NCBI GenBank assembly: GCA_014654415.1
Contig: JACWDC010000005.1
Coordinates: 1 to 64,000, forward strand
Source: Pelagibacterales bacterium SAG-MED05
GTDB lineage: Bacteria; Pseudomonadota; Alphaproteobacteria; Pelagibacterales; Pelagibacteraceae
DNA: 64,000 nucleotides
Reading direction: 5' to 3'
Both the position numbers and the translations under genes were made by a program. This document shows, one piece after another, positions 1 to 64,000 of the stretch. Position 1 is the first letter of the stretch. Each line of letters opens with the position of its first letter. Below the pieces are notes generated by a model. The model was not told the origin of the DNA. It saw only the letters and a list, made by a program, of their open reading frames with translations, and searched no databases.

Positions 1-34
1 ATCACAATTCTTATCTAAAATAAAAAGAACTTTC

Positions 35-63
35 TTGACGATTATATTTCTATTTCATATGTT
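35..63 (+). promoter_or_regulatory. Putative sigma-70-type promoter of carAB
   Basis: A TTGACG -35 box (35-40), a 17-base spacer and a TATGTT -10 box (58-63, 4 of 6 matches to TATAAT) lie before carA. Transcription would start near base 70, leaving a leader of roughly 35 bases. The call rests on consensus matching in AT-rich DNA, so it is moderate only. Confidence 0.45.
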
Positions 64-105
64 TCGCAAAATCATGTTTATAAGTTTTTTACTTTAACTT
101 ATGAG

Positions 106-1314
106 TTGTATTTGAAGCAATTTGTTCAAAATATAATCTCTTACAAAAATCTTAAAAAGATCGATTCTAATGCTATTTTAATTCTTCAAAACGGTAAGTT
201 CTTCAAAGGCACTGGTTTAGGTTACCAAGGAACAGCTACAGGAGAAGTCTGCTTCAATACATCTATCACAGGATATCAAGAAATAATTTCTGATCCCTCT
301 TATGCTGAGCAAATTATTAATTTTACTTTTCCTCATATTGGGAATGTAGGATCAAATAAAGAAGATCACGAGTCTGATAAAATTTGGACTAAAGGGGTAA
401 TAATTAATACTGAAATTACTGACCCTTCTAATTATAGATCTCTTAAACATTTAGATCAATGGCTCAAAAATAATAAAATTGTAGGAATTACTGGGATTGA
501 TACAAGAAATTTAACAAATTTTATAAGAGATAAAGGAGCGCCTAAAGGCACTATATCATTTTTAAAAAATAGTAAATTTAATATAAAAAAACTTCTTAAA
601 ACTACACAAAAGTGGAGTGGTTTAAAAAATTTAGATTTAGCAAAACAAGTTACAACCAAAAAAAATTATATTTGGAAAGATTTTAAAACTTGGAAAAAAG
701 GAGAAGGTTTCATAAAAAATAAAAAAAAATCATTGCACGTAATCGCCATAGATTATGGAATTAAAAAAAATATTTTGAGATACTTTTCAGACTTTAGTTG
801 CAAAGTAACAATAGTTTCTTGTAAAACAAGTGCAGAAGATATTTTAAAATTAAAACCTAATGGCATCTTTTTATCAAATGGCCCTGGAGATCCAGCGGCT
901 ACTGGAAAATATGCTATTCCAATTATAAAAGAATTTATAAAAAATAATCTTCCTGTGTTCGGAATTTGTTTAGGTCACCAATTACTTGGATTAGCTTTAG
1001 GAGCAAAAACCAAGAAAATGAATTTGGGCCATAGGGGAGCTAACCATCCTGTTAAGAATTTGATCAAAGGCAATGTAGAGATAACGAGTCAAAACCACGG
1101 ATTTGAAATAGTTAAGAAAGGTTTACCAAGAAATATTCAAGTTACTCATCAATCTCTTTTCGATAATAGTATAGAAGGAATTAAACTTAAATCTAAACCA
1201 GTTTTTTCTGTTCAATATCATCCTGAGTCTAATCCTGGACCACAGGATAGTGTTTATTTATTTGAAGAGTTTGTAAAAAGTATGAAAAAAAATGCCAAAA
1301 AGAAAAGATATTAA
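106..1314 (+). CDS. carA: Carbamoyl-phosphate synthase small (glutaminase) subunit
   Basis: CarA hydrolyses glutamine and passes ammonia to CarB for carbamoyl phosphate, the precursor of pyrimidines and arginine. The N-terminal CPSase domain covers about residues 23-160. The class I glutamine amidotransferase domain follows (about 210-390), with nucleophile Cys288 in GICLGHQ and His372/Glu374 in YHPES, so the catalytic triad is intact. Length 402 is close to normal, but homology begins only near residue 23 ([11 protein letters not shown]), giving an N-terminal extension. No ATG is available in frame: the start must be TTG at 106 or TTG at 112. An out-of-frame ATG at 101 opens a four-codon ORF ending at 115. 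The gene overlaps carB by 23 bases. Confidence 0.95.
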
Positions 1315-4300
1315 AAAAATATTAGTTATAGGCGCTGGTCCAATTATTATTGGTCAGGCTTGTGAATTTGATTATTCAGGCACTCAAGCATGTAAAGCTT
1401 TGAAAGATGAAGGCTACAAAGTAATTTTAATCAATTCTAATCCAGCAACAATTATGACTGATCCCGATGTTGCTGATAAAACTTATATTGAACCTATCAC
1501 TTTAACAGTTCTAGAAAAAATTTTAGTTAAAGAAAAACCTGATGCAATTCTTCCAACGATGGGAGGGCAAACTGCTTTGAATTTAGCTATGGAGGCTGAG
1601 AAAAAAGGTATTCTCAAGAAATACAAAATCGAACTTATTGGCGCTAATTCAAAAGCAATTGCAAATGCAGAGGATAGGAAAAAATTTAGAAAAAATATGT
1701 TAGATATTGGTTTAGACCTGCCTAAATCAAAAATTGTAAATAATATTAATCAAGCGTCAAAAGTTTTAAAAAAAATTGGTTTTCCAGCAATTATACGACC
1801 TGCTTTCACACTTGGAGGTCTTGGTGGAGGAATTGCGAAAACTAAAAAAGAATTTTTTAGAATAATTAAAACTGGTCTACAAGAATCTCCTGTTAGTCAA
1901 GTATTAGTCGAAGAATGCTTGGAAGGATGGAAAGAGTTTGAGATGGAGGTTGTAAGAGATAAAAAAGATAATTGTATAATAATATGCTCTATTGAAAATG
2001 TTGATCCTATGGGAATTCATACTGGGGACTCGGTAACTATCGCTCCAGCATTAACTTTAACTGATAAAGAATATCAGGTCATGAGAAATGCATCCATAGC
2101 CTGCTTGAGAAAAATAGGAGTAGAAACAGGAGGGTCAAATGTTCAATTCGCAATAAATCCAAAAGATGGAAGAATGGTTATAATAGAAATGAACCCAAGA
2201 GTTTCTAGATCCTCCGCTTTAGCTTCAAAAGCCACTGGATTTCCAATAGCAAAAGTCGCTGCAAAGCTAGCGGTTGGATATACTTTAGATGAATTAAAAA
2301 ATGAAATAACTAAAGTAACTCCTGCTTCTTTTGAGCCAACTATTGACTATGTTGTAACTAAAATTCCAAGATTTACTTTTGAAAAATTTTCAACTTCTGC
2401 TGCTGTTTTGGGAACATCTATGAAATCTGTTGGTGAGGCAATGGCAATAGGTAGAAATTTCAAAGAATCTTTACAAAAAGCATTGGTTTCCCTTGAAACT
2501 GGATTTTCAGGAATAGATCAGATTTTCAATTTAAAAACTAAACAAATTGAAAAACAGCTAAAAGAAAATATACCTAATAAGATTTTGCTTGTTGGTGAAG
2601 CCATAAGAAAAAAAATTAATATTAAAAAAATACAAAAGCTTTCAAAAATTGATCCCTGGTTCTTAAATCAAGTAAAAGACATCATAGATAGTGAAAATAA
2701 AATAAAAAAAAATGGGCTGCCTAAAACATATAACGAATTTAATTATATAAAGTCTATTGGTTTTTCAGATAAAAAATTATCAGAACTTACAAGTATTTCT
2801 GAAAATATTGTAAGAAAAAAAAGAACAGCATTAAAAATTTTACCCGTATACAAAAAAGTTGATACTTGTGCTTCTGAGTTTAAATCATTTACACCTTATA
2901 TGTATTCTACTTATCAAAGAAACTTTTCAATGAATACTGAATGTGAGGCTGAGCCATCTAGTAGAAAAAAGATTATTATTCTTGGCGGTGGGCCTAACAG
3001 GATTGGTCAGGGTATAGAATTTGATTATTGTTGTTGTCAAGCAAGTTTCGCTTTGAAAAAAGCTGGATTTGAAACAATTATGGTAAACTGCAATCCTGAA
3101 ACAGTTTCTACTGATTATGATACGAGTGATAGATTATATTTTGAACCTTTAATAGAAGAATTTGTTTTTAACATTATTAAGAAGGAGAAAACAAAAGGAA
3201 ATCTGATTGGTGTTATAGCGCAATTTGGGGGACAAACTCCAATTAAATTAGCTAAATTTTTACACGAGAACAAGCTTCCAATATTAGGTACACAATACAC
3301 TTCGATTGATCTTGCTGAAGATAGAGATAGGTTTAGAAGTCTTTTAAATAAATTAAAATTAAAACAAGCTGAAAGCGGTATAGCAAAAACTTTTCCTCAG
3401 GCTTTAAAAATAGCTGAAAAAATTGGTTTACCATTAATGGTAAGACCATCTTATGTATTAGGCGGAAGAGCAATGGAAATTGTTCATGAAAAAAAACAGC
3501 TTAAAAATTTTGTTCTAGAAGCATTTAAAGCTGCAGAAAAAAATCCAATTTTAATAGATAAATTTATTGCTAATGCAATGGAAGTTGACGTTGATGCTTT
3601 ATCAGATGGTAAACAAGTTTTTGTTGCTGGTATTATGCAGCACATTGAAGAAGCTGGTATTCATTCAGGAGACTCAGCATGTAGTTTGCCTCCAGTTTCA
3701 ATTAAGTCTTTTTTAATAAAAGAAATTGAGAACCAAACAAAGAGGCTAGCCTTAGCGCTTAAAGTAAAAGGTTTTATGAATGTTCAATTTGCAATTAAAA
3801 ATGATAAAATTTTTGTCATAGAGGTCAACCCCAGAGCAAGTAGAACTGTCCCGTTTGTGTCTAAAGCAAAAAACCTGCCCTTAGCTAAAATTGCATCTAG
3901 AGTAATGGCAGGTGAGAATTTATCAAAGTTTAATTTAAAAAGTAAAACAAAAAAAATGTTTGCGGTAAAAGAAGCAGTTTTTCCTTTTAATAAATTTCCA
4001 AGCAGTGATCTTTTGCTTGGACCAGAAATGAAATCCACAGGTGAAGTCATGGGATTTGATGAAAACTTTGGAATGGCTTTTGCTAAAAGTCAAATAGCAG
4101 CTTCTAATTCCCTTCCTACTAAAGGATTGGCATTTCTATCTCTAAAAAATAGTCATAAAAATGAAGGGATAGCTTTGGCGAAACAATTATCTAAACTGAA
4201 TTTTAAACTTTGCGGTACTGGCGGAACTGCGGATTATATAATTAAGCATGGAATTAAGTGTAAAAAAATTAATAAAGTTAACCAGGGATCTCCTCACATT

Positions 4301-4516
4301 GTTGATGTGTTAAATGCAAAAAAAATTGCTTTAGTAATTAATACTGGTGGTGGTAATAGTGAAAAACAACTAAATGATGCTTTAGCATTAAGAAGGGCTA
4401 CTTTAGCAAATAAAGTCCCCTATTGTACAAATATGTCGACGGCTTATGTTTGTTTGGAAGGAATAAAGTCCCTTAAAACAAAAAAAATGACTGTTACCTC
4501 GCTCCAAGATATTTAA
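1292..4516 (+). CDS. carB: Carbamoyl-phosphate synthase large subunit
   Basis: CarB makes carbamoyl phosphate from bicarbonate, ammonia and two ATP, working with CarA in the cytoplasm. At 1074 residues it has the full family length: two homologous ATP-grasp halves (each opening with a glycine-rich stretch, [11 protein letters not shown] near residue 13 and [11 protein letters not shown] near residue 567), and a C-terminal MGS-like allosteric domain (about 940-1070, with GTGGTADYI). The start lies inside the end of carA, so the two are translationally coupled. It converges on the oxygenase-like gene with only 8 bases between the stop codons. Confidence 0.97.
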
Positions 4517-4524
4517 TAATTGAA

Positions 4525-5187
4525 TTATTTAACTTTCCAGTCAGTTTCAAAAGTAACATAATTAATTTGAATGCATCTTCGCTCTTTTTTGATTTCTTTT
4601 TTTTCCATGCCATGCCAGGAGTCTGGTCCGCTCGTGAAGAAATATCCATAATTGTGTTTATAAGGAACTGTTTTAACTTTTGTAAGTTTTTTATCATAAA
4701 AGTCGGTGCCTAAATTTTCTGATTCATTATGAAGGTTAATAAAAATTATAGATGACATAAGCTTCTCTTTAATATCGCAATGGGGTTTAAGCCAAAAACC
4801 TTCTCTATCACAAATAACTTCTAATCTTACGTAAGAATTGCTTAAATCCTTAGCTATTAAATTACCTATTTTTGTGTAGACTTCAGGAGATCTTAATTCT
4901 TCAATAAATTTTTTAAGGTGAGGAAATTCATTGGCGTTTTCTTTAGTAACATAGCATCTTAATTTTTTTGCTTTTCCTCCATCTTGTATGCCTGAACGAA
5001 AAGTTCCATCTCCTCCATCAATTGCTCTGGTGCCGTCATAATTCAAATTTTCTTTTTTTGGATCAGCAATATTAGCGTTATGTATCTCTTTAATTGCCTC
5101 ATTGGTTAAAGGCTGCTTGATCTCAAAATGTTTAAAGGGATCATGAAAAGATACTGTTCTACCTTCAAGTGATTTAAATAATTCCAT
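4525..5187 (-). CDS. 2OG-Fe(II) oxygenase-like protein
   Basis: This 220-residue protein carries the iron triad layout of the 2-oxoglutarate/Fe(II) dioxygenase fold: an HxD motif in KPHCDIKEK, then a distal histidine in SWHGME, and an arginine about 12 residues later (KKERRCIQ) that could hold the 2OG carboxylate. No signal peptide or membrane segment is visible, so it is probably cytoplasmic. Its start lies inside the end of the ELM1-family gene (14-base overlap), so the two are one transcription unit and may act together. Prolyl-hydroxylase-like and small-molecule hydroxylases share this layout, and the substrate cannot be read from the sequence. Confidence 0.65.
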   Translation of the reverse strand: MELFKSLEGRTVSFHDPFKHFEIKQPLTNEAIKEIHNANIADPKKENLNYDGTRAIDGGDGTFRSGIQDGGKAKKLRCYVTKENANEFPHLKKFIEELRSPEVYTKIGNLIAKDLSNSYVRLEVICDREGFWLKPHCDIKEKLMSSIIFINLHNESENLGTDFYDKKLTKVKTVPYKHNYGYFFTSGPDSWHGMEKKEIKKERRCIQINYVTFETDWKVK

Positions 5188-6124
5188 TAGATTTCATTTT
5201 TTCTTTTATTATGGGAACAATTCTATTAATCTCATCTAACTTATCATAGCTCCAATTGTCAACTCTTTCACTCAATTCTTTTGTTATTCCAAGATTATTA
5301 AACTGAGAATAAAAATTTGTAAATCTTCTACTAGTTCTTTTTGGTTTAAACATAGCTACATAAATTGGCTTTCCTGTAAGTGCAGCTTCAGAAATCATTG
5401 ATGTTGAGTCGCAAGTTACAATTATATAGTCTGCTATTGCTAATGAGCTTAAATAAGCCTTTTTATTAATCTCTTTAATAACGTGATGATTAAAACTGAA
5501 TGTATTAAAAGCTTTTTTAATTACGAACTCAGGCGTTCTATAAGAGGGTATAACAACAATCTTATATTTGTCTGGGGTAAATAATGCCTTAATTTTATTA
5601 AAAACAAAATGAACTTCTTGCTCAGAATAATTATAATGTTTATTTGGTCCTCCAATAATAAAAGCTACGATCTTTTTCTTTTCTTTATTAAATCTTAAGT
5701 ATTTTGCATTCTCTGCGATTTCCTTTTTTGTTAAATAATGAATTGAGCCTTTAGTTTTTAGCACATTTGGTCCATTTAAACTATCGTGTTCAGGACAAAC
5801 AATTAAATCAAAATTTTTTAATGAAACTTTCGGATCTTGAATATGAATATTAAAAATTTCTTTTCCGAATCTTTTTTTTAAAGCAATTGAAGAAATCACA
5901 CTTTTTCTCCCACAGGAGATGATTATTTTAGAGTCACAGACAAATTTATTTGTTAATAAGTTTTCAGAAACAGGAGTAAATTTTGGTGGGATATAATTCC
6001 AAAAAGGTTTAAGTTTTATAGTTTCGTGTTTAAATGCTAGCTTTAAACCTTTTGCTAACCCCTCAACTTGGCTAACCATGCCGTGCATGCCTTGGGTTAA
6101 AAGAAGAGCTTTTAATTTTAACAT
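5174..6124 (-). CDS. ELM1-family (DUF1022) protein, GT-B-like fold
   Basis: The 316-residue protein resembles the mitochondrial fission ELM1 / DUF1022 family, common in alphaproteobacteria and plants. Family hallmarks seen are the N-terminal TQGMHGMVSQVEGLA stretch, the central IHIQDPKVSLKNFDLIVCPEHD block, a GGPNKHYNYS loop, and a C-terminal ADYIIVTCDSTSMISEAA motif similar to nucleotide-sugar-binding loops of GT-B glycosyltransferases. The biochemical role in bacteria is unknown to me. It is the first gene of a two-gene minus-strand unit with the oxygenase-like gene, and is divergent from trxB with only 24 bases between the starts. Confidence 0.7.
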   Translation of the reverse strand: MLKLKALLLTQGMHGMVSQVEGLAKGLKLAFKHETIKLKPFWNYIPPKFTPVSENLLTNKFVCDSKIIISCGRKSVISSIALKKRFGKEIFNIHIQDPKVSLKNFDLIVCPEHDSLNGPNVLKTKGSIHYLTKKEIAENAKYLRFNKEKKKIVAFIIGGPNKHYNYSEQEVHFVFNKIKALFTPDKYKIVVIPSYRTPEFVIKKAFNTFSFNHHVIKEINKKAYLSSLAIADYIIVTCDSTSMISEAALTGKPIYVAMFKPKRTSRRFTNFYSQFNNLGITKELSERVDNWSYDKLDEINRIVPIIKEKMKSNGII

Positions 6125-6148
6125 TAGTTACTATATAAACATATCATA

Positions 6149-7099
6149 ATGAATAATAAATCATCTAAACATACAAAAGTGTTAATTCTTGGATCAGGGC
6201 CTGCGGGTTATACGGCAGCAATTTATGCTGCTAGAGCAATGCTTAAGCCAATTTTAATTCATGGTTCACAACCAGGAGGTCAATTAACCACAACTACGGA
6301 TGTGGAGAATTACCCTGGTTATTCAAAGGTAATTCAAGGACCTTGGTTAATGGAAGAGATGAAAGGACAAGCTAAGGCTGTTGGAACAGAAATGATACAA
6401 GACCATATCAGCAAAGTAGATTTATCAAAAAAACCCTTTGAAGTTTTCGGCGATAGTGGCCAAGTTTATACAACTGACTCCATTATTATATCTACAGGGG
6501 CGCAGGCAAGATGGCTTAATCTTAAGTCTGAACAAAATTTTAGAGGCTTTGGAGTTTCGGCGTGCGCGACTTGTGACGGATTCTTTTTCAAAGATAAAGA
6601 AGTTGCAGTTGTTGGTGGCGGTAATGCTGCGGTAGAAGAAGCAATGTTTTTAACTAAGTTTGCTTCAAAGGTTAAACTTATTCATAGAAGAAATGAATTG
6701 AGAGCAGAAAAAATGCTTCAAGAAAAATTGAAATCTAATAAAAAAATTGAAATTTTCTGGGATAGCGTTGTTGAAGAGGTGGTTGGAACAAACGAGCCAA
6801 AAAGTGTTAAAGGAATAAAAATCAAAAGCACAAAAAATAACTCGATAAAAGAATTAAAAGTTGATGGATTGTTTATTGCAATAGGTCATGATCCGGCAAC
6901 ATCCCTATTTAAGAATCAATTAAAGATGGATGAAGAAGGATATCTTATTACAAAGCCTGACTCTACAGAAACAAATGTTCCTGGAGTATTTGCTGCCGGA
7001 GATGTTAAAGATAAAATTTTTAGACAAGCAGTGACTGCAGCTGGAATGGGATGTATGTCAGCTTTAGAGGCTGAAAAATTCCTTTCTCATTCTAAGTAA
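6149..7099 (+). CDS. trxB: Thioredoxin reductase
   Basis: This FAD- and NADPH-dependent enzyme reduces thioredoxin in the cytoplasm. Residues 11-20 form the FAD Rossmann motif (LGSGPAG), the redox pair is Cys139/Cys142 in ACATCDG, a second glycine-rich motif (VVGGGNAAVEEA, about 154-165) binds NADPH, and AAGDV near 284 is the C-terminal FAD motif. The 316-residue length is standard for the low-molecular-weight class. The end overlaps the convergent aminotransferase gene by 8 bases. Confidence 0.97.
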   Translation: MNNKSSKHTKVLILGSGPAGYTAAIYAARAMLKPILIHGSQPGGQLTTTTDVENYPGYSKVIQGPWLMEEMKGQAKAVGTEMIQDHISKVDLSKKPFEVFGDSGQVYTTDSIIISTGAQARWLNLKSEQNFRGFGVSACATCDGFFFKDKEVAVVGGGNAAVEEAMFLTKFASKVKLIHRRNELRAEKMLQEKLKSNKKIEIFWDSVVEEVVGTNEPKSVKGIKIKSTKNNSIKELKVDGLFIAIGHDPATSLFKNQLKMDEEGYLITKPDSTETNVPGVFAAGDVKDKIFRQAVTAAGMGCMSALEAEKFLSHSK

Positions 7100-8279
7100 G
7101 GCTATCACAAAAAGATTTAATCCTTTCCATAGCTCTTTTTAAATTTTCCATGGAAGTTGCATAAGAAATTCTAAAATAACCTTCCAAACCAAAAGCAGAG
7201 CCTTGTACTACTGCAACTTCTGCTTTCTCTAAAAGTTTTTCTACGAATTCTTTATCTGTTTTTAATTTTGTTTTTTTTCCTAGCAACTTTTTACAGCTTG
7301 GAAAAACATAAAATGCCCCTTCCGGTCTCAAACAACTTAATCCATTAATGTCATTTAAATTATTTACGACAAAGTCTCTTCTTTTTTTAAAAGAATTTGC
7401 ACGCTCTTGAATGAAATCCTGTGTCCCATTAAGAGCTTCGACTGCAGCTGCTTGACTAATTGAAGTAGGATTGCTTGTTGATTGAGACTGGATCTTTGCT
7501 ATTGCTTTAATTATTTCTTTTGGACCCGCAGCATATCCTATTCTCCAACCTGTCATCGAATATGATTTGCTTACGCCATTCATTGTTAATGTTCTATCTT
7601 TCAAAGATTTAATCTGGGCGATTGTGAAAAATTTAAAATTATCATAAGTAATATGTTCATAAATATCATCACTTAAAATATAAACATTTTTATATTTTAT
7701 TAAAACTTTTGATAACTCTTCAATTTCTTTTTTTGTATAAGCAGAACCAGTTGGATTAGATGGAGAATTTAAAATTATCCATTTAGTTTTTTTAGATATA
7801 GCTTTTTCTAACTTTTTTGGTGTTAATTTAAAATGTTCCTTTTCTTCACATTTTACAATTTTTGGTTTGCCGCCTGCTAAAAGAATAATGTCAGGATAAG
7901 ACACCCAATACGGAGCAGGTATAATAACTTCGTCTCCTTTATTAACTGTTGCCATAAAGGTGTTATATAAAACTTGCTTTCCACCAGTTCCAACCGTTAT
8001 TTGATCAAGATCATAGGCTAATCCATTCTCCCTTGAGAATTTATTTTGCACTGCCTTTTTTAAAGCCGGTGTTCCATCAACAGCAGTGTATTTGGTGTCA
8101 CCCTTTTTAATTGCTTCTATAGCAGCCTCTTTTATGTTGTCTGGAGTATCAAAATCAGGTTCTCCTGCCCCTAGCCCTATAATATCTTTACCAGCTGCTC
8201 GCATTTCCCTGGCTTTTGAGGTTACTGCCATGGTAGGTGACGGTTTTATACGTTTTAAACTGTTGGAAACTATGCTCAT
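7092..8279 (-). CDS. aspC: Aspartate aminotransferase, class I PLP
   Basis: A fold-type I aminotransferase of 395 residues. It probably interconverts aspartate and oxaloacetate with glutamate/2-oxoglutarate. The PLP lysine sits in NGVSKSYSMTGWRIGY, the conserved NSPSNPTGSAY loop binds cofactor and substrate, and the substrate-carboxylate arginine is in GYFRISYATS. The N-terminal sequence SLKRIKPSPTMAV is typical of the alphaproteobacterial AatA type (subgroup Ib), which may also accept prephenate. It is divergent from uvrB (38 bases) and overlaps the end of trxB. Confidence 0.93.
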   Translation of the reverse strand: MSIVSNSLKRIKPSPTMAVTSKAREMRAAGKDIIGLGAGEPDFDTPDNIKEAAIEAIKKGDTKYTAVDGTPALKKAVQNKFSRENGLAYDLDQITVGTGGKQVLYNTFMATVNKGDEVIIPAPYWVSYPDIILLAGGKPKIVKCEEKEHFKLTPKKLEKAISKKTKWIILNSPSNPTGSAYTKKEIEELSKVLIKYKNVYILSDDIYEHITYDNFKFFTIAQIKSLKDRTLTMNGVSKSYSMTGWRIGYAAGPKEIIKAIAKIQSQSTSNPTSISQAAAVEALNGTQDFIQERANSFKKRRDFVVNNLNDINGLSCLRPEGAFYVFPSCKKLLGKKTKLKTDKEFVEKLLEKAEVAVVQGSAFGLEGYFRISYATSMENLKRAMERIKSFCDSLT

Positions 8280-8317
8280 TGAATTTTATAATGTTTTTTA
8301 ATTATTATTAACACAAA

Positions 8318-10486
8318 ATGCAAAATACTTATCAAGAAAAAATACTAGATATTGAGACTACTAACAACTCCATAAAGAAGAAATTAGAAGGTGGTATCAA
8401 ATTTAAAATCAAAAGTGATTTTCAACCAGCTGGTGATCAGCCTCAGGCTATAAAATCACTAACTCAAAATTTAAAAAATAAAAAAAATGAACAGGTTCTC
8501 CTAGGTGTAACTGGCTCAGGCAAAACTTTCACAATGGCAAAAGTAATTGAGGCCACAAACAGACCTGCTTTGGTCCTAGCTCCTAATAAAACTTTGGCTG
8601 CTCAATTGTATGGAGAATTTAAAAGTTTTTTTCCAGAAAATGCTGTTGAATATTTTGTTTCTTATTACGACTATTATACTCCTGAAGCGTATGTTCCAAG
8701 GTCAGATACGTATATAGAGAAAGAAGCATCTATTAACGAACAAATAGATAGAATGAGACACTCAGCAACTAGATCATTATTAGAAAGAGATGATGTAATA
8801 ATTGTAGCTAGTGTTTCGTGTATTTATGGACTTGGTTCGGTAGAAGCTTATAGCAAAATGACTATAACTCTTAAAAAAAACAATGAGTACGATAGAGATC
8901 AATTAATAAGAACATTTATAACCCTACAATATAAAAGAAATGATCAAAATTTTTTTAGAGGAACTTTTAGAGTGCGAGGTGAAAATTTAGAAATTTTTCC
9001 ATCTCATTTAGAAGACAGAGCTTGGCGAGTAAGTTTTGATTTTAATAAATTGAAAAAAATTGAAGAATTTGATCCACTAACAGGAGATAAAACTAATGAT
9101 TACTCTATTATAAAAATTTACGCAAATAGTCATTACATAACTCCAAAACCAACGATGGAACAAGCAATTAAACAAATTAAATCTGAGTTAGCCGAAACAT
9201 TAAAAAAACATCGTGCAAATAATAAGTTGTTGGAAGAACAAAGATTGAGAGAAAGAACTAAGTTTGATTTAGAAATGATAGAAGCAACAGGAACTTGTGC
9301 GGGTATCGAGAATTATTCAAGATTTTTATCCGGAAGAAAAGCTGGAGAACCACCTCCAACTTTATTTGAATATTTTCCTGACAATACAATCATATTTGTA
9401 GACGAAAGCCATGTAACAGTCCCACAATTAAATGGAATGTATAAAGGAGATAGAACTAGAAAAAGTACTTTAGCTGAATATGGTTTTAGACTGCCATCAT
9501 GTATGGATAACCGACCACTTAAATTTGAAGAGTGGGATATGATGAGAACTCAAACAGTATTTGTTTCTGCTACTCCTGGTCCATGGGAATTAAAACAAAC
9601 TGAAAATAAATATATCGATCAAATAATAAGGCCGACCGGCTTAATTGATCCGCCAGTACAAATTAGGCCAGCAAAAACTCAAGTGGATGATTTAATGCAC
9701 GAGGCTGCTAAAGTAATTGAAAAAGGTTATAGAATTTTAGCAACAACTTTAACAAAAAAAATGGCAGAGGATCTTACTGAATACCTTCATGAAAATGGAC
9801 TTAAGGTAAGATATATGCACTCTGATATTGACACCTTGGAAAGAATTGAAATTATAAGAGATCTTAGACTAGGAGTATTTGATATTTTAGTTGGAATAAA
9901 CCTTTTAAGAGAAGGATTAGATATTCCAGAATGTGGTTTAGTCGGAATTCTTGATGCAGACAAAGAAGGATTTTTAAGATCTGAAACATCTCTAATACAA
10001 ACTATCGGTAGAGCAGCTAGAAACATTGATGGTAAAGTGATTCTCTATGCTGATAAAGTTACCAAAAGTATTGGTAAAGCTATCCAAGAAACAGATCGTC
10101 GAAGAAATAAACAGTTAGAATATAATAAAAAAAATAATATTACTGCACAGTCAATTAAGAAAGAAATAGGCGATATCTTGGAGTCGGTTTATGAGAAGGA
10201 TTACGTAAATATCAAAGAGTCAAATATAGGTGGTAATCTAAAAAAACATCTAAAAGGATTAAATAAAAAGATGAAAGAGTCTGCTGCTAACTTAGAATTT
10301 GAAGAGGCAGCAAAAATGAGGGATGAAATAAGAAAATTAGAAGCAAGTGAATTAGAAATAACATTGAACCCTAAAATAAGTCAGTATAACCTCAAGAACA
10401 AAGTTTATCCTAAAGGTAGATCAACACTTGGTATGCCTGGGACAAAAACAAAGAAACAAAAAAAAAAATGGAAGCCAAAAAAATAA
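8318..10486 (+). CDS. uvrB: Excinuclease ABC subunit B
   Basis: UvrB is the damage-verifying helicase-like subunit of nucleotide excision repair. The Walker A motif [10 protein letters not shown] sits near residues 63-72. The beta-hairpin region [20 protein letters not shown], the DESHV Walker B, the helicase motifs of domain 3 ([19 protein letters not shown]) and a C-terminal UVR motif ([13 protein letters not shown]) that contacts UvrC are all present. Length 722 includes a roughly 25-residue leader before the usual start and a lysine-rich tail. It heads a coupled gene run that also contains uvrC; folM starts 19 bases before its stop. Confidence 0.98.
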
Positions 10487-11223
10487 TAGTTACTGGAGCG
10501 GCAAATCGAATTGGCAGATCTATAGCTTTAGAACTGGCAGGTTATGATATACAAATTGTTATTCATTATTCAAAATCTTTTTTTGCTGCAAAAAAACTTA
10601 AAATAGAATTAGAAAATTTAGGTTCAGTTGTTCATCTTTTAAAAGCTGACTTAAACAATCTTAAACAAACTCAAAGAGTAATTTCTTATGCTCGTAAAAA
10701 AATGAAAGGTTTAGATTGTTTGGTTAATAATGCATCTATTTTTGAAAATGACAATTTGATTAATTTTTCAGAAACAAGTTTTTTAAAGCATATGAATGTT
10801 AATTTGAAAGCTCCTGCAATTTTAATTCAAAACTTCGCTAAAGCATGTAAAGGCAACAAAGGAAATGTTATCAATATTATTGACCAAAGGGTTGAAAAAT
10901 TAACTCCTTTCTTTTTTTCTTATACTTTAAGTAAGTCTAGTCTAGCCACTTTGACTAAAACTTCTGCTATGAAATTAGCACCACATATAAGAGTTAATGC
11001 TGTTTCTCCAGGGCCAACATTGAAAAATAAACGCCAATCAGAAAAACATTTTAAAAAACAATGGAAATCCACAATACTTAAAAAGAAAGTAGATGAAAAA
11101 AATGTTAGTTCAGCTGTAAAGTTTTTAATCAATAATAGCAATATAACTGGCCAGATAATAAATGTAGACAGTGGTCAGCGCTTAGCTTGGAAAACACCAG
11201 ATATAATTAATGCAAAAGAATGA
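10468..11223 (+). CDS. folM: SDR-family pteridine reductase, FolM/PTR1-like
   Basis: A 251-residue short-chain dehydrogenase/reductase with the NADP(H) motif TGAANRIG (10-17) and NNAS (87-90). The catalytic set is Asp139, Tyr152 and Lys156. An aspartate 13 residues before the tyrosine, in place of the usual serine, is the pattern of pteridine reductase 1 and FolM, which reduce dihydromonapterin or dihydrofolate. The next gene is folB, with a 4-base overlap, which supports a pterin role. FolM could supply dihydrofolate reductase activity if the genome lacks folA, which cannot be judged from this window. The gene overlaps uvrB by 19 bases. Confidence 0.8.
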
Positions 11224-11606
11224 AAATTTTAAAATTTAAAAACAAACAAAAATTTAAATATAATAAAAAAGTTATTATTAAAGATTTAATTTTATTATTA
11301 TCGGTTGGGATCCATAAATTTGAAAAGTTAAAAAAACAAAATGTAAAATTTAATATAGAAATTACTACTGACCCAAACCTAAAACCAGACATAAAAACAA
11401 TTGTTAATTATGAAAGTATTATAAATGATATTAAAAAATTGACTGAAAAAAAACACTTTGAGCTACTTGAAAGTTTATCAGAGTCAGTATTTGATGAAAT
11501 TTTTAAAAACAAAAAAGTAAAAAAAATTAAATTAAAAATTGAAAAATTGGATATCATTAAAGAAACAGCTTCGGTTGGTATAGAAGTTATAAAAACAAAA
11601 ATATAA
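11220..11606 (+). CDS. folB: Dihydroneopterin aldolase family protein
   Basis: FolB cleaves 7,8-dihydroneopterin to 6-hydroxymethyl-dihydropterin in folate synthesis. The 128-residue protein shows the family features: a T-fold start ([21 protein letters not shown]), the central [11 protein letters not shown] block, and the [17 protein letters not shown] block holding the pterin-anchoring glutamate. The N-terminus is very rich in lysine and asparagine, as expected for the AT-rich genome. It overlaps folM by 4 bases and its stop shares a base with the uvrC start (TAATGG). Confidence 0.85.
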
Positions 11607-13441
11607 TGGACAGCTTAGAGCAAGGAAAAAAAATCATAAAAGATAAAATACCTTTGATATCTAAAAATCCTGGGGTTTATAAAATGCTTAGTTCTACAGG
11701 GGAAATACTTTATATTGGAAAAGCAAAAAATATTCCTAATAGACTTAAAAGTTACGTAACTGAGTCTAATTTACCTATAAGAACTGAGAGAATGTTATCT
11801 CTAACTCATAATCTTGAGACAACAACTACTAATAACGAAAGTGAAGCTCTGCTTTTGGAGGCAAACTTAATAAAAAAACATAAACCTAGATATAATATTC
11901 TTTTAAGGGATGATAAATCTTTTCCTTATATTTACATTGGCAATAAAGACAAATGGCCACAACTAACAAAGCTAAGAGGGAAAAAATCTAAATCCGGATA
12001 TTATTTTGGACCTTTTGCTTCAATAGGTTCAGCAAACTGGACTATTAAAATATTACAAAAAATTTTTCAGTTAAGAGTGTGTGATGACACAGTTTTTAAA
12101 AATAGAGAAAGACCATGTATACTTTATCAAATCAAAAGATGTTCGGCTCCTTGTGTGCAGCACATTTCGGAAAAAGAATATAAGTCAACAGTAAATGACG
12201 CTGTTGAGTTTATATCTGGTAAATCTAGAAGAATTCAAAAAAATTTATCTAAGGAAATGGAAAAAGCAAGCAAGGATCTTGATTATGAAAAAGCAGCAAT
12301 CGCAAGAGATAGAATAAAGGCTTTAACTCAAATACAAACATCCCAAAAAATAAATCAAACTAATTTAGATGAAGCAGATGTTATAAGTATTTATAAAGAA
12401 ACAGGTAAAACTTGCATTCAAGTCTTCTTTTTTAGATCTAAACAAAACTGGGGTAATCAAGCCTTCTATCCCAAACATGATCCGGATGATAGTATTAAAG
12501 ACATTCTCGCTTCTTTTATATCGCAATTTTATGAAAATAAAACAATACCGATTCTTATTATAACAAATTTTGAAGTTAGTGAAAGAAGGCTGTTAGAAAA
12601 AACTTTTTCAAATAAAGAAAACAAAAAAGTTATAATAAAACAAGCAAAATCTAAGAATGAAATAAATATTTCTAAACTTGCAGAAAAAAATGCAAAACAG
12701 GCCTTAACTCAAAAACTAATCCAGTCAAATAAAAATAACGATTTAATTGAAAATTTAGCAAAAAAATTCAAACTTAATAACAATGTCGATTTAATAGAAG
12801 TTTATGACAATAGTCATATTCAAGGATCAGACTCTATTGGAGCTTTAATTTGTTTTGGAAACGAGGGTTTTATTAAAAGAAGATATAGAAAATTTAATAT
12901 TAAAAATGATAAAATTAAAGGTGATGATTATGGAATGATGAAAGAAGTGTTGTTTAGAAGATTTTCAAAAGCTATTAAAGAAAAATCTGGGTCACTTTCT
13001 TTACCAGATTTAGTCATGATCGATGGTGGAAAAGGGCAATACTCTGTTTCTAGAGAAGTTTTAAATGAGCTGGGTTTACATGATTTACCTATTTTAGCTA
13101 TAGCAAAAGGTAAGAGAAGAAATGCTGGTGAAGAAAAAATTTATTATGAAAATAAAGAATTTATTTTAAACAGAAATGATCCCTTATTATTTTTCATTCA
13201 AAGATTAAGAGATGAAGCACATAGATTTGCCATAAGTGTTCATAGAGCAAAGAGGAAGAAAAACTTAAGTAAGTCTTTGCTTGATCAAATTGAAGGAATT
13301 GGTCGTCAAAGAAAAAGAGCTCTATTAAATCATTTTGGTTCTGCAAGAGCCGTAGAATCAGCTAGTTTTGATGACTTGAAATCTGTAGAAGGAATTGAAG
13401 ACAGCATAGCTAAGAAAATATATAATTATTTCCACGAATAA
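11606..13441 (+). CDS. uvrC: Excinuclease ABC subunit C
   Basis: UvrC makes the two incisions in nucleotide excision repair. The 611-residue protein has the N-terminal GIY-YIG nuclease ([19 protein letters not shown], about 23-41), a cysteine-containing insert ([15 protein letters not shown]), a UVR motif ([13 protein letters not shown], near 220) that binds UvrB, the RNase H-like endonuclease domain ([17 protein letters not shown]), and C-terminal helix-hairpin-helix motifs ([16 protein letters not shown]). It sits two genes after uvrB, separated only by folM-folB, and pgsA starts 2 bases after its stop. Confidence 0.98.
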
Positions 13442-13443
13442 AT

Positions 13444-14025
13444 ATGAAAATACCTAATATTTTAACTATTGGCAGGATTATAATCGTTCCAATTTTTGTT
13501 TTAACTTTCTTTATTCCAGGTTTTTTTGGAGACTTAATTCCTTTTTTTATATTTATTCTAGCCAGTTTTACTGATTATTTAGATGGTTTATTGGCAAGAG
13601 TATTTAAAGAAGAATCTAAATTAGGGGAATTATTAGATCCAATAGCTGATAAAATTATTGTTGCTGCAGCATTAATATTATTAGTGATGAATGGAACTAT
13701 CAAAAACTATGAAGTAATTGCTGCTATAATAATACTTACCAGAGAAATTCTTATTTCTGGATTAAGAGAATTTCTAGCTAAAACGAGTGTATCAATTCAA
13801 GTAACCAGCTTGGCTAAATTAAAAACATTATTGCAGATGCTTTCAATCGCAATACTTTTAACTGGAGAAAGTGGAAACAAAATAATCAATTTTCAAGATT
13901 ACAATGCTCAAACTATTGGTATTATTCTTCTATGGCTTTCAGCTGCCTTAACATTATATACGGGTTATGATTATGTTATAAAAGGTATAGACCATGCCAT
14001 TAATGAAGATAAAAAGGATGAATAA
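13444..14025 (+). CDS. pgsA: CDP-diacylglycerol--glycerol-3-phosphate 3-phosphatidyltransferase
   Basis: PgsA makes phosphatidylglycerol phosphate, the committed step to phosphatidylglycerol and cardiolipin, in the inner membrane. The CDP-alcohol phosphotransferase signature is complete: DYLDGLLARVFKEESKLGE followed by LLDPIADK (about residues 43-70). Several hydrophobic helices follow, and the length of 193 is normal. The uvrC-pgsA order is common in alphaproteobacteria. Its stop overlaps the start of the methyltransferase gene by one base (TAATG). Confidence 0.96.
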   Translation: MKIPNILTIGRIIIVPIFVLTFFIPGFFGDLIPFFIFILASFTDYLDGLLARVFKEESKLGELLDPIADKIIVAAALILLVMNGTIKNYEVIAAIIILTREILISGLREFLAKTSVSIQVTSLAKLKTLLQMLSIAILLTGESGNKIINFQDYNAQTIGIILLWLSAALTLYTGYDYVIKGIDHAINEDKKDE

Positions 14026-14768
14026 TGAGTTTAAGTGAAATAAATATTAGAGAAAAAGAATTCCACAATAAGCTTCAATCCAAACCAAAAGGAAGATTTG
14101 AGAATATATTCTATAAGGCTATAAGTAATTGTGGTGAAGATTTTTTAATTTATCTAAAAGACAAAGCTAAAAACTCAGAAATTTTGGATTACGGTTGTGG
14201 TTTAGGTTCATTTGCTGAAAAAGTAATAAAGTACAATCCTAGAAAAATAACTGGAATTGATATTTCTGAAATATCAATAGATAAAGCTAAAAAAAAAGCC
14301 AAAGAACTTAATATTGATATAAATTACAAAGTAGATAATTGTGAAAAAACTAGTTTACATCAAAATAGCTTTGATATTGTCTATGGAACTGGAATCTTGC
14401 ATCATTTAGAGATAAATAAGTGTTTAGATGAAATACATAGAGTGTTAAGATCAAATGGACTACTGCTATTTATAGAACCTTTAGGAACAAATCCAATAAT
14501 TAATCTTTACAGAAAATTAACTCCAAATGCTCGATCAAAAGATGAACATCCTTTAATAAAAAAAGATTTCGAATATCTTAATAAAAAATTTGTAGATGTT
14601 AAAATAAGATATTATGGATTTTTAACTTTAATATTTTTTCCATTTTATAAAACACCAAAAAAATCAAAATTCTTTGAATTATTAGTTTCTTTTGATCAAT
14701 TGCTATTTAAATTTAAATTTTTTCAAATATTAGCTTGGTCAGTACTAATCTCAGCTAAAAAAGATTAA
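14025..14768 (+). CDS. Class I SAM-dependent methyltransferase
   Basis: A 247-residue methyltransferase with SAM motif I ILDYGCGLGSFAEK (about 53-66), the acidic residue of motif II in ITGIDISE, and motif post-I/II in FDIVYGTGILHHL (about 118-130). This is the Methyltransf_11/UbiE-like layout. The C-terminal third is hydrophobic and aromatic (GFLTLIFFPFYK), suggesting a lipid or quinone substrate or membrane association. It is coupled to pgsA by a one-base overlap, which fits a lipid role, but the substrate is not identifiable. It converges on ilvE with a 4-base overlap. Confidence 0.75.
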   Translation: MSLSEINIREKEFHNKLQSKPKGRFENIFYKAISNCGEDFLIYLKDKAKNSEILDYGCGLGSFAEKVIKYNPRKITGIDISEISIDKAKKKAKELNIDINYKVDNCEKTSLHQNSFDIVYGTGILHHLEINKCLDEIHRVLRSNGLLLFIEPLGTNPIINLYRKLTPNARSKDEHPLIKKDFEYLNKKFVDVKIRYYGFLTLIFFPFYKTPKKSKFFELLVSFDQLLFKFKFFQILAWSVLISAKKD

Positions 14769-15652
14769 GCAGCAGTTTTTTTTCTTACTAAATCTTGGTA
14801 ACTGTTATTAAGGTCTGTGATTACATCACAGACTTTAAAGTTGTAATCGTTAATTTGAGAAACTGGAGTAACTTCAGCAGCTGTGCCAGTTAAAAAACAA
14901 CCGACAAAATTTTTCATTTCCTCTGGTTTAATTTTTCTTTCTATCAACTTTATACTCTTGGCTTTAGCAATTTTAATTACTTCTCGTCTAGTGATCCCAT
15001 CTAAAAAAGAGTCTGGAATAGGTGTATGTAATTCACCTGATTCATTTTTAAAAAATATATTGGCTCCTGTTGCCTCAGCGATATTTCCTTCGTGATCTAA
15101 CATTAAAGAATCTGTAAATCCTTTGCTTTCTGCTTCATGTTTTGAAAGTGTGCATATCATATATAAGCCAGCGGCTTTGGTATCCCAAGGAACAGAGTTT
15201 GGATTCGGCCTTCTCCATGATGAGATATTTAATCTTATTCCTTTTAACTTTAATTTAGGATCAAAGTAAGAACCCCATTCCCAAGTAGCAATTGCAACAT
15301 GAATTTTATTTTTCTGAGCAGAGATAGCCATCATTTCGCTACCTCTCCAGATTACTGGTCTAACGTAACCATTCTGAACTTTTTGAATATTAACAATATT
15401 TTTACAAGCATGGTTTATCTCTTCTTGACTATAAGGAACTTTAATTCCCATTCTCTTAGCAGAGTAAAATAATCTTTCCGTATGCTCCTCTAATTTAAAA
15501 ATGTCACCATCATACACACGTTCGCCTTCAAAAACGCAGCTAGCATAATGAAGTCCATGATTTAAAACATGAATATTTGCATCGGCCCAATTAACAGTTT
15601 TGCCATTAAACCAAATTTTTCCAGATCTTTTATCGTATGGTATGCTTTCCAT
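14765..15652 (-). CDS. ilvE: Branched-chain amino acid aminotransferase
   Basis: A fold-type IV PLP aminotransferase of 295 residues that carries out the last step of valine, leucine and isoleucine synthesis. The PLP lysine lies in WDTKAAGLY, and the family blocks HYASCVFEGERVYDG, LMLDHEGNIAEATGANIFF and DGITRREVIKIA are present, with GTAAEVTPV near the C-terminus. It is divergent from the MarR-type regulator petP. The 77-base gap between them holds a palindrome that could control both. Confidence 0.95.
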   Translation of the reverse strand: MESIPYDKRSGKIWFNGKTVNWADANIHVLNHGLHYASCVFEGERVYDGDIFKLEEHTERLFYSAKRMGIKVPYSQEEINHACKNIVNIQKVQNGYVRPVIWRGSEMMAISAQKNKIHVAIATWEWGSYFDPKLKLKGIRLNISSWRRPNPNSVPWDTKAAGLYMICTLSKHEAESKGFTDSLMLDHEGNIAEATGANIFFKNESGELHTPIPDSFLDGITRREVIKIAKAKSIKLIERKIKPEEMKNFVGCFLTGTAAEVTPVSQINDYNFKVCDVITDLNNSYQDLVRKKTAA

Positions 15653-15661
15653 TAAGAAGTA

Positions 15662-15700
15662 AATATATAGATTTTTTTGTTACAAAAAAGTATATTTCTT
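15662..15700. promoter_or_regulatory. Imperfect AT-rich palindrome between ilvE and petP
   Basis: The core is a perfect inverted repeat TTTTTTG-TTA-CAAAAAA (15673-15689). Partial symmetry extends outward for about ten more positions per arm, so about 14 of 18 positions pair. It sits in the only space available for the divergent ilvE and petP promoters. MarR-family proteins bind palindromes of this size, often in front of their own gene, so it is a candidate PetP operator. AT-rich composition makes chance symmetry likelier. Confidence 0.4.
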
Positions 15701-15729
15701 ACTAGGATAAGTCAATATAACTTACCATT

Positions 15730-16170
15730 ATGAAAGATTTACTTTATCTTAAAGACGAGCAAATTAAAGACTGTATTCAACTTTTGTTTTATGCTTATCG
15801 AGAAACTTTTGCTGATCCTAAAGAAGTATTATCAAAAAAGTTTTTTGGGCCAGCTCATTTAAGGTCTTTAAATCTTATAGAAAGGTATCCTGGAATAAGT
15901 CTTGGAGAATTAATATTTAAATTAAAAGTAACCAAACAAAGTTTAAACAGAGTACTAAGAGATTTGATTAAATCAAAAATGATAAAACAGATTAAAGATG
16001 AAAGTGATACAAGAAAGAAAAATTTATTTCTTGATAAAGAGGGAAAAATTTTTTTTGAAGCTGTATATAATTCACAACGAAAAAGAATATTTAATGCTTT
16101 AAAAAATTCAAGTTCTGATTCAGTAATAAAATTTAAAGAAGTTTTAAAAAAAATTATAGATGGGAAATAA
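15730..16170 (+). CDS. petP: MarR-family transcriptional regulator, PetP-like
   Basis: A 146-residue winged-helix regulator. The recognition region SLGELIFKLKVTKQSLNRVLRDLIKSKMI (about 55-83) and the wing IKQIKDESDTRKKNLFLDKEG are typical of MarR proteins. The order MarR gene, OmpR-type gene, histidine kinase next to ilvE matches the alphaproteobacterial petP-petR neighbourhood. In Rhodobacter capsulatus, PetP and PetR are needed for cytochrome bc1 production. The stop overlaps the petR start by 11 bases. The orthology is inferred from family and position. Confidence 0.75.
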   Translation: MKDLLYLKDEQIKDCIQLLFYAYRETFADPKEVLSKKFFGPAHLRSLNLIERYPGISLGELIFKLKVTKQSLNRVLRDLIKSKMIKQIKDESDTRKKNLFLDKEGKIFFEAVYNSQRKRIFNALKNSSSDSVIKFKEVLKKIIDGK

Positions 16171-16837
16171 CAAAATACATATTTTAGTTGTAGATGACGA
16201 TAATCGAATTAGAGATCTTTTAAAAGAATATTTAACTGAAAAAGATTATGTAGTTTCAACGTCAAATAATGCTGAAAATGCAAAAATAAAGATTAGTCAA
16301 TTTAAGTTTGATTTAATTGTCTTAGATGTAATGATGCCAGGACAAAACGGTTATGAGCTTACCAAAGAAATAAAAAAAAATATGGAAATTCCTATAATAT
16401 TATTAACTGCAAAAGGAGAGGTGGAAAACAGAATTAAAGGTTTAGAGCTAGGGGCAGATGATTATATTGGGAAACCTTTTGAGCCAAAAGAATTGCTGTT
16501 AAGAATAAAAAATTTAACTAACAAGAATAAAAAAATTGATCTAAATATCAAACACTTTGTAGGCCACGCTCAAATAGATTTGAATAAAATGAATATAATT
16601 TTGGAAGAACAAGATAAAAAAATAAATCTATCTGAAAAAAAAGTTTTAGTTGAAATGCTTTCGAATCCTGGAAAAACTTACTCTCGAGAAGAGATCGGTA
16701 AAATATCTGGTATTAGCCAAGAGAGATCAATAGATGTTATGATCACTAGGTTGAGACAAAAAATAGAAATAAATCCTAAAAATCCAAAATATCTACAAAC
16801 TATAAGAGGGTCAGGCTATGTTCTCTGGATTGAATAA
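16160..16837 (+). CDS. petR: OmpR-family response regulator, PetR-like
   Basis: The receiver domain (1-120) has the acidic pocket VVDDDN, phospho-acceptor Asp56 in DLIVLDVMMPG, the Thr of LLTAKGE and the Lys of GKPFEP. A C-terminal winged-helix DNA-binding domain follows (about 130-225, with RSIDVMITRLRQKIE and RGSGYVLW). It overlaps both petP and the downstream histidine kinase (20 bases), so the three form one operon and the kinase is the probable partner. The petABC genes lie 8 kb away in the same window and are candidate targets. Confidence 0.88.
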   Translation: MGNNKIHILVVDDDNRIRDLLKEYLTEKDYVVSTSNNAENAKIKISQFKFDLIVLDVMMPGQNGYELTKEIKKNMEIPIILLTAKGEVENRIKGLELGADDYIGKPFEPKELLLRIKNLTNKNKKIDLNIKHFVGHAQIDLNKMNIILEEQDKKINLSEKKVLVEMLSNPGKTYSREEIGKISGISQERSIDVMITRLRQKIEINPKNPKYLQTIRGSGYVLWIE

Positions 16838-18134
16838 ATTATTAAAAATCATTTTGCCAAAAAGATTATTTTACAGAGCTCTTATAATAGTTGCGGCTCC
16901 AACCATTATATTGCAATTAATTATTACCGTTGTTTTCTATGATAGTATATGGATTAAAGCTAACAAAACCATAACTCGATCTTTGGTTTCACAATTGAAA
17001 ACGATTCAAAATGCATATTTAAACAATAAAGATAATTTAGATTTTTTTACTGACAGCTATAAAAATAATTTTAATTTTGAAATTAGCATTAATAATAATC
17101 CATTTCCATCATCAAGTGGTGAGAGAAAATTCAGTCCCATGGACAGATCTTTAAGACGTGAATTAAAATCATCTTTTGGAAATAATAATTATTGGTTTAA
17201 TACATCAAAATTTAAAAATGCTGTAGAAATTAAAATAAAATCAGAAAATGAAGTAATGGAGTTTTTAGTGCCTAAAGAGATGGTGGCTACATCTTCTGTA
17301 AGATTATTTATTTTATGGACGACTCTACCTTCAATAGTTTTAATTTTAATTGCATTAATTTTTCTTAAAAATCAAACCAGACCATTAGCTAAACTTGCAA
17401 AAGCTGCCGAAAGATTTGGCAAAGGAGATTATGTTAATAATTTCAGGCCTTCAGGAGCAGCCGAAATTAGAAAAGCTGCATACGAATTTGATAGAATGGC
17501 AAAAAGGATTAATCGTCATCTAAATCAAAGATCTGAAATGTTATCTGGAATAAGTCATGACTTAAGAACTCCTCTCACTAGATTAAAGTTACAATTAGCA
17601 ATGATAAAAGAAAAGGATATTTCAGCAAATATGTCCAAAGATATTGATGAAATGGAGGGCATGCTTAATGATTATTTACAATTTGCAAAAACTCAAACCA
17701 AAGAAAGCACCTCCACAATTAATTTATCTAATTTGTTTAATGAAATTAAAAATGATTTAAAAAACGAAAACCTTACTCTAATAGATTCAGAAGAAATTAT
17801 TTTAACAGGAAGAGCTTCTTCTTTAAAAAGATGCTTTGAGAATGTTATTAATAATGGTCTAATCTATGGAGAAAAAGTATATGTAAACCTAAATAAAAGT
17901 TCTAATAGAATAATAATAAATATTGAAGATAACGGTCCAGGCATACCCGAAGAGCAGTATAGAAATGTTTTTAAACCTTTTTTCAGACTAGATAAAAGTA
18001 GAAGCCTTAATAAATCAGGAGTTGGTTTAGGTCTAGCTATAGTTGAAGATATAATTAATTCCCATGGTGGCAATATTCAACTTGGAAAAAGTCAGTATAA
18101 AGGTCTGCAAGTTAAGATTTCTTTACCTTTTTAG
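16818..18134 (+). CDS. EnvZ-type sensor histidine kinase
   Basis: A 438-residue inner-membrane kinase. Membrane helices at about 20-42 and 161-184 enclose a periplasmic loop of about 115 residues. A HAMP domain follows (about 185-235), then the H-box with phospho-accepting His247 in GISHDLRTPLTRLK, and the ATP-binding domain with IEDNGPGIP and GVGLGLAIVEDI. The layout and length match EnvZ-like kinases. It overlaps petR, its likely partner, by 20 bases. The 3' end overlaps the convergent ubiK gene by 23 bases. The signal sensed is not evident. Confidence 0.92.
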   Translation: MFSGLNKLLKIILPKRLFYRALIIVAAPTIILQLIITVVFYDSIWIKANKTITRSLVSQLKTIQNAYLNNKDNLDFFTDSYKNNFNFEISINNNPFPSSSGERKFSPMDRSLRRELKSSFGNNNYWFNTSKFKNAVEIKIKSENEVMEFLVPKEMVATSSVRLFILWTTLPSIVLILIALIFLKNQTRPLAKLAKAAERFGKGDYVNNFRPSGAAEIRKAAYEFDRMAKRINRHLNQRSEMLSGISHDLRTPLTRLKLQLAMIKEKDISANMSKDIDEMEGMLNDYLQFAKTQTKESTSTINLSNLFNEIKNDLKNENLTLIDSEEIILTGRASSLKRCFENVINNGLIYGEKVYVNLNKSSNRIIINIEDNGPGIPEEQYRNVFKPFFRLDKSRSLNKSGVGLGLAIVEDIINSHGGNIQLGKSQYKGLQVKISLPF

Positions 18135-18357
18135 TTTTCTTTCTATTTGATAATTTCCTTATAGCTAGTTCTTGTTTTTGAACCAATTTTTTTAAAATTT
18201 CAAATTCTTCTCTTGAAACAAGTTGAAATTTATTAATTAACTTGTCTCTTGTAAATTTCAGATCAGTAGATATTTCTTTTTTGATATCTTTTGAGGTTAG
18301 AATTCCATTCTCAACTAAACTAGATAAAGTCTTTAATAATTTTTCAGAATTACTCAT
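18112..18357 (-). CDS. ubiK: Ubiquinone biosynthesis accessory factor UbiK (BMFP domain)
   Basis: This 81-residue protein matches the YqiC/BMFP family: an N-terminal amphipathic segment, a middle helix, and the diagnostic LVSREEFEILKKLVQKQELAIRKL coiled-coil region near residues 46-69. UbiK assists the late ubiquinone-synthesis enzymes and associates with lipids. The lysine-rich tail overlaps the end of the histidine kinase gene on the other strand. It is divergent from lgt, a neighbour it commonly has in alphaproteobacteria. Confidence 0.82.
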   Translation of the reverse strand: MSNSEKLLKTLSSLVENGILTSKDIKKEISTDLKFTRDKLINKFQLVSREEFEILKKLVQKQELAIRKLSNRKKTKKVKKS

Positions 18358-18408
18358 AATTTATCTTATTTGATAGAAAAATTAATTTCAAATATGATAT
18401 AAGAAATT

Positions 18409-19197
18409 ATGTACACCCATGATTTAGACCCTATTTTGTTTGATTTTGGGTTTTTAGTTATCAGATGGTATTCACTTGCTTATATTTTCGGGATTTTGAT
18501 TGGTTGGTGGTTAGGTAAAAGAATCATCTTGAAGAGATTTCAAAATCTTAATTTCAATTTAGAAATAAAAGAATTTGATAATTTAATTACTTATATAATC
18601 ATATCCATGTTGGTAGGAGGTAGAATTGGTTATATTTTATTTTATAATTTTGGATATTACTTATCAAATCCACTTGATATTCTAAAAATTTGGGAGGGTG
18701 GTATGTCTTTCCATGGAGCATTAATAGCTATAATTTTAGGTACTTATTGGTTTTCAATAAAGAAAAATATACCAACTTTTTTCTTATTAGATATAATCGC
18801 CTTCGTTGCCCCAATAGGAATATTTTTTGGAAGAGTAGCTAATTTTATTAATGGAGAATTGATTGGCAAAACAACAGACGTTTTCTGGGGAGTTATTTTT
18901 CCTAACATTGATAATAACATAAGGCACCCATCACAATTATATGAGGCTTTTTTTGAAGGTGTATTTTTATTTATTATCATGAATTTAATCTTATTTAGAA
19001 ATAATTATAAAACTGGAACTTGCTCTTATATGTTTTTAATTTTTTATGGTATTTTTAGAACATTTTCTGAGTTCTTTAGAGAGCCAGATTCACAGGTTGG
19101 ATATTTATTTAATCACTTTAGTATGGGAATGATTTTAAGTTTTTTAATGATATTGGCTGGTATAATTATTTTTTTAAAAAAAAATGATATCAAATAA
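18409..19197 (+). CDS. lgt: Prolipoprotein diacylglyceryl transferase
   Basis: Lgt transfers diacylglycerol from phosphatidylglycerol to the lipobox cysteine of prolipoproteins in the inner membrane. The 262-residue protein is polytopic, with the essential GGMSFHGALIA segment (about 101-111) and the Lgt signature GRVANFINGELIGKTTD (about 141-157). A YEAFFEGVFLF segment follows. The length is normal. It overlaps the next gene by 14 bases, in the conserved order lgt-midA-pgeF. Confidence 0.96.
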   Translation: MYTHDLDPILFDFGFLVIRWYSLAYIFGILIGWWLGKRIILKRFQNLNFNLEIKEFDNLITYIIISMLVGGRIGYILFYNFGYYLSNPLDILKIWEGGMSFHGALIAIILGTYWFSIKKNIPTFFLLDIIAFVAPIGIFFGRVANFINGELIGKTTDVFWGVIFPNIDNNIRHPSQLYEAFFEGVFLFIIMNLILFRNNYKTGTCSYMFLIFYGIFRTFSEFFREPDSQVGYLFNHFSMGMILSFLMILAGIIIFLKKNDIK

Positions 19198-20248
19198 AAA
19201 TTTTTTTAATAATTCTAAAGTGCTTCCCGTTGATCAATTTATTGAAAATGTTCTTTATAAAAAAAAGGTTGGTTATTACTCATCAAAGATTCCTTTCGGT
19301 AAAAAAGGAGATTTTTTAACTGCCCCAGGTATATCAAATTTATTTTCTGAAATAATTGGAATATGGCTTATATCAACCTGGAATACTTTAGGTAGACCTA
19401 AAAGATTTAATATAGTTGAACTTGGCCCCGGAGATGGAAGTTTAACAAAAATTTTACTTAAAACATTTCAACAATTTTCCACATTTAATCAAGCAGCTAA
19501 TATTTTTTTATATGAAAAAAGTAATTTATTAAAGAAATTACAAAAAAAAAATATAAATAATTTAAAAGTAAAATGGATAAAAAATTTTACTAGCATAAAA
19601 AAAGGGCCAATTATTTTTTTTGGTAATGAGTTTTTTGATGCAATACCAATTAAACAATTTACTCGTAAAAAAAATCTTTTGTTGGAAAAATATTATTCAT
19701 TGAATAAAAAAAATAAAATTGATGAAATTTATAAAAAAGCTTCTAATAGATATATCTCTCAGATAAAAAAGTTTAAAATTTTAAAAAATTTAAAATTTGT
19801 TGAGTTTCCAAAATTAGGACTTGATGAATTAAATAAGATAGTCAAAAAAATAGCAAAGCTTGAAGGCGGTCTTCTTCTAATTGATTACGGCTATTTAACT
19901 CCTAAAAATAAAAATACATTACAATCTCTAATAAAACACAAAAAAAATAAATTATTAGACAATTTAGGTAAAGCAGACATAACTTCTTTGGTTAATTTTA
20001 ACCTTTTGAATGAGTATTTTATTAATAATAATTTAAAAGTAAAAAAAGTTGTCACTCAAAAGTTTTTTTTAGAAAAAATGGGGATTATTGAGAGAGCTAA
20101 TAGTTTAAGTAAAAAAATGAGTTTCAAAGAACAATCAAATTTATATTTGAGATTAAAAAGATTACTAGACACAAAGTTGATGGGAGATTTGTTTAAAGTT
20201 ATTTTTACGTATAAATTCAAAAAAGATGACTTTATAGGATTTGAATAA
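19184..20248 (+). CDS. MidA/NDUFAF7-family class I SAM methyltransferase
   Basis: A 354-residue member of the DUF185 family. In mitochondria, NDUFAF7 methylates an arginine of a complex I subunit, so a role in protein methylation for respiratory complex I assembly is a reasonable inference here. The family blocks are YYSSKIPFGKKGDFLTAPGIS, the SAM motif NIVELGPGDGSLTKILL (about 81-97), the FGNEFFDAIPIKQF block, and LLIDYGYLTPKNKNTLQS. The sequence is lysine-rich. The gene overlaps lgt by 14 bases and its last base is shared with the pgeF start. Confidence 0.88.
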   Translation: MISNKNFFNNSKVLPVDQFIENVLYKKKVGYYSSKIPFGKKGDFLTAPGISNLFSEIIGIWLISTWNTLGRPKRFNIVELGPGDGSLTKILLKTFQQFSTFNQAANIFLYEKSNLLKKLQKKNINNLKVKWIKNFTSIKKGPIIFFGNEFFDAIPIKQFTRKKNLLLEKYYSLNKKNKIDEIYKKASNRYISQIKKFKILKNLKFVEFPKLGLDELNKIVKKIAKLEGGLLLIDYGYLTPKNKNTLQSLIKHKKNKLLDNLGKADITSLVNFNLLNEYFINNNLKVKKVVTQKFFLEKMGIIERANSLSKKMSFKEQSNLYLRLKRLLDTKLMGDLFKVIFTYKFKKDDFIGFE

Positions 20249-21006
20249 TGTTTTACTCAAAAAAATTAAAAAAATTCAAAAATATAAAGCACTGTTTCTT
20301 TTCTAGACGAGGAGGATTTTCAAAGGGAATCTACCAAAGCCTCAACTGTGGCGAGGGATCAAAAGATAACAAAAAAAATATTTATAGAAACTTATCTTTA
20401 GTGGCAAAAAAAATGAAAATAAATAAGGAAAGACTGTCACTGATGTACCAAACTCATAGCAACAAAGTAATTATCATTAATAAAAAAAATAAAAATTCTA
20501 AAAAATTTAACTCGGACGCACTAATAACAAAAGTGAAAGGAATTGCTTTAGGAGTTGTAACGGCAGATTGTGTTCCAATTATTCTTTATGATATTAAAAA
20601 TCAAATAATTGGATGTATTCATGCTGGGTGGAAAGGAGCTTCATCTGGAATAATAGAAAATACAGTAAAAAAATTTAAAAACCTTAATTCAAAAAATAAA
20701 ATTTTTGCAAGCATAGGACCATGTATTGGAAAAAAAAGTTACGAAGTCGATAGAGACTTTTATAAAAAATTTATATTAAAATCAAAAAAAAATGCAGTAT
20801 ACTTTTCAAAAAAAAATAAAAAAAAGAAATTATTTAATCTCAGAAAATACGTTAGTGACAAGCTAATAAAACTTAATGTAAAAGTTGACCACGTAAACCA
20901 CGATACTTTTAAGGAAAAGAGTATTTTTTTTAGCTATAGAAGGTCTCAAAAATTACAAGAAAAAGATTATGGCAGGTGTATCTCTATAATAAGTCTTGTC
21001 GAATAG
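20248..21006 (+). CDS. pgeF: Peptidoglycan editing factor PgeF / YfiH-type multicopper-like protein
   Basis: A 252-residue protein of the laccase-domain YfiH family. E. coli members edit the peptidoglycan precursor by removing misincorporated residues, while purine nucleoside activities are reported for relatives. Metal-site motifs are intact: MYQTHSNKV, VTADCVPIILYD and CIHAGWKGASSGI, with IGPCIG and the terminal GRCISII. It is the last gene of the lgt-midA-pgeF run. Confidence 0.9.
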   Translation: MFYSKKLKKFKNIKHCFFSRRGGFSKGIYQSLNCGEGSKDNKKNIYRNLSLVAKKMKINKERLSLMYQTHSNKVIIINKKNKNSKKFNSDALITKVKGIALGVVTADCVPIILYDIKNQIIGCIHAGWKGASSGIIENTVKKFKNLNSKNKIFASIGPCIGKKSYEVDRDFYKKFILKSKKNAVYFSKKNKKKKLFNLRKYVSDKLIKLNVKVDHVNHDTFKEKSIFFSYRRSQKLQEKDYGRCISIISLVE

Positions 21007-21031
21007 ATAATTCAAAAAAACTGTCAAAGTT

Positions 21032-21060
21032 TAGACAAAATTAATTATTATATTAATAAT
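21032..21060 (+). promoter_or_regulatory. Putative promoter of prs
   Basis: TAGACA (21032-21037), a 17-base spacer and AATAAT (21055-21060) match the -35 and -10 consensus at 5 of 6 positions each. It lies in the largest gap of the window (146 bases, 21007-21152), and transcription would begin near 21067, about 85 bases before the prs ATG. Confidence 0.5.
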
Positions 21061-21061
21061 T

Positions 21062-21077
21062 GTTAAAGCTCTTTAAC
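21062..21077. promoter_or_regulatory. Perfect palindrome at the predicted prs transcription start
   Basis: GTTAAAG-CT-CTTTAAC is a perfect 7-base inverted repeat with a 2-base centre. It lies directly downstream of the predicted -10 box, across the predicted +1. The 2-base centre and absence of a T-tract argue against a terminator for pgeF, so an operator is the better reading. No cognate regulator can be named. Confidence 0.35.
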
Positions 21078-21152
21078 GTAATCCTTCAACAACATATAAC
21101 TTGGATTTGGTTTGAAAACATGAAAAAATAGATATATAAGTAATTATATTTC

Positions 21153-22085
21153 ATGAAAATTTTATCTGGAACTAGCAACCTTAAGTTAAGCAAGGATATT
21201 GCTAAAAAATTAAAATTAAAGTTAGTTAATACTAACATTAAAAGATTTGCTGATGGTGAAATCTATATAGAGGTGAATGAGAATATTAGAGGTAATAGTG
21301 TTTTTGTAATTCAATCTACATCTAATCCAGCGAATGATAATTTAATGGAACTTCTTCTTGTAGTTGACGCATTAAGGAGATCTTCTGCAAAAAATATTAC
21401 TGCTGTTATCCCATATTTTGGTTATGCAAGGCAAGACAGAAAAGTTGCTCCGAGAACATCTATCTCTGCAAAAGTGGTTGCTAATCTAATTACAAACGCT
21501 GGTGCAAGTAGAGTTGTTACGGTAGATTTGCATGCAGGACAAATTCAAGGATTTTTTGATATGCCAGTAGACAACTTGTTTACCACTCCTCTCTTTGCAA
21601 AACATATTAAAAAAAAACTTAATAACAAAAAATTAATTTGTGTTTCACCTGATGTTGGTGGAGTTCAAAGGACAAGAGCTTTGGCCACAAGAGTAAAAGC
21701 AGATCTTGCAATTATTGATAAAAGAAGACCTGCGCCGGGAAAATCTCAAGTCATGAATATTATTGGAAATGTAAAAAACAAAACATGTATTATTGTTGAT
21801 GACATTATTGATAGCGGTGGAACTATTATAAATGCAGTTGATGCTTTAAAGAAAAATGGCGCTAATGAAGTTTATGTTTTTATTACACATGCCGTTTTAA
21901 GTGGAGATGCTGCAAAAAAAATTAAAAATTCTAAAATAAAAAAACTTATAATCACCGATACAATTGACAACTCTCAAAAAATTAAAAATAACAATAAAAT
22001 AGAGGTCTTATCCATATCTTCTCTAATGTCAGAGGCTATTAAAAGAATAGCTAATTCTAATTCGGTGTCAGATTTATTCAATTAA
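21153..22085 (+). CDS. prs: Ribose-phosphate pyrophosphokinase
   Basis: Prs makes PRPP from ribose 5-phosphate and ATP for nucleotide, histidine and tryptophan synthesis. The 310-residue protein has the family blocks FADGEIYIEVNENIRG, the flexible loop PYFGYARQDRK (about 89-99), VDLHAGQIQGFFDMPVDN, and the PRPP-binding motif IIVDDIIDSGGT (about 213-224). It stands alone with its own predicted promoter and is followed after 53 bases by rplY. Confidence 0.97.
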   Translation: MKILSGTSNLKLSKDIAKKLKLKLVNTNIKRFADGEIYIEVNENIRGNSVFVIQSTSNPANDNLMELLLVVDALRRSSAKNITAVIPYFGYARQDRKVAPRTSISAKVVANLITNAGASRVVTVDLHAGQIQGFFDMPVDNLFTTPLFAKHIKKKLNNKKLICVSPDVGGVQRTRALATRVKADLAIIDKRRPAPGKSQVMNIIGNVKNKTCIIVDDIIDSGGTIINAVDALKKNGANEVYVFITHAVLSGDAAKKIKNSKIKKLIITDTIDNSQKIKNNNKIEVLSISSLMSEAIKRIANSNSVSDLFN

Positions 22086-22138
22086 TACTTGTTTTATGAA
22101 ATAAGTTGAGTTATATAGCCTCTCCAACAAAAAATTAA

Positions 22139-22894
22139 ATGAGCAACTTAAAAGCAATAAAAAGAGAGAATACTTCATCTAGCTCAACTAATAAATTGAG
22201 AGCAACTGGATTTATTCCCGCAATTTTGTATGGGGGAAAAGCTCCTAATCAAAAAATTTCTATTGAAAAAAAATCTGTAAGAGACATCATTAAATCTGAC
22301 AATTTTTTATCTAAAGTTTTAGAACTTGATGTTGAGGGAAAAAAAGAAAAAGTTTTACCTCGAGATGTTGCTTATCATGTGGTTTCGGAAGAACCTATTC
22401 ATATTGATTTTATGAGAATAGTGTCTGGTAAAAAAATTGTTTTAGAAATACCAGTTAAATTCATTAATCATCCAGACTCTCCAGGATTAAAAAGAGGTGG
22501 AGTCCTAAACATAGTTAGGAGAACAGTGGAGTTAAAATGCCCAGCAGAAAGTATACCTGATGACATCACTATAGATTTGGCAGGTACTGACATTGGAACG
22601 AGCTTAAAAATATCTTCAGTAAAATTGGGAGATAATATAATACCTACAATAACTGACAGAGATTTCGTAATTGCAACGGTTGCGGCACCAACAATAATCA
22701 AAGAACCTGAAAAACCTGCTGAAGGCGAAGCTGTTGAAGGTGCAGAAGGAGAAGCTCCTGCCGAAGGAGAAGAAGCAGTAGCTAAAGATGGAGAGTCAGT
22801 CAAAAAAGATGAAAAAGGAAAAGAGGCAGCTGCTGGTGATAAAAAGCCCGCTGAAAAAAAAGCGACTGAAAAGAAGCCTGCTGAAAAAAAATAA
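22139..22894 (+). CDS. rplY: 50S ribosomal protein L25, long CTC form
   Basis: L25 binds 5S rRNA. The N-terminal L25 domain (about 1-95, with RATGFIPAILYGGKAPNQKIS) and the C-terminal beta domain of the CTC type (about 98-185, with VKFINHPDSPGLKRGG) are clear. Residues from about 187 to 251 are a low-complexity tail: an acidic part made of AEGE-type repeats, then a basic part of KKPAEKK repeats. Long tails of Ala, Glu and Lys occur in other alphaproteobacterial L25 proteins, but this one switches charge halfway. The gene precedes pth, its usual neighbour, by 5 bases. Confidence 0.95.
   Translation: MSNLKAIKRENTSSSSTNKLRATGFIPAILYGGKAPNQKISIEKKSVRDIIKSDNFLSKVLELDVEGKKEKVLPRDVAYHVVSEEPIHIDFMRIVSGKKIVLEIPVKFINHPDSPGLKRGGVLNIVRRTVELKCPAESIPDDITIDLAGTDIGTSLKISSVKLGDNIIPTITDRDFVIATVAAPTIIKEPEKPAEGEAVEGAEGEAPAEGEEAVAKDGESVKKDEKGKEAAAGDKKPAEKKATEKKPAEKK
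22699..22891 (+). repeat. Degenerate repeats encoding the AEGE/KPAEKK tail of L25
   Basis: This stretch of about 64 codons uses only a few amino acids. The 5' half repeats GCTGAAGGCGAA-like units (acidic), and the 3' half repeats AAGCC(T/C)GC(T/C)GAAAAA-like units (basic). Its richness in GC-containing Ala and Gly codons stands out from the surrounding AT-rich sequence. Confidence 0.7.
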
Positions 22895-22899
22895 TTAAT

Positions 22900-23472
22900 A
22901 TGCTTTTACTTGTCGGATTGGGAAATCCTGGTTCTAATAGTGTTAATAACAGACATAATATCGGTTTTAAAATTATTGATGCAGTCAATGCACATTTTAA
23001 GCTATCAAAACAAAAACCAAAATTCAAAGGATTGCTAACAACGGGAAATATAGAGTCTAAAAAAATTTATGCTATTAAACCTTTAACTTTTATGAATAAT
23101 TCAGGAACAGCAATTAAGGAATTAATTGACTACTTTAAAATTGATGCAAAAAATGTTTTTGTTTTTCATGATGACATGGATATTGATTTTGGAAAGATTA
23201 AAGTAAAATTCGGGGGTAGCAGCGCTGGTCATAATGGAATCGATTCAATTGATAAGTTTATCGGAAAAGATTATTCAAGAGTTAGAATTGGAATAGGTCA
23301 TCCTAAACAGAAAAATAAAGTTAACAATCATGTTTTAGAAGATTTTAAGGAAGATGAAGAGGAAAAAATTAAAGAAATTGCAGAAAATATTGTGAAATTA
23401 ATACCTACCCTTATTGAAAAAAAAATAGATTTATTCTCAAGCAAAGTTAATCAAAATCTTAATGGGATTTAA
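22900..23472 (+). CDS. pth: Peptidyl-tRNA hydrolase
   Basis: Pth frees tRNA from peptidyl-tRNAs that drop off the ribosome. The 190-residue protein has LLVGLGNPGSNSVNNRHNIGF with the catalytic histidine (about residue 21), the substrate-binding PLTFMNNSG, the FHDDMDIDFGKIKVKFGGSSAGHNGIDSI block and YSRVRIGIGHP. It is preceded by rplY and overlaps ychF by 11 bases; the rplY-pth-ychF order is widespread. Confidence 0.97.
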   Translation: MLLLVGLGNPGSNSVNNRHNIGFKIIDAVNAHFKLSKQKPKFKGLLTTGNIESKKIYAIKPLTFMNNSGTAIKELIDYFKIDAKNVFVFHDDMDIDFGKIKVKFGGSSAGHNGIDSIDKFIGKDYSRVRIGIGHPKQKNKVNNHVLEDFKEDEEEKIKEIAENIVKLIPTLIEKKIDLFSSKVNQNLNGI

Positions 23473-24532
23473 ATGTGGAATTGTTGGACTTCCTAACGTT
23501 GGAAAATCAACTCTATTCAATGCGCTAACAGCCTCAAAAAATGCAGAGGCTGCAAATTTTCCTTTTTGCACAATTGATCCTAATATTGGCGTAGTAGATG
23601 TAGTTGATGAAAGATTGGACTTCTTATCAAAGTTATCTAAATCTAAAAAAAAAATTTATACTAATATCACCTTCGTCGATATAGCTGGATTAGTAAAAGG
23701 AGCATCGAAAGGAGAAGGTCTGGGTAATAAATTTCTTTCTCACATAAGAGAAGTAGATGCCATTATACACTTAGTGAGGTGTTTTGAGTCAGATAAGATT
23801 ACTCATGTAAATTCAAAAATAGATCCTGTGAACGATTTAGAAACAATAAAAACAGAAATCATGCTTTCTGACATCGATATTATTCAAAAAAAATTAGAGA
23901 AAGGTAAAAAAAAACTCCTTAATGAAAAAGAAATAGAAGTGTTAGAAAAAAAACTAGACCAGTTAAATCAAAATAAAGACTTAACCACTAATCATGAAGA
24001 TGATAATAAATTTTTGTCTACTGTTGGTTTATTAAGCATAAAACCTAAAATAATTGTTTGTAATGTTGATGAAGAAAGCCTAACAAAAGGAAATAAATTT
24101 ACGGAAAACATCAAATCTAGATATCCTAATGAAAAAATTGTGAAAATTTGTGCAGATATAGAAGATCAAATTATGGGTTTAGATAAAAATGAGAAAGAAA
24201 CATTCATGAAGGAAATTGGATTAAATAAAACTGGTCTTAATCAATTAATAAGAGAAGGTTATGATCTTTTAAGATTAGATACCTTTTTTACCTCAGGTCC
24301 AGAAGAAAGTAGAGCTTGGACTGTTAAAAAAAATACATTAGCACCTAAAGCAGCGAGCGTAATTCATACTGATTTTGAAAAAAATTTTATACGAGCAGAA
24401 GCTGTATCTTGTGAAGATTTTATAAAATTTGGTAGCGCAGAAAAGTGTAAAGAAAATGGAAAGTTAAGAATAGAAGGTAAAGACTATATTGTTAAAGATG
24501 GAGATGTTTTATATTTCAGAGTCAACCCTTGA
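23462..24532 (+). CDS. ychF: Redox-responsive P-loop NTPase YchF (Obg family)
   Basis: YchF/OLA1 proteins prefer ATP to GTP and associate with ribosomes. The 356-residue protein has the P-loop GLPNVGKST (9-17), the G3 motif DIAGLVKGASKGEGLGN, a coiled-coil insert rich in lysine (about 125-165), and a C-terminal TGS domain (AWTVKKNTLAPKAASVIHTDFEKNFIRAE). It overlaps pth by 11 bases and the convergent petC gene by 24 bases. Confidence 0.96.
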   Translation: MGFKCGIVGLPNVGKSTLFNALTASKNAEAANFPFCTIDPNIGVVDVVDERLDFLSKLSKSKKKIYTNITFVDIAGLVKGASKGEGLGNKFLSHIREVDAIIHLVRCFESDKITHVNSKIDPVNDLETIKTEIMLSDIDIIQKKLEKGKKKLLNEKEIEVLEKKLDQLNQNKDLTTNHEDDNKFLSTVGLLSIKPKIIVCNVDEESLTKGNKFTENIKSRYPNEKIVKICADIEDQIMGLDKNEKETFMKEIGLNKTGLNQLIREGYDLLRLDTFFTSGPEESRAWTVKKNTLAPKAASVIHTDFEKNFIRAEAVSCEDFIKFGSAEKCKENGKLRIEGKDYIVKDGDVLYFRVNP

Positions 24533-25294
24533 CCAAATCTTCTTCATACTTAAATAAACTAAAATAGTTAGGAGTAACAAATATATTATAACTTTAAATC
24601 CAACTCTATGTCTCTCTTCTAATTCTGGTTCTGCTGCCCACGCTAAGAAAGTAGTTACATCTTTCGCCATTTGATCCATGGTAGCCTCTGTGCCGTCAGA
24701 ATACTCTACAATGCCTTCGGCTAACGGTGAGGCCATTTTTATTTTTTGACCAATCATGTATTTATTATAATAAACACCATCATCTAACTTCATGCCTGCA
24801 GGTGGTTCCTCGTATCCCATTAAAACTGAATACATGTAATCAGCTCCACCAGGTCTAGCTTTAACTAAAACTGACATATCAGGTGGGTAAGCTCCTCCGT
24901 TAGCTGCTGTTGATGCCTCAACATTTGGATATGGGCTCTTAAATTTATCTGATGGTTTACCTGTCCTTGTAAACATCTCTCCTTGACTATCTGGGCCATC
25001 TTCAATTTCAACACTAGCTGCAATTGCTTTTACTTCTTCCTCAGTAAACTCTGGACCTCCGGGCTCACCTAAATTTCTATAGCTCAAATATTGCATCGAA
25101 TGGCAAGATGCACACACTTCTTTGTAAACTTGAAAACCTCTTTGTAATGAAGCTCTGTCAAATTTACCGGTTAATTCTTTAAAGCTCCAATTAACTTTTA
25201 TTGGGTCAATAGATTCCGCACTGAATAAAGGGTTGATAAAGATTAGTGTTGATAAAATTACAAGAATTAATCTTTTAGAGTTAAATCTTATCAT
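24509..25294 (-). CDS. petC: Cytochrome c1 (bc1 complex)
   Basis: Cytochrome c1 passes electrons from the Rieske protein to cytochrome c on the periplasmic side of complex III. A signal peptide covers about 1-26. The heme is attached at C61-A-S-C64-H65. The axial methionine is probably in [14 protein letters not shown]-terminal membrane anchor (about 236-253) is followed by a short positive tail. The 261-residue length is typical of alphaproteobacteria. The start overlaps the end of petB by 14 bases; the end overlaps ychF. Confidence 0.95.
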
Positions 25295-26540
25295 AATCCT
25301 TCTTGGCTAAAGCTGGGTCTCCGCCGCTTGATAAAACGGGTTCAGATATACTCATAGGTACTGGATCAGTTTTTTCAAATAAGCCTAAAACTGGTAAAAC
25401 GACTATAAAATGTAAAAAATAATAAATAGTTCCAATTCTTGCTAAAGCTAAATAAATACCCTCTGCAGGCATTGCTCCCATATATCCTAGCAATAAAACA
25501 TCTATGACAAATATCCAATAAAAATATCTATACATAGGTCTAAACACTGCAGACCTAACTTTCGAAGTGTCTAACCAGGGAAGAATAAAAAGAATAAATA
25601 TTGATCCAAACATTAAAATAACTCCACCTAATTTATCTGGAACAGATCTTAATATTGCATAAAAAGGCAATAAGTACCATTCAGGAACAATATGAGCTGG
25701 AGTAACTAATGGATTTGCTGGAATATAATTGTCCGAGTGACCTAATACATTTGGTGAAAAGAATACAAATCCAGAAAAAATAATCATGAATAACAATAAA
25801 GCAAAAGCATCTTTGATAGTGATGTAAGGATGAAAAGGTACAGTATCTTTAGAAGGTTTTTTTAAATCTATTCCGATAGGATTATTGTTACCTGGAACGT
25901 GTAATGCCCAGATATGTAAAATTACTAATCCTGAAATCAAAAAAGGAAATAAGTAATGCAAACTAAAAAATCTATTTAAGGTAGGGTTGTCAACTGAATA
26001 AGCCCCCCATAGCCATGTGGTAATGCTTTCTCCAATTAAAGGTATCGCACTAAATAGGCTTGTTATTACAGTAGCTCCCCAAAAGCTCATTTGACCCCAA
26101 GGTAAAACATACCCCATAAATGCCGTTGCCATCATTAATAAATAAATTAATAAACCGATTATCCAAATGACTTCTCTTGGTGATTTGTAAGAGCCATAGA
26201 ATAGAGATCTAAAAATATGAATGTAGACTGCTAAAAAAAACATAGACGCACCATTACTATGAATATATCTGATCAACCAACCAAAGTTTACATTTCTCAT
26301 AATATGTTCGACGCTTGCAAATGCTAGATCGGCATGGGCAACATAATGCATCGCTAAAACAATTCCTGTTATGATTTGAGTCATCAAACAAAAAGTTAAT
26401 ATTCCACCAAAGGTCCACCAATAGTTTAAATTTTTTGGAGTAGGATAATCCGTTAAATGGGACCCTAGAGTTAATAATGGCAAACGGTCGTTAAACCACT
26501 TTCCAGCTTTTGATTTTGGTGTATATTCCTGATCGCTCAT
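25281..26540 (-). CDS. petB: Cytochrome b (bc1 complex)
   Basis: The 419-residue, eight-helix core subunit of complex III carries the low- and high-potential hemes and the quinone sites. The Qo-site motifs [25 protein letters not shown] and the PEWY motif ([17 protein letters not shown]) are present, with heme-ligand histidines in the second and fourth helices ([43 protein letters not shown]). The unfused full-length form is typical of alphaproteobacteria. Order is petA-petB-petC, with 9 bases after petA. Confidence 0.97.
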
Positions 26541-26549
26541 AAAAATTTA

Positions 26550-27071
26550 TTATCCAATTTTAATTGTATTATTGTCTACGAATTCAAATTTCGGTATCTC
26601 CATGTTTGTGGGCGCTGGTCCTTTTCTAATTCTTCCAGACAAATCATAATGAGAGCCATGACATGGACAAAACCAACCTTTATAATCCCCTTTATCTTTT
26701 AAAGGCACACAACCAAGATGCGTGCAAACGCCTAACATTACTAACCACTCATCTTTACCTTTTTTAACTCTATCCTCATCTTTTTGCGGGTCAGGCAAAT
26801 CTTTTAAGCTAACTGATCTTGCTTCGGATATTTCTTCTTGTGTTCTTCTTTTTAGAAAAACAGGTTTTCCTCTCCATAACACTGTAATTGACTTACCTGG
26901 TTCAATTTGACTTATATCAACCTCGGTTGTTGCTAGTGCTTGTTGAGCTTTATCTGGATTCATTTGGTGTACCAAAGGCCACACTACTGCTCCTAAACCA
27001 ACTGCTCCAACGGTATAGCTAGCTGTAAATAAAAAATCTCTTCGATTTACTTTTTTTTCTTCTTTGCTCAT
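26550..27071 (-). CDS. petA: Rieske iron-sulfur subunit (bc1 complex)
   Basis: The N-terminus has a Tat-type signal and anchor (NRRDFLFTASYTVGAVGLGAVVWPL). The 2Fe-2S ligands are Cys116 and His118 in CTHLGC, and Cys135 and His138 in CPCHGSH; Cys121 and Cys137 form the usual disulfide pair. Length 173 is normal. It is first in the petABC operon. The 101-base gap to the divergent trmL gene must hold the operon promoter, but no strong consensus promoter stands out. Confidence 0.97.
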   Translation of the reverse strand: MSKEEKKVNRRDFLFTASYTVGAVGLGAVVWPLVHQMNPDKAQQALATTEVDISQIEPGKSITVLWRGKPVFLKRRTQEEISEARSVSLKDLPDPQKDEDRVKKGKDEWLVMLGVCTHLGCVPLKDKGDYKGWFCPCHGSHYDLSGRIRKGPAPTNMEIPKFEFVDNNTIKIG

Positions 27072-27172
27072 TTATTATGTATGTGTTTATAATGTAACTA
27101 ATAAATAAATCTAAATTTTAATATTTACTAGGGTCAGAATGACACATAAATTAAGTAAAATAAGCAAAAGTA

Positions 27173-27622
27173 ATGCACATAGCTCTATATAAGCCTGACA
27201 TACCTCAAAACACTGCCGCAGTAATAAGATTAAGCTCATGTTTAGGCCTAAAGCTACATATTGTGGAACCTTGTGGTTTTAGCTTAGAAGACCCAAGATT
27301 TAAAAGAGTTGTTATGGATTATATTGGTTTAAGCAAAATTTTTCGATATGCAGACTATGATATATTTTTAAAAAAAAACTCAAAATCTAGAATTATTCTA
27401 ATGACAACAAAAGCGAAAAAATCATATCTTAAATTTAAATTCAAAAGTAGCGATATGCTTTTGTTTGGAAGAGAAAGTGCAGGAGTTCCAAAGCTTTTAC
27501 ATCAAAAAATAAAAAATAAATTAAAAGTTCCTATTAGTAAAAAAACCCGGTCTCTTAATGTGGCTATGACAGTTGCAATAGTAGCTTCGGAAGCTTTAAG
27601 ACAAAATAATTTTTTAGAATAA
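27173..27622 (+). CDS. trmL: tRNA (cytidine(34)-2'-O)-methyltransferase
   Basis: TrmL is a SPOUT-fold enzyme that methylates the wobble ribose of certain leucine tRNAs. The 149-residue protein has the N-terminal ALYKPDIPQNTAAVIRLSS, the LLFGRESAGVP motif and the C-terminal knot segment SLNVAMTVAIVASEALRQ. It overlaps hemF by one base (TAATG). Confidence 0.94.
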   Translation: MHIALYKPDIPQNTAAVIRLSSCLGLKLHIVEPCGFSLEDPRFKRVVMDYIGLSKIFRYADYDIFLKKNSKSRIILMTTKAKKSYLKFKFKSSDMLLFGRESAGVPKLLHQKIKNKLKVPISKKTRSLNVAMTVAIVASEALRQNNFLE

Positions 27623-28446
27623 TGATTAATTCTGATTTAAGAAAAAAAATGGCAGATAGTTGGTTTTCTTATTTACAAAGCCAAATTTGTAAAGAATTTG
27701 AAATTTTTGAAAAAGGAAAAAAAAAATTTACAAGAAAAGACTGGCATAAAAAAAATAAGAATGAAGGAGGTGGAACATCCTTTTTGCTATCAAAAGGAAA
27801 CGTATTTGAAAAAGTTGGAGTTAACAAGTCAACAGTTTCTGGAATATTCTCAAAAGAATTTAGAGGCAAAATATTAGGAGCAAAAAAATACGGGAAGTAT
27901 TGGGCATCTGGCATATCTGTTGTTGCTCATATGAAAAATCCAAAAATACCTGCCATACACTTTAATACAAGATTCATAGTAACTACTAAAGAATGGTTTG
28001 GAGGTGGAATGGATGTAACCCCTAGTTATAAGGATATAAAAGAGAAGAAGTTAGTGCACAATATGCTAAAAAAAGTATGTGTTAAAAATAAAAAAAATTA
28101 TAAAAGATATAAAAACTGGTGCGATAAATATTTTTATTTACCTCATAGGAAGGAAGTCAGAGGAATTGGTGGAATATTTTTTGATTATGAGACCGGTGAG
28201 TGGAATAATAACTTTAAATTTGTAAGAGAACTTGGATTATCTTTTATAGATATATCTAAAAAAATTATTAAAAGAAAAAATATTTTAAAATGGAATCAAA
28301 AAGACAAGGAAAAACAATTGCTCAAAAGAGGAAGATATGTTGAGTTTAATCTTTTATATGACAGGGGTACAAAATTTGGGTTAAACTCTGGTGGAAATAT
28401 AGACTCTATATTAATGTCACTACCACCAGAAGCAAAATGGAAATAA
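27622..28446 (+). CDS. hemF: Coproporphyrinogen III oxidase, oxygen-dependent
   Basis: HemF converts coproporphyrinogen III to protoporphyrinogen IX using O2, in heme synthesis. Family blocks are GGGTSFLLSKGNVFEKVGVN, ISVVAHMKNPKIPAIHFNTRFI, WFGGGMDVTPSY, RGIGGIFFDYE and RGRYVEFNLLYDRGTKFGL. The product feeds the cytochromes encoded nearby. Length 274 is slightly short for the family (about 300) but no block is missing. It is followed by greA after 3 bases. Confidence 0.96.
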   Translation: MINSDLRKKMADSWFSYLQSQICKEFEIFEKGKKKFTRKDWHKKNKNEGGGTSFLLSKGNVFEKVGVNKSTVSGIFSKEFRGKILGAKKYGKYWASGISVVAHMKNPKIPAIHFNTRFIVTTKEWFGGGMDVTPSYKDIKEKKLVHNMLKKVCVKNKKNYKRYKNWCDKYFYLPHRKEVRGIGGIFFDYETGEWNNNFKFVRELGLSFIDISKKIIKRKNILKWNQKDKEKQLLKRGRYVEFNLLYDRGTKFGLNSGGNIDSILMSLPPEAKWK

Positions 28447-28449
28447 AAT

Positions 28450-28926
28450 ATGGATAAGGAACCTATCACAGTTATTGGTCTTGAAAATTTAAAGTCTGAA
28501 CTGGAAGATTTAAAAAATATTCAAAGACCTAGAGTAGTAGAAGCTATTGCTGAAGCAAGATCTCATGGTGATTTAAAAGAAAATGCTGAGTACCATGCGG
28601 CTAAAGAACAGCAAGCTTTAATTGAAAGTAGAGTAATTGCAATTAATGATCTGATAGCTAGAGCAAATGTTATTGACGTTACTAAAATTGAGAATGATGG
28701 AAAAGTTATTTTTGGTTCCACAGTAAAAGTTCAAGATTTAGAGTCTAATAAAGAAATAACTTACAAGTTAGTTGGGCAAGATGAAGCTGATATTTCAAAG
28801 AATTTAATATTTTATAAAAGTCCAATAGGAAAAGCTTTAATTGGAAAAAATAAAGATGATATAGCAAACGTAAGTACTCCATCAGGTGAAAGAAATTTTG
28901 AAATAAAAAATGTTAAATATGTTTAA
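28450..28926 (+). CDS. greA: Transcription elongation factor GreA
   Basis: GreA rescues backtracked RNA polymerase by stimulating transcript cleavage. The 158-residue protein has the coiled-coil NTD with the acidic tip and motif GDLKENAEYHAAKEQQALIE, then the FKBP-like CTD (FGSTVKVQDLESNKEITYKLVG, SPIGKALIGK). Its stop overlaps the end of the convergent nucleotidyltransferase gene by 4 bases. Confidence 0.97.
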   Translation: MDKEPITVIGLENLKSELEDLKNIQRPRVVEAIAEARSHGDLKENAEYHAAKEQQALIESRVIAINDLIARANVIDVTKIENDGKVIFGSTVKVQDLESNKEITYKLVGQDEADISKNLIFYKSPIGKALIGKNKDDIANVSTPSGERNFEIKNVKYV

Positions 28927-30179
28927 TGGTTTTGTTCTTTAATGATCTTTAAAACTCTTTTATCCGAGATTTTAAAATTATTATCAAGCCATTCATTCTC
29001 TATCCGTTTAAGAGCTTTTCCAATTAAAGCCCCCTCTTTCATTCCTTTTTCTTTTAAATAATTCCCATCAAAGGAAAATTTAGGGATATCTATCTTTTTT
29101 ATATTGTGAAGTACATCTAGATAATCTTTTAATTTCATTTTTTTATTACTTGTAAAATGAAGAGCATTGAGTGTTGCCAAATGCATTTTACCAAAAAAAT
29201 AAATATTCTTTTTTAAGTCTTTTAAAAAAAATTCTTTATTATTTTGGATAATTGTAAAGTTTTTAGCGACTAAACTTAGAGCATCTTTTAATTCATTTGA
29301 AACATTATATTTATGTGAAAAATATTCATGATTATTTTTTTCATCTATTAACATTACAGCTAAAAAAGTTTTCTTATCAAAATTTAAATGATCATTGATA
29401 TTTTCTAGTTTGTTAAGTCTTTCCAAATATCTAAATTCAGCAAAAATTAAAGAAAAAATTTCTTTTAATTCCTTATTGTTGTTCAGTTTTAAAAAATTTT
29501 TTGTATTTAAAATCTTAAATAATTCACTTAAAATTCTTTCTTTAGAGATTTTTTTTATTCCATCTAAATTTAATTTAATTGCTTCTATTGTTGTTGGTTC
29601 TACTTTGCTTTCATACTCAAGAGAAAATCTTATAAAACGTATAATTCTTAAGTAATCTTCCTCAATCCTTTTTTGAGGGTCGCCAATGAATTTTATATTA
29701 TGGTTCTTTAAATCTGTTATTCCTAGTTGAGGGTCAAAAATTTTTCCATTTATATCTAAATAAATTGCATTAATAGTAAAATCTCTTCTTTCTGAATCTT
29801 GTTGCCAATTATCAGTATATTCTATTTCAGCATGTCTTCCGTCAGTTTTGATATCTTTTCTTAGCGTAGTCAACTCAAGTTTCAATTTTTTTGAAACAAG
29901 AGTTATGGTTCCATGTTTAATACCGCTCTCAATAATATGGAATTTTGAATCTTCAAATTTTTTTTTAACTTGATCCGTAGTTAAAGTAGTTGCTATATCT
30001 ATGTCGTCTATTTCCTCATTTAATAAATGTTTTCTAACACATCCACCAACAAACATTGCTGTTTTAGATTGATTTGTAAAATCTTCTTGTAATTTTTTAA
30101 AAACAAATTTTAAATCATTATCTTTATAGAAAGGAAAAAAAAATTTTTTAATTTTTTTTATGAAATTAGAGTTAAACAT
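28923..30179 (-). CDS. CCA tRNA nucleotidyltransferase / poly(A) polymerase family
   Basis: A class II nucleotidyltransferase: MFVGGCVRKHLL, the catalytic DIDIATTL pair (EIDDIDIA) and RRDFTINAIYLDI, followed by the RNA-binding head (DLKNHNIKFIGDPQKRIEEDYLRIIRFIRFS). It most likely adds or repairs tRNA CCA ends. The listed ORF begins at 30197, but its first six codons (MPQPKK) are the 3' end of tRNA-Gln, including CCA, plus an A-run. I therefore place the start at the ATG at 30179, giving 418 residues. It lies 6 bases downstream of the tRNA on the same strand and is probably co-transcribed with it. Confidence 0.9.
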   Translation of the reverse strand: MFNSNFIKKIKKFFFPFYKDNDLKFVFKKLQEDFTNQSKTAMFVGGCVRKHLLNEEIDDIDIATTLTTDQVKKKFEDSKFHIIESGIKHGTITLVSKKLKLELTTLRKDIKTDGRHAEIEYTDNWQQDSERRDFTINAIYLDINGKIFDPQLGITDLKNHNIKFIGDPQKRIEEDYLRIIRFIRFSLEYESKVEPTTIEAIKLNLDGIKKISKERILSELFKILNTKNFLKLNNNKELKEIFSLIFAEFRYLERLNKLENINDHLNFDKKTFLAVMLIDEKNNHEYFSHKYNVSNELKDALSLVAKNFTIIQNNKEFFLKDLKKNIYFFGKMHLATLNALHFTSNKKMKLKDYLDVLHNIKKIDIPKFSFDGNYLKEKGMKEGALIGKALKRIENEWLDNNFKISDKRVLKIIKEQNH

Positions 30180-30185
30180 TTTTTT

Positions 30186-30259
30186 TGGCTGGGGCACTAG
30201 GATTCGAACCTAGGATGGCGGTATCAAAAACCGCTGCCTTACCGCTTGGCTATGCCCCA
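30186..30259 (-). tRNA. tRNA-Gln (anticodon TTG)
   Basis: Read on the minus strand, the gene begins TGGGGCATAGCC and ends TGCCCCAGCCA. The acceptor stem pairs GGGGCA with TGCCCC, the D-arm is AGCCAAGCGGTAAGGC, the anticodon arm is GCGGT-TTTTGAT-ACCGC with anticodon TTG, and the T-arm is CCTAGGTTCGAATCCTAGG-like. CCA is encoded. The closest familiar pattern is bacterial tRNA-Gln(UUG), including the unpaired first T. It is the only tRNA found in the window. Confidence 0.95.
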
Positions 30260-30294
30260 ATATTAAGTTTTTGATATATCATAAATCTATTAAT

Positions 30295-31134
30295 TTAAAT
30301 AGTTTTTGCAACAGATACCCAATATTTAGGATGCTTCATTTTTATTCTTTTTAAAGCAGCTTTAGCTGTTTTTTCAGTTTTAAATACACCGTAACAAACC
30401 GACCCAGAACCAGTCATTCTAGAAAAGTAGCATCCCCTATTTTGGCTGATTTCTATAATTAACTTCTTAATAATAGGATGTTTATTTTCTACAATTGATT
30501 GAAGGTCATTATTTTTTTCAGTAAGAAAGTTGATATATTTATTTTTATCATTAATTTTAATGAGATTATATTTAGACTTTAAGTGGTATTTCTTTACTTT
30601 AGAATAAACATGCTTGGTAGAAGATCTAATATTTGGATAAACCAATAAAAAATTTAGTTTATATCTTTTTCTAAAAACATTAATTGTTTTAATATTTTTT
30701 AAAAAGCCTTGCTTATAAAAAAACAATTTTAAGTCTGAGCCTATTTTTTTACTTAAAATATGAAGTAAATTTTTGTTGATTTTATTTTTTGTAAAATATT
30801 TAATTAAACATGCGGCATTGCTGGTTCCGCCACCCATTCCAGAAAATACAGGTATTTTCTTACTTACCAAAATTGAATAGTAGTCAGAAATTAGATTTCT
30901 TTCTCTTAATATGTTTAGAGTATCTATAATTGAATTGTTAATCTTGTTAATGTTTTTAGAAAATTTTCCTTTAAATTTTACAATATCTTTTCGATCTTGA
31001 TTTTTTTTTATTTTAATTTGATCAAATAAGTCGATTAAACAAAAATAAGACTCTATTTCGTGTAGCCTGCTTTTTTTTGATTTTCTATTAACATTAAGAG
31101 ATAAATTAATTTTTGAGTAAGATTTTAATTTCAT
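30295..31134 (-). CDS. ispE: 4-diphosphocytidyl-2-C-methyl-D-erythritol kinase
   Basis: IspE phosphorylates CDP-ME in the MEP pathway to isoprenoid precursors. The GHMP kinase features are SKINLSLNV at the start, the ATP loop VFSGMGGGTSNAACLI (about 94-109) and the C-terminal SRMTGSGSVCYGVF. Length 279 is normal. It is downstream of the TPR-protein gene by 6 bases and upstream of the tRNA-Gln gene. With ispH elsewhere in the window it serves ubiquinone, heme A and retinal synthesis. Confidence 0.94.
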   Translation of the reverse strand: MKLKSYSKINLSLNVNRKSKKSRLHEIESYFCLIDLFDQIKIKKNQDRKDIVKFKGKFSKNINKINNSIIDTLNILRERNLISDYYSILVSKKIPVFSGMGGGTSNAACLIKYFTKNKINKNLLHILSKKIGSDLKLFFYKQGFLKNIKTINVFRKRYKLNFLLVYPNIRSSTKHVYSKVKKYHLKSKYNLIKINDKNKYINFLTEKNNDLQSIVENKHPIIKKLIIEISQNRGCYFSRMTGSGSVCYGVFKTEKTAKAALKRIKMKHPKYWVSVAKTI

Positions 31135-31140
31135 TTTACA

Positions 31141-32835
31141 CTACAGGCCAGAAATTAATTTATTTTTTATATTCTTTTTCAAATCTTCTTCTGTATCTTC
31201 AAGATTAAGTACATAATTCCAATAATATCTCGCTTGTATTTTACTACCATTTTTCCAGAGAACATCACCATAGTGGTCGTTAACTATTGGGTCGGCGGGC
31301 ATTAATTTAACTGCTGATTGAAGATGATGTTTTGAGTCTTCGTATCTTTTTAATTTAAATAAAGCCCAGCCTAAAGAATCGATAATGAATGGATCGTTGG
31401 GCTTTAAATCATTTGCCTTTTTAAGCATCTTTAAAGATTGATCTATCTTTTTACCTTTTTCAATCCACGAATAAGCAAGATAATTAATTACATAAGCTTG
31501 GTCTGGATTTGAGTCCAATGAAGATAATAAATCTTTTTCTGCTTTATGCCATTCCCCTATTCTCTCATAAGCAACACCTCTTCCATCTTTAACCTTGGGA
31601 TACAAAGGGTCATTTTTTTTTATTTTTTTAATTATTTGAGTATAAAGTTTAATCGAGTCTTCAAATTGTTCATTATTTTTTAAAAATTTTGCGTAATCAA
31701 ATGTTTCATAGATATTTTTTTCTGATAATCTTTCATAAGTATTTCTCATCAGTTTTAACGCTTTTTCTTGTTTACCTTCTTTAATAAAAATCTTTGCATT
31801 TTGTTTAGCGCTATACCAAAAAAAAGCTTCTCCTTGTTTGCTCATTTCTTTGTAAATTTTTTTGGCTTGTATGAAATCATCTGTATTATAAAAATTTTCA
31901 GCTAACAATGTATTAAACGAATAAAAATCATTATTTAAGTATTTAGATAAATTTAAATAAAAATTAGAAAATGTATAAATGCTCTGAGAAGATAAAGCAT
32001 TGGCTGTTATATAAAAAATCTCCGCAATTATATTCGATAAATTTTGGCAATTAAAATTATTTTTATGTTTTCCATTATTTAAATCTAATTTGAATTGATT
32101 TAATAATAAATTTCTTGGATATAACTTAAGTGAAGAGTTTGTAGTTTTTTCTGCTTGTTCAATTTTACCTATGTTTAATAAATATGTTGCATAAAAATAA
32201 TTATATCTAGAAAAATCTATTTTTTGATTTAAAACAAGTTCTTCAAAAAAAAGTTCTGTCTTTTTGCTTTTATAAAAACAGTGTAAGAATACATTTTGAA
32301 TATTTTTTAAATTCTCAAATCTAGTGTCTGTCCCATTAATTTTATTTTCAGCGCTATCTAAATCTAAGTCTTTTAAACTTGTCCAATTTAAAAGAGCATT
32401 TGATACAAAATTATTAAGTACAGAACTAGATTTTCTATTTTTAAGTTTTAAAAAATATTTTTGAGCTAAATCATGATTTTTATTTTTAAGATAATAAACT
32501 CCTATAATCAAATCACTTTCAAAATTGCCTGATTTTCTTTTTTCTAACTTTTTTGAATAATTAAAAGCTTCATTAAATTTTCCTAAATTAACCAACGAAT
32601 AAAGGTATCTTGAAGAATAATTTAAATGACTTGCCTCAAGACCATCTAATTTCTTTAAAAAACTGTAGGATTCATTATACTGGTTATCGTTTAGAAGTAA
32701 TATTCCCGAAAAGTAATCTGAAATATAACCTCCTTCGTTAAATTTATCCAGATTTTTAGCTTGAAGTGTGGAAAAAAAAATGATGACAAATAATATTTGT
32801 GCGATAGGTTTAACGCTAAATTTAAATATTTTCAT
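31141..32835 (-). CDS. Tetratricopeptide repeat protein, exported
   Basis: The 564-residue protein begins with a hydrophobic signal-like segment (about 9-26, IAQILFVIIFFSTLQA), so it is probably periplasmic or membrane-attached. Degenerate TPRs span most of the chain. The clearest are in the C-terminal third (VKDGRGVAYERIGEWHKAEKDL, NYLAYSWIEKGKKIDQSLKML, DSLGWALFKLKRYEDSKHHL, DHYGDVLWKNGSKIQARYYW). Presence of a TPR protein beside ispE is common in alphaproteobacteria. A specific partner cannot be named. Confidence 0.8.
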   Translation of the reverse strand: MKIFKFSVKPIAQILFVIIFFSTLQAKNLDKFNEGGYISDYFSGILLLNDNQYNESYSFLKKLDGLEASHLNYSSRYLYSLVNLGKFNEAFNYSKKLEKRKSGNFESDLIIGVYYLKNKNHDLAQKYFLKLKNRKSSSVLNNFVSNALLNWTSLKDLDLDSAENKINGTDTRFENLKNIQNVFLHCFYKSKKTELFFEELVLNQKIDFSRYNYFYATYLLNIGKIEQAEKTTNSSLKLYPRNLLLNQFKLDLNNGKHKNNFNCQNLSNIIAEIFYITANALSSQSIYTFSNFYLNLSKYLNNDFYSFNTLLAENFYNTDDFIQAKKIYKEMSKQGEAFFWYSAKQNAKIFIKEGKQEKALKLMRNTYERLSEKNIYETFDYAKFLKNNEQFEDSIKLYTQIIKKIKKNDPLYPKVKDGRGVAYERIGEWHKAEKDLLSSLDSNPDQAYVINYLAYSWIEKGKKIDQSLKMLKKANDLKPNDPFIIDSLGWALFKLKRYEDSKHHLQSAVKLMPADPIVNDHYGDVLWKNGSKIQARYYWNYVLNLEDTEEDLKKNIKNKLISGL

Positions 32836-32843
32836 AAGTTCTC

Positions 32844-33545
32844 ATGATAAAGAAAATTAATACTAAAACAATTAAGTTAATTAAATTTTATAACTTTATT
32901 AACTATAATTTAATTTACAATAATAAGGCAATCAACAGATATAAAAAAGATACTTTTGAAATATCAGAGGATAAAGCTAAAAAACTAGAAAATCTAAAAA
33001 AATCTATTTCTAATATCAAAAACTGTGAATTAAAAAAAAGTGCAACTAATATTGTGTTTGCAGATGGTAATCCCAAGGCAAAAATTATGCTGGTAGGAGA
33101 AGGGCCTGGTTCTAATGAAGATCAAGAAGGTCTTCCTTTCGTTGGTCGAGCTGGAGCTTTATTAGACAAAATGCTTGCTTCAATAGATTTAAATAGAAAA
33201 AATGTTTACATCACTAATGTTGTAAATTATCGACCGCCTGAAAATAGAAGACCGACCGAAGGAGAAATAGCTAGATACCTACCCTATCTAAGAAAACACG
33301 TTGAAATAATCAATCCAAAAATATTAGTTTTATTAGGAAGCACAGCTTTAAATGCTCTTATCGGTAATGAGATTGTGATCTCTAAAGCTAGAGGACAGTG
33401 GATTGAAAAACAATTTGGAGAATGTAAAACATCAGTTATTATCACGTTTCATCCAGCTTTTTTAATGAGACAACCAGCCCAAAAAAAAATGACTTGGATA
33501 GACCTTAAAATGATAAGAGATAGAAAATCTAAATTAAAAATTTAA
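32844..33545 (+). CDS. Uracil-DNA glycosylase, family 4-like
   Basis: A 233-residue protein of the UDG superfamily. The catalytic-loop motif GEGPGSNEDQEGLPFVGRAG (about 81-100), VYITNVVNYRPPENRRP and the HPAFLMRQPAQKK motif are all present, so it probably removes uracil from DNA. Classic family 4 enzymes hold a 4Fe-4S cluster with a CxxC pair ahead of the motif; here only one cysteine (NCELKKSAT) is present, so the cluster is probably absent. Its start is only 8 bases from that of the divergent TPR gene. It runs directly into rnhB. Confidence 0.86.
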   Translation: MIKKINTKTIKLIKFYNFINYNLIYNNKAINRYKKDTFEISEDKAKKLENLKKSISNIKNCELKKSATNIVFADGNPKAKIMLVGEGPGSNEDQEGLPFVGRAGALLDKMLASIDLNRKNVYITNVVNYRPPENRRPTEGEIARYLPYLRKHVEIINPKILVLLGSTALNALIGNEIVISKARGQWIEKQFGECKTSVIITFHPAFLMRQPAQKKMTWIDLKMIRDRKSKLKI

Positions 33546-34118
33546 TTGAAGGATAATATAATTACAGCTGGAGTTGATGAAGTAGGAAGAGGATGTCTAG
33601 CAGGCCCTGTGGTTTCCGCAGCAGTAATATTAAAGCAAAATATTGATTTAAAGATATTAAAAGATTCTAAAAAAATTAATTTTAAAAATCGAATAAAAAT
33701 AGCCGAGCATATAAAATTAAATTCACATTACGCGATAGGTGTTGCTTCTGTTGAGGAAATATTAAATTTAAATATTCTTCAAGCCGCATTACTTTCTATG
33801 AAAAGAGCAATTAATAAACTGTCAATCAAACCAAAATTAGTTTTAATTGATGGAAATTTTGCTCCAAAAGGAGTAAAAAATTTTAAAACAATTATCAATG
33901 GAGATGAAAAAATTAAATGTATCAGCGCAGCCTCAATTATAGCTAAAGCATATAGAGATTTATTAATGATTAAATTATCTGAAAAATATAAAAATTATGC
34001 TTGGGAAAGAAATTTTGGATATGGAACTAAAGCTCACATGAATGGCTTAAAAAAATTTGGAATCACTTCTCATCATAGAAAAGCATTCAAACCGATATAC
34101 AAGATATTGTCCAAATAA
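33546..34118 (+). CDS. rnhB: Ribonuclease HII
   Basis: RNase HII removes ribonucleotides and RNA from RNA-DNA hybrids. The 190-residue protein has the active-site segment GVDEVGRGCLAGPVVSAAV (about 9-27), the third acidic residue in VLIDGN, and AASIIAKAYRD. The start is a TTG directly after the stop of the upstream gene, as no suitable ATG precedes the conserved start. rnhA is also in the window. Confidence 0.95.
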   Translation: MKDNIITAGVDEVGRGCLAGPVVSAAVILKQNIDLKILKDSKKINFKNRIKIAEHIKLNSHYAIGVASVEEILNLNILQAALLSMKRAINKLSIKPKLVLIDGNFAPKGVKNFKTIINGDEKIKCISAASIIAKAYRDLLMIKLSEKYKNYAWERNFGYGTKAHMNGLKKFGITSHHRKAFKPIYKILSK

Positions 34119-34136
34119 AATTCCAAGGCACAAGAA

Positions 34137-34190
34137 GACTCTTTTTTTATATAAAAACCTTTGACCCTGGATTCAATTTTTGGTTGAATC
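34137..34190 (+). promoter_or_regulatory. Three GANTC methylation sites in the ccrM upstream region
   Basis: GACTC (34137-34141), GATTC (34170-34174) and GAATC (34186-34190) lie within 54 bases just before the ccrM ATG. GANTC is the CcrM target. A TTGACC box at 34161-34166 spaced 17 bases from TTGAAT (34184-34189) would put two sites inside the promoter. This resembles the methylation-sensitive ccrM promoter of Caulobacter, which also has GANTC sites. Confidence 0.5.
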
Positions 34191-34195
34191 TTGAA

Positions 34196-35269
34196 ATGTC
34201 AGAAATTCTTAATAAAATTATTAATGGAAACTGTTTAGAAGAATTAAAAAAAATTCCAGACAAAACTTTTGATTTAGTGTTTGCAGATCCTCCATACAAC
34301 ATGCAAATCGGTGAAACTTTAACTAGACCTGATGCAAGTAAAGTAAACGGCGTTGATGATAAATGGGATCAATTTAAAAGCTTCAAACACTATGATGATT
34401 TTTGTAAATCATGGCTGATAGAATGTAGAAGAATTTTAAAAGATAACGGAAGTATTTGGGTTATAGGATCTTATCATAATATTTTCCGTCTTGGTTATCA
34501 CTTACAAAATTTAAATTACTGGTTATTAAATGATGTAATCTGGAGAAAAAATAATCCAATGCCAAACTTTAGAGGCACTAGATTTACTAATGCTCATGAA
34601 ACATTAATTTGGGCATCAAAAAATAAAAAATCAAAATATACTTTTAATTACCAATCTTTAAAATGTTTAAATGATGATTTGCAAATGAGATCTGATTGGA
34701 TGCTTCCAATTTGTAATGGAAAAGAAAGATTAAAAAAAAACGGTAAAAAAATTCATTCTACACAAAAACCAGAATCTCTTCTTCATAGAATTATGCTGGC
34801 AACTACTAATAAAGGTGATGCTATATTTGATCCCTTTTTAGGTACCGGAACTACAGCTGTTGTTGCAAAGAAATTAGGAAGAAATTACTATGGCATAGAA
34901 AAAGATAAAAAATATTTTAGAGCTGCACAAGATAGAATTGATAAAGCTAAGAAAATTGAAGATAATTATCTAGACACAGTTAAAAACAATAAATCTAAAC
35001 CAAGAATACCTTTTGGTTCATTGGTCGAACTAGGAATTTTAAAGCCTGGCACAAATCTGTTTGATCATAAAAAGAAAATTAATGCCAAAATAATGGCCGA
35101 CGGAAGTATTAGATACAAAGAATCTGAGGGATCTATACATAAAGTAGCAGCCAAGATTATGGGTACTGAAAGTTGTAATGGATGGACTTATTGGCATTGT
35201 GATATTAATGGATCTGCAGTGCTTATTGATAGTTTGAGACAAAAATTTATATCTTCAAAACAAATTTAA
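34196..35269 (+). CDS. ccrM: Cell-cycle DNA adenine methyltransferase (GANTC)
   Basis: CcrM methylates adenine in GANTC in alphaproteobacteria. It is a beta-class N6 methyltransferase: the catalytic DPPYNMQIG lies near the N-terminus, and the SAM motif FDPFLGTGTTAVVAKKLGRNYYGIE lies near residues 220-245. A C-terminal RAMA-type domain (about 270-357, with LVELGILKPGTNLF and YWHCDINGSAVLIDSLR) is characteristic of CcrM. The ORF could begin at TTG 34184, but the ATG at 34196 fits the family better. It converges on the FAD monooxygenase gene with a 4-base overlap. Confidence 0.94.
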   Translation: MSEILNKIINGNCLEELKKIPDKTFDLVFADPPYNMQIGETLTRPDASKVNGVDDKWDQFKSFKHYDDFCKSWLIECRRILKDNGSIWVIGSYHNIFRLGYHLQNLNYWLLNDVIWRKNNPMPNFRGTRFTNAHETLIWASKNKKSKYTFNYQSLKCLNDDLQMRSDWMLPICNGKERLKKNGKKIHSTQKPESLLHRIMLATTNKGDAIFDPFLGTGTTAVVAKKLGRNYYGIEKDKKYFRAAQDRIDKAKKIEDNYLDTVKNNKSKPRIPFGSLVELGILKPGTNLFDHKKKINAKIMADGSIRYKESEGSIHKVAAKIMGTESCNGWTYWHCDINGSAVLIDSLRQKFISSKQI

Positions 35270-36399
35270 TTTTTATAAACTGTCCCAAGATAGCTGTTAA
35301 TAAAACCTTTTCTCTTAATCAAAAATTTTAAAAATATATTTCTTATTTTTTGCATAACAGGGCTTGAAAAATGAAATGCAAAAAAATTAAAGTCGGATCT
35401 TCTTTTTATAATTTTTACTCTTTCTGATCTTTTTTTAAAATAAACATTAGCTGCATCTGGATTTTGATTTTTAATTAAATTGAATAATTCATAAGCGCTC
35501 TCAATTGATTGGCCTGCCCCTTGTGCCAGGGTAGGAAGAAAGCCATTAAAAGCATCACCAATATAAAATACTTTTTGGTTAGATGAAGGAAGTATTTTTG
35601 GACTTGAATATAAAGGCCAAGATTTTAAATCATTTTTAAATAAATCTTTAAAATTTGGATTTTGAGTTAAAAGCTTTCTCTCAATTAAAGATTTAATATT
35701 ATCTGGGTCGTATTTTTTATCTCTGATAATACAAACTAAATTTAATTCATTTTTTTTATTTATTGGATAAATAACTAAATGTAAATTAGACCCCATAAAT
35801 AAACTAATGTTTTTTACTTTTATATCTAAATTATGATTCATGTTAAAAATTGACCTAACAGCAATTGCTTTTTTAAATGAGGGTTGATTCTTTTTCTTTT
35901 CAAAAAAAGATCTGGTATTAGAAAAAATTCCATCAGCTCCCACAACATAGTCAACAAGATCATTGGTATTATCATCAAATTTTATTAAAACTTTTCCTTT
36001 TAATTCTGTTACTTCTTTAATGCGTTTTCCAAACCTTAAATGTTGCGTGTAAATTTCATCTTTTAAAAATTCTATCAATGTAGATCTTTTTAAAGTTGTG
36101 TATTTTGAATATTCGGAATTAAATTTACTAATTTCTAAATCGCATATTTTTTCATTCTTAATTGTAAAAAAATCTATATCTTTAGGATGAAAAATATCTT
36201 TTGAATTTATTTTTTTAAAATCAATTTTATTTAAAATAGAAACACTATTTGTTGCCAACTGAATTCCAAAACCATCATCTAGAGATAAATTTTCTTCTTT
36301 CTCATAAAGCATGAATTCAAAATCAGAATTTTTTTTAATTAAGTTGGCTAAAGTCAAGCCTGCAATACCTGCTCCAATAATCGCTATTTTCTTTTTCAT
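35266..36399 (-). CDS. FAD-dependent aromatic-ring monooxygenase
   Basis: A 377-residue flavoprotein monooxygenase with the N-terminal GxGxxG motif IIGAGIAGLTLANLI (about 6-20), the central DG motif DYVVGADGIFSNTR and the C-terminal GD motif FYIGDAFNGFLPTLAQGAGQSIE. This combination marks the PHBH-like group, including salicylate hydroxylase, UbiH and zeaxanthin epoxidase-like enzymes. A ubiquinone hydroxylase or an aromatic degradation role are both possible. It follows mutY with a one-base overlap. Confidence 0.82.
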   Translation of the reverse strand: MKKKIAIIGAGIAGLTLANLIKKNSDFEFMLYEKEENLSLDDGFGIQLATNSVSILNKIDFKKINSKDIFHPKDIDFFTIKNEKICDLEISKFNSEYSKYTTLKRSTLIEFLKDEIYTQHLRFGKRIKEVTELKGKVLIKFDDNTNDLVDYVVGADGIFSNTRSFFEKKKNQPSFKKAIAVRSIFNMNHNLDIKVKNISLFMGSNLHLVIYPINKKNELNLVCIIRDKKYDPDNIKSLIERKLLTQNPNFKDLFKNDLKSWPLYSSPKILPSSNQKVFYIGDAFNGFLPTLAQGAGQSIESAYELFNLIKNQNPDAANVYFKKRSERVKIIKRRSDFNFFAFHFSSPVMQKIRNIFLKFLIKRKGFINSYLGTVYKN

Positions 36400-37400
36400 T
36401 AAAATAAAGTTGAAACTTGTCTAAATATTTTTTTTGTAAATGTTGGAATGAATTCTTTGTTTTTATCCATTGAATGCCAAATAAAAGATGAAGGTATTTT
36501 ATTTGAAAACTTATAATATAAATTAATATTTAATTTTTTGTTTGAGATAGAATTTTTATATTTTTTTAAAAATTTCCAATCACTAGTTCTTACATTATTT
36601 TTTGCTTCACGAATCTCTGGCAAACTAAATTGATTTAAAAAACCAAGATTATTTTTTTTTGTAAGGGCTATCTGTTTTTTTTTATTTACATAGCAAAAAA
36701 CATCATAATTTATATTTTCGATCATTTTATATTTAGTAGTTTTAATCTTTTTTGAAGATTTAAAATATTTACAATTTTTATTCAAATTACAAATACTGCA
36801 TATTGGTTCTTTAGGCTTGCAAACTAGTGCTCCAAATTCCATTAAAGCCTCAACAAAATCTGAATTTCTTTTTGAATTAAAAAGTTTTTTTTTGTTTATT
36901 TCTATAAAGTAATCAAAATTGATTTTGCTTTCTTTTTTGTTAATTATTCTAGAAAATACTCTTTTTACATTTCCGTCAAATGCAATAGTTGGTTGATTAT
37001 GAACTAATCCTAATAATGCGCTGGCTGTATACTCTCCGATACCTGGAAGAGTTTTAATTTCTTTAATTGTTTTAGGTAATTTTGAATTATATTTGCCAAC
37101 CAATACCTTTGAAGTTGCTAAAAGATTCCTTGCTCTTCTATAATAGCCAAGACCTTCCCATAATTTTAAAATTCGTTTTTCACTACACCTAGAAAGCGAC
37201 TTTAAAGTTTTAAATCTTTTAATAAATCTTTTAAAATATGGAATAACCGTTTTAACCTGAGTTTGCTGCAACATGAATTCGCTTAAAAGTCTATAATAAA
37301 GCTTTTTAGGTGAATTTCTGCCAACACGCCAGGGTAAGCTGCGTTTATTATTATCGTACCAACCTAGAATTTTTTTTGGTAAATTAAAATTTATATGCAT
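36399..37400 (-). CDS. mutY: A/G-specific adenine glycosylase
   Basis: MutY removes adenine mispaired with 8-oxoguanine. The 333-residue protein has the catalytic glutamate in LLSEFMLQQTQV, the helix-hairpin-helix LPGIGEYTASALL, the catalytic aspartate in AFDGNVKRV and the 4Fe-4S motif C-x6-C-x2-C-x5-C (CKPKEPICSICNLNKNC). A shortened, divergent NUDIX-like C-terminal domain follows. The first two codons (ATGCAT) lie on the same palindrome as the divergent dciA start. Confidence 0.95.
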   Translation of the reverse strand: MHINFNLPKKILGWYDNNKRSLPWRVGRNSPKKLYYRLLSEFMLQQTQVKTVIPYFKRFIKRFKTLKSLSRCSEKRILKLWEGLGYYRRARNLLATSKVLVGKYNSKLPKTIKEIKTLPGIGEYTASALLGLVHNQPTIAFDGNVKRVFSRIINKKESKINFDYFIEINKKKLFNSKRNSDFVEALMEFGALVCKPKEPICSICNLNKNCKYFKSSKKIKTTKYKMIENINYDVFCYVNKKKQIALTKKNNLGFLNQFSLPEIREAKNNVRTSDWKFLKKYKNSISNKKLNINLYYKFSNKIPSSFIWHSMDKNKEFIPTFTKKIFRQVSTLF

Positions 37401-37880
37401 AGTAAAGATAATAATAAATTAAAGAATTTCACACAAGGGCTGAGGCCTTTTTCGAGTTCAATACCTAAAACTTTAAAAAAACATTTAAAGACAGGCGGAT
37501 ATAACTATTCAAACATTGTTGATAATTGGACTAAAATGGTAAATAAAAAAATATCTGATTGCTGCTATCCAATTACAGTTAAAATGGGAAAAGAAATGAG
37601 AAATGGCACTTTAGTACTAAATGTGCTTCATGGAAAAGAGCTGGAAATTGAATATAAAAAAAAAGAGATTGTTGATAAAATTAATAGCTTTTTTGGATAT
37701 AATTGTATCAGTCAAGTAACCTTAAAAATAGTGCAAGAAAAAGTTAATACTACAAAAAATGAATTTCCAAAGATTAAAAATTTATCAAAAATTACCGAAA
37801 AAATAGATAATGTTAAAAATAATCAATTAAAGAGTTCGTTAAATAATTTTTTAAAGGCATTCAATGAAAAAAATAAATAG
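37395..37880 (+). CDS. dciA: DciA-like (DUF721) protein
   Basis: DUF721 proteins include DciA, which helps load the replicative helicase in bacteria lacking DnaC or DnaI. The family region RPFSSSIPKTLKKHL and the KH-like core around NGTLVLNVLHGKELEIEYKKKEIVDKINSFFGYN (about 75-110) are visible. The order mutY / DUF721 - dsbA - smc is a conserved alphaproteobacterial neighbourhood. Its start overlaps that of mutY on the opposite strand by 6 bases, and its end overlaps dsbA by 17 bases. Confidence 0.78.
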   Translation: MHSKDNNKLKNFTQGLRPFSSSIPKTLKKHLKTGGYNYSNIVDNWTKMVNKKISDCCYPITVKMGKEMRNGTLVLNVLHGKELEIEYKKKEIVDKINSFFGYNCISQVTLKIVQEKVNTTKNEFPKIKNLSKITEKIDNVKNNQLKSSLNNFLKAFNEKNK

Positions 37881-38457
37881 TTTTTTTTATAAAATAATTT
37901 TTTTTATTTTTCTTACTTTTGCAGTTAATGCTGAAAATAAAATTTTAGAGATAGGAAATTCGAGTGCAGAAATTACTGTAAAAGTATTTTCATCTTTAAC
38001 CTGCCCTCACTGCGCTGATTTTCACAAAAATATATTTGAAAGTTTAAAAAAAGAATATATAGATAAAGACTTAGTGAGATTTGAGCATCACAGTTTCCCC
38101 TTAGATTTAGCAGCGCTCAATGCAGAAATAATTATTAGGTGTATCGCAGATGTTAATAAAAAATTTCAATTATTGGGTGAAATTTATAAAAAACAAAATC
38201 AATGGGCTGTTGGATCTGATATAAATCTCATTAACGAATCTATCAAAAAGATTGGTTTAAATTTTGGGTTAAGCAATATAAAAATGGATAATTGTCTTAA
38301 GAATGAAAGTGTTCAAGATCAAATTTTAAATGAAAGAATTGAAGCGCAAAAAAAGTATAAAATTCAATCTACACCAACTATTTATATTAATGAGAAAAAG
38401 TACAAAGGTGAGCATAAATATAAAACATTTAAGAAAACAATAGAAAAACTTTTATAA
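37864..38457 (+). CDS. DsbA-family thiol:disulfide oxidoreductase
   Basis: A 197-residue exported thioredoxin-fold protein. A hydrophobic signal peptide covers about 5-23 (KIIFFIFLTFAVNA). The active site is C47-P-H-C50 in SLTCPHCADFHKN, and the cis-proline is in IQSTPTIYINEKK. It probably introduces or shuffles disulfides in the periplasm, for example for cytochrome c maturation. It overlaps dciA by 17 bases and is followed directly by smc. Confidence 0.9.
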   Translation: MKKINSFFYKIIFFIFLTFAVNAENKILEIGNSSAEITVKVFSSLTCPHCADFHKNIFESLKKEYIDKDLVRFEHHSFPLDLAALNAEIIIRCIADVNKKFQLLGEIYKKQNQWAVGSDINLINESIKKIGLNFGLSNIKMDNCLKNESVQDQILNERIEAQKKYKIQSTPTIYINEKKYKGEHKYKTFKKTIEKLL

Positions 38458-40902
38458 ATGCAATTTAAAAAATTAGAGATTAATGGCTTTAAATCTTTTT
38501 CTGAAAAAACAACTTTTTTAATTCAAGATGGTTTAACAGGAATAGTTGGACCTAATGGATGTGGCAAATCAAATATAGTTGAGTCTTTAAGATGGTGTAT
38601 GGGTGAAAATTCTGCCAAAAGCATGAGAGGAACTGGGATGGAAGATGTTATTTTTTCTGGAACTTCTAATAAACCATCAAAAAATATTTCAGAAGTAGCA
38701 TTGTTGTTAGAAAACAAGGATAAAGATGGACCGTCTCAATATAATGAATTTGACGAGATAGGAATTAAAAGAAAAATAGAAAAAGATAAGGGGTCAAAAT
38801 ATTATATTAATGACAAGGAAGTTAGAGCGCGAGATGTTCAAACTTTTTTTGCAGACCTATCAACTGGTGCTCACTCACCCTCTTTAATTAGTCAAGGTAG
38901 AATTGGTCAGCTTGTCACTTCTAAACCTATTGAAAGAAGATCTGTTCTTGAAGAAGCTGCTGGAATATCAGGAATTCATTCGAGAAGACAAGAAGCTGAG
39001 ACAAGGCTAAATGCTGCTGAAAATAATTTAAAAAGAGCTGACGAGCTTAAAAAACAACAACAAAAACAATTAGATAATTTAAAAAAACAAGCTGAAGAAG
39101 CGACGAGATATAAAGAAATATCTAAAGAAATAAAAAAGATCGAGTCAGGTTTGTATTATTTAAAAATTAGAGAAATAGAAAAAGATAAAAAACAAATTTC
39201 AGAAAAACTTGGTGAATTAGAAGATGAAGTGAGTGCAATAAATATAGATCTCAATCACAATAATTCTCTTTTAGAAGAAGAGAATAAAAAACTTTCTCCA
39301 TTAAGAGACAAAAAAATGGAAAGTGCTGCTAAAATTCAAAAATTAAATTTAGATATGGCAAGCCTTGAGGAAGAAGAGGCCAGAGTTAAATCATTGGAGA
39401 TAAAACTTGAAAGATCTGTAAAAACGATAGAGTCTGACTCAGAGCGTGAACGAAGTATCTCTTTAGATGCTGAGTTAAATGAAAAAAGAATATCAAAAGA
39501 AAAAGAAGAATTATTAAAAACTGAAAATGAGCTAATAGAAGTAGAGTCAATATCTTCTAAAGAACTTAATTCATCAAAAACTAATTTAAGTAATTTACAA
39601 ACACAATTAGATGCGTTGCTAAATAGAATAGAAGGATACATAGATCAAGAAAAAAAATTAACAAAAGAAATATTTCAAGAATTAAAAGAATTAGTAAAAA
39701 AAATCACTCTATCTCAAGAAGAGTATGCGGAAAAATATGGAAAAAATAAATCTATTCAGAGCGACTCTATTAAAAGAAAAGAAAGAATAAAAAATATAGA
39801 TATTGAGCTTGAAAACTGGAGAAATTTAAAATCTAATTCAGAAAAAATGACCACTGAACTTAATGAAAGAAAAGATAAAATTAAACAAGAATTAAATGAA
39901 AATAAAAAAAATCCAGAACGTATAGCAACTTCAAAAGGTCAAAATTTACAAAATTTAGAAAACACTAAAAAAAGAAATGAAGAAATTGAAACAGAATTAG
40001 TTGAGTCTGAAAGTAAGCACAATTTGATTAGTCAAAATTTAAAAGAGATACAATCCAAATTGTCAGATTTAAAAGAGAAAAAAGCTAGAAACGAAGCAAC
40101 GATTGAAGGTATAGACAATAGAAAGAAAGATTTGATGTATTCAGTGAAAAATGAACTAAGCATCGAAAATGAGACATTATTAATAACTCAATCAGATTTA
40201 AGTAATTTATCTACTGAAAATTTACCTACCATTGAAGATCAAACTCTAAAAGTAGAAAAAATTAAAAAGCAGAGAGAATCTTTAGGATCAGTAAATCTTC
40301 GAGCTGATGAAGAAACTAAAAAATATGAGACGGAAATAAAAAAAATGGAAGATGATAGAGCCGATCTTTATTCTGCAATAGTAAAACTAAAGGCTAGTAT
40401 TGATGAACTTAATCAAAAAGGCAGAGAAAGACTCTTAGAAGCATTTACAAAAGTAAACAGAAAATTCAATGAAGTCTACACAAAATTGTTTAGCGGGGGT
40501 ACTGCAAAAATTGAATTGGTCGACTCGGATGATCCTCTTGAAGCAGGTTTGGAAATGTTTGTATCTCCTCCTGGAAAAAGACTTCAATCAATTACTTTGT
40601 TATCTGGTGGAGAGCAAGCTTTGACGGCATTATCATTAATTTTTGCAGTTTTTTTAGTTAACCCTTCGCCTATTTGTGTTTTAGATGAAGTTGATGCGCC
40701 CTTGGATGATGCTAACGTGACAAAATTTTGTGAACTACTTGATGAATTGACAAAAATTACAAAAACAAAATTTATAATTATCACGCACCATGCTCTAACT
40801 ATGTCAAGAATGCATAGACTATATGGAGTTACTATGGCTGAACAAGGAGTTAGCCAGTTAGTTTCTGTTGACTTGCAAAAAGCTGAAGAGTTAGTAGCTT
40901 AA
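38458..40902 (+). CDS. smc: Chromosome segregation protein SMC, short form without visible hinge
   Basis: The N-terminal ATPase half has Walker A GPNGCGKS (31-38) and the Q-loop region SQGRIG (145-150). The C-terminal half has the signature LSGGEQALTALS (714-725) and Walker B ICVLDEVDAPLDD (739-751), so the head domain is complete. Family length is normally about 1150 residues; this one has 814. Between the heads there is only charged coiled coil (about 165-395 and 435-660). The glycine-rich globular hinge of about 150 residues that dimerises SMC cannot be found. The frame is open and the heads intact, so this is not a simple decayed gene. Confidence 0.92.
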   Translation: MQFKKLEINGFKSFSEKTTFLIQDGLTGIVGPNGCGKSNIVESLRWCMGENSAKSMRGTGMEDVIFSGTSNKPSKNISEVALLLENKDKDGPSQYNEFDEIGIKRKIEKDKGSKYYINDKEVRARDVQTFFADLSTGAHSPSLISQGRIGQLVTSKPIERRSVLEEAAGISGIHSRRQEAETRLNAAENNLKRADELKKQQQKQLDNLKKQAEEATRYKEISKEIKKIESGLYYLKIREIEKDKKQISEKLGELEDEVSAINIDLNHNNSLLEEENKKLSPLRDKKMESAAKIQKLNLDMASLEEEEARVKSLEIKLERSVKTIESDSERERSISLDAELNEKRISKEKEELLKTENELIEVESISSKELNSSKTNLSNLQTQLDALLNRIEGYIDQEKKLTKEIFQELKELVKKITLSQEEYAEKYGKNKSIQSDSIKRKERIKNIDIELENWRNLKSNSEKMTTELNERKDKIKQELNENKKNPERIATSKGQNLQNLENTKKRNEEIETELVESESKHNLISQNLKEIQSKLSDLKEKKARNEATIEGIDNRKKDLMYSVKNELSIENETLLITQSDLSNLSTENLPTIEDQTLKVEKIKKQRESLGSVNLRADEETKKYETEIKKMEDDRADLYSAIVKLKASIDELNQKGRERLLEAFTKVNRKFNEVYTKLFSGGTAKIELVDSDDPLEAGLEMFVSPPGKRLQSITLLSGGEQALTALSLIFAVFLVNPSPICVLDEVDAPLDDANVTKFCELLDELTKITKTKFIIITHHALTMSRMHRLYGVTMAEQGVSQLVSVDLQKAEELVA

Positions 40903-40915
40903 ATATTTAAAAAAA

Positions 40916-41200
40916 ATGACAAATCCTGAGGATTTTAAAACTCGCCTAAAAATTGCAAAATCAAAAATAAAAAAACAAATTAATCCAGACAACGAAAAAA
41001 GAGGCTCTTTTATGGGCAATGCATTCAAATTAGGCACAGAATTAGTTGCTGCCGTTGGAGTTGGGACAATAATTGGGTTTATTTTAGATAGTTGGTTTGA
41101 TACTAAACCATGGTTAATAATAATTTTCTTTTTTTTAGGAGCTGCTGCTGGAATGTTAAATGTTGTAAGAACAGCTAACCGAATGCAAAAAGAAGATTAA
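40916..41200 (+). CDS. atpI: ATP synthase protein I (AtpI)
   Basis: A 94-residue membrane protein with two helices (about 36-55 and 62-82), the second containing WLIIIFFFLGAAAGMLNVVR, matching the alphaproteobacterial AtpI family. AtpI helps assemble the c-ring. It is the first gene of the F0 cluster, 13 bases after smc. Confidence 0.88.
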   Translation: MTNPEDFKTRLKIAKSKIKKQINPDNEKRGSFMGNAFKLGTELVAAVGVGTIIGFILDSWFDTKPWLIIIFFFLGAAAGMLNVVRTANRMQKED

Positions 41201-41214
41201 ATTAAAGGATTTTT

Positions 41215-41949
41215 ATGGCAAATAACCCAATGCAACAATTCAGTGTTCATAAAATAGGTCCAGAAATTAAAATTGCTGGGATAGATCTTTCTTTTACAAA
41301 TGCTAGCTTATTTATGATTATTAGTATGGCTATAATTCTGCTTTTTTTATTCTTAGGAACAAAAGAAAGAAAGATAATTCCAGATAAGATTCAATTGATT
41401 GCTGAAATGCTATATAACTTTGTTGCCAAGATGATTAGTGATACTGCTGGCTCTAAGGCTAAACCTTATTTCCCATTCATATTCAGTTTATTTATGTTCG
41501 TTCTTTTATGTAATATGGTGGGTATGCTCCCTTACGCCTTTACCGTAACTAGCCACATTATTGTTACGCTGATTATGGCTTTGTTTGTTTTTATCGCTGT
41601 AACCATAATTGGTTTCTTTAAACATGGTTTTAAATATTTAAGTATATTTGTTCCTAGTGGAGTTCCAGCTGTTCTTCTTCCTCTCATTACTATAATAGAG
41701 ATTATTTCATATTTAAGCAGACCAGTTAGCTTATCAGTTCGATTATTTGCTAATATGATGGCAGGTCACACTATGTTAAAAGTTTTTGGAGGATTTGTAA
41801 TTAGTTTAGGAATACTAGGTGGTTGGTTACCGCTTAGTTTTTCAGTAGCATTAACAGGCTTAGAAATCTTAGTGGCATTTCTTCAAGCTTATGTTTTTGC
41901 AATATTAACCTGCATCTATTTAAATGATGCATTAAATTTACACCATTAA
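41215..41949 (+). CDS. atpB: ATP synthase F0 subunit a
   Basis: Subunit a forms the proton half-channels next to the c-ring. The 244-residue protein has several helices and the essential arginine in RPVSLSVRLFANMMAGH (about 170-186). The segment TGLEILVAFLQAYVFAILTCIYLNDAL near the C-terminus carries the conserved polar residues of the last helix. There is a 14-base gap after atpI. Confidence 0.97.
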   Translation: MANNPMQQFSVHKIGPEIKIAGIDLSFTNASLFMIISMAIILLFLFLGTKERKIIPDKIQLIAEMLYNFVAKMISDTAGSKAKPYFPFIFSLFMFVLLCNMVGMLPYAFTVTSHIIVTLIMALFVFIAVTIIGFFKHGFKYLSIFVPSGVPAVLLPLITIIEIISYLSRPVSLSVRLFANMMAGHTMLKVFGGFVISLGILGGWLPLSFSVALTGLEILVAFLQAYVFAILTCIYLNDALNLHH

Positions 41950-41955
41950 TAAATA

Positions 41956-41962
41956 AAGGAGG
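41956..41962 (+). promoter_or_regulatory. Strong Shine-Dalgarno sequence of atpE
   Basis: AAGGAGG lies 4 bases before the atpE ATG and is a full match to the anti-Shine-Dalgarno sequence. Most genes here have weak or no such motif. It fits the need for many c subunits per complex. Confidence 0.75.
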
Positions 41963-41966
41963 AAAA

Positions 41967-42194
41967 ATGGAGTTAGAAGCGGCAAAAATGATTGGAGCAG
42001 GTCTTGCTGCAATCGCATTGGCTGGAGCAGGAGTAGGTATCGGAATTATTTTCGGTAATTATCTGTCTGGAGCTATGAGAAATCCGTCAGCAGCACAAAA
42101 ACAATTTCCTAATTTGCTTTTAGGATTTGCTTTAGCTGAAGCAACTGGATTATTTGGGCTTGTAGTAGCGTTGATTATTTTATTTGCATTTTAA
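41967..42194 (+). CDS. atpE: ATP synthase F0 subunit c
   Basis: A 75-residue double-helix hairpin that builds the proton-driven ring. The glycine-rich first helix (GLAAIALAGAGVGIGIIFG), the polar loop RNPSAAQKQF and the second helix with the ion-binding glutamate in GFALAEATGLFGLVVALII are all present. There is no sodium-binding signature, so a proton ring is inferred. It is preceded by a strong Shine-Dalgarno sequence. Confidence 0.97.
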   Translation: MELEAAKMIGAGLAAIALAGAGVGIGIIFGNYLSGAMRNPSAAQKQFPNLLLGFALAEATGLFGLVVALIILFAF

Positions 42195-42205
42195 TTAAAT
42201 AAATT

Positions 42206-42781
42206 ATGAAGCGTTATCTGGCTTTAATATTAGTCCTGTCGACTATTTGCACTAATTTGTTTGCAGCTGAGGCTGGTATGCCTCAGCTAGACCCAAAGTA
42301 TTGGGCTTCGCAAGCTTTTTGGTTAATTTTGGTATTTTCAATTTTATATATATCAATTGCTAAAATTTATTTACCAAAAATAAAAAGCAACCTAGATGAT
42401 AGAGAAAACAAAATAAAAGAAGATTTAGATGAAGCCAGTAAATTAAAAAATTTATCTGAAAAAAAGATCAAAGAATATGAAATTATTTTAGAAAATTCAA
42501 AAAAAGAAGTTACAAAAATTTTATTAGTTTCTAAAAATACTTTGAATAAAAATATCCAAAATAAAAAAGCTTCTATGGAAAAAGAAATTGAAAATGAGAT
42601 TTCAAAAGCACAAAAAGAAATTTTAGAAATGAAAAAAAATTCTATTAATTCTATACATAATATATCTCAAGAAATTGCTTCAAATATAATCGAAAAAATA
42701 TCAGGTGATAAACTTAATGAGAGTAGCACTAGAGCTGTAATTGAAGATGTTGCTAAAAAAAATATTGGTAAATATTTATGA
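42206..42781 (+). CDS. atpG: ATP synthase F0 subunit b'
   Basis: Alphaproteobacteria use two b-type peripheral stalk subunits. This 191-residue copy has a signal-like hydrophobic N-terminus (4-20), a membrane helix (about 35-53, AFWLILVFSILYISIAKIYLPK) and a long charged helix to the end. It overlaps atpF by 4 bases. The assignment as b' follows its position before the shorter b and the N-terminal extension. Confidence 0.88.
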   Translation: MKRYLALILVLSTICTNLFAAEAGMPQLDPKYWASQAFWLILVFSILYISIAKIYLPKIKSNLDDRENKIKEDLDEASKLKNLSEKKIKEYEIILENSKKEVTKILLVSKNTLNKNIQNKKASMEKEIENEISKAQKEILEMKKNSINSIHNISQEIASNIIEKISGDKLNESSTRAVIEDVAKKNIGKYL

Positions 42782-43275
42782 CAATAGATGCAACATTTTG
42801 GGTTGCCATTTCTTTTTTTATTTTTCTAGGAATCTTAATTTACTTTAAGATACCTCAAAAAGTAAAAGATGTTTTAAATGAAAATATCTCAAAGATTAAA
42901 AAACAAATAAATGAGGCGGAAAAATTAAAAGAAGAAGCAAAAAATATTTTAAGTGAACATGAAAAAAAGATCAGTAATTCAAAAGCTGAGGTTAAATCAA
43001 TGCTTAATAAAGCCAACGAGGATTCTGAAAGAAATATTATTAAAACAAACGAAGAATTTTATAAATTAATGGAAAATAGAAAAAAAAATGCTGAAGAAAG
43101 AATCAAACAAATGAAAAACCAGGCGCTTAAGGATATTAAAAACAGTTCGGTCAAAATAGCAATAGAATCTGTTGAAAAGCTTCTTAAAAATTCCATAGAT
43201 AAAAGTAAATTAGATAAAATCTATTTATCGAGTATTGAAGAAACAAAATTAGCACTTAAGAAAAAATCCAGTTAG
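42778..43275 (+). CDS. atpF: ATP synthase F0 subunit b
   Basis: The second peripheral stalk subunit, 165 residues: one N-terminal membrane helix (FWVAISFFIFLGILIYFKIPQKV, about 7-29), then a highly charged amphipathic helix that would pair with b'. It ends the F0 cluster; the F1 genes are not in the window. Seventeen bases separate it from crtI, too few for a normal independent promoter and terminator. Confidence 0.92.
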   Translation: MTIDATFWVAISFFIFLGILIYFKIPQKVKDVLNENISKIKKQINEAEKLKEEAKNILSEHEKKISNSKAEVKSMLNKANEDSERNIIKTNEEFYKLMENRKKNAEERIKQMKNQALKDIKNSSVKIAIESVEKLLKNSIDKSKLDKIYLSSIEETKLALKKKSS

Positions 43276-43292
43276 AATAGGCCATAACAATC

Positions 43293-44762
43293 ATGGCAAA
43301 AAAAATAATAATTGTTGGCTCAGGTTTTGGAGGATTAGCCTCTGCCTTGAGATTGCGGGCTAAAGGTTTTGATGTAACTTTAGTTGAAAAACATTCTGGT
43401 CTAGGAGGTAGAGCTAGAGTTTTTAAAAAAGGAAGTTTTACCTATGATGGTGGTCCTACAGTTATAACAGCTCCATATCTTTTTGAAGAATTATTTTCCT
43501 TGTTTAATAAAAAAATTTCTAACTATGTTAAAATTGTCCCTTTAGATTTATGGTACCGATTCGTATTTAGTGATGGACAAACTTTTGATTACTCAGGTGA
43601 TGAAAAATCAATGGAAAAAGAAGTCAAAAAATTTTCAGATAAAGATTTTAAAGGGTATAAGGATTTGGTAAATTTTACAGAAAAAATTTTCAATAAAGGT
43701 TTTACTGATTTATCAGATAAACCATTTAATAATATTGCTTTTATGCTCAATCAGGTGCCCTCGCTGTTAAGGTTAAAAAGTTATATGTCCGTTTATAAAT
43801 TAGTTTCAAATTATATAAAAAATGAAAAACTAAGAAGAGTGTTTAGTATGCATCCTCTTTTAGTAGGAGGTAATCCTTTTACAACTACATCAATTTATAC
43901 ACTAATTTTATTTTTAGAAAAAAAATGGGGCATCCATTACTCGATGGGAGGTACTGGAAACGTAGTAAATGCTTTAGAAAAATTAATGGTGGAAGAAAAT
44001 ATTAAGATCATTAAAGGGGCTGAAGTCACTGAAATCATTTCAAGTGATAACAAGGTTAAAGGGGTTAAGTTAAATAATTCTGAAATAATTGAATGTGATT
44101 ATATAGTTTGTAATTCTGATCCTCCAAATGTTTACCAAAATTTAATCAAATCAAAAAATAATTATAATTTTTTATTTAAACAAAAAATAAAAAGAATGGA
44201 TTATTCTATGGGTTTATTTGTTTATTATTTTGGATCAAAAAAACAATACAAAGACGTGGCCCATCATACTATTTATTTTGGAAATTCTTATGAAAAACAT
44301 TTAGACAAAATTTTTGAGAAAAAAATATTATCCAAAGATATTAGTTATTATTTACACAGACCTTCAGCTACAGATCCTAATATGGCTCCAAGTGGCCAAG
44401 ACGCATTTTATGTTTTAGTTCCTGTGCCAAACAATTTATCAAATATAGATTGGTCAAATGAAGGTAAAAAATTTAAAAATTTAATTTTAGAAAAAATGGA
44501 TAGTTCTGTATTGCCTGGAATAAAAGAGAATGTTGTAAGTGATTTTTATTTGACCCCTGACTATTTTGAAAAAGAATTAGCAACATTACACGGTTCAGGA
44601 TTTTCAATTCAGCCTAAATTTTCACAATCTGCGTATTTTAGATTTCATAATCAATCAGAAGTATTTAAAAATTTGTACTTTGTGGGGGCAGGAACACACC
44701 CTGGAGCAGGAATGCCAGGAGTTCTCTCTTCAGCTAAAGTATTAGATAAATTATTTTCATGA
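43293..44762 (+). CDS. crtI: Phytoene desaturase (lycopene-forming)
   Basis: CrtI introduces double bonds into phytoene to form lycopene. The 489-residue flavoprotein has the N-terminal FAD motif IIIVGSGFGGLASALRLRAKG (about 4-24), RARVFKKGSFTYDGGPTVI, and the C-terminal family signature YFVGAGTHPGAGMPGVLSSAKV (about 460-481). The length and both signatures fit bacterial CrtI. It is the first of four retinal-synthesis genes, lies 17 bases behind atpF and overlaps crtB by 4 bases. Confidence 0.94.
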   Translation: MAKKIIIVGSGFGGLASALRLRAKGFDVTLVEKHSGLGGRARVFKKGSFTYDGGPTVITAPYLFEELFSLFNKKISNYVKIVPLDLWYRFVFSDGQTFDYSGDEKSMEKEVKKFSDKDFKGYKDLVNFTEKIFNKGFTDLSDKPFNNIAFMLNQVPSLLRLKSYMSVYKLVSNYIKNEKLRRVFSMHPLLVGGNPFTTTSIYTLILFLEKKWGIHYSMGGTGNVVNALEKLMVEENIKIIKGAEVTEIISSDNKVKGVKLNNSEIIECDYIVCNSDPPNVYQNLIKSKNNYNFLFKQKIKRMDYSMGLFVYYFGSKKQYKDVAHHTIYFGNSYEKHLDKIFEKKILSKDISYYLHRPSATDPNMAPSGQDAFYVLVPVPNNLSNIDWSNEGKKFKNLILEKMDSSVLPGIKENVVSDFYLTPDYFEKELATLHGSGFSIQPKFSQSAYFRFHNQSEVFKNLYFVGAGTHPGAGMPGVLSSAKVLDKLFS

Positions 44763-45607
44763 GTAATAATTTATTAAAAAAACATGCAAAATCTTTTTAC
44801 TGGGCTAGTTTCTTCTTATCTAAAGAGATATTTAGTAAATGTTCCTCTCTATATAACTTTTGTAGAACTTTAGATGATATCGTTGATGATCATGAAAAGC
44901 TGGTAATTAAAAAAGATAATTTCTTTAGATTTAAAAAGAATTTTATAGATAAAGATCTCAATAATCCAATAATCAAAGAAATGTGGTCGATAATTAATAG
45001 TGAAAAAATTTCCGAAAAGGTTGTAACAGATTTATTTGATGGAGTTGAAACGGACTTAGAAGAAAAAGTGCAGATCAATTCAAAAAAAGAATTATTAATT
45101 TACTCTTATAGAGTTGCAGGAACAGTTGGTTTGATGATGTCAAAGATTTTAAAAGTAAAAAATAAAGAGGCTCTAAAAGGAGCAATTGATCTTGGGATTG
45201 CTATGCAACTTACAAATATTGCTCGAGACGTTTGTGAAGATAGAGATCGTAATCGTAAATATATTAAACCTGATTTTTCTGCTATTAAAGAAACAATAAA
45301 CGACTCTCAAATATTTTACGAAAAATCTTTCAATTCAATTAGTAGCATACCATTAAGATCTAGATTTTCAGTTATTGTGGCGAGACGCGTTTATAGAAAA
45401 ATTGGCGATTATATTTTGAAACAAAAAAACATAGAAAATTATAATAAAGCAGGAAAAATCTATGTTCCAATTTTTGGGAAAATAATTCAGACTTTTTTCT
45501 CTATTTTTGACTTTTTTAAATTATTATTTGTTAAGCGGTTAATTTACGATAATCATATAAACCATAATATTTTAGATAAAGAAGTTAACTTAAATGAAAG
45601 AATTTAA
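44759..45607 (+). CDS. crtB: Phytoene synthase
   Basis: CrtB condenses two geranylgeranyl diphosphates to phytoene. The two aspartate-rich motifs are visible: LDDIVDDHE (about 40-48) and ARDVCEDRDRNRKYI (about 158-172). YSYRVAGTVGLMMSKIL is the typical middle helix. The 282-residue length is slightly short for the family. The crtE gene needed for its substrate is not in the window. It overlaps crtY by 14 bases. Confidence 0.94.
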   Translation: MSNNLLKKHAKSFYWASFFLSKEIFSKCSSLYNFCRTLDDIVDDHEKLVIKKDNFFRFKKNFIDKDLNNPIIKEMWSIINSEKISEKVVTDLFDGVETDLEEKVQINSKKELLIYSYRVAGTVGLMMSKILKVKNKEALKGAIDLGIAMQLTNIARDVCEDRDRNRKYIKPDFSAIKETINDSQIFYEKSFNSISSIPLRSRFSVIVARRVYRKIGDYILKQKNIENYNKAGKIYVPIFGKIIQTFFSIFDFFKLLFVKRLIYDNHINHNILDKEVNLNERI

Positions 45608-46661
45608 TTATTTAATCATTGGTGGAGGATGCGCAGGCTTATCTTTGGCTTATGAGCTTGAAATTAATGGAAAATTAAAGGATAAAACTTTAGCTATCAT
45701 TGAGCCTCGTAAAGAATATAGAAGAGATAAAACTTGGTCTTTCTGGAAAGTATTTGATCATAATTTTGAAGATTGTGTAATAAAGAGTTGGAATAATTTT
45801 ACAATACACTCCTCTGAAAGTTCTCAAGAATTAACAAATATAAATTTTCCTTACCAGAGTATTGATAGTGGAAAATTTTATGAAAAAATTAATTTAAAAC
45901 TTTCTGCTAATCCAAATATAAATTTTTTCAAAAATCTTAATGAGATTAATTCGAAAAATTCAATTGTCTTCAATAGTGTGTTTGAAGGTGAACTTGATAA
46001 ATCAGAGTTGTGGCAGCACTTCCAAGGAGTTGAAATTGAGACAAAAAAGGATATTTTTGATGATGAGATTTTAAACCTAATGGATTTTAATTGCGATCAA
46101 AGAAATGATGTGCATTTTTTTTATACATTGCCCTTTAGAAAAAATAAAGCTTTGGTTGAAACAACCTGGTTATCAGATTTAGAAGATCAAAGCCTTATGG
46201 ATTATGATTTACAACTGGAAAACTATATCAAAAATAATTTAGGGATAAAAGATTATAAAATAAATTTTACAGAAAAAGGAGCTATACCTTTATTTTATCC
46301 ATCATTTAAAAATGATGATAAAAATATTAACATAGGATCTGCTGGAGGAATGACTAGATTAAGCACTGGATATACTTTTTTGAATATTCAAGAGCATAGT
46401 AAATATATTGTAAAGAATATTCATAAAATAAAACAAATAAATACATTTAATCTTGGAAAAAAATATCAATTTTTAGATAAAGTATTTCTAAGAGTCTTAG
46501 AAAAACATCCAGAAAAAATGCCAAAGATATTCTCAGATATGTTCAAAACTTCTTCTAATACAGTTATTAAATTTTTATCAAATAAAAGTAATATTTTTGA
46601 AGATATTAATATTATAAGAAAAATGCCTAAATTAATTTTTATAAAGGCATTATTTAGCTAA
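45594..46661 (+). CDS. crtY: Lycopene beta-cyclase, CrtY type
   Basis: CrtY closes both ends of lycopene to give beta-carotene. The 355-residue protein has a dinucleotide-binding start NYLIIGGGCAGLSLAYEL (about 5-22), the family motif RRDKTWSFW (about 44-52), and the C-terminal GSAGGMTRLSTGYTFLNIQEH. It overlaps crtB by 14 bases and its last base is shared with the blh start. Confidence 0.93.
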   Translation: MKEFNYLIIGGGCAGLSLAYELEINGKLKDKTLAIIEPRKEYRRDKTWSFWKVFDHNFEDCVIKSWNNFTIHSSESSQELTNINFPYQSIDSGKFYEKINLKLSANPNINFFKNLNEINSKNSIVFNSVFEGELDKSELWQHFQGVEIETKKDIFDDEILNLMDFNCDQRNDVHFFYTLPFRKNKALVETTWLSDLEDQSLMDYDLQLENYIKNNLGIKDYKINFTEKGAIPLFYPSFKNDDKNINIGSAGGMTRLSTGYTFLNIQEHSKYIVKNIHKIKQINTFNLGKKYQFLDKVFLRVLEKHPEKMPKIFSDMFKTSSNTVIKFLSNKSNIFEDINIIRKMPKLIFIKALFS

Positions 46662-47566
46662 TGGAAAAAATAAATTTTAAACATTCAGTTATATTTTTTA
46701 TTTTATGTATTTTGGTGAGTCCATTTTATCTTATACTAAATTTTGAACCAATAATACTCTGCTTGTTCTTAATATTAATTTTGGGAATTTCTCATGGGGC
46801 GTTAGACAATATTAAAGGAAAAAAACTTTTAAAATTGCTTGGTTATAAGTCTACTAATTCTTTTTATCTTATCTATATATTAATTTCTTTTTTAATAATA
46901 ATTTTCTGGTTGGTATTTCCGAATACTGTTTTATTCTTGTTCCTAATTGTTGCGGCTTATCATTTTGGTAAAGAAGATACAGTGTTTTCTTTTAAAAGAA
47001 AGTTTTTAATATCAGAATGTTTATTTTTTTTTAAAGGTTCATCTGTAATCGTAACTCCATTGTTGTTGCAAAGGAATGCTACAAACGAAATATTTAGAAT
47101 TTTAAATTTTGATGTTTTTGAATCTACAGTTTTCAGTAATGAATTTTTAGTAATGCTACTATGTTTAAGTTTTTTATCATCTTTATGTATTTCAAATAAA
47201 AAAAATACTAACTTAAAAGGAATTATGATTATGGATTTTTCATCACTAATCGTATTAAATTTTTTCTTAACACCTGTTATAGCATTCACGCTTTATTTTT
47301 GTTTTCTTCATTCAATAAGACATTCTATAACGCTAATTTTTGAGTTAGATAAATCTTTCAAATCAGGACTAAAAAAATTTATAAATAGAGCAATTCCTTT
47401 AACTTTTATCACTGGAGTAATGTTTTTATTCGCAATATATTTTTTAAATAATTTTTACAACCTCGATGAAGCCATTTATAAGGTAATTTTTATTGGTTTG
47501 GCGTCACTTACTTTTCCGCATATATTGCTTGAATACCTTTTAGAAAAAAATGAAAAAAGAACTTAA
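46661..47566 (+). CDS. blh: Brp/Blh-type beta-carotene 15,15'-dioxygenase
   Basis: Blh cleaves beta-carotene into two molecules of retinal, the rhodopsin chromophore. The 301-residue protein is polytopic, with the conserved histidines that hold iron in ISHGALDN (about 46-53), AAYHFGKED (about 98-106) and FLHSIRHSITL (about 215-225). This gene defines the pathway end point as retinal rather than a carotenoid pigment. It overlaps ispH by 17 bases. No rhodopsin gene is in the window. Confidence 0.93.
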   Translation: MEKINFKHSVIFFILCILVSPFYLILNFEPIILCLFLILILGISHGALDNIKGKKLLKLLGYKSTNSFYLIYILISFLIIIFWLVFPNTVLFLFLIVAAYHFGKEDTVFSFKRKFLISECLFFFKGSSVIVTPLLLQRNATNEIFRILNFDVFESTVFSNEFLVMLLCLSFLSSLCISNKKNTNLKGIMIMDFSSLIVLNFFLTPVIAFTLYFCFLHSIRHSITLIFELDKSFKSGLKKFINRAIPLTFITGVMFLFAIYFLNNFYNLDEAIYKVIFIGLASLTFPHILLEYLLEKNEKRT

Positions 47567-48494
47567 AATTTATTTAGCATCGCCAAGAGGTTTTTGCGCT
47601 GGGGTCAAAAGAGCTATAGAAATAGTTGATAAATCAATAAATAAATATGGTTCACCAGTTTATGTGCGTCATGAAATAGTCCACAACAAACAAGTGGTTG
47701 AAGATTTAAAAAAAAAGGGAGCCATATTTGTAAATGAATTGTCAGATATTAAAGATAAAACTAGACCAGTAGTTTTTTCCGCACATGGTGTGCCAAAAAC
47801 AGTTCCTGAAGAAGCAAAAATTAAAAAGCTTTCTTATGTAGATGCAACTTGTCCACTAGTATCAAAAGTACATAGAGAATCTGAACAACTTTATAAAAAT
47901 GGTCATGACATTATTCTTATAGGTCATAATAACCATCCTGAAGTTATTGGTACAATGGGACAGTTGCCAAAAGGAGCTATAACACTAATTGAGACGATAA
48001 ACGATGCAAAATCTTTAGAAAATAAAAATTTTACTAAACCTATGGCCTATATAACTCAAACAACTTTATCAGTAGATGATACTGCTGAAATTATAAATTT
48101 TTTAAAAAAAAAATTTCCAAATATAAAAAGTCCTATAAAAGAAGATATATGTTATGCGACAACTAATCGACAAATAGCTGTAAAAAAAATGGCTGCCAAA
48201 TGTGATATATTTTTCATCATTGGGAGTAGAAATTCATCAAACTCAGCTAGGTTAGTTGAGGTGGCTAAAAAAGCAGGATGTAAAAATTCTTTACTTATGC
48301 ATTCTGAAAAAGAAATTCCATTTGCAGACATTGCAAATTCGAAAATAATTGGTATATCATCAGGTGCCTCTGCTCCGGAACAGTTAGTACAAAATTTAAT
48401 CAATGAAATAAAAAAAAATTATCTAGTATCTATTGAAGAAGTGATTGTTGCTGAAGAAAAAGTAGTTTTCAAGCTTCCTAAAGAATTAAACTAA
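47550..48494 (+). CDS. ispH: 4-hydroxy-3-methylbut-2-enyl diphosphate reductase
   Basis: IspH makes IPP and DMAPP in the last MEP-pathway step. The three cysteines of its iron-sulfur cluster lie in RGFCAGVKRAI (Cys16 region), DATCPLVSKVH and EDICYATTNRQ, with the catalytic TQTTLS motif in between. Length 314 is normal. In many alphaproteobacteria ispH-thrB-rnhA stand together as here; in this window the four retinal genes are joined to its 5' side. Confidence 0.96.
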   Translation: MKKELKIYLASPRGFCAGVKRAIEIVDKSINKYGSPVYVRHEIVHNKQVVEDLKKKGAIFVNELSDIKDKTRPVVFSAHGVPKTVPEEAKIKKLSYVDATCPLVSKVHRESEQLYKNGHDIILIGHNNHPEVIGTMGQLPKGAITLIETINDAKSLENKNFTKPMAYITQTTLSVDDTAEIINFLKKKFPNIKSPIKEDICYATTNRQIAVKKMAAKCDIFFIIGSRNSSNSARLVEVAKKAGCKNSLLMHSEKEIPFADIANSKIIGISSGASAPEQLVQNLINEIKKNYLVSIEEVIVAEEKVVFKLPKELN

Positions 48495-49463
48495 ATGGCA
48501 GTATATACAAAACTTAACAAAGAAAACATTGAAGAAATTCTATCAGGTTATGAGATCGGTAAATTAAATTCTTTTAAAGGAATTCAAGAAGGTATAGAAA
48601 ATTCAAATTATTTTTTACTTATAGATAATAAAAAATACATTCTCACAATTTATGAAAAAAGAGTTAAATCTCAAGATCTTCCTTTTTTCTCTGAGCTAAT
48701 GACTGGTCTAAATAAAGCAGGCGTTAAGTGCCCAATACCAATTATTAATAAACAAAAAAAAACTATTACTGATTATAGTAAAAAAAAATTAATGATTGTT
48801 ACTTACCTGGAAGGTAAAGCAAAAAAAAATCTCACTCCAAAAAACTGCAAATCAGTTGGTGTTGAAGTTGCTAAAATGCATGAAATTACAAAAAATTTTA
48901 AAATTAGAAGAAAAAATGATTTATCCGTTAATTCATGGAGAGAATTGTTTAATTCAGTTAAAAAAGAATGCTCAAAAATTCACCAAGATCTTCCTAAATT
49001 AATTGAGTCTAATCTTAATGATGTTGAAAAAAATTGGCCTAATGACTTACCAAAAGGAATAATACACGCTGATTTATTTAATGATAATATTTTCTTTAAC
49101 AATAATGAGTTTAGTGGATTAATAGACTTCTATTTTTCATGCGAAGATTTTTACGCATTTGAAATTGCAATTTGTTTTAATGCATTGTGTTTTGATGGGG
49201 TTCCAAAAAATTTAAGTTTTAATGTAACTAAAGCTAAAAACTTTATTAATGGGTACAATTCAATAAGAAAACTAACTGATGATGAAAAAAGAAATATAAA
49301 AGTATTATCTCAAGGTGCGGCTCTAAGATTTTTATTAACTAGAGTTTTTGATGCATTAAATACTGTAGATGGTGCGATTGTAAAAGTAAAAGATCCCATG
49401 GAATATTTAAAAAGGTTAGAGTTCCATAAGAATTCTAAAAACTTCGAAGATTTTTTTTTTTAA
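48495..49463 (+). CDS. thrB: Homoserine kinase, APH-like (ThrB type II)
   Basis: A 322-residue kinase of the aminoglycoside-phosphotransferase fold, the alphaproteobacterial form of homoserine kinase. The motifs are YFLLIDNKKYILTIYEKRV, the catalytic GIIHADLFNDNIFF (about 187-200) and the metal-binding LIDFYFSCEDFYAFEIA. It phosphorylates homoserine for threonine synthesis; thrC is 2 kb downstream on the opposite strand. It abuts ispH and shares a base with rnhA. Confidence 0.93.
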   Translation: MAVYTKLNKENIEEILSGYEIGKLNSFKGIQEGIENSNYFLLIDNKKYILTIYEKRVKSQDLPFFSELMTGLNKAGVKCPIPIINKQKKTITDYSKKKLMIVTYLEGKAKKNLTPKNCKSVGVEVAKMHEITKNFKIRRKNDLSVNSWRELFNSVKKECSKIHQDLPKLIESNLNDVEKNWPNDLPKGIIHADLFNDNIFFNNNEFSGLIDFYFSCEDFYAFEIAICFNALCFDGVPKNLSFNVTKAKNFINGYNSIRKLTDDEKRNIKVLSQGAALRFLLTRVFDALNTVDGAIVKVKDPMEYLKRLEFHKNSKNFEDFFF

Positions 49464-49888
49464 TGAAATATACAATTTACACAGATGGGGCATGTTCTGG
49501 AAATCCAGGAAAAGGAGGATGGGCTGCAATTATTTTAGATAATAATACAAATCAAACTCACATTTCTGGCAGCAAAAAAAATACTACCAATAACAGAATG
49601 GAATTAACTGCACCAATAATGGCTTTAAAAAAAATTAAAACAAGATCTGAGATAACAGTCTATACAGATTCGAAATATGTGAAAGATGGAATTACAGAAT
49701 GGATAAAAAAATGGAAATTGAACAATTGGAAAAACTCAAATAAGAAACCAGTTAAAAACAAAGATCTTTGGATTAAATTAGATGATTCTTGCGAAAAACA
49801 TAAAGTCAATTGGAAGTGGGTTAAAGGTCACTCAGAAAATAAATATAATAACCTAGTTGATGAGTTAGCTGTTTCTGAAACTAAATAG
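49463..49888 (+). CDS. rnhA: Ribonuclease HI
   Basis: RNase HI cleaves RNA in RNA-DNA hybrids. The 141-residue protein has the catalytic residues in YTDGACSGNPGKGGWA, NRMELTAPIMAL, VYTDSKYVKDGI and the terminal NNLVDELA. It overlaps thrB by one base and the end of the convergent peroxiredoxin gene by 8 bases. Confidence 0.97.
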   Translation: MKYTIYTDGACSGNPGKGGWAAIILDNNTNQTHISGSKKNTTNNRMELTAPIMALKKIKTRSEITVYTDSKYVKDGITEWIKKWKLNNWKNSNKKPVKNKDLWIKLDDSCEKHKVNWKWVKGHSENKYNNLVDELAVSETK

Positions 49889-50369
49889 AGTTTAAAAAAC
49901 TCTCAGCAGCAGTTAATTCACAAGTTGCCGTTTCTTTTTCTTCCTCTACTTTTTTCACCTCACCATTTTCTACAAGCATGGTGTATCGATTTGATCTAAT
50001 TCCAAGTCCTTTTTTAGATTTATCTACTTCAGCTCCAATAGCTTTTGTAAATTTAAGAAATGGGTCACCAGTCATAAAAATTTTAGTTCCGGTATTTTGA
50101 TTTTCACCCCATGCTTTCATGACGTTTGGGTCATTTACAGAAATACATACAATTTTTGAGACTCCTTTATTTAAAGCCAACTCATAATTTTTTATGTATC
50201 CAGGTAAGTGAAGTGCAGAACATGTTTTTGTAAATGCACCTGGCATGCCTAAAATAATAATTTTATCATTTTTACATAGATCTAAAATATCAATTTTTTT
50301 TACATCATTACTTTGATCAAGATAAAACAATTCAGAGCTTGGTAATTTATGGCCTGCTTTTATTTTCAT
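49881..50369 (-). CDS. Peroxiredoxin, Prx5/AhpC-TSA type
   Basis: A 162-residue peroxidase with the Prx5-subfamily active site GMPGAFTKTCSALHLPGY; the peroxidatic cysteine is Cys50 and Thr47 completes the motif. It reduces H2O2 or organic peroxides with thiol donors. A second cysteine (CELTAAESF, near 155) could be the resolving one. It follows thrC with a 4-base overlap. Confidence 0.93.
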   Translation of the reverse strand: MKIKAGHKLPSSELFYLDQSNDVKKIDILDLCKNDKIIILGMPGAFTKTCSALHLPGYIKNYELALNKGVSKIVCISVNDPNVMKAWGENQNTGTKIFMTGDPFLKFTKAIGAEVDKSKKGLGIRSNRYTMLVENGEVKKVEEEKETATCELTAAESFLNSI

Positions 50370-51742
50370 TTTACTTTACTTAAGATATAATTTTTTACTT
50401 GTGAATTAGAATTTTCAATAATATCAAATTTTTCTTTTTTATCTACATCCATTTTTAAATGGAATGGAGCTTCTAAATTTTTTCCTGTTGCTTTTTTAAC
50501 TGTATCTTTAAATTTAAAAGGATGAGCAGTCCCTAGAACAACTATATTTTCTAAACCTTTAATTTTTTTCGCGGCTCCAAACCCAGTAGCTGTGTGTGGA
50601 TCAATTATAAAATCAAATTCATCATTTATATTTTTAATAATCGATTGCGTAGCTTCATCATTAATTTTTACTGCTTCAAAATCTTTTTTGATATTTTGGA
50701 TCGTGCTTTCATCTAATTTAAAAAAACCTTTTTTAGATAGATGATCCATCAATAAATTAACTTTTTGATCATCCTCACCTACAGCATAAAAAAGAAGTCT
50801 TTCAAAATTACTTGCAACTTGAATATCCATGCTTGGAGAAATCGATGGTTTTACTTTATCGGGTTTATATTCACCCTTATTGATTGTTCTCTGTAATATA
50901 TCGTTTTCATTAGTTGCAACAATTAATTTATTAATCGGTAATCCCATTTTTTTTGCAACATAGCCTGCATAAATATCACCAAAATTTCCTGTAGGCACTG
51001 AGAAGCTAATATTGTCTTTTTTTAATTTAAAGTAAGAATAAAAATAATAAACAATCTGACAAACTATTCTTGACCAATTAATAGAATTTACTCCTGACAT
51101 GTTAATTTTTGATCTGAAATTATCATCATTAAAAAGTTCTTTTACAATTTTTTGACAATCATCAAAGGAACCTTTGATTGCAATATTATAAATATTTGAA
51201 CTACCAATAGTTGTCATTATTTTACGTTGAACACTCGAAATTTTATTGTGAGGGTGTAAAACAAATAAATTTATATTTTTTCTATTGTTTAATGCTGCAA
51301 TAGCAGCTGCACCTGTATCTCCAGAAGTCGCAACAACTATATTAACAGTTTTCTCTTTTGCTATTTTTAAATGATCATACAAATTTCCTATAACTTGCAT
51401 GGCTATATCTTTAAAAGCTAGAGTTGGTCCATTATAAAGCTCAAGGAGATTAATGTCTCCTAACTTTTTTAAATTAACTACATCTTTATTTTTAAAGCTG
51501 CTATAGGATTTTTCTATCAGAGATTTTAGCTGATTTTTACTAACTTCTTCTTTGCAAAAATTGAATATTATTTCTGCAGCTAAATCTTGATAGTTTAATT
51601 TACTCAAATTATTTAGTTCTTCTTGATTATATTTTTTTATTTCAATTGGTAAAAATAAACCGCCCCCTGGAGCGAGACCCCTTAAAAAGATGTCTTTAAA
51701 GCTAAATTTTAAAGATTTATCTCTAGTGCTAAAATACTTCAT
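50366..51742 (-). CDS. thrC: Threonine synthase
   Basis: This PLP enzyme converts O-phosphohomoserine to threonine. The 458-residue protein has the N-terminal YFSTRDKSLKFSFKD, the PLP lysine in GPTLAFKDIAMQ (about 105-116), the phosphate-binding ATSGDTGAAAI and PTGNFGDIYAGY. It is the gamma-type long form usual in proteobacteria. It heads a minus-strand unit with the peroxiredoxin gene, 54 bases downstream of ctaB. Confidence 0.95.
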   Translation of the reverse strand: MKYFSTRDKSLKFSFKDIFLRGLAPGGGLFLPIEIKKYNQEELNNLSKLNYQDLAAEIIFNFCKEEVSKNQLKSLIEKSYSSFKNKDVVNLKKLGDINLLELYNGPTLAFKDIAMQVIGNLYDHLKIAKEKTVNIVVATSGDTGAAAIAALNNRKNINLFVLHPHNKISSVQRKIMTTIGSSNIYNIAIKGSFDDCQKIVKELFNDDNFRSKINMSGVNSINWSRIVCQIVYYFYSYFKLKKDNISFSVPTGNFGDIYAGYVAKKMGLPINKLIVATNENDILQRTINKGEYKPDKVKPSISPSMDIQVASNFERLLFYAVGEDDQKVNLLMDHLSKKGFFKLDESTIQNIKKDFEAVKINDEATQSIIKNINDEFDFIIDPHTATGFGAAKKIKGLENIVVLGTAHPFKFKDTVKKATGKNLEAPFHLKMDVDKKEKFDIIENSNSQVKNYILSKVK

Positions 51743-51796
51743 TTGATTCTTTTAAAATATAGAAAATAAACAAAAATTGATATTAATTAATTTGTT

Positions 51797-52735
51797 TTAG
51801 AAAATGCTGATTATTTCATTTAATTTAAACAAATTGTCAAAAAGAATTATTAAAAATAGAAAAAATAAATAAAATATTGAATATACAAATACTTTTCTAG
51901 CTATTAAATTTGATTTGGAAACTGCCTTAGTTTTGAATAGTAAATAACATAAGCTTATATAATAAATTGTCATTCCCAAAGATAAAACAAAATAAATTAT
52001 ACTGCCAAATCCAATAAAAAAGGGAGCGACAACCACCGGCAGCATTAGAATAGAGTATAAAAGAATATTAAGCTTTGTTTTTTTAATTCCTGCAGTAATG
52101 GGCAGCATAGGAATCTTTGCTTTTTCATAATCTTTAAACTTATATAAACTTAAAGCCCAAAAATGAGATGGGGTCCAAATAAATATTATTAAAAACATTA
52201 CTACTGGTTCTATAGAAACATTATTCATTGCAACAGCCCAGCCTATTACTGGAGGAAGTGCACCTGCCGCTCCTCCAATTACAATATTTTGTGCAGTTTT
52301 TCTTTTTAACCAAATAGTATAAATAAAAAAATAAAAACTTATCGTTGCTACCAACAGAAGAGCAGAAATTAAATTTGAGGACAGATAAAGCATTACTATT
52401 GAAATAAATGAAAGAATAATTCCAAACAATAAAGCTTGCTCCCTTCTGATTTTACCAGTTGGTATAGGTCTTAAACATGTTCTGCTCATGAGCGCATCTA
52501 AATCGGATTCATACCACATATTTAATGCCCCTGCGGCTCCTGAACCTATAGCCACAGCTAACAAAGATAAAAAAGCTGTTGTAAAGGAAACTGTTACTGG
52601 GGCAACTAATAAGCCGACCATAGCCGTAAACAAGACAAGGGACATTACCCTTGGTTTCATGAGCAATAAAAAGGATTTAATATAAACGCTTAGGTCTATT
52701 TGAGACGATTTATTTTTAAGTATGTTTTGCGACAA
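51797..52735 (-). CDS. ctaB: Protoheme IX farnesyltransferase (heme O synthase)
   Basis: A UbiA-superfamily membrane enzyme of 312 residues that adds farnesyl to heme B for the heme A pathway of the oxidase encoded just upstream. The prenyl-diphosphate site NMWYESDLDALMSRTCLRPIPTG (about 82-104) and the second region WTPSHFWALSLYKFKDYEKAKIPMLP are clear. About eight or nine hydrophobic helices follow. It starts 2 bases after the 94-residue membrane protein gene ends. Confidence 0.95.
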   Translation of the reverse strand: MSQNILKNKSSQIDLSVYIKSFLLLMKPRVMSLVLFTAMVGLLVAPVTVSFTTAFLSLLAVAIGSGAAGALNMWYESDLDALMSRTCLRPIPTGKIRREQALLFGIILSFISIVMLYLSSNLISALLLVATISFYFFIYTIWLKRKTAQNIVIGGAAGALPPVIGWAVAMNNVSIEPVVMFLIIFIWTPSHFWALSLYKFKDYEKAKIPMLPITAGIKKTKLNILLYSILMLPVVVAPFFIGFGSIIYFVLSLGMTIYYISLCYLLFKTKAVSKSNLIARKVFVYSIFYLFFLFLIILFDNLFKLNEIISIF

Positions 52736-52737
52736 AA

Positions 52738-53022
52738 CTATCCTACATTTAAAGAAATAAATATTGCTATCAATATCATTCCTATAATTAGAATATGATT
52801 GCCTAAATCGAAAATTCCTATTTTTTTATTCTTTTTATCAATTAATTTTCTGTGGACAGGTATTTGGTCGTAAGGATTGATTTTAATATCATCTTTCTTG
52901 TCTTTATCATTTTCAATTTTTAATGACGTGCCAAACCAAACAAAATAAATAAAAAGAAAAAAGAATATTAAAAATCCAGCAACTATATTAAAACCACCCA
53001 TTAAATTAAGCCCCTCCCACAA
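52738..53022 (-). CDS. Small two-helix membrane protein of the oxidase cluster, unknown
   Basis: A 94-residue protein with a hydrophobic segment at about 9-30 (FNIVAGFLIFFFLFIYFVWFG), a charged middle (KIENDKDKKDD, PYDQIPVHRKLIDKK) and a second segment at about 71-92. I do not recognise a family. It is encoded between the subunit IV gene (17-base overlap) and ctaB, where a small CoxF-like accessory gene or ctaG often sits in relatives. A role in oxidase assembly is only inferred from position. Confidence 0.6.
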   Translation of the reverse strand: MWEGLNLMGGFNIVAGFLIFFFLFIYFVWFGTSLKIENDKDKKDDIKINPYDQIPVHRKLIDKKNKKIGIFDLGNHILIIGMILIAIFISLNVG

Positions 53023-53341
53023 AAAAATAAAATAGCCTTGAAAACACAGTGTACTTTCCTTCTGCCATCATTAAGCTAACAAAACATGCAATAGCTGTCA
53101 TAGGCCATAGAAGAACATTGACCAAAGCATAACGCTCCCAAAACAAGTGCATAAAAAAAGCCATTATTAAACCAGCTTTAAGGAACATAAAAAATAAAAT
53201 TAATGACCATCTCAACAAGCCTTGAAAATTATACCAATCAACCATGTAAGAAAAAAAACTTAGAACAAATAAAAGACCCCATATCCAAAGATATATGCCT
53301 ATTTTATGTGTTGATGTTTGTTCTTTTTTAGCTTCAGTCAT
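53006..53341 (-). CDS. Cytochrome c oxidase subunit IV, bacterial (COX4_pro/CyoD-like)
   Basis: A 111-residue membrane protein with three helices (about 13-31, 40-64, 74-92). The segment FFMFLKAGLIMAFFMHLFWE is typical of the bacterial subunit IV family found in caa3- and bo3-type oxidases. It lies between the subunit III gene and the 94-residue protein gene in the oxidase operon. Confidence 0.82.
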   Translation of the reverse strand: MTEAKKEQTSTHKIGIYLWIWGLLFVLSFFSYMVDWYNFQGLLRWSLILFFMFLKAGLIMAFFMHLFWERYALVNVLLWPMTAIACFVSLMMAEGKYTVFSRLFYFFVGGA

Positions 53342-53349
53342 AATCTAGT

Positions 53350-54057
53350 TTACCATAAATAAAAGAAAGCAAATATAAATACCCAGACAAGATCTACAAA
53401 ATGCCAGTAAAGTCCTAATATTTCTATAGAGACGTAGTCTGATTTCATTGTAGTAAAATACCCTCTTTTTCCTGTATCAAAATCTCCTCTAAATACCTTT
53501 CTTGCAAAAATAAATAAAAAAATTACTCCTATTGAAACGTGAGTCCCATGAAAACCAGTAATCATAAAAAAGAAAGCGCCAAATTGTTCAGCTCCAAAAG
53601 GATTTCCCCAAGGTCTTACTCCGTCATGAAATATTAATTTTGACCATTCAAATGCTTGCATGCCGACAAATGTAAGCCCTCCTATCGCAGTCAACAAAAC
53701 AAACCATCCACACATCTTTTTGTTTTTTTCATAACCATATTTAACTGCTAATGCCATAGTTCCACTACTAGTAATTAATACAAAAGTCATTATGGCTATT
53801 AATAAAAGTGGAACTGGAACTCCCATCACTTCTAAAGCAAATACCTCGCTAGGATACGGCCAGGGTTCAACTACTGAAGCTCTTACTTTCATATAAGCAA
53901 CCAAAAAACAGCTAAAGACAAAAGTATCACTAAGCAAAAAGATCCACATCATTGCTTTACCCCAATTCACTCCTTTGAAGGTAGTTTGATCTGAGCCTAT
54001 ATCTTCTGACATGCCTTTAAAGCCGCCTGGCAATTTATCTAGATTAATATCTGACAT
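53350..54057 (-). CDS. ctaE: Cytochrome c oxidase subunit III
   Basis: A 235-residue subunit III with about five to six helices. Recognisable segments are KAMMWIFLLSDTFVFSCFLVAYMKVR, MQAFEWSKLIFHDG, ITGFHGTHVSIGVIFLF and ILGLYWHFVDLVWVFIFAFFYLW at the end. It is in its usual place after subunit I (19-base gap). A second, divergent subunit III-type gene lies 3 kb upstream at 57069-57752. Confidence 0.94.
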   Translation of the reverse strand: MSDINLDKLPGGFKGMSEDIGSDQTTFKGVNWGKAMMWIFLLSDTFVFSCFLVAYMKVRASVVEPWPYPSEVFALEVMGVPVPLLLIAIMTFVLITSSGTMALAVKYGYEKNKKMCGWFVLLTAIGGLTFVGMQAFEWSKLIFHDGVRPWGNPFGAEQFGAFFFMITGFHGTHVSIGVIFLFIFARKVFRGDFDTGKRGYFTTMKSDYVSIEILGLYWHFVDLVWVFIFAFFYLW

Positions 54058-54076
54058 ATATAATATTATTTTATAA

Positions 54077-55915
54077 TTAAGTTTTTTCTACTTCTGCGTC
54101 TCTAACTTCACTTGGAGGTGTTGTTTGAGGAATATAATCATCTTTTGCGCCAGGCACACCATAATCGTATGCCCATCTGTGAACTACAGGAAGTTTTTCT
54201 CCCCAATTACCATGTGTAGGAGGAACGTCAGGTGTAAGCCATTCTAAAGAATTGGCCTGCCATGGATTTTTGCCCGCTGGTTTACCTAATCTTAAGCTTT
54301 TTACAAGATTATAGAAGAAAATGAACTGAGCAGCTCCCACTATAAACGCAGCAACACTGATAAATTCATTCATTCCTATTGCTGATGTCATGTAAGGGCT
54401 GTCATACATTTCAAAATACCTTCTTGGTACACCTATAAAACCTAAATAATGCATTGGAAAATAGATTGAGTAAGCTCCTAAAAAAGTTGTCCAAAAATGC
54501 CATTTACCTAATTTTTCATCGAGAAGTCTTCCTGTTACTAAAGGAAACCAGTGATAAATCGCTCCAAAAATTACCATAAGAGGTGCTATCCCCATTACCA
54601 TATGAAAGTGAGCTATTACAAAATAAGTATCAGATAATGGAACATCTACAGCAACATTTCCTAAGAAAATTCCAGTAATACCTCCATTAACAAACGTTAA
54701 TATAAAACCAAGACAAAAAAGCATAACAGTATTTATTCTTATATTTCCTCTCCAAAGTGTAAGTATCCAATTATAAACCTTCAGCGCCGTTGGCACCGCA
54801 ATAATAAGGGTAGTAGTCGCAAAGAAAAAACCAAACCAAGGACTCATTCCGCTAACATACATGTGGTGAGCCCACACAAAAAAGCTAAGAGCACCAATTC
54901 CTACAATTGCCCAAACCATCATTCTATATCCAAAAATATTTTTTCTAGAATGTACTGAAATTAAATCTGAAACGATTCCAAAAGCTGGTAAGGCCACAAT
55001 ATAAACTTCTGGATGGCCAAAAAACCAAAATAAGTGTTGGAAAAGTATAGGGCTACCTCCGTCATAAGAAAGTGCTTCACCTGCTTTAATAATAGTTGGC
55101 ATAAAAAAGCTAGTTCCTAAAACTTTATCTAATGTCATCATGATTGAACTGACTAACAAAGCTGGAAAAGCCAATAAAGCAAGAACAGTTGCAGTAAAAA
55201 TTCCCCAAATGGTTAAAGGCATTCTCATCAAACTCATCCCTCTAGTTCTAGCTTGTAAAATCGTAATTACGTAATTTAAACCTCCCATGGTAAATCCAAT
55301 TACAAACAATGATAAAGATATTAGCATTAACAAAATTCCATAACCTGAGCCTGGTGTGCCTTCTAAGATTGCTTGAGGAGGATATAAAGTCCAACCAGAT
55401 CCGGTTGGCCCGCCTGGTACAAAAAAACTCGACATTAAAACTACTACAGCTACAAAAAACATCCAGAAACTGATCATATTTGCGTATGGAAATACCATAT
55501 CTCTTGCTCCAACCATTAAAGGTATCAAGTAATTTCCAAATCCTCCTAGAAACAAAGCGGTTAATAAATACACTACCATTATCATTCCATGCATTGTTAC
55601 CATTTGATAATATGTTTCTGCAGTTAAAAAAGGAAATAGATCTGGAAAACCAAGTTGCATACGCATCATCCAAGATAAAATTAAGCCGACTACTCCAGTG
55701 AATACTGCGGTAAGAGTGTATTGAATTCCTATAACTTTAGCATCCTGACAAAAAATCCATTTAGTTATAAAGCTATGTCCATGATAAAGGTCTTGTTCTG
55801 GTAATTCTGCAGGTCTTACATAATCAATATCTGTTTCTCCCCTGCCAGAAGCAGTAGAAGATTTTGTTTTTATTTGATTCTTTTTTTTTTTATTAATATT
55901 TAGTTCATCTGACAT
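54077..55915 (-). CDS. ctaD: Cytochrome c oxidase subunit I
   Basis: The catalytic heme-copper subunit, 612 residues, about 12 helices. The CuB and cross-link motif WFFGHPEVYIVALPAFGIVSD, the CuB histidines in FVWAHHMYVSGM, the K-channel region SVHSRKNIFGY and the heme-ligand segment TYFVIAHFHMVMGIAP are all present. GHPEVY marks an A1-type (aa3-like) oxidase. A hydrophilic extension of about 55 residues at the C-terminus (DVPPTHGNWGEKLP) is typical of the longer bacterial subunit I. It overlaps ctaC by 11 bases. Confidence 0.97.
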   Translation of the reverse strand: MSDELNINKKKKNQIKTKSSTASGRGETDIDYVRPAELPEQDLYHGHSFITKWIFCQDAKVIGIQYTLTAVFTGVVGLILSWMMRMQLGFPDLFPFLTAETYYQMVTMHGMIMVVYLLTALFLGGFGNYLIPLMVGARDMVFPYANMISFWMFFVAVVVLMSSFFVPGGPTGSGWTLYPPQAILEGTPGSGYGILLMLISLSLFVIGFTMGGLNYVITILQARTRGMSLMRMPLTIWGIFTATVLALLAFPALLVSSIMMTLDKVLGTSFFMPTIIKAGEALSYDGGSPILFQHLFWFFGHPEVYIVALPAFGIVSDLISVHSRKNIFGYRMMVWAIVGIGALSFFVWAHHMYVSGMSPWFGFFFATTTLIIAVPTALKVYNWILTLWRGNIRINTVMLFCLGFILTFVNGGITGIFLGNVAVDVPLSDTYFVIAHFHMVMGIAPLMVIFGAIYHWFPLVTGRLLDEKLGKWHFWTTFLGAYSIYFPMHYLGFIGVPRRYFEMYDSPYMTSAIGMNEFISVAAFIVGAAQFIFFYNLVKSLRLGKPAGKNPWQANSLEWLTPDVPPTHGNWGEKLPVVHRWAYDYGVPGAKDDYIPQTTPPSEVRDAEVEKT

Positions 55916-56792
55916 TTTGTTTCCTTAGTATACTATTTTTCTGGCTTGATAAATTATTAATCTTAACTAATTTTTTCTCTTTTAATTTATTATTTCTATT
56001 TTTAGCTGTAAAGCTGGAAAAAGTTTCTTGCTCATCTAACCATTTGTTATAACTATCTTCATTTTCTACTACAACTTTGCCTCTCATAGCATAGTGAGCA
56101 ACGCCACAATACTCGGCACATAAAACCTCATAATCTCCATTTTTATTAGGCTCAAACCAATAGTAAGTGATTGTTCCAGGAACAGCGTCCATTTTTGATC
56201 TAAACTGTGGAACGTAGAAATTATGTAATACATCAATTGATCTTAATAAAATTTTTACAGGTCTATTTTTTAGTAGATGCAATTCATTGCTTTCAACAAA
56301 AACATCGTCTTTGCCATTTGGGTCGTCAATATTTAATCCATAGGGATTATCATCACTGATTATTCTGTTGCTAGATGTACCAAGCTTTCCATCTTCTCCT
56401 GGCAATCTATATTTCCATCCCCACTGCCACGCCATCACTTCTACATGGATAGCATTATCTGGGACCCGTATATAGTTATTCCATACAACAAGTCCGGGAG
56501 CAAGAAGAGCTACAACGCCAATCGTTGTTAACCATGTAAGACCTTTTTCTAATTTTTTATCTTCAGGCTTGTATTCGGACCTTCGTCCTTCTTTATATTG
56601 ATATCTAAAAATGCAATAGACCATGAAAAGGCAAACTAAAATGAATACTCCACCACCAATCCAAAAACTTAAAATTATAGTATCATCCATTGCACTCCAA
56701 TTTGAGGCGATGTCAGTCCACCACCACGGAGTCCAAACATGAAAAATGATTGAACCAATTATTACTGCTAAAAATACGAAACCTGTAAACAT
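55905..56792 (-). CDS. ctaC: Cytochrome c oxidase subunit II
   Basis: Subunit II accepts electrons from cytochrome c at CuA. The 295-residue protein has two membrane helices (about 2-20 and 38-62), the aromatic patch MAWQWGWKYRLPG, and CuA ligands in VLHNFYVPQFRSKMD and LCAEYCGVAHYAMRG. No cytochrome c domain is fused, so it is not a caa3-type subunit II. The C-terminal tail is positively charged. First gene of the oxidase operon; the promoter must lie in the 76 bases upstream, which also serve the divergent small ORF. Confidence 0.95.
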   Translation of the reverse strand: MFTGFVFLAVIIGSIIFHVWTPWWWTDIASNWSAMDDTIILSFWIGGGVFILVCLFMVYCIFRYQYKEGRRSEYKPEDKKLEKGLTWLTTIGVVALLAPGLVVWNNYIRVPDNAIHVEVMAWQWGWKYRLPGEDGKLGTSSNRIISDDNPYGLNIDDPNGKDDVFVESNELHLLKNRPVKILLRSIDVLHNFYVPQFRSKMDAVPGTITYYWFEPNKNGDYEVLCAEYCGVAHYAMRGKVVVENEDSYNKWLDEQETFSSFTAKNRNNKLKEKKLVKINNLSSQKNSILRKQNVR

Positions 56793-56868
56793 ACAATCAA
56801 ACTTATAAAATAAAAGGTCGCTTTAACCTAGGGACAAAATGTCTTAAAAGGTCTATACAATTACAAAA

Positions 56869-57060
56869 ATGATTGGAAAATTGGGAATTTTAATAACTAT
56901 ACTTTCTTTGGTCTTCCTATTTTTTATTGTTATATCATTAGGAGCAGGGGCTTTCTCAAAAAAAGAAAAAAAACCAGAAATTAAAAAATACCTAAAGTCT
57001 ATCTATGTTTTATTAGTAATAATTGCTCTCTTAGGATCAATTCTAGTGTTATTTCTCTAA
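56869..57060 (+). CDS. Small twin-helix membrane protein, unknown
   Basis: A 63-residue ORF with two hydrophobic segments (about 5-28 and 45-62) around a lysine-rich loop (FSKKEKKPEIKKYLKS). Without it the gap 56793-57068 would be empty, which would be unusual in this compact sequence, so it is probably real. The layout resembles the twin-transmembrane small proteins of alphaproteobacteria, related to HIG1-like oxidase factors, but the family motifs are not clear. It lies between ctaC and the second subunit III gene. Confidence 0.5.
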   Translation: MIGKLGILITILSLVFLFFIVISLGAGAFSKKEKKPEIKKYLKSIYVLLVIIALLGSILVLFL

Positions 57061-57068
57061 ATTCAGTT

Positions 57069-57752
57069 TTAAGAAATTAATTCCTTACACCAAGCGATGA
57101 CTGCATCATTAAATACATACATAACCAAAAAAAATACTAACCAAATAATTAGTAAAAACATCCAATAAAGAGATAAAGCTTCTACTTTATTTTTTTCATC
57201 TAAAATTTTTTTTTCATCTAATTTTAAAATCTGAGAACAAACTTTTCCCCAAAAGAATAATCCTCCTAAGAGATGAATGCCATGAAGTGCTGTAAAAAAA
57301 TAAAAAGAAGTAAAATATGTATTAGTAGAAACAAATTTTCCATCTTCCATTAATTGAAACCACAATAATATTTGTGCTAACAAAAATAGATAACTTAATG
57401 CTCCAACTTGAATTAGGTTTCTTTTTATTTTTGATGTTCTCTTGTTTTCTAAATCTTTTGTAATTTTTCTAAAAATATAAGCAACTAAAATTAGCACGAA
57501 ACTATTGAACCAAAATAAATTAGGTTTAAAAAGAAACATTGTGTCTTGACCCCCTGGAATGGAATAAAGGTAGGCAGTAACTATAAGGCTAAAGAGTACT
57601 GTGCTAACTCCAAAAATTACAATCACTGCTGATACATAAGAGGAAACTCCTTTAAATGTACTGCCAACATGATGATTGTCGATATTTACTTGATTTTCTT
57701 CCCAAGGTTTTTCGATAAGTGCGCCAAATATTTTCTTTATAATTTTAGACAT
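57069..57752 (-). CDS. Second cytochrome c oxidase subunit III-type protein
   Basis: A 227-residue membrane protein of the heme-copper oxidase subunit III family, with about five helices and the segment YFFTALHGIHLLGGLFFW that corresponds to the GxHxxHVxxG motif region of subunit III. It also has KVEALSLYWMFLLIIWLVFFLVMYVF at the end, matching the terminal helix. It is clearly different from CtaE at 53350. No subunit I accompanies it. It is divergent from the sco gene (20 bases). It might be an alternative subunit or assembly factor. Confidence 0.8.
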   Translation of the reverse strand: MSKIIKKIFGALIEKPWEENQVNIDNHHVGSTFKGVSSYVSAVIVIFGVSTVLFSLIVTAYLYSIPGGQDTMFLFKPNLFWFNSFVLILVAYIFRKITKDLENKRTSKIKRNLIQVGALSYLFLLAQILLWFQLMEDGKFVSTNTYFTSFYFFTALHGIHLLGGLFFWGKVCSQILKLDEKKILDEKNKVEALSLYWMFLLIIWLVFFLVMYVFNDAVIAWCKELIS

Positions 57753-57772
57753 AAAGATTAATTATACCATTA

Positions 57773-58357
57773 ATGAAAATAAAAACATCTATATCAATTC
57801 TCATAGGGTGTTTAGGCATCTTTTTATTTATCATGTTACCAATAATTTTGTCTGTAGAAGATAAAAAAGATGAATATGTCGCATCGATTACTGGGTCATC
57901 ATTTTCTCTTAAAGATGTAAACAATAATATTATTACTGAAAAATCTTTTGAAGGCCAAGCCACAGCTCTCTTTTTTGGTTTTACGAATTGTCCAGATGTT
58001 TGTCCAATGACTCTAAATAAATTGACCTATATCTTAAATGAGCTGGAAAAAGAAAAAAAAAATTTAACAATATTTTTTATTAGCATTGATCCAGAAAGAG
58101 ATACTCCAGAAGTAATGAAAAATTATTTAAGCTCATTTGAAAATAAAATTATTGGCATAACCGGAGAATCAGAAAAAATATTTCTTCTATCAAAATCGTG
58201 GGGTATAAAAAGTGAAAAAATATTCTCTGAAGATGGAAGCTATACGGTAGATCATAGCTCACCGATTATTTTATTAAAGAATGGAAAATATTCTAGTCGT
58301 ATTACTCATCACAATGATATTAAAGAATCTTTAAATATAATTAAGAAAATTTTATAA
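57773..58357 (+). CDS. SCO1/SenC family copper chaperone
   Basis: Sco proteins deliver copper to the CuA site of subunit II. The 194-residue protein has an N-terminal anchor (about 6-27), a thioredoxin fold with the copper-binding CPDVC motif (Cys73 and Cys77 in TNCPDVCPMTLNK), and the third ligand histidine in YTVDHSSPI (about 163). ISIDPERDTPEVMKNYL is a family block. It is next to the oxidase genes, which fits the role. The end overlaps rsmE by 6 bases. Confidence 0.94.
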   Translation: MKIKTSISILIGCLGIFLFIMLPIILSVEDKKDEYVASITGSSFSLKDVNNNIITEKSFEGQATALFFGFTNCPDVCPMTLNKLTYILNELEKEKKNLTIFFISIDPERDTPEVMKNYLSSFENKIIGITGESEKIFLLSKSWGIKSEKIFSEDGSYTVDHSSPIILLKNGKYSSRITHHNDIKESLNIIKKIL

Positions 58358-59062
58358 GTCGTAAGAATAGTTTACTAAAGATAATGCAGAAATTGTAGCG
58401 GTTTCTGTTCTTAAAATATTTTTTGAAAGAGAGAAAGGAATTGTATTACCATTTTCTAAAATTATTTTTCTTTCAGCTGGAGTAAAGTCTCCCTCGGGGC
58501 CAATAAGTATGGTTTTTAAATTATCATTTTTTATATCCTCTTTTTTTAATCCCTTTTTGCAATTTATATCAGCAAAAAAAAGTTTGTTAGTAGGGTTAAG
58601 ATTATTAATAAAATCTTTAAGTTTAGTTATTTTTGATATTTCAGGTGGGTTTAATTGATTTGACTGCTCAGTAGCTTCAATAACTATCTTATTAGCCCTT
58701 TCAAAATTTAATTCTTTAACCTCAGTGCGTTCAGATATAATAGGAATAATTTTAGTCACTCCCAATTCTGTAGCTTTTTGTAAAATAAACTCCATAGGAT
58801 TTTTTTTCACTAAACAAATTGCTAGCTCTGTGCTCGATGATTTTATAGACTCTTTCTCTCTATTTATAAACTTAACCTCAACTCTATCTTTTTCTAAAAA
58901 AACTATTTCACTAGCCCACTCTCCCTCTTTATTAAAAAAGTTTATACTCGAACCACGTTTCAATCTCATAACATTAACCACGTAATGAGTGTGTTCTTTT
59001 GACAATAGAGAAGTGGTGTTTTCAACTATACTATTAGGATAATATAATCTTATGTTGCTCAT
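58352..59062 (-). CDS. rsmE: 16S rRNA (uracil(1498)-N3)-methyltransferase
   Basis: RsmE is a SPOUT-fold methyltransferase. The blocks HYVVNVMRLKRGSSINFF, MEFILQKATELGVTKIIPIISERTEVK, LIGPEGDFTPAERKII and the knot segment FSLSKNILRTETATISALSLV are complete. The listed ORF begins at 59077 (MYIQYMSNIR), but the family start MSNIRLYYP suggests the ATG at 59062, giving 236 residues. It is divergent from the HAD dehalogenase gene. Confidence 0.93.
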   Translation of the reverse strand: MSNIRLYYPNSIVENTTSLLSKEHTHYVVNVMRLKRGSSINFFNKEGEWASEIVFLEKDRVEVKFINREKESIKSSSTELAICLVKKNPMEFILQKATELGVTKIIPIISERTEVKELNFERANKIVIEATEQSNQLNPPEISKITKLKDFINNLNPTNKLFFADINCKKGLKKEDIKNDNLKTILIGPEGDFTPAERKIILENGNTIPFSLSKNILRTETATISALSLVNYSYDL

Positions 59063-59108
59063 ATATTGTATATACAATAAAAATAACTTTTAACTAATTA
59101 TAAAAGAA

Positions 59109-59768
59109 ATGAAAACTAAATCTATAGTCTTTGATGCTTATGGTACATTATTTGATGTTAATTCTGCTGCTGAAAAATGCAAAGATAAAATTGGAGATAA
59201 GTGGGAAGGCTTTGCAAACTTCTGGAGAACAACGCAGCTAGAATATACTTGGCTAAGGAGCTTAATGAAAAGACATAAAGATTTTTGGCAAGTTACAGAA
59301 GATAGTTTAGATAAATCCATGAAAGTTTTTAGGATCGATATTGATATGAAGAACGATCTATTAAATCTTTATAAAGTTTTATCTCCATATCCTGAAGTTA
59401 AAAAAGTTTTAGAAAATTTAAAAAAGAAAAACTTTAAACTTGCTATACTATCAAATGGAACTCCAGCTCTACTAGAGGAATTGGTTAACAGTAATAATTT
59501 AGAAAATTTATTCGATGATCTTTTCTCAATCGAGTCTGTTAAAATTTATAAACCTGACTCTAAAGTTTATGATTTACCGTTACAAAAATATAAAATTAAA
59601 CCTGAAGAAGTTACATTTTTAAGTGCTAATACATGGGATGTTTCTGGTGCTGGAAATTATGGTTATAACTCCATTTGGGTGAATAGAAATAATGCTGTAT
59701 TTGATAACTTAGATTTTAAACCTAAAAATGAAATAAACAATTTAACGCAGTTACTAGAGTTAATTTAA
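59109..59768 (+). CDS. Haloacid dehalogenase, type II
   Basis: A 219-residue HAD-superfamily protein that keeps every active-site residue of L-2-haloacid dehalogenases: Asp9 and Thr13 (FDAYGTLF), Arg40 (FWRTTQLEYTW), Ser115 (SNGTP), Lys148 (YKPDSK), Tyr154, and Ser172, Asn174 and Asp177 (SANTWDV). The spacing matches that of the Pseudomonas YL enzyme within three residues. It probably hydrolyses L-2-haloalkanoates such as chloropropionate, or fluoroacetate. A pirin gene follows after 15 bases. The true substrate remains inferred. Confidence 0.87.
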   Translation: MKTKSIVFDAYGTLFDVNSAAEKCKDKIGDKWEGFANFWRTTQLEYTWLRSLMKRHKDFWQVTEDSLDKSMKVFRIDIDMKNDLLNLYKVLSPYPEVKKVLENLKKKNFKLAILSNGTPALLEELVNSNNLENLFDDLFSIESVKIYKPDSKVYDLPLQKYKIKPEEVTFLSANTWDVSGAGNYGYNSIWVNRNNAVFDNLDFKPKNEINNLTQLLELI

Positions 59769-59783
59769 AAGTTATTATTTGTA

Positions 59784-60626
59784 ATGACTCAAATTGAAGT
59801 AAAAAAAATTATTAAAGCACTAAATGCTTCGGATGGAGCTGGAGTTAAGTTAAAAAGAAGTATCGGCACTCCAGAAGCAGATTATATAGATCCATTTTTA
59901 ATGCTCGATGAATTTGGATCAGAAAATAAAGACGATTATTTGGCTGGATTTCCCCCTCATCCTCATAGAGGAATAGAAACTGTAACTTATATGTTGCATG
60001 GTGAATTTGAGCATGAAGATAGTACAGGATCAAAAGGTAAGATGACGCCAGGAGATGTTCAATGGATGAAAACTGGGAGAGGTATAATTCATTCCGAAAT
60101 GCCAGTAATGACAGGTGGTAAATTATTAGGTTTCCAGCTCTGGATTAACATGCCAGCAAAGTTAAAAAGAAATAAACCAGAGTATCTTTATATTAAGGGT
60201 AATGAACTTGGTATTCATAAAGATAGTGAAAAAATAGTGAAAGTTATAGCCGGAAAATATGAAAAGGCTGAGGGGCCTCAAACAAGTCACAACGTAGAAC
60301 CAATTTATTTTCACATAGTTTTAAATGAGAAGAAGGAATTTAAATATGAAATACCCGAAGGACATAATTCTTTTATCTATTTGCTAAAAGGTCAATTAAA
60401 AATTGGAGAAAAAGAACATAATAAAACTAATGATTCTAATTTAATTTTACTTGAAAGAGGGAATAAACTTGCTTTAAAGGCAACCCAAAAGACTGAGTTT
60501 CTTTTTATTGCTGGTAAGCCAATTGGTGAACCAATTGCTAGAGGTGGTCCATTCGTCATGAATACAAAAGCTGAAATACTTGAGGCCATTCAAGACTATA
60601 ATAATGGAACATTTGCTAAATATTAA
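59784..60626 (+). CDS. Pirin family bicupin
   Basis: A 280-residue protein with the pirin N-terminal cupin: DPFLMLDEFG, FPPHPHRGIETVTYMLHGEFEHEDS (metal-binding histidines) and GDVQWMKTGRGIIHSEMP, plus the C-terminal cupin ending GGPFVMNTKAEILEAIQDYNNGTF. Bacterial pirins bind iron and some have quercetinase activity; no precise role can be assigned. It precedes the quinone oxidoreductase gene by 24 bases. Confidence 0.92.
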   Translation: MTQIEVKKIIKALNASDGAGVKLKRSIGTPEADYIDPFLMLDEFGSENKDDYLAGFPPHPHRGIETVTYMLHGEFEHEDSTGSKGKMTPGDVQWMKTGRGIIHSEMPVMTGGKLLGFQLWINMPAKLKRNKPEYLYIKGNELGIHKDSEKIVKVIAGKYEKAEGPQTSHNVEPIYFHIVLNEKKEFKYEIPEGHNSFIYLLKGQLKIGEKEHNKTNDSNLILLERGNKLALKATQKTEFLFIAGKPIGEPIARGGPFVMNTKAEILEAIQDYNNGTFAKY

Positions 60627-60650
60627 AACTTCAAGTACGTTTCTTCAAAA

Positions 60651-61625
60651 ATGTCTAAATCGATTGTTATAAAAAAAAATGGTGGGCCAGAAGTCTTAGA
60701 GCTTCAAGAAGTCGATGTAAAGTCACCAGGGCCAGATGAAATAAAAGTTACTAATCATGCAATAGGGTTAAACTATATTGATACCTATCATAGATCAGGG
60801 TTATATCCTTTGCCTTTACCTAGCGGTATAGGATTAGAGGCTGCAGGAAAAGTTGATGAAATTGGTTCAAATATTACAGAGTTTAATAAAGGTGATAACA
60901 TTGCTTATGCATCTATGCCTTTAGGAGCGTACTCTCAACAAAGAATAATACCAGCAAAAATTGCGGTAAAAGTTCCAGAATGGATTTCACATAAATTGGC
61001 AGCAACATTAATGACAAAAGGTTTAACAACTAATTATTTATTAACCAAAACTTATAAGCTTAATCCTAATGAAACTATTTTATTTCATGCTGCAGCTGGT
61101 GGCGTTGGTCAAATATTTGCTCAATGGGCTAAAAGCATAGGGGCAACTGTTATTGGTACCGTAGGTTCGGACGAAAAAATTGAAATTGCTAAAGCCAATG
61201 GATACGAGAATGTTATTAACTACTCAAAAAGTGATTTTGCAAAAGAAGTCATGAAATTGACGAATAATAATGGGGTTTCTGCAGTTTTTGATGGAGTTGG
61301 AAAAAATACATTTAAGGGATCTATAGCATGCCTAAAACCAAGAGGTATGATGATAAGTTTTGGAAATGCTTCAGGACCTTTAGAACCTGTAAATGTTTCT
61401 AAAGATATTCAATCTAAAAGTCTTTTTTTAACAAGACCAACTATTGGACATTATTTTACAAACAGAAATGAGATTCAAAAAGGAGCTGACGATATATTTG
61501 AAAAAATAAAGTTTGGAATGATAAAAATAAAAATATTTAAAGAATATAAGTTAGAAGAAGCAAAACAAGCTCATCAAGATTTAGAGTCTAGAAAACTAAC
61601 TGGTCCAGCTATACTAGTTCCATAA
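60651..61625 (+). CDS. NADPH:quinone reductase-like zinc-less MDR
   Basis: A 324-residue medium-chain reductase of the quinone oxidoreductase group. NHAIGLNYIDTYHRSGLYPLPLPSGIGLEAAG (about 35-66) is the diagnostic block and FHAAAGGVGQIFAQWAKSIGATVIG (about 140-165) binds NADPH. There is no structural zinc cysteine cluster. It may reduce quinones or reactive enones. Its last base is shared with the DUF1289 start. Confidence 0.92.
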   Translation: MSKSIVIKKNGGPEVLELQEVDVKSPGPDEIKVTNHAIGLNYIDTYHRSGLYPLPLPSGIGLEAAGKVDEIGSNITEFNKGDNIAYASMPLGAYSQQRIIPAKIAVKVPEWISHKLAATLMTKGLTTNYLLTKTYKLNPNETILFHAAAGGVGQIFAQWAKSIGATVIGTVGSDEKIEIAKANGYENVINYSKSDFAKEVMKLTNNNGVSAVFDGVGKNTFKGSIACLKPRGMMISFGNASGPLEPVNVSKDIQSKSLFLTRPTIGHYFTNRNEIQKGADDIFEKIKFGMIKIKIFKEYKLEEAKQAHQDLESRKLTGPAILVP

Positions 61626-61888
61626 TGGAAAACGAAGTTGTATCACCTTGTATAAGTATTTGCAAAACTGATCCAGTAACTGGTTTTTGTTATGGATGCG
61701 CAAGAACTAATGATGAAAAAATAATATGGAAAAGGGAAAATACAACAAAAGAATGGAAAAATAAAAACTTAGAGGAAATAGTTTTAAGAATGAAAGGTTG
61801 GCAGCTAGATACTTTTAAAGAATCCTATAAACATAAACTTGATAAAGGTATATCCCTATTTAAAAAAAATCTCTTAGAAACTAAATAA
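61625..61888 (+). CDS. DUF1289 domain protein
   Basis: An 87-residue protein with four cysteines at 9, 13, 22 and 25 (SPCISICKTDPVTGFCYGCAR), the DUF1289 signature that probably holds a metal or Fe-S cluster. WKNKNLEEIVLRMKGW follows, a little different from the typical WxxxxxxxR ending. Its function is unknown. It is co-transcribed with the quinone reductase (one-base overlap) and ends 1 base from the convergent DUF2721 gene. Confidence 0.85.
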   Translation: MENEVVSPCISICKTDPVTGFCYGCARTNDEKIIWKRENTTKEWKNKNLEEIVLRMKGWQLDTFKESYKHKLDKGISLFKKNLLETK

Positions 61889-61889
61889 A

Positions 61890-62300
61890 CTATAAATCTC
61901 TTTTCATTGAGTCCATATCACTTAAATGATACTTCAAGGCTTTATTGGACAGTCTAATTTCTTGTAAAAATAAAAAAATTGAAATAATCATACAGATACA
62001 ACACCCTGCAAAAATAATCCTAGCAAGTTGAGTATTTCCGAGATAAAGCATTAAAACTGTAGACATATTAAAGAGGAATCCAAAAGCTGCAAATCCCATA
62101 GTAAATTTCAATAAGTTTGTCCTATTGTTTAAAACATGCAATTGATTCTCCCATTCGGGAGGCGTGCGTTTTTCAAAAGTATATTGATCATGCAGCCTTC
62201 TAATCAATGCACTCAAGGTATGATATCTATTGCTGTACATGGTCATCATTAAAGGTATAGCTGGAAACATTAAAGCTGCTACTGTGTAATCTATATCCAT
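61890..62300 (-). CDS. DUF2721 membrane protein
   Basis: A 136-residue membrane protein with helices at about 3-20, 68-88 and 95-115. The block ALMFPAIPLMMTMYSNRYHTLSALIRRLHDQ near the start is the DUF2721 signature. The role is unknown. It is divergent from ubiA with about 54 bases between the likely starts. Confidence 0.8.
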   Translation of the reverse strand: MDIDYTVAALMFPAIPLMMTMYSNRYHTLSALIRRLHDQYTFEKRTPPEWENQLHVLNNRTNLLKFTMGFAAFGFLFNMSTVLMLYLGNTQLARIIFAGCCICMIISIFLFLQEIRLSNKALKYHLSDMDSMKRDL

Positions 62301-62354
62301 ATCGAATCAAATTGATTATGTAGATAGTGTTTGATATTTACAAGTCATATTTTC

Positions 62355-63212
62355 ATGAAACATTTAAAAATATTTATTAATTTAACCAGATTAGGCAAAC
62401 CAATTGGTTTTATGCTTTTATTTTGGCCATGTTCGTGGGGTTTAGTTTATGCATATAATTTAAATCAAGATTTAAATACTTTTTTATATTATTTACTACT
62501 TTTCTTTTTTGGTTCTGTTCTAATGAGAAGTGCTGGTTGTATATTTAATGATATTGTAGATAAAGACCTGGATAAAAAAGTTTGGAGAACAAAACAAAGG
62601 CCTATTGCAGCTGGAAAAATTTCCATAAAAAAATCTTTTTTTTATATAATAATTTTATGTGCTTTTGCCTTTTTGATTTTAATTCAATTTAATTTTCTTA
62701 CTATTGCTCTTGGGCTAGGATCAATGCTTTTAGCTTTTTCTTATCCATTTATGAAAAGAATTACTTATTGGCCTCAACTTTTTTTAGGTTTAACTTTTAA
62801 TTGGGGAATGGTAATGGCTTGGACAGCGGTAAATAGTGATATTTCTGGAGAAATAATTATATTTTATATATCAGCCATATTTTGGACATTGGGCTATGAC
62901 ACCATTTATGGAGTTCAAGATGTAGCAGATGATGAAATAATAGGAATCAAATCTACTGCTATTAAATTTAAAAATAATATAAAATTATTTGTAAGCTCAT
63001 GCTATTTATTAACTTTTTCTCTTATAGCTTATTTATTTAAAGAAAGTATGGGATTTAATATTTTTACTTTATTTTTATTTCTGTTTTTTCTAAGTTTAAT
63101 TTATCAATTAAAAATTTTTAAAAAAGACAACCCTAATAGTTGCTTAAAAGCTTTCAAAATAAATAATTTATCCGGACTATTAATTTTTTTATCTATATTT
63201 TTTAAATCATGA
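62355..63212 (+). CDS. ubiA: 4-hydroxybenzoate polyprenyltransferase
   Basis: UbiA attaches the polyprenyl chain to 4-hydroxybenzoate in ubiquinone synthesis, in the inner membrane. Both metal-binding motifs are present: NDIVDKDLDKKVWRTKQRPIAAG and YDTIYGVQDVADDEIIGIKST. About eight helices are seen. The listed ORF begins with TTG at 62331 (MIFTSHIF), but the ATG at 62355 (MKHLKIFINLTRLGKPIG) fits better, giving 285 residues. The stop overlaps the ABC exporter start (ATGA). Confidence 0.93.
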   Translation: MKHLKIFINLTRLGKPIGFMLLFWPCSWGLVYAYNLNQDLNTFLYYLLLFFFGSVLMRSAGCIFNDIVDKDLDKKVWRTKQRPIAAGKISIKKSFFYIIILCAFAFLILIQFNFLTIALGLGSMLLAFSYPFMKRITYWPQLFLGLTFNWGMVMAWTAVNSDISGEIIIFYISAIFWTLGYDTIYGVQDVADDEIIGIKSTAIKFKNNIKLFVSSCYLLTFSLIAYLFKESMGFNIFTLFLFLFFLSLIYQLKIFKKDNPNSCLKAFKINNLSGLLIFLSIFFKS

Positions 63213-64000
63213 AATTTAATGAACTTAAAATTACTTTAAAAAGACTTTATAAAGATTATGTAAAATATCATTTCAAAAGAATCTTGTTGTGTCTTATTTT
63301 GTCAATATTGGTTGGTTTAACTACATCTGCTACTGCATGGTTATTAGATCCGGCAGTAAAAAAGATTTTTATTGATAAAGATTCAACTCTAGCATGGTTA
63401 ATACCGTTGGCTATAATTTTTACTTTTACAGGCAAAGGCTTGTCTCTTTATTTTGCAAGACTAAATATACTAATTGTTGGTCAAAGAATTGCTGGCGAAT
63501 TACAAAAAAAAATTGCAGAAACAATCTTATTTTCAGATGTTCAAACGTTAGACTCTAGGCATTCGGGTAAATATATAGGGAACGTTATGTTCGACTCGGG
63601 ACAAGTTCAAAATTTAGTTAGTACGGGAGTGTTAAACTTAATGAAAGACAGTTTTTCTGCAATTTGTTTAGTTGGAGTTATGTTTTATCAAAACTGGAAA
63701 TTAGCAATTTTCGCTATTTTCATGATTCCTTTAGCGGCAGGTTTAGCAAAGAACTTAGGGAAAAAAATTGGAAAAGCTCAAGGTGAGGCTGGTGAAATAG
63801 TAGGAAATTTAACATCTTTTTTGTCAGATATATTTCGAGGCTCTAGAATGATTAGGATTTATCAAAAAGAAGATACTGAAAATCAAAATGCAACTAAAGT
63901 TATATCTTCTTTGATAGGAAAAAATATTAGAATAGCGAGTATCATGATTAGAGCTACTCCTATTATGGAAACTTTAACAGGATTTATGATAGCGGGATTT
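63209..64000 (+). CDS. ABC exporter, MsbA-like, 5' part
   Basis: The frame from the ATG at 63209 stays open to the window end (264 codons), so it is a partial gene missing from the ORF track. The translated part is a six-helix-type transmembrane domain: LCLILSILVGLTTSATAWL (about 24-42), TAWLLDPAVKKIFIDKD, ARLNILIVGQRIAGELQKKI, LFSDVQTLDSRHSGKYIGNVMFD and FRGSRMIRIYQKEDTE. These are typical of lipid A/MsbA-family exporters, in which the ATPase domain would follow beyond the window. The start overlaps the ubiA stop (ATGA). Confidence 0.85.
   Translation, partial: MKFNELKITLKRLYKDYVKYHFKRILLCLILSILVGLTTSATAWLLDPAVKKIFIDKDSTLAWLIPLAIIFTFTGKGLSLYFARLNILIVGQRIAGELQKKIAETILFSDVQTLDSRHSGKYIGNVMFDSGQVQNLVSTGVLNLMKDSFSAICLVGVMFYQNWKLAIFAIFMIPLAAGLAKNLGKKIGKAQGEAGEIVGNLTSFLSDIFRGSRMIRIYQKEDTENQNATKVISSLIGKNIRIASIMIRATPIMETLTGFMIAGF

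Follow-up and report, generated by a model that had tools for sequence, protein, structure and literature searches.

An smc gene at a conserved locus

The window analyzed here, a stretch of 64,000 nucleotides from the SAR11 bacterium Pelagibacterales bacterium SAG-MED05 (contig JACWDC010000005.1), carries an smc gene in a conserved locus (Table 1). The order mutY-DUF721-dsbA-smc-atpI-atpB is common to SAR11 and hinge-bearing alphaproteobacteria, which have a longer smc in the same place. Gene order and sequence similarity indicate that the window smc and the ordinary alphaproteobacterial smc are orthologues, with the window gene still at the ancestral locus. As hinge-bearing relatives have the long smc at this locus, the hinge was lost in situ, with no foreign gene swapped in. 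The gene after mutY had no NCBIfam match, and we take it to be DUF721/DciA-like. After the ATP synthase genes, positions 43293-46661 hold carotenoid-synthesis-like genes (crtI-, crtB-, and crtY-like, by eye).

Table 1. Features of the smc locus in the window
Feature	Positions	Strand	Basis
mutY (A/G-specific adenine glycosylase)	36399..37400	-	conserved locus
DUF721/DciA-like gene (presumed)	37395..37880	+	conserved locus
dsbA-like thioredoxin gene, last base directly before smc start	37864..38457	+	
smc, hinge-less, 814 aa	38458..40902	+	
ATPase head, N-terminal half (residues 1-170)	38458..38967	+	motifs, Pfam, AlphaFold2
Walker A GPNGCGKS (residues 31-38)	38548-38571	+	sequence
N-terminal arm helix (residues 173-396)	38974..39645	+	AlphaFold2 secondary structure
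Tip region (residues 375-424), variable in length and the least conserved part in SAR11; possible distal contact	39580..39729	+	
Predicted hairpin turn (residues 397-402), in the hinge's usual place	39646..39663	+	AlphaFold2
C-terminal arm (residues 403-608)	39664..40281	+	AlphaFold2
Trp454 codon, residue also conserved in hinge-bearing alphaproteobacterial Smc	39817-39819	+	alignment
ATPase head, C-terminal half (residues 641-814)	40378..40899	+	motifs, Pfam, AlphaFold2
Signature LSGGEQ (residues 715-720)	40600-40617	+	sequence
Walker B ICVLDE (residues 739-744)	40672-40689	+	sequence
atpI and atpB, downstream part of conserved locus	40916..41949	+	

The first-pass annotation had described a short SMC protein of 814 residues with intact head motifs, and this description holds: the open reading frame is about 338 aa below the usual alphaproteobacterial Smc (~1150 aa), and Walker A, signature, and Walker B are all present in its split head. 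Pfam places SMC_N heads at both ends of the protein, and the NCBIfam SMC_prok_B model (TIGR02168) scores it at 677.6 bits, compared with a curated equivalog cutoff of 567.35. The protein is an intact bacterial Smc, which we file as a hinge-less variant and not as a canonical one. With the window protein as the query, no second SMC was found in the same genome at E≤0.001. Identity as RecN was rejected, the score for that equivalog (41.4 bits) being far below the cutoff of 407.85, and identity as SbcC/Rad50 was rejected for want of a CxxC zinc hook; in both cases the genome also has ScpAB. Given the Smc score and ScpAB, MukB or MksB is unlikely as well.

The partner genes scpA and scpB, named in the first-pass annotation as a point to check, are both present and adjoin each other elsewhere in the genome (G000:C2, minus strand; scpA at ~25230-25973 and scpB at ~24535-25233). 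ScpA and ScpB both score over the Pfam cutoff; ScpB also passes NCBIfam TIGR00281, and ScpA is below the NCBIfam cutoffs. ScpB occurs in 89 of the 118 family genomes. Across the order, 54 of 58 genomes have ParB; none was found in SAG-MED05, whose genome is incomplete. Because scpA, scpB, and, in the order, ParB are retained, gene content suggests that the complex in which Smc normally acts has been kept. The 64-kb window, which need not hold the origin, contains no parS site.

Absence of the hinge

Textbooks define SMC proteins in part by their hinge. The first-pass annotation had proposed that it is missing here and had pointed to residues 340-440 as the place where a profile match would contradict this; the Pfam hinge profile PF06470 gave no match at E≤10 to the window protein, nor did it at E≤10 across the whole SAG-MED05 genome. 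This absence is insufficient as sole proof, as PF06470 misses many alphaproteobacterial hinges: it exceeds its cutoff in fewer than half of the alphaproteobacterial genomes (119 of 241) and overlooks the real hinge of L144, an 881-aa Smc with short arms. PF06470 being too weak in Alphaproteobacteria, we built class-specific hinge models, with a hidden Markov model made from an alignment of 18 full-length alphaproteobacterial Smc proteins, in which the hinge is plain (residues 506-638 of L148, with the motifs GDDL and LWRWDG). Every hinge-bearing alphaproteobacterial Smc tested scored 66 to 206 bits with the class model, including the short-armed L144 (98 bits) and L196/L197 (865 aa; 71-72 bits). 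SAR11 Smc proteins gave no match, only occasional chance scores that never exceeded 1 bit. Profile-profile comparison by hhalign agreed: full-length Smc reached 100%, L144 99.3%, and L196 98.4%, versus 0.0-0.1% for three SAR11 groups. In the 864-aa family, the aligner set the segment EGYDDPEKW against the hinge; as hhalign gave 0.1%, we rejected a vestigial hinge and took the alignment to be chance.

The composition of the region points the same way. The center of SAR11 Smc is polar coiled coil with ~2% glycine plus proline, 2.1% in the window Smc, compared with 4-8% in most full-length relatives. It contains no CxxC motif, and the central region of the window Smc has no cysteine; a zinc hook as a substitute for the hinge was therefore rejected. 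A sequence search of solved structures was uninformative on the hinge, since even full-length alphaproteobacterial Smc retrieves no hinge-only structure.

We extended the search to 198 Pelagibacterales genomes, and neither PF06470 nor the class profile found a hinge anywhere. The empty result carries weight because the same class profile was positive in 11 of 13 non-SAR11 control genomes, among them G509 and G400, which encode short-armed Smc. With this positive control working, we rejected the idea of a hinge encoded by a gene of its own at another genomic site. It might still be argued that a hinge is present and has diverged beyond recognition, since PF06470 alone overlooks many real alphaproteobacterial hinges. 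However, the class profiles recognize hinges in proteins just as short but not in SAR11, the center has the glycine- and proline-poor composition of a coiled coil, and the predicted structure described below turns within 6 residues. We regard a diverged hinge as very improbable and refuted as far as sequence and AlphaFold2 can refute it.

Predicted shape of the protein

The AlphaFold2 monomer model of the window Smc, made with 26 related sequences, is of moderate confidence (mean pLDDT, 76; pTM, 0.46). It consists of the head, a helix spanning residues 255-396, a turn (397-402), and a second helix (403-483), forming a plain antiparallel hairpin with no globular distal end. The turn falls inside the span of residues 385-435, near which the first-pass annotation had tentatively placed a coiled-coil end; this end is a candidate for the alternative dimer contact that the annotation proposed. 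The 857-aa relative L170 was also predicted to form a hairpin, with the turn at ~419-421 and a second break at 445-449. Foldseek against the PDB returned SMC heads and arms only and nothing specific for the tip.

The arms align with those of hinge-bearing Smc up to a conserved belt, formed by ERE near residue 330 and by Trp454 on the other arm. From the belt to the hinge there are ~160 residues per side in full-length Smc, compared with ~55 from the belt to the turn in SAR11, which has therefore lost the hinge plus roughly 100 residues per arm. The residual distal hairpin cannot be aligned to the parent Smc. It is in the tip that length varies within SAR11 Smc (proteins of 798-866 aa), and L377 and Y423 are the only invariant positions from residue 375 to 425 (alignment A1). 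The tip is the fastest-evolving and least conserved part of the protein, and the conservation data do not back it as a conserved interface. Its 50 residues are more hydrophobic than the arm average in seven of eight SAR11 representatives, an excess that is modest and absent in one clade.

Conservation in Pelagibacterales

The short form is not confined to SAG-MED05. The window Smc has matches in 186 of the 198 Pelagibacterales genomes, with intact copies of 798-866 aa, and in 90 of 121 genomes of a genus sample, where nearly all full-length matches are frames of 814-823 aa at one copy per genome. The same hinge-less design thus runs across the order, a point that the first-pass annotation had proposed to check, and its view of a streamlined Smc without a hinge is backed by every test run (profiles, hhalign, AlphaFold2, and order-wide searches). 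The window protein finds no match in 12 of the 198 Pelagibacterales genomes (9 when only the 149 good ones are counted) or in 67 of 241 genomes of the class; broken contigs, limits of the search, and genuine absence are all possible reasons. Single stops or frame breaks within smc were seen in L047 (G020), G097, and G086 and are probably draft errors.

Median dN/dS between close pairs is 0.017-0.034 for the heads, 0.05-0.06 for the arms, and 0.085 for residues 375-424, and these values indicate that smc is a functional, constrained gene under strong purifying selection. They also bear on whether the short gene could be an assembly deletion or a pseudogene, a concern raised by the state of the SAG-MED05 genome (a 35-contig draft, 87% complete). 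Against this, tens of independent genomes carry an 814-aa copy with 81-95% identity, the single-contig genomes G123, G129, and G142 have the same hinge-less design, and the selection on the gene is strong. The sequence conservation refutes this explanation, to which we assign a negligible probability.

Evolution and other apparent hinge losses

In a tree built on head sequences, which included no actinobacterial sequence, 17 SAR11 Smc proteins form one clade with support of 100/100. From sequence comparison and structure models we show loss of the hinge by the common ancestor of Pelagibacterales, together with roughly the distal 100 residues per arm. An 817-aa hinge-less Smc is found at the same locus in MarineAlpha6-type alphaproteobacteria (L194/L195, 4001-6451). 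The approximately unbiased (AU) test did not reject a single hinge loss common to SAR11 and MarineAlpha6 (p 0.42), with long branches involved. The AU test rejected a sister relationship between SAR11 Smc and the hinge-bearing Smc with short arms (p 0.006), again with long branches involved, so arm shortening may have occurred more than once.

Marine gammaproteobacteria also have Smc without a hinge by alpha and gamma hinge models, namely, L201 (4001-6718, 906 aa) and the SAR86 sequence L237 (4001-6208, 736 aa); the gammaproteobacterial model scores its own members at 142-160 bits. Gamma- and betaproteobacterial Smc proteins among the matches listed in a phylum-wide sample have 1138-1355 aa. 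L201 and L237 branch apart from the alphaproteobacteria in the head tree, and their hinge loss is probably independent. We found no published report of the apparent hinge losses in MarineAlpha6 and SAR86-type bacteria. A Treponema Smc (L212, 3607-6690, 1028 aa) has a helical center of ~110 residues and is a candidate for hinge loss, no hinge being detectable.

Comparison with known systems

SAR11 Smc is like canonical Smc-ScpAB (TIGR02168) in its orthologous heads, Trp454 belt, locus, and ScpA/ScpB partners, with ParB kept in the order. It differs in having no hinge, in an arm helix of ~224 residues rather than the ~340 of full-length relatives, and in a distal arm replaced by a short hairpin. 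Shortened arms and exchanged hinges have precedents in the laboratory: Bacillus subtilis Smc works with arms of 253-267 residues, and its hinge can be replaced by the Rad50 zinc hook (PMC5344682), as the Rad50 hook can by an SMC hinge (PMC6969161). RecN and SbcC/Rad50 share with SAR11 Smc the SMC-like heads on coiled-coil hairpins and the lack of an SMC hinge, and RecN dimers are described, in work cited in PMC6856136, as elongated and held by hydrophobic coiled-coil contacts.

Hinge-less SMC as such is already known. Sussfeld et al. 2025 (PMC12153180) reported it in marine Actinobacteria from metagenomic sequences with uncertain host; the main text of that paper has no mention of SAR11, Pelagibacter, SAR86, or spirochetes. 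Both forms are marine, have neither hinge nor zinc hook, are predicted to be hairpins, and have no regular SMC alongside. Unlike the actinobacterial form, the SAR11 protein serves an entire alphaproteobacterial order as its only Smc, is encoded at the ancestral locus, and is accompanied by ScpA and ScpB; by locus and by similarity to class members, it is alphaproteobacterial and falls outside the actinobacterial clade. A full-text search of openly accessible articles found no published report of hinge-less Smc in SAR11. What appears to be new here is a hinge-less Smc as the sole Smc of an entire dominant order, with its partners, its ancestry, and matched hinge-bearing relatives.

The closest engineered counterpart is the Wadjet JetC core without the elbow-to-hinge segment (JetC 348-686), which extrudes loops only while the dimer is kept closed (Liu et al. 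2025, PMC12647877). Its activity was lost once the replacement dimer link, a disulfide, was reduced (PMC12647877); its ring therefore had to be closed. In both this core and SAR11 Smc, the elbow-to-hinge part is gone and the heads and proximal arms are kept, but the Wadjet core is man-made and disulfide-closed, whereas SAR11 Smc is natural and has a hairpin.

Proposed mechanism

The retained motifs and partner genes suggest that SAR11 Smc is most likely the ATP-driven motor of an Smc-ScpA-ScpB complex. ATP would make two heads engage, ScpA would bridge head and neck, ScpB would bind ScpA, and DNA would be held and moved by this core. By analogy, SAR11 Smc may extrude loops, and, to judge from the published engineered complexes, a natural core-only SMC would fold DNA without the hinge gate for obstacle bypass. 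The weakest step concerns the far end, where the tips or arms of two hairpins may be packed as a coiled coil in the hinge's stead.

We consider the best explanation, and a somewhat probable one, to be a core-only Smc-ScpAB motor with hairpins joined distally by coiled-coil packing. The distal packing of tips or arms taken by itself has, in our estimate, slightly less than an even chance; we favor such a contact because the engineered core needed closure, with the RecN coiled-coil dimer as a comparison. The tip is mildly rich in hydrophobic residues, yet its fast evolution and variable length are unexpected for a conserved interface. These features are what would be expected of a free end, and the main rival is an open clamp in which the hairpins are joined only at the heads, through ATP engagement and ScpAB, both of which are retained, with the far ends free and no ring. 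The inactivity of the Wadjet core after reduction of its dimer link (PMC12647877) speaks against an open clamp, as does the tip itself, where purifying selection is still visible (dN/dS 0.085) and hydrophobic residues tend to be commoner than in the arms; we consider an open clamp unlikely, if the strongest of the competitors. Another SAR11 protein might instead bind and join the hairpin tips, doing the hinge's job. This is improbable: there is no candidate and no separate hinge-like gene in the 198 genomes of the order, the neighbors of smc are the ordinary alphaproteobacterial ones, and a tip with so little conservation would be ill suited to bind an adaptor.

SAR11 bacteria are among the most abundant in the sea, and they appear to fold their chromosomes with a pared-down apparatus otherwise built by engineering. 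We tentatively propose, with the odds somewhat against the full picture, an order-wide core-only Smc-ScpAB without a hinge gate, whose distal contact would be either new to SMC biology or nonexistent, and repeated hinge loss in streamlined marine SAR11, MarineAlpha6, SAR86-type gammaproteobacteria, and Actinobacteria. Recent work argues that loops can be extruded without the hinge, that its role is that of a gate for passing obstacles, and that the dimer must stay closed. A hinge-less order is a natural test of the dispensable-hinge claim: DNA would be expected to fold with no bypass through a hinge, and the question arises of what closes the ring. If the SAR86-type and actinobacterial losses are independent, hinge loss would be a recurrent feature of genome streamlining. 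We speculate that cells with little replication and transcription traffic may be able to tolerate it.

A matched comparison is offered by other alphaproteobacteria with small genomes, whose Smc proteins (G509/L144, 881 aa; L196/L197, 865 aa; G400, 869-aa frame) have similarly shortened arms and differ from SAR11 Smc in keeping a recognizable hinge of ~115-130 residues. L144 (1670-4312, minus strand) and L196/L197 (4001-6595) are natural mini-Smc proteins with a diverged hinge and useful for such a comparison.
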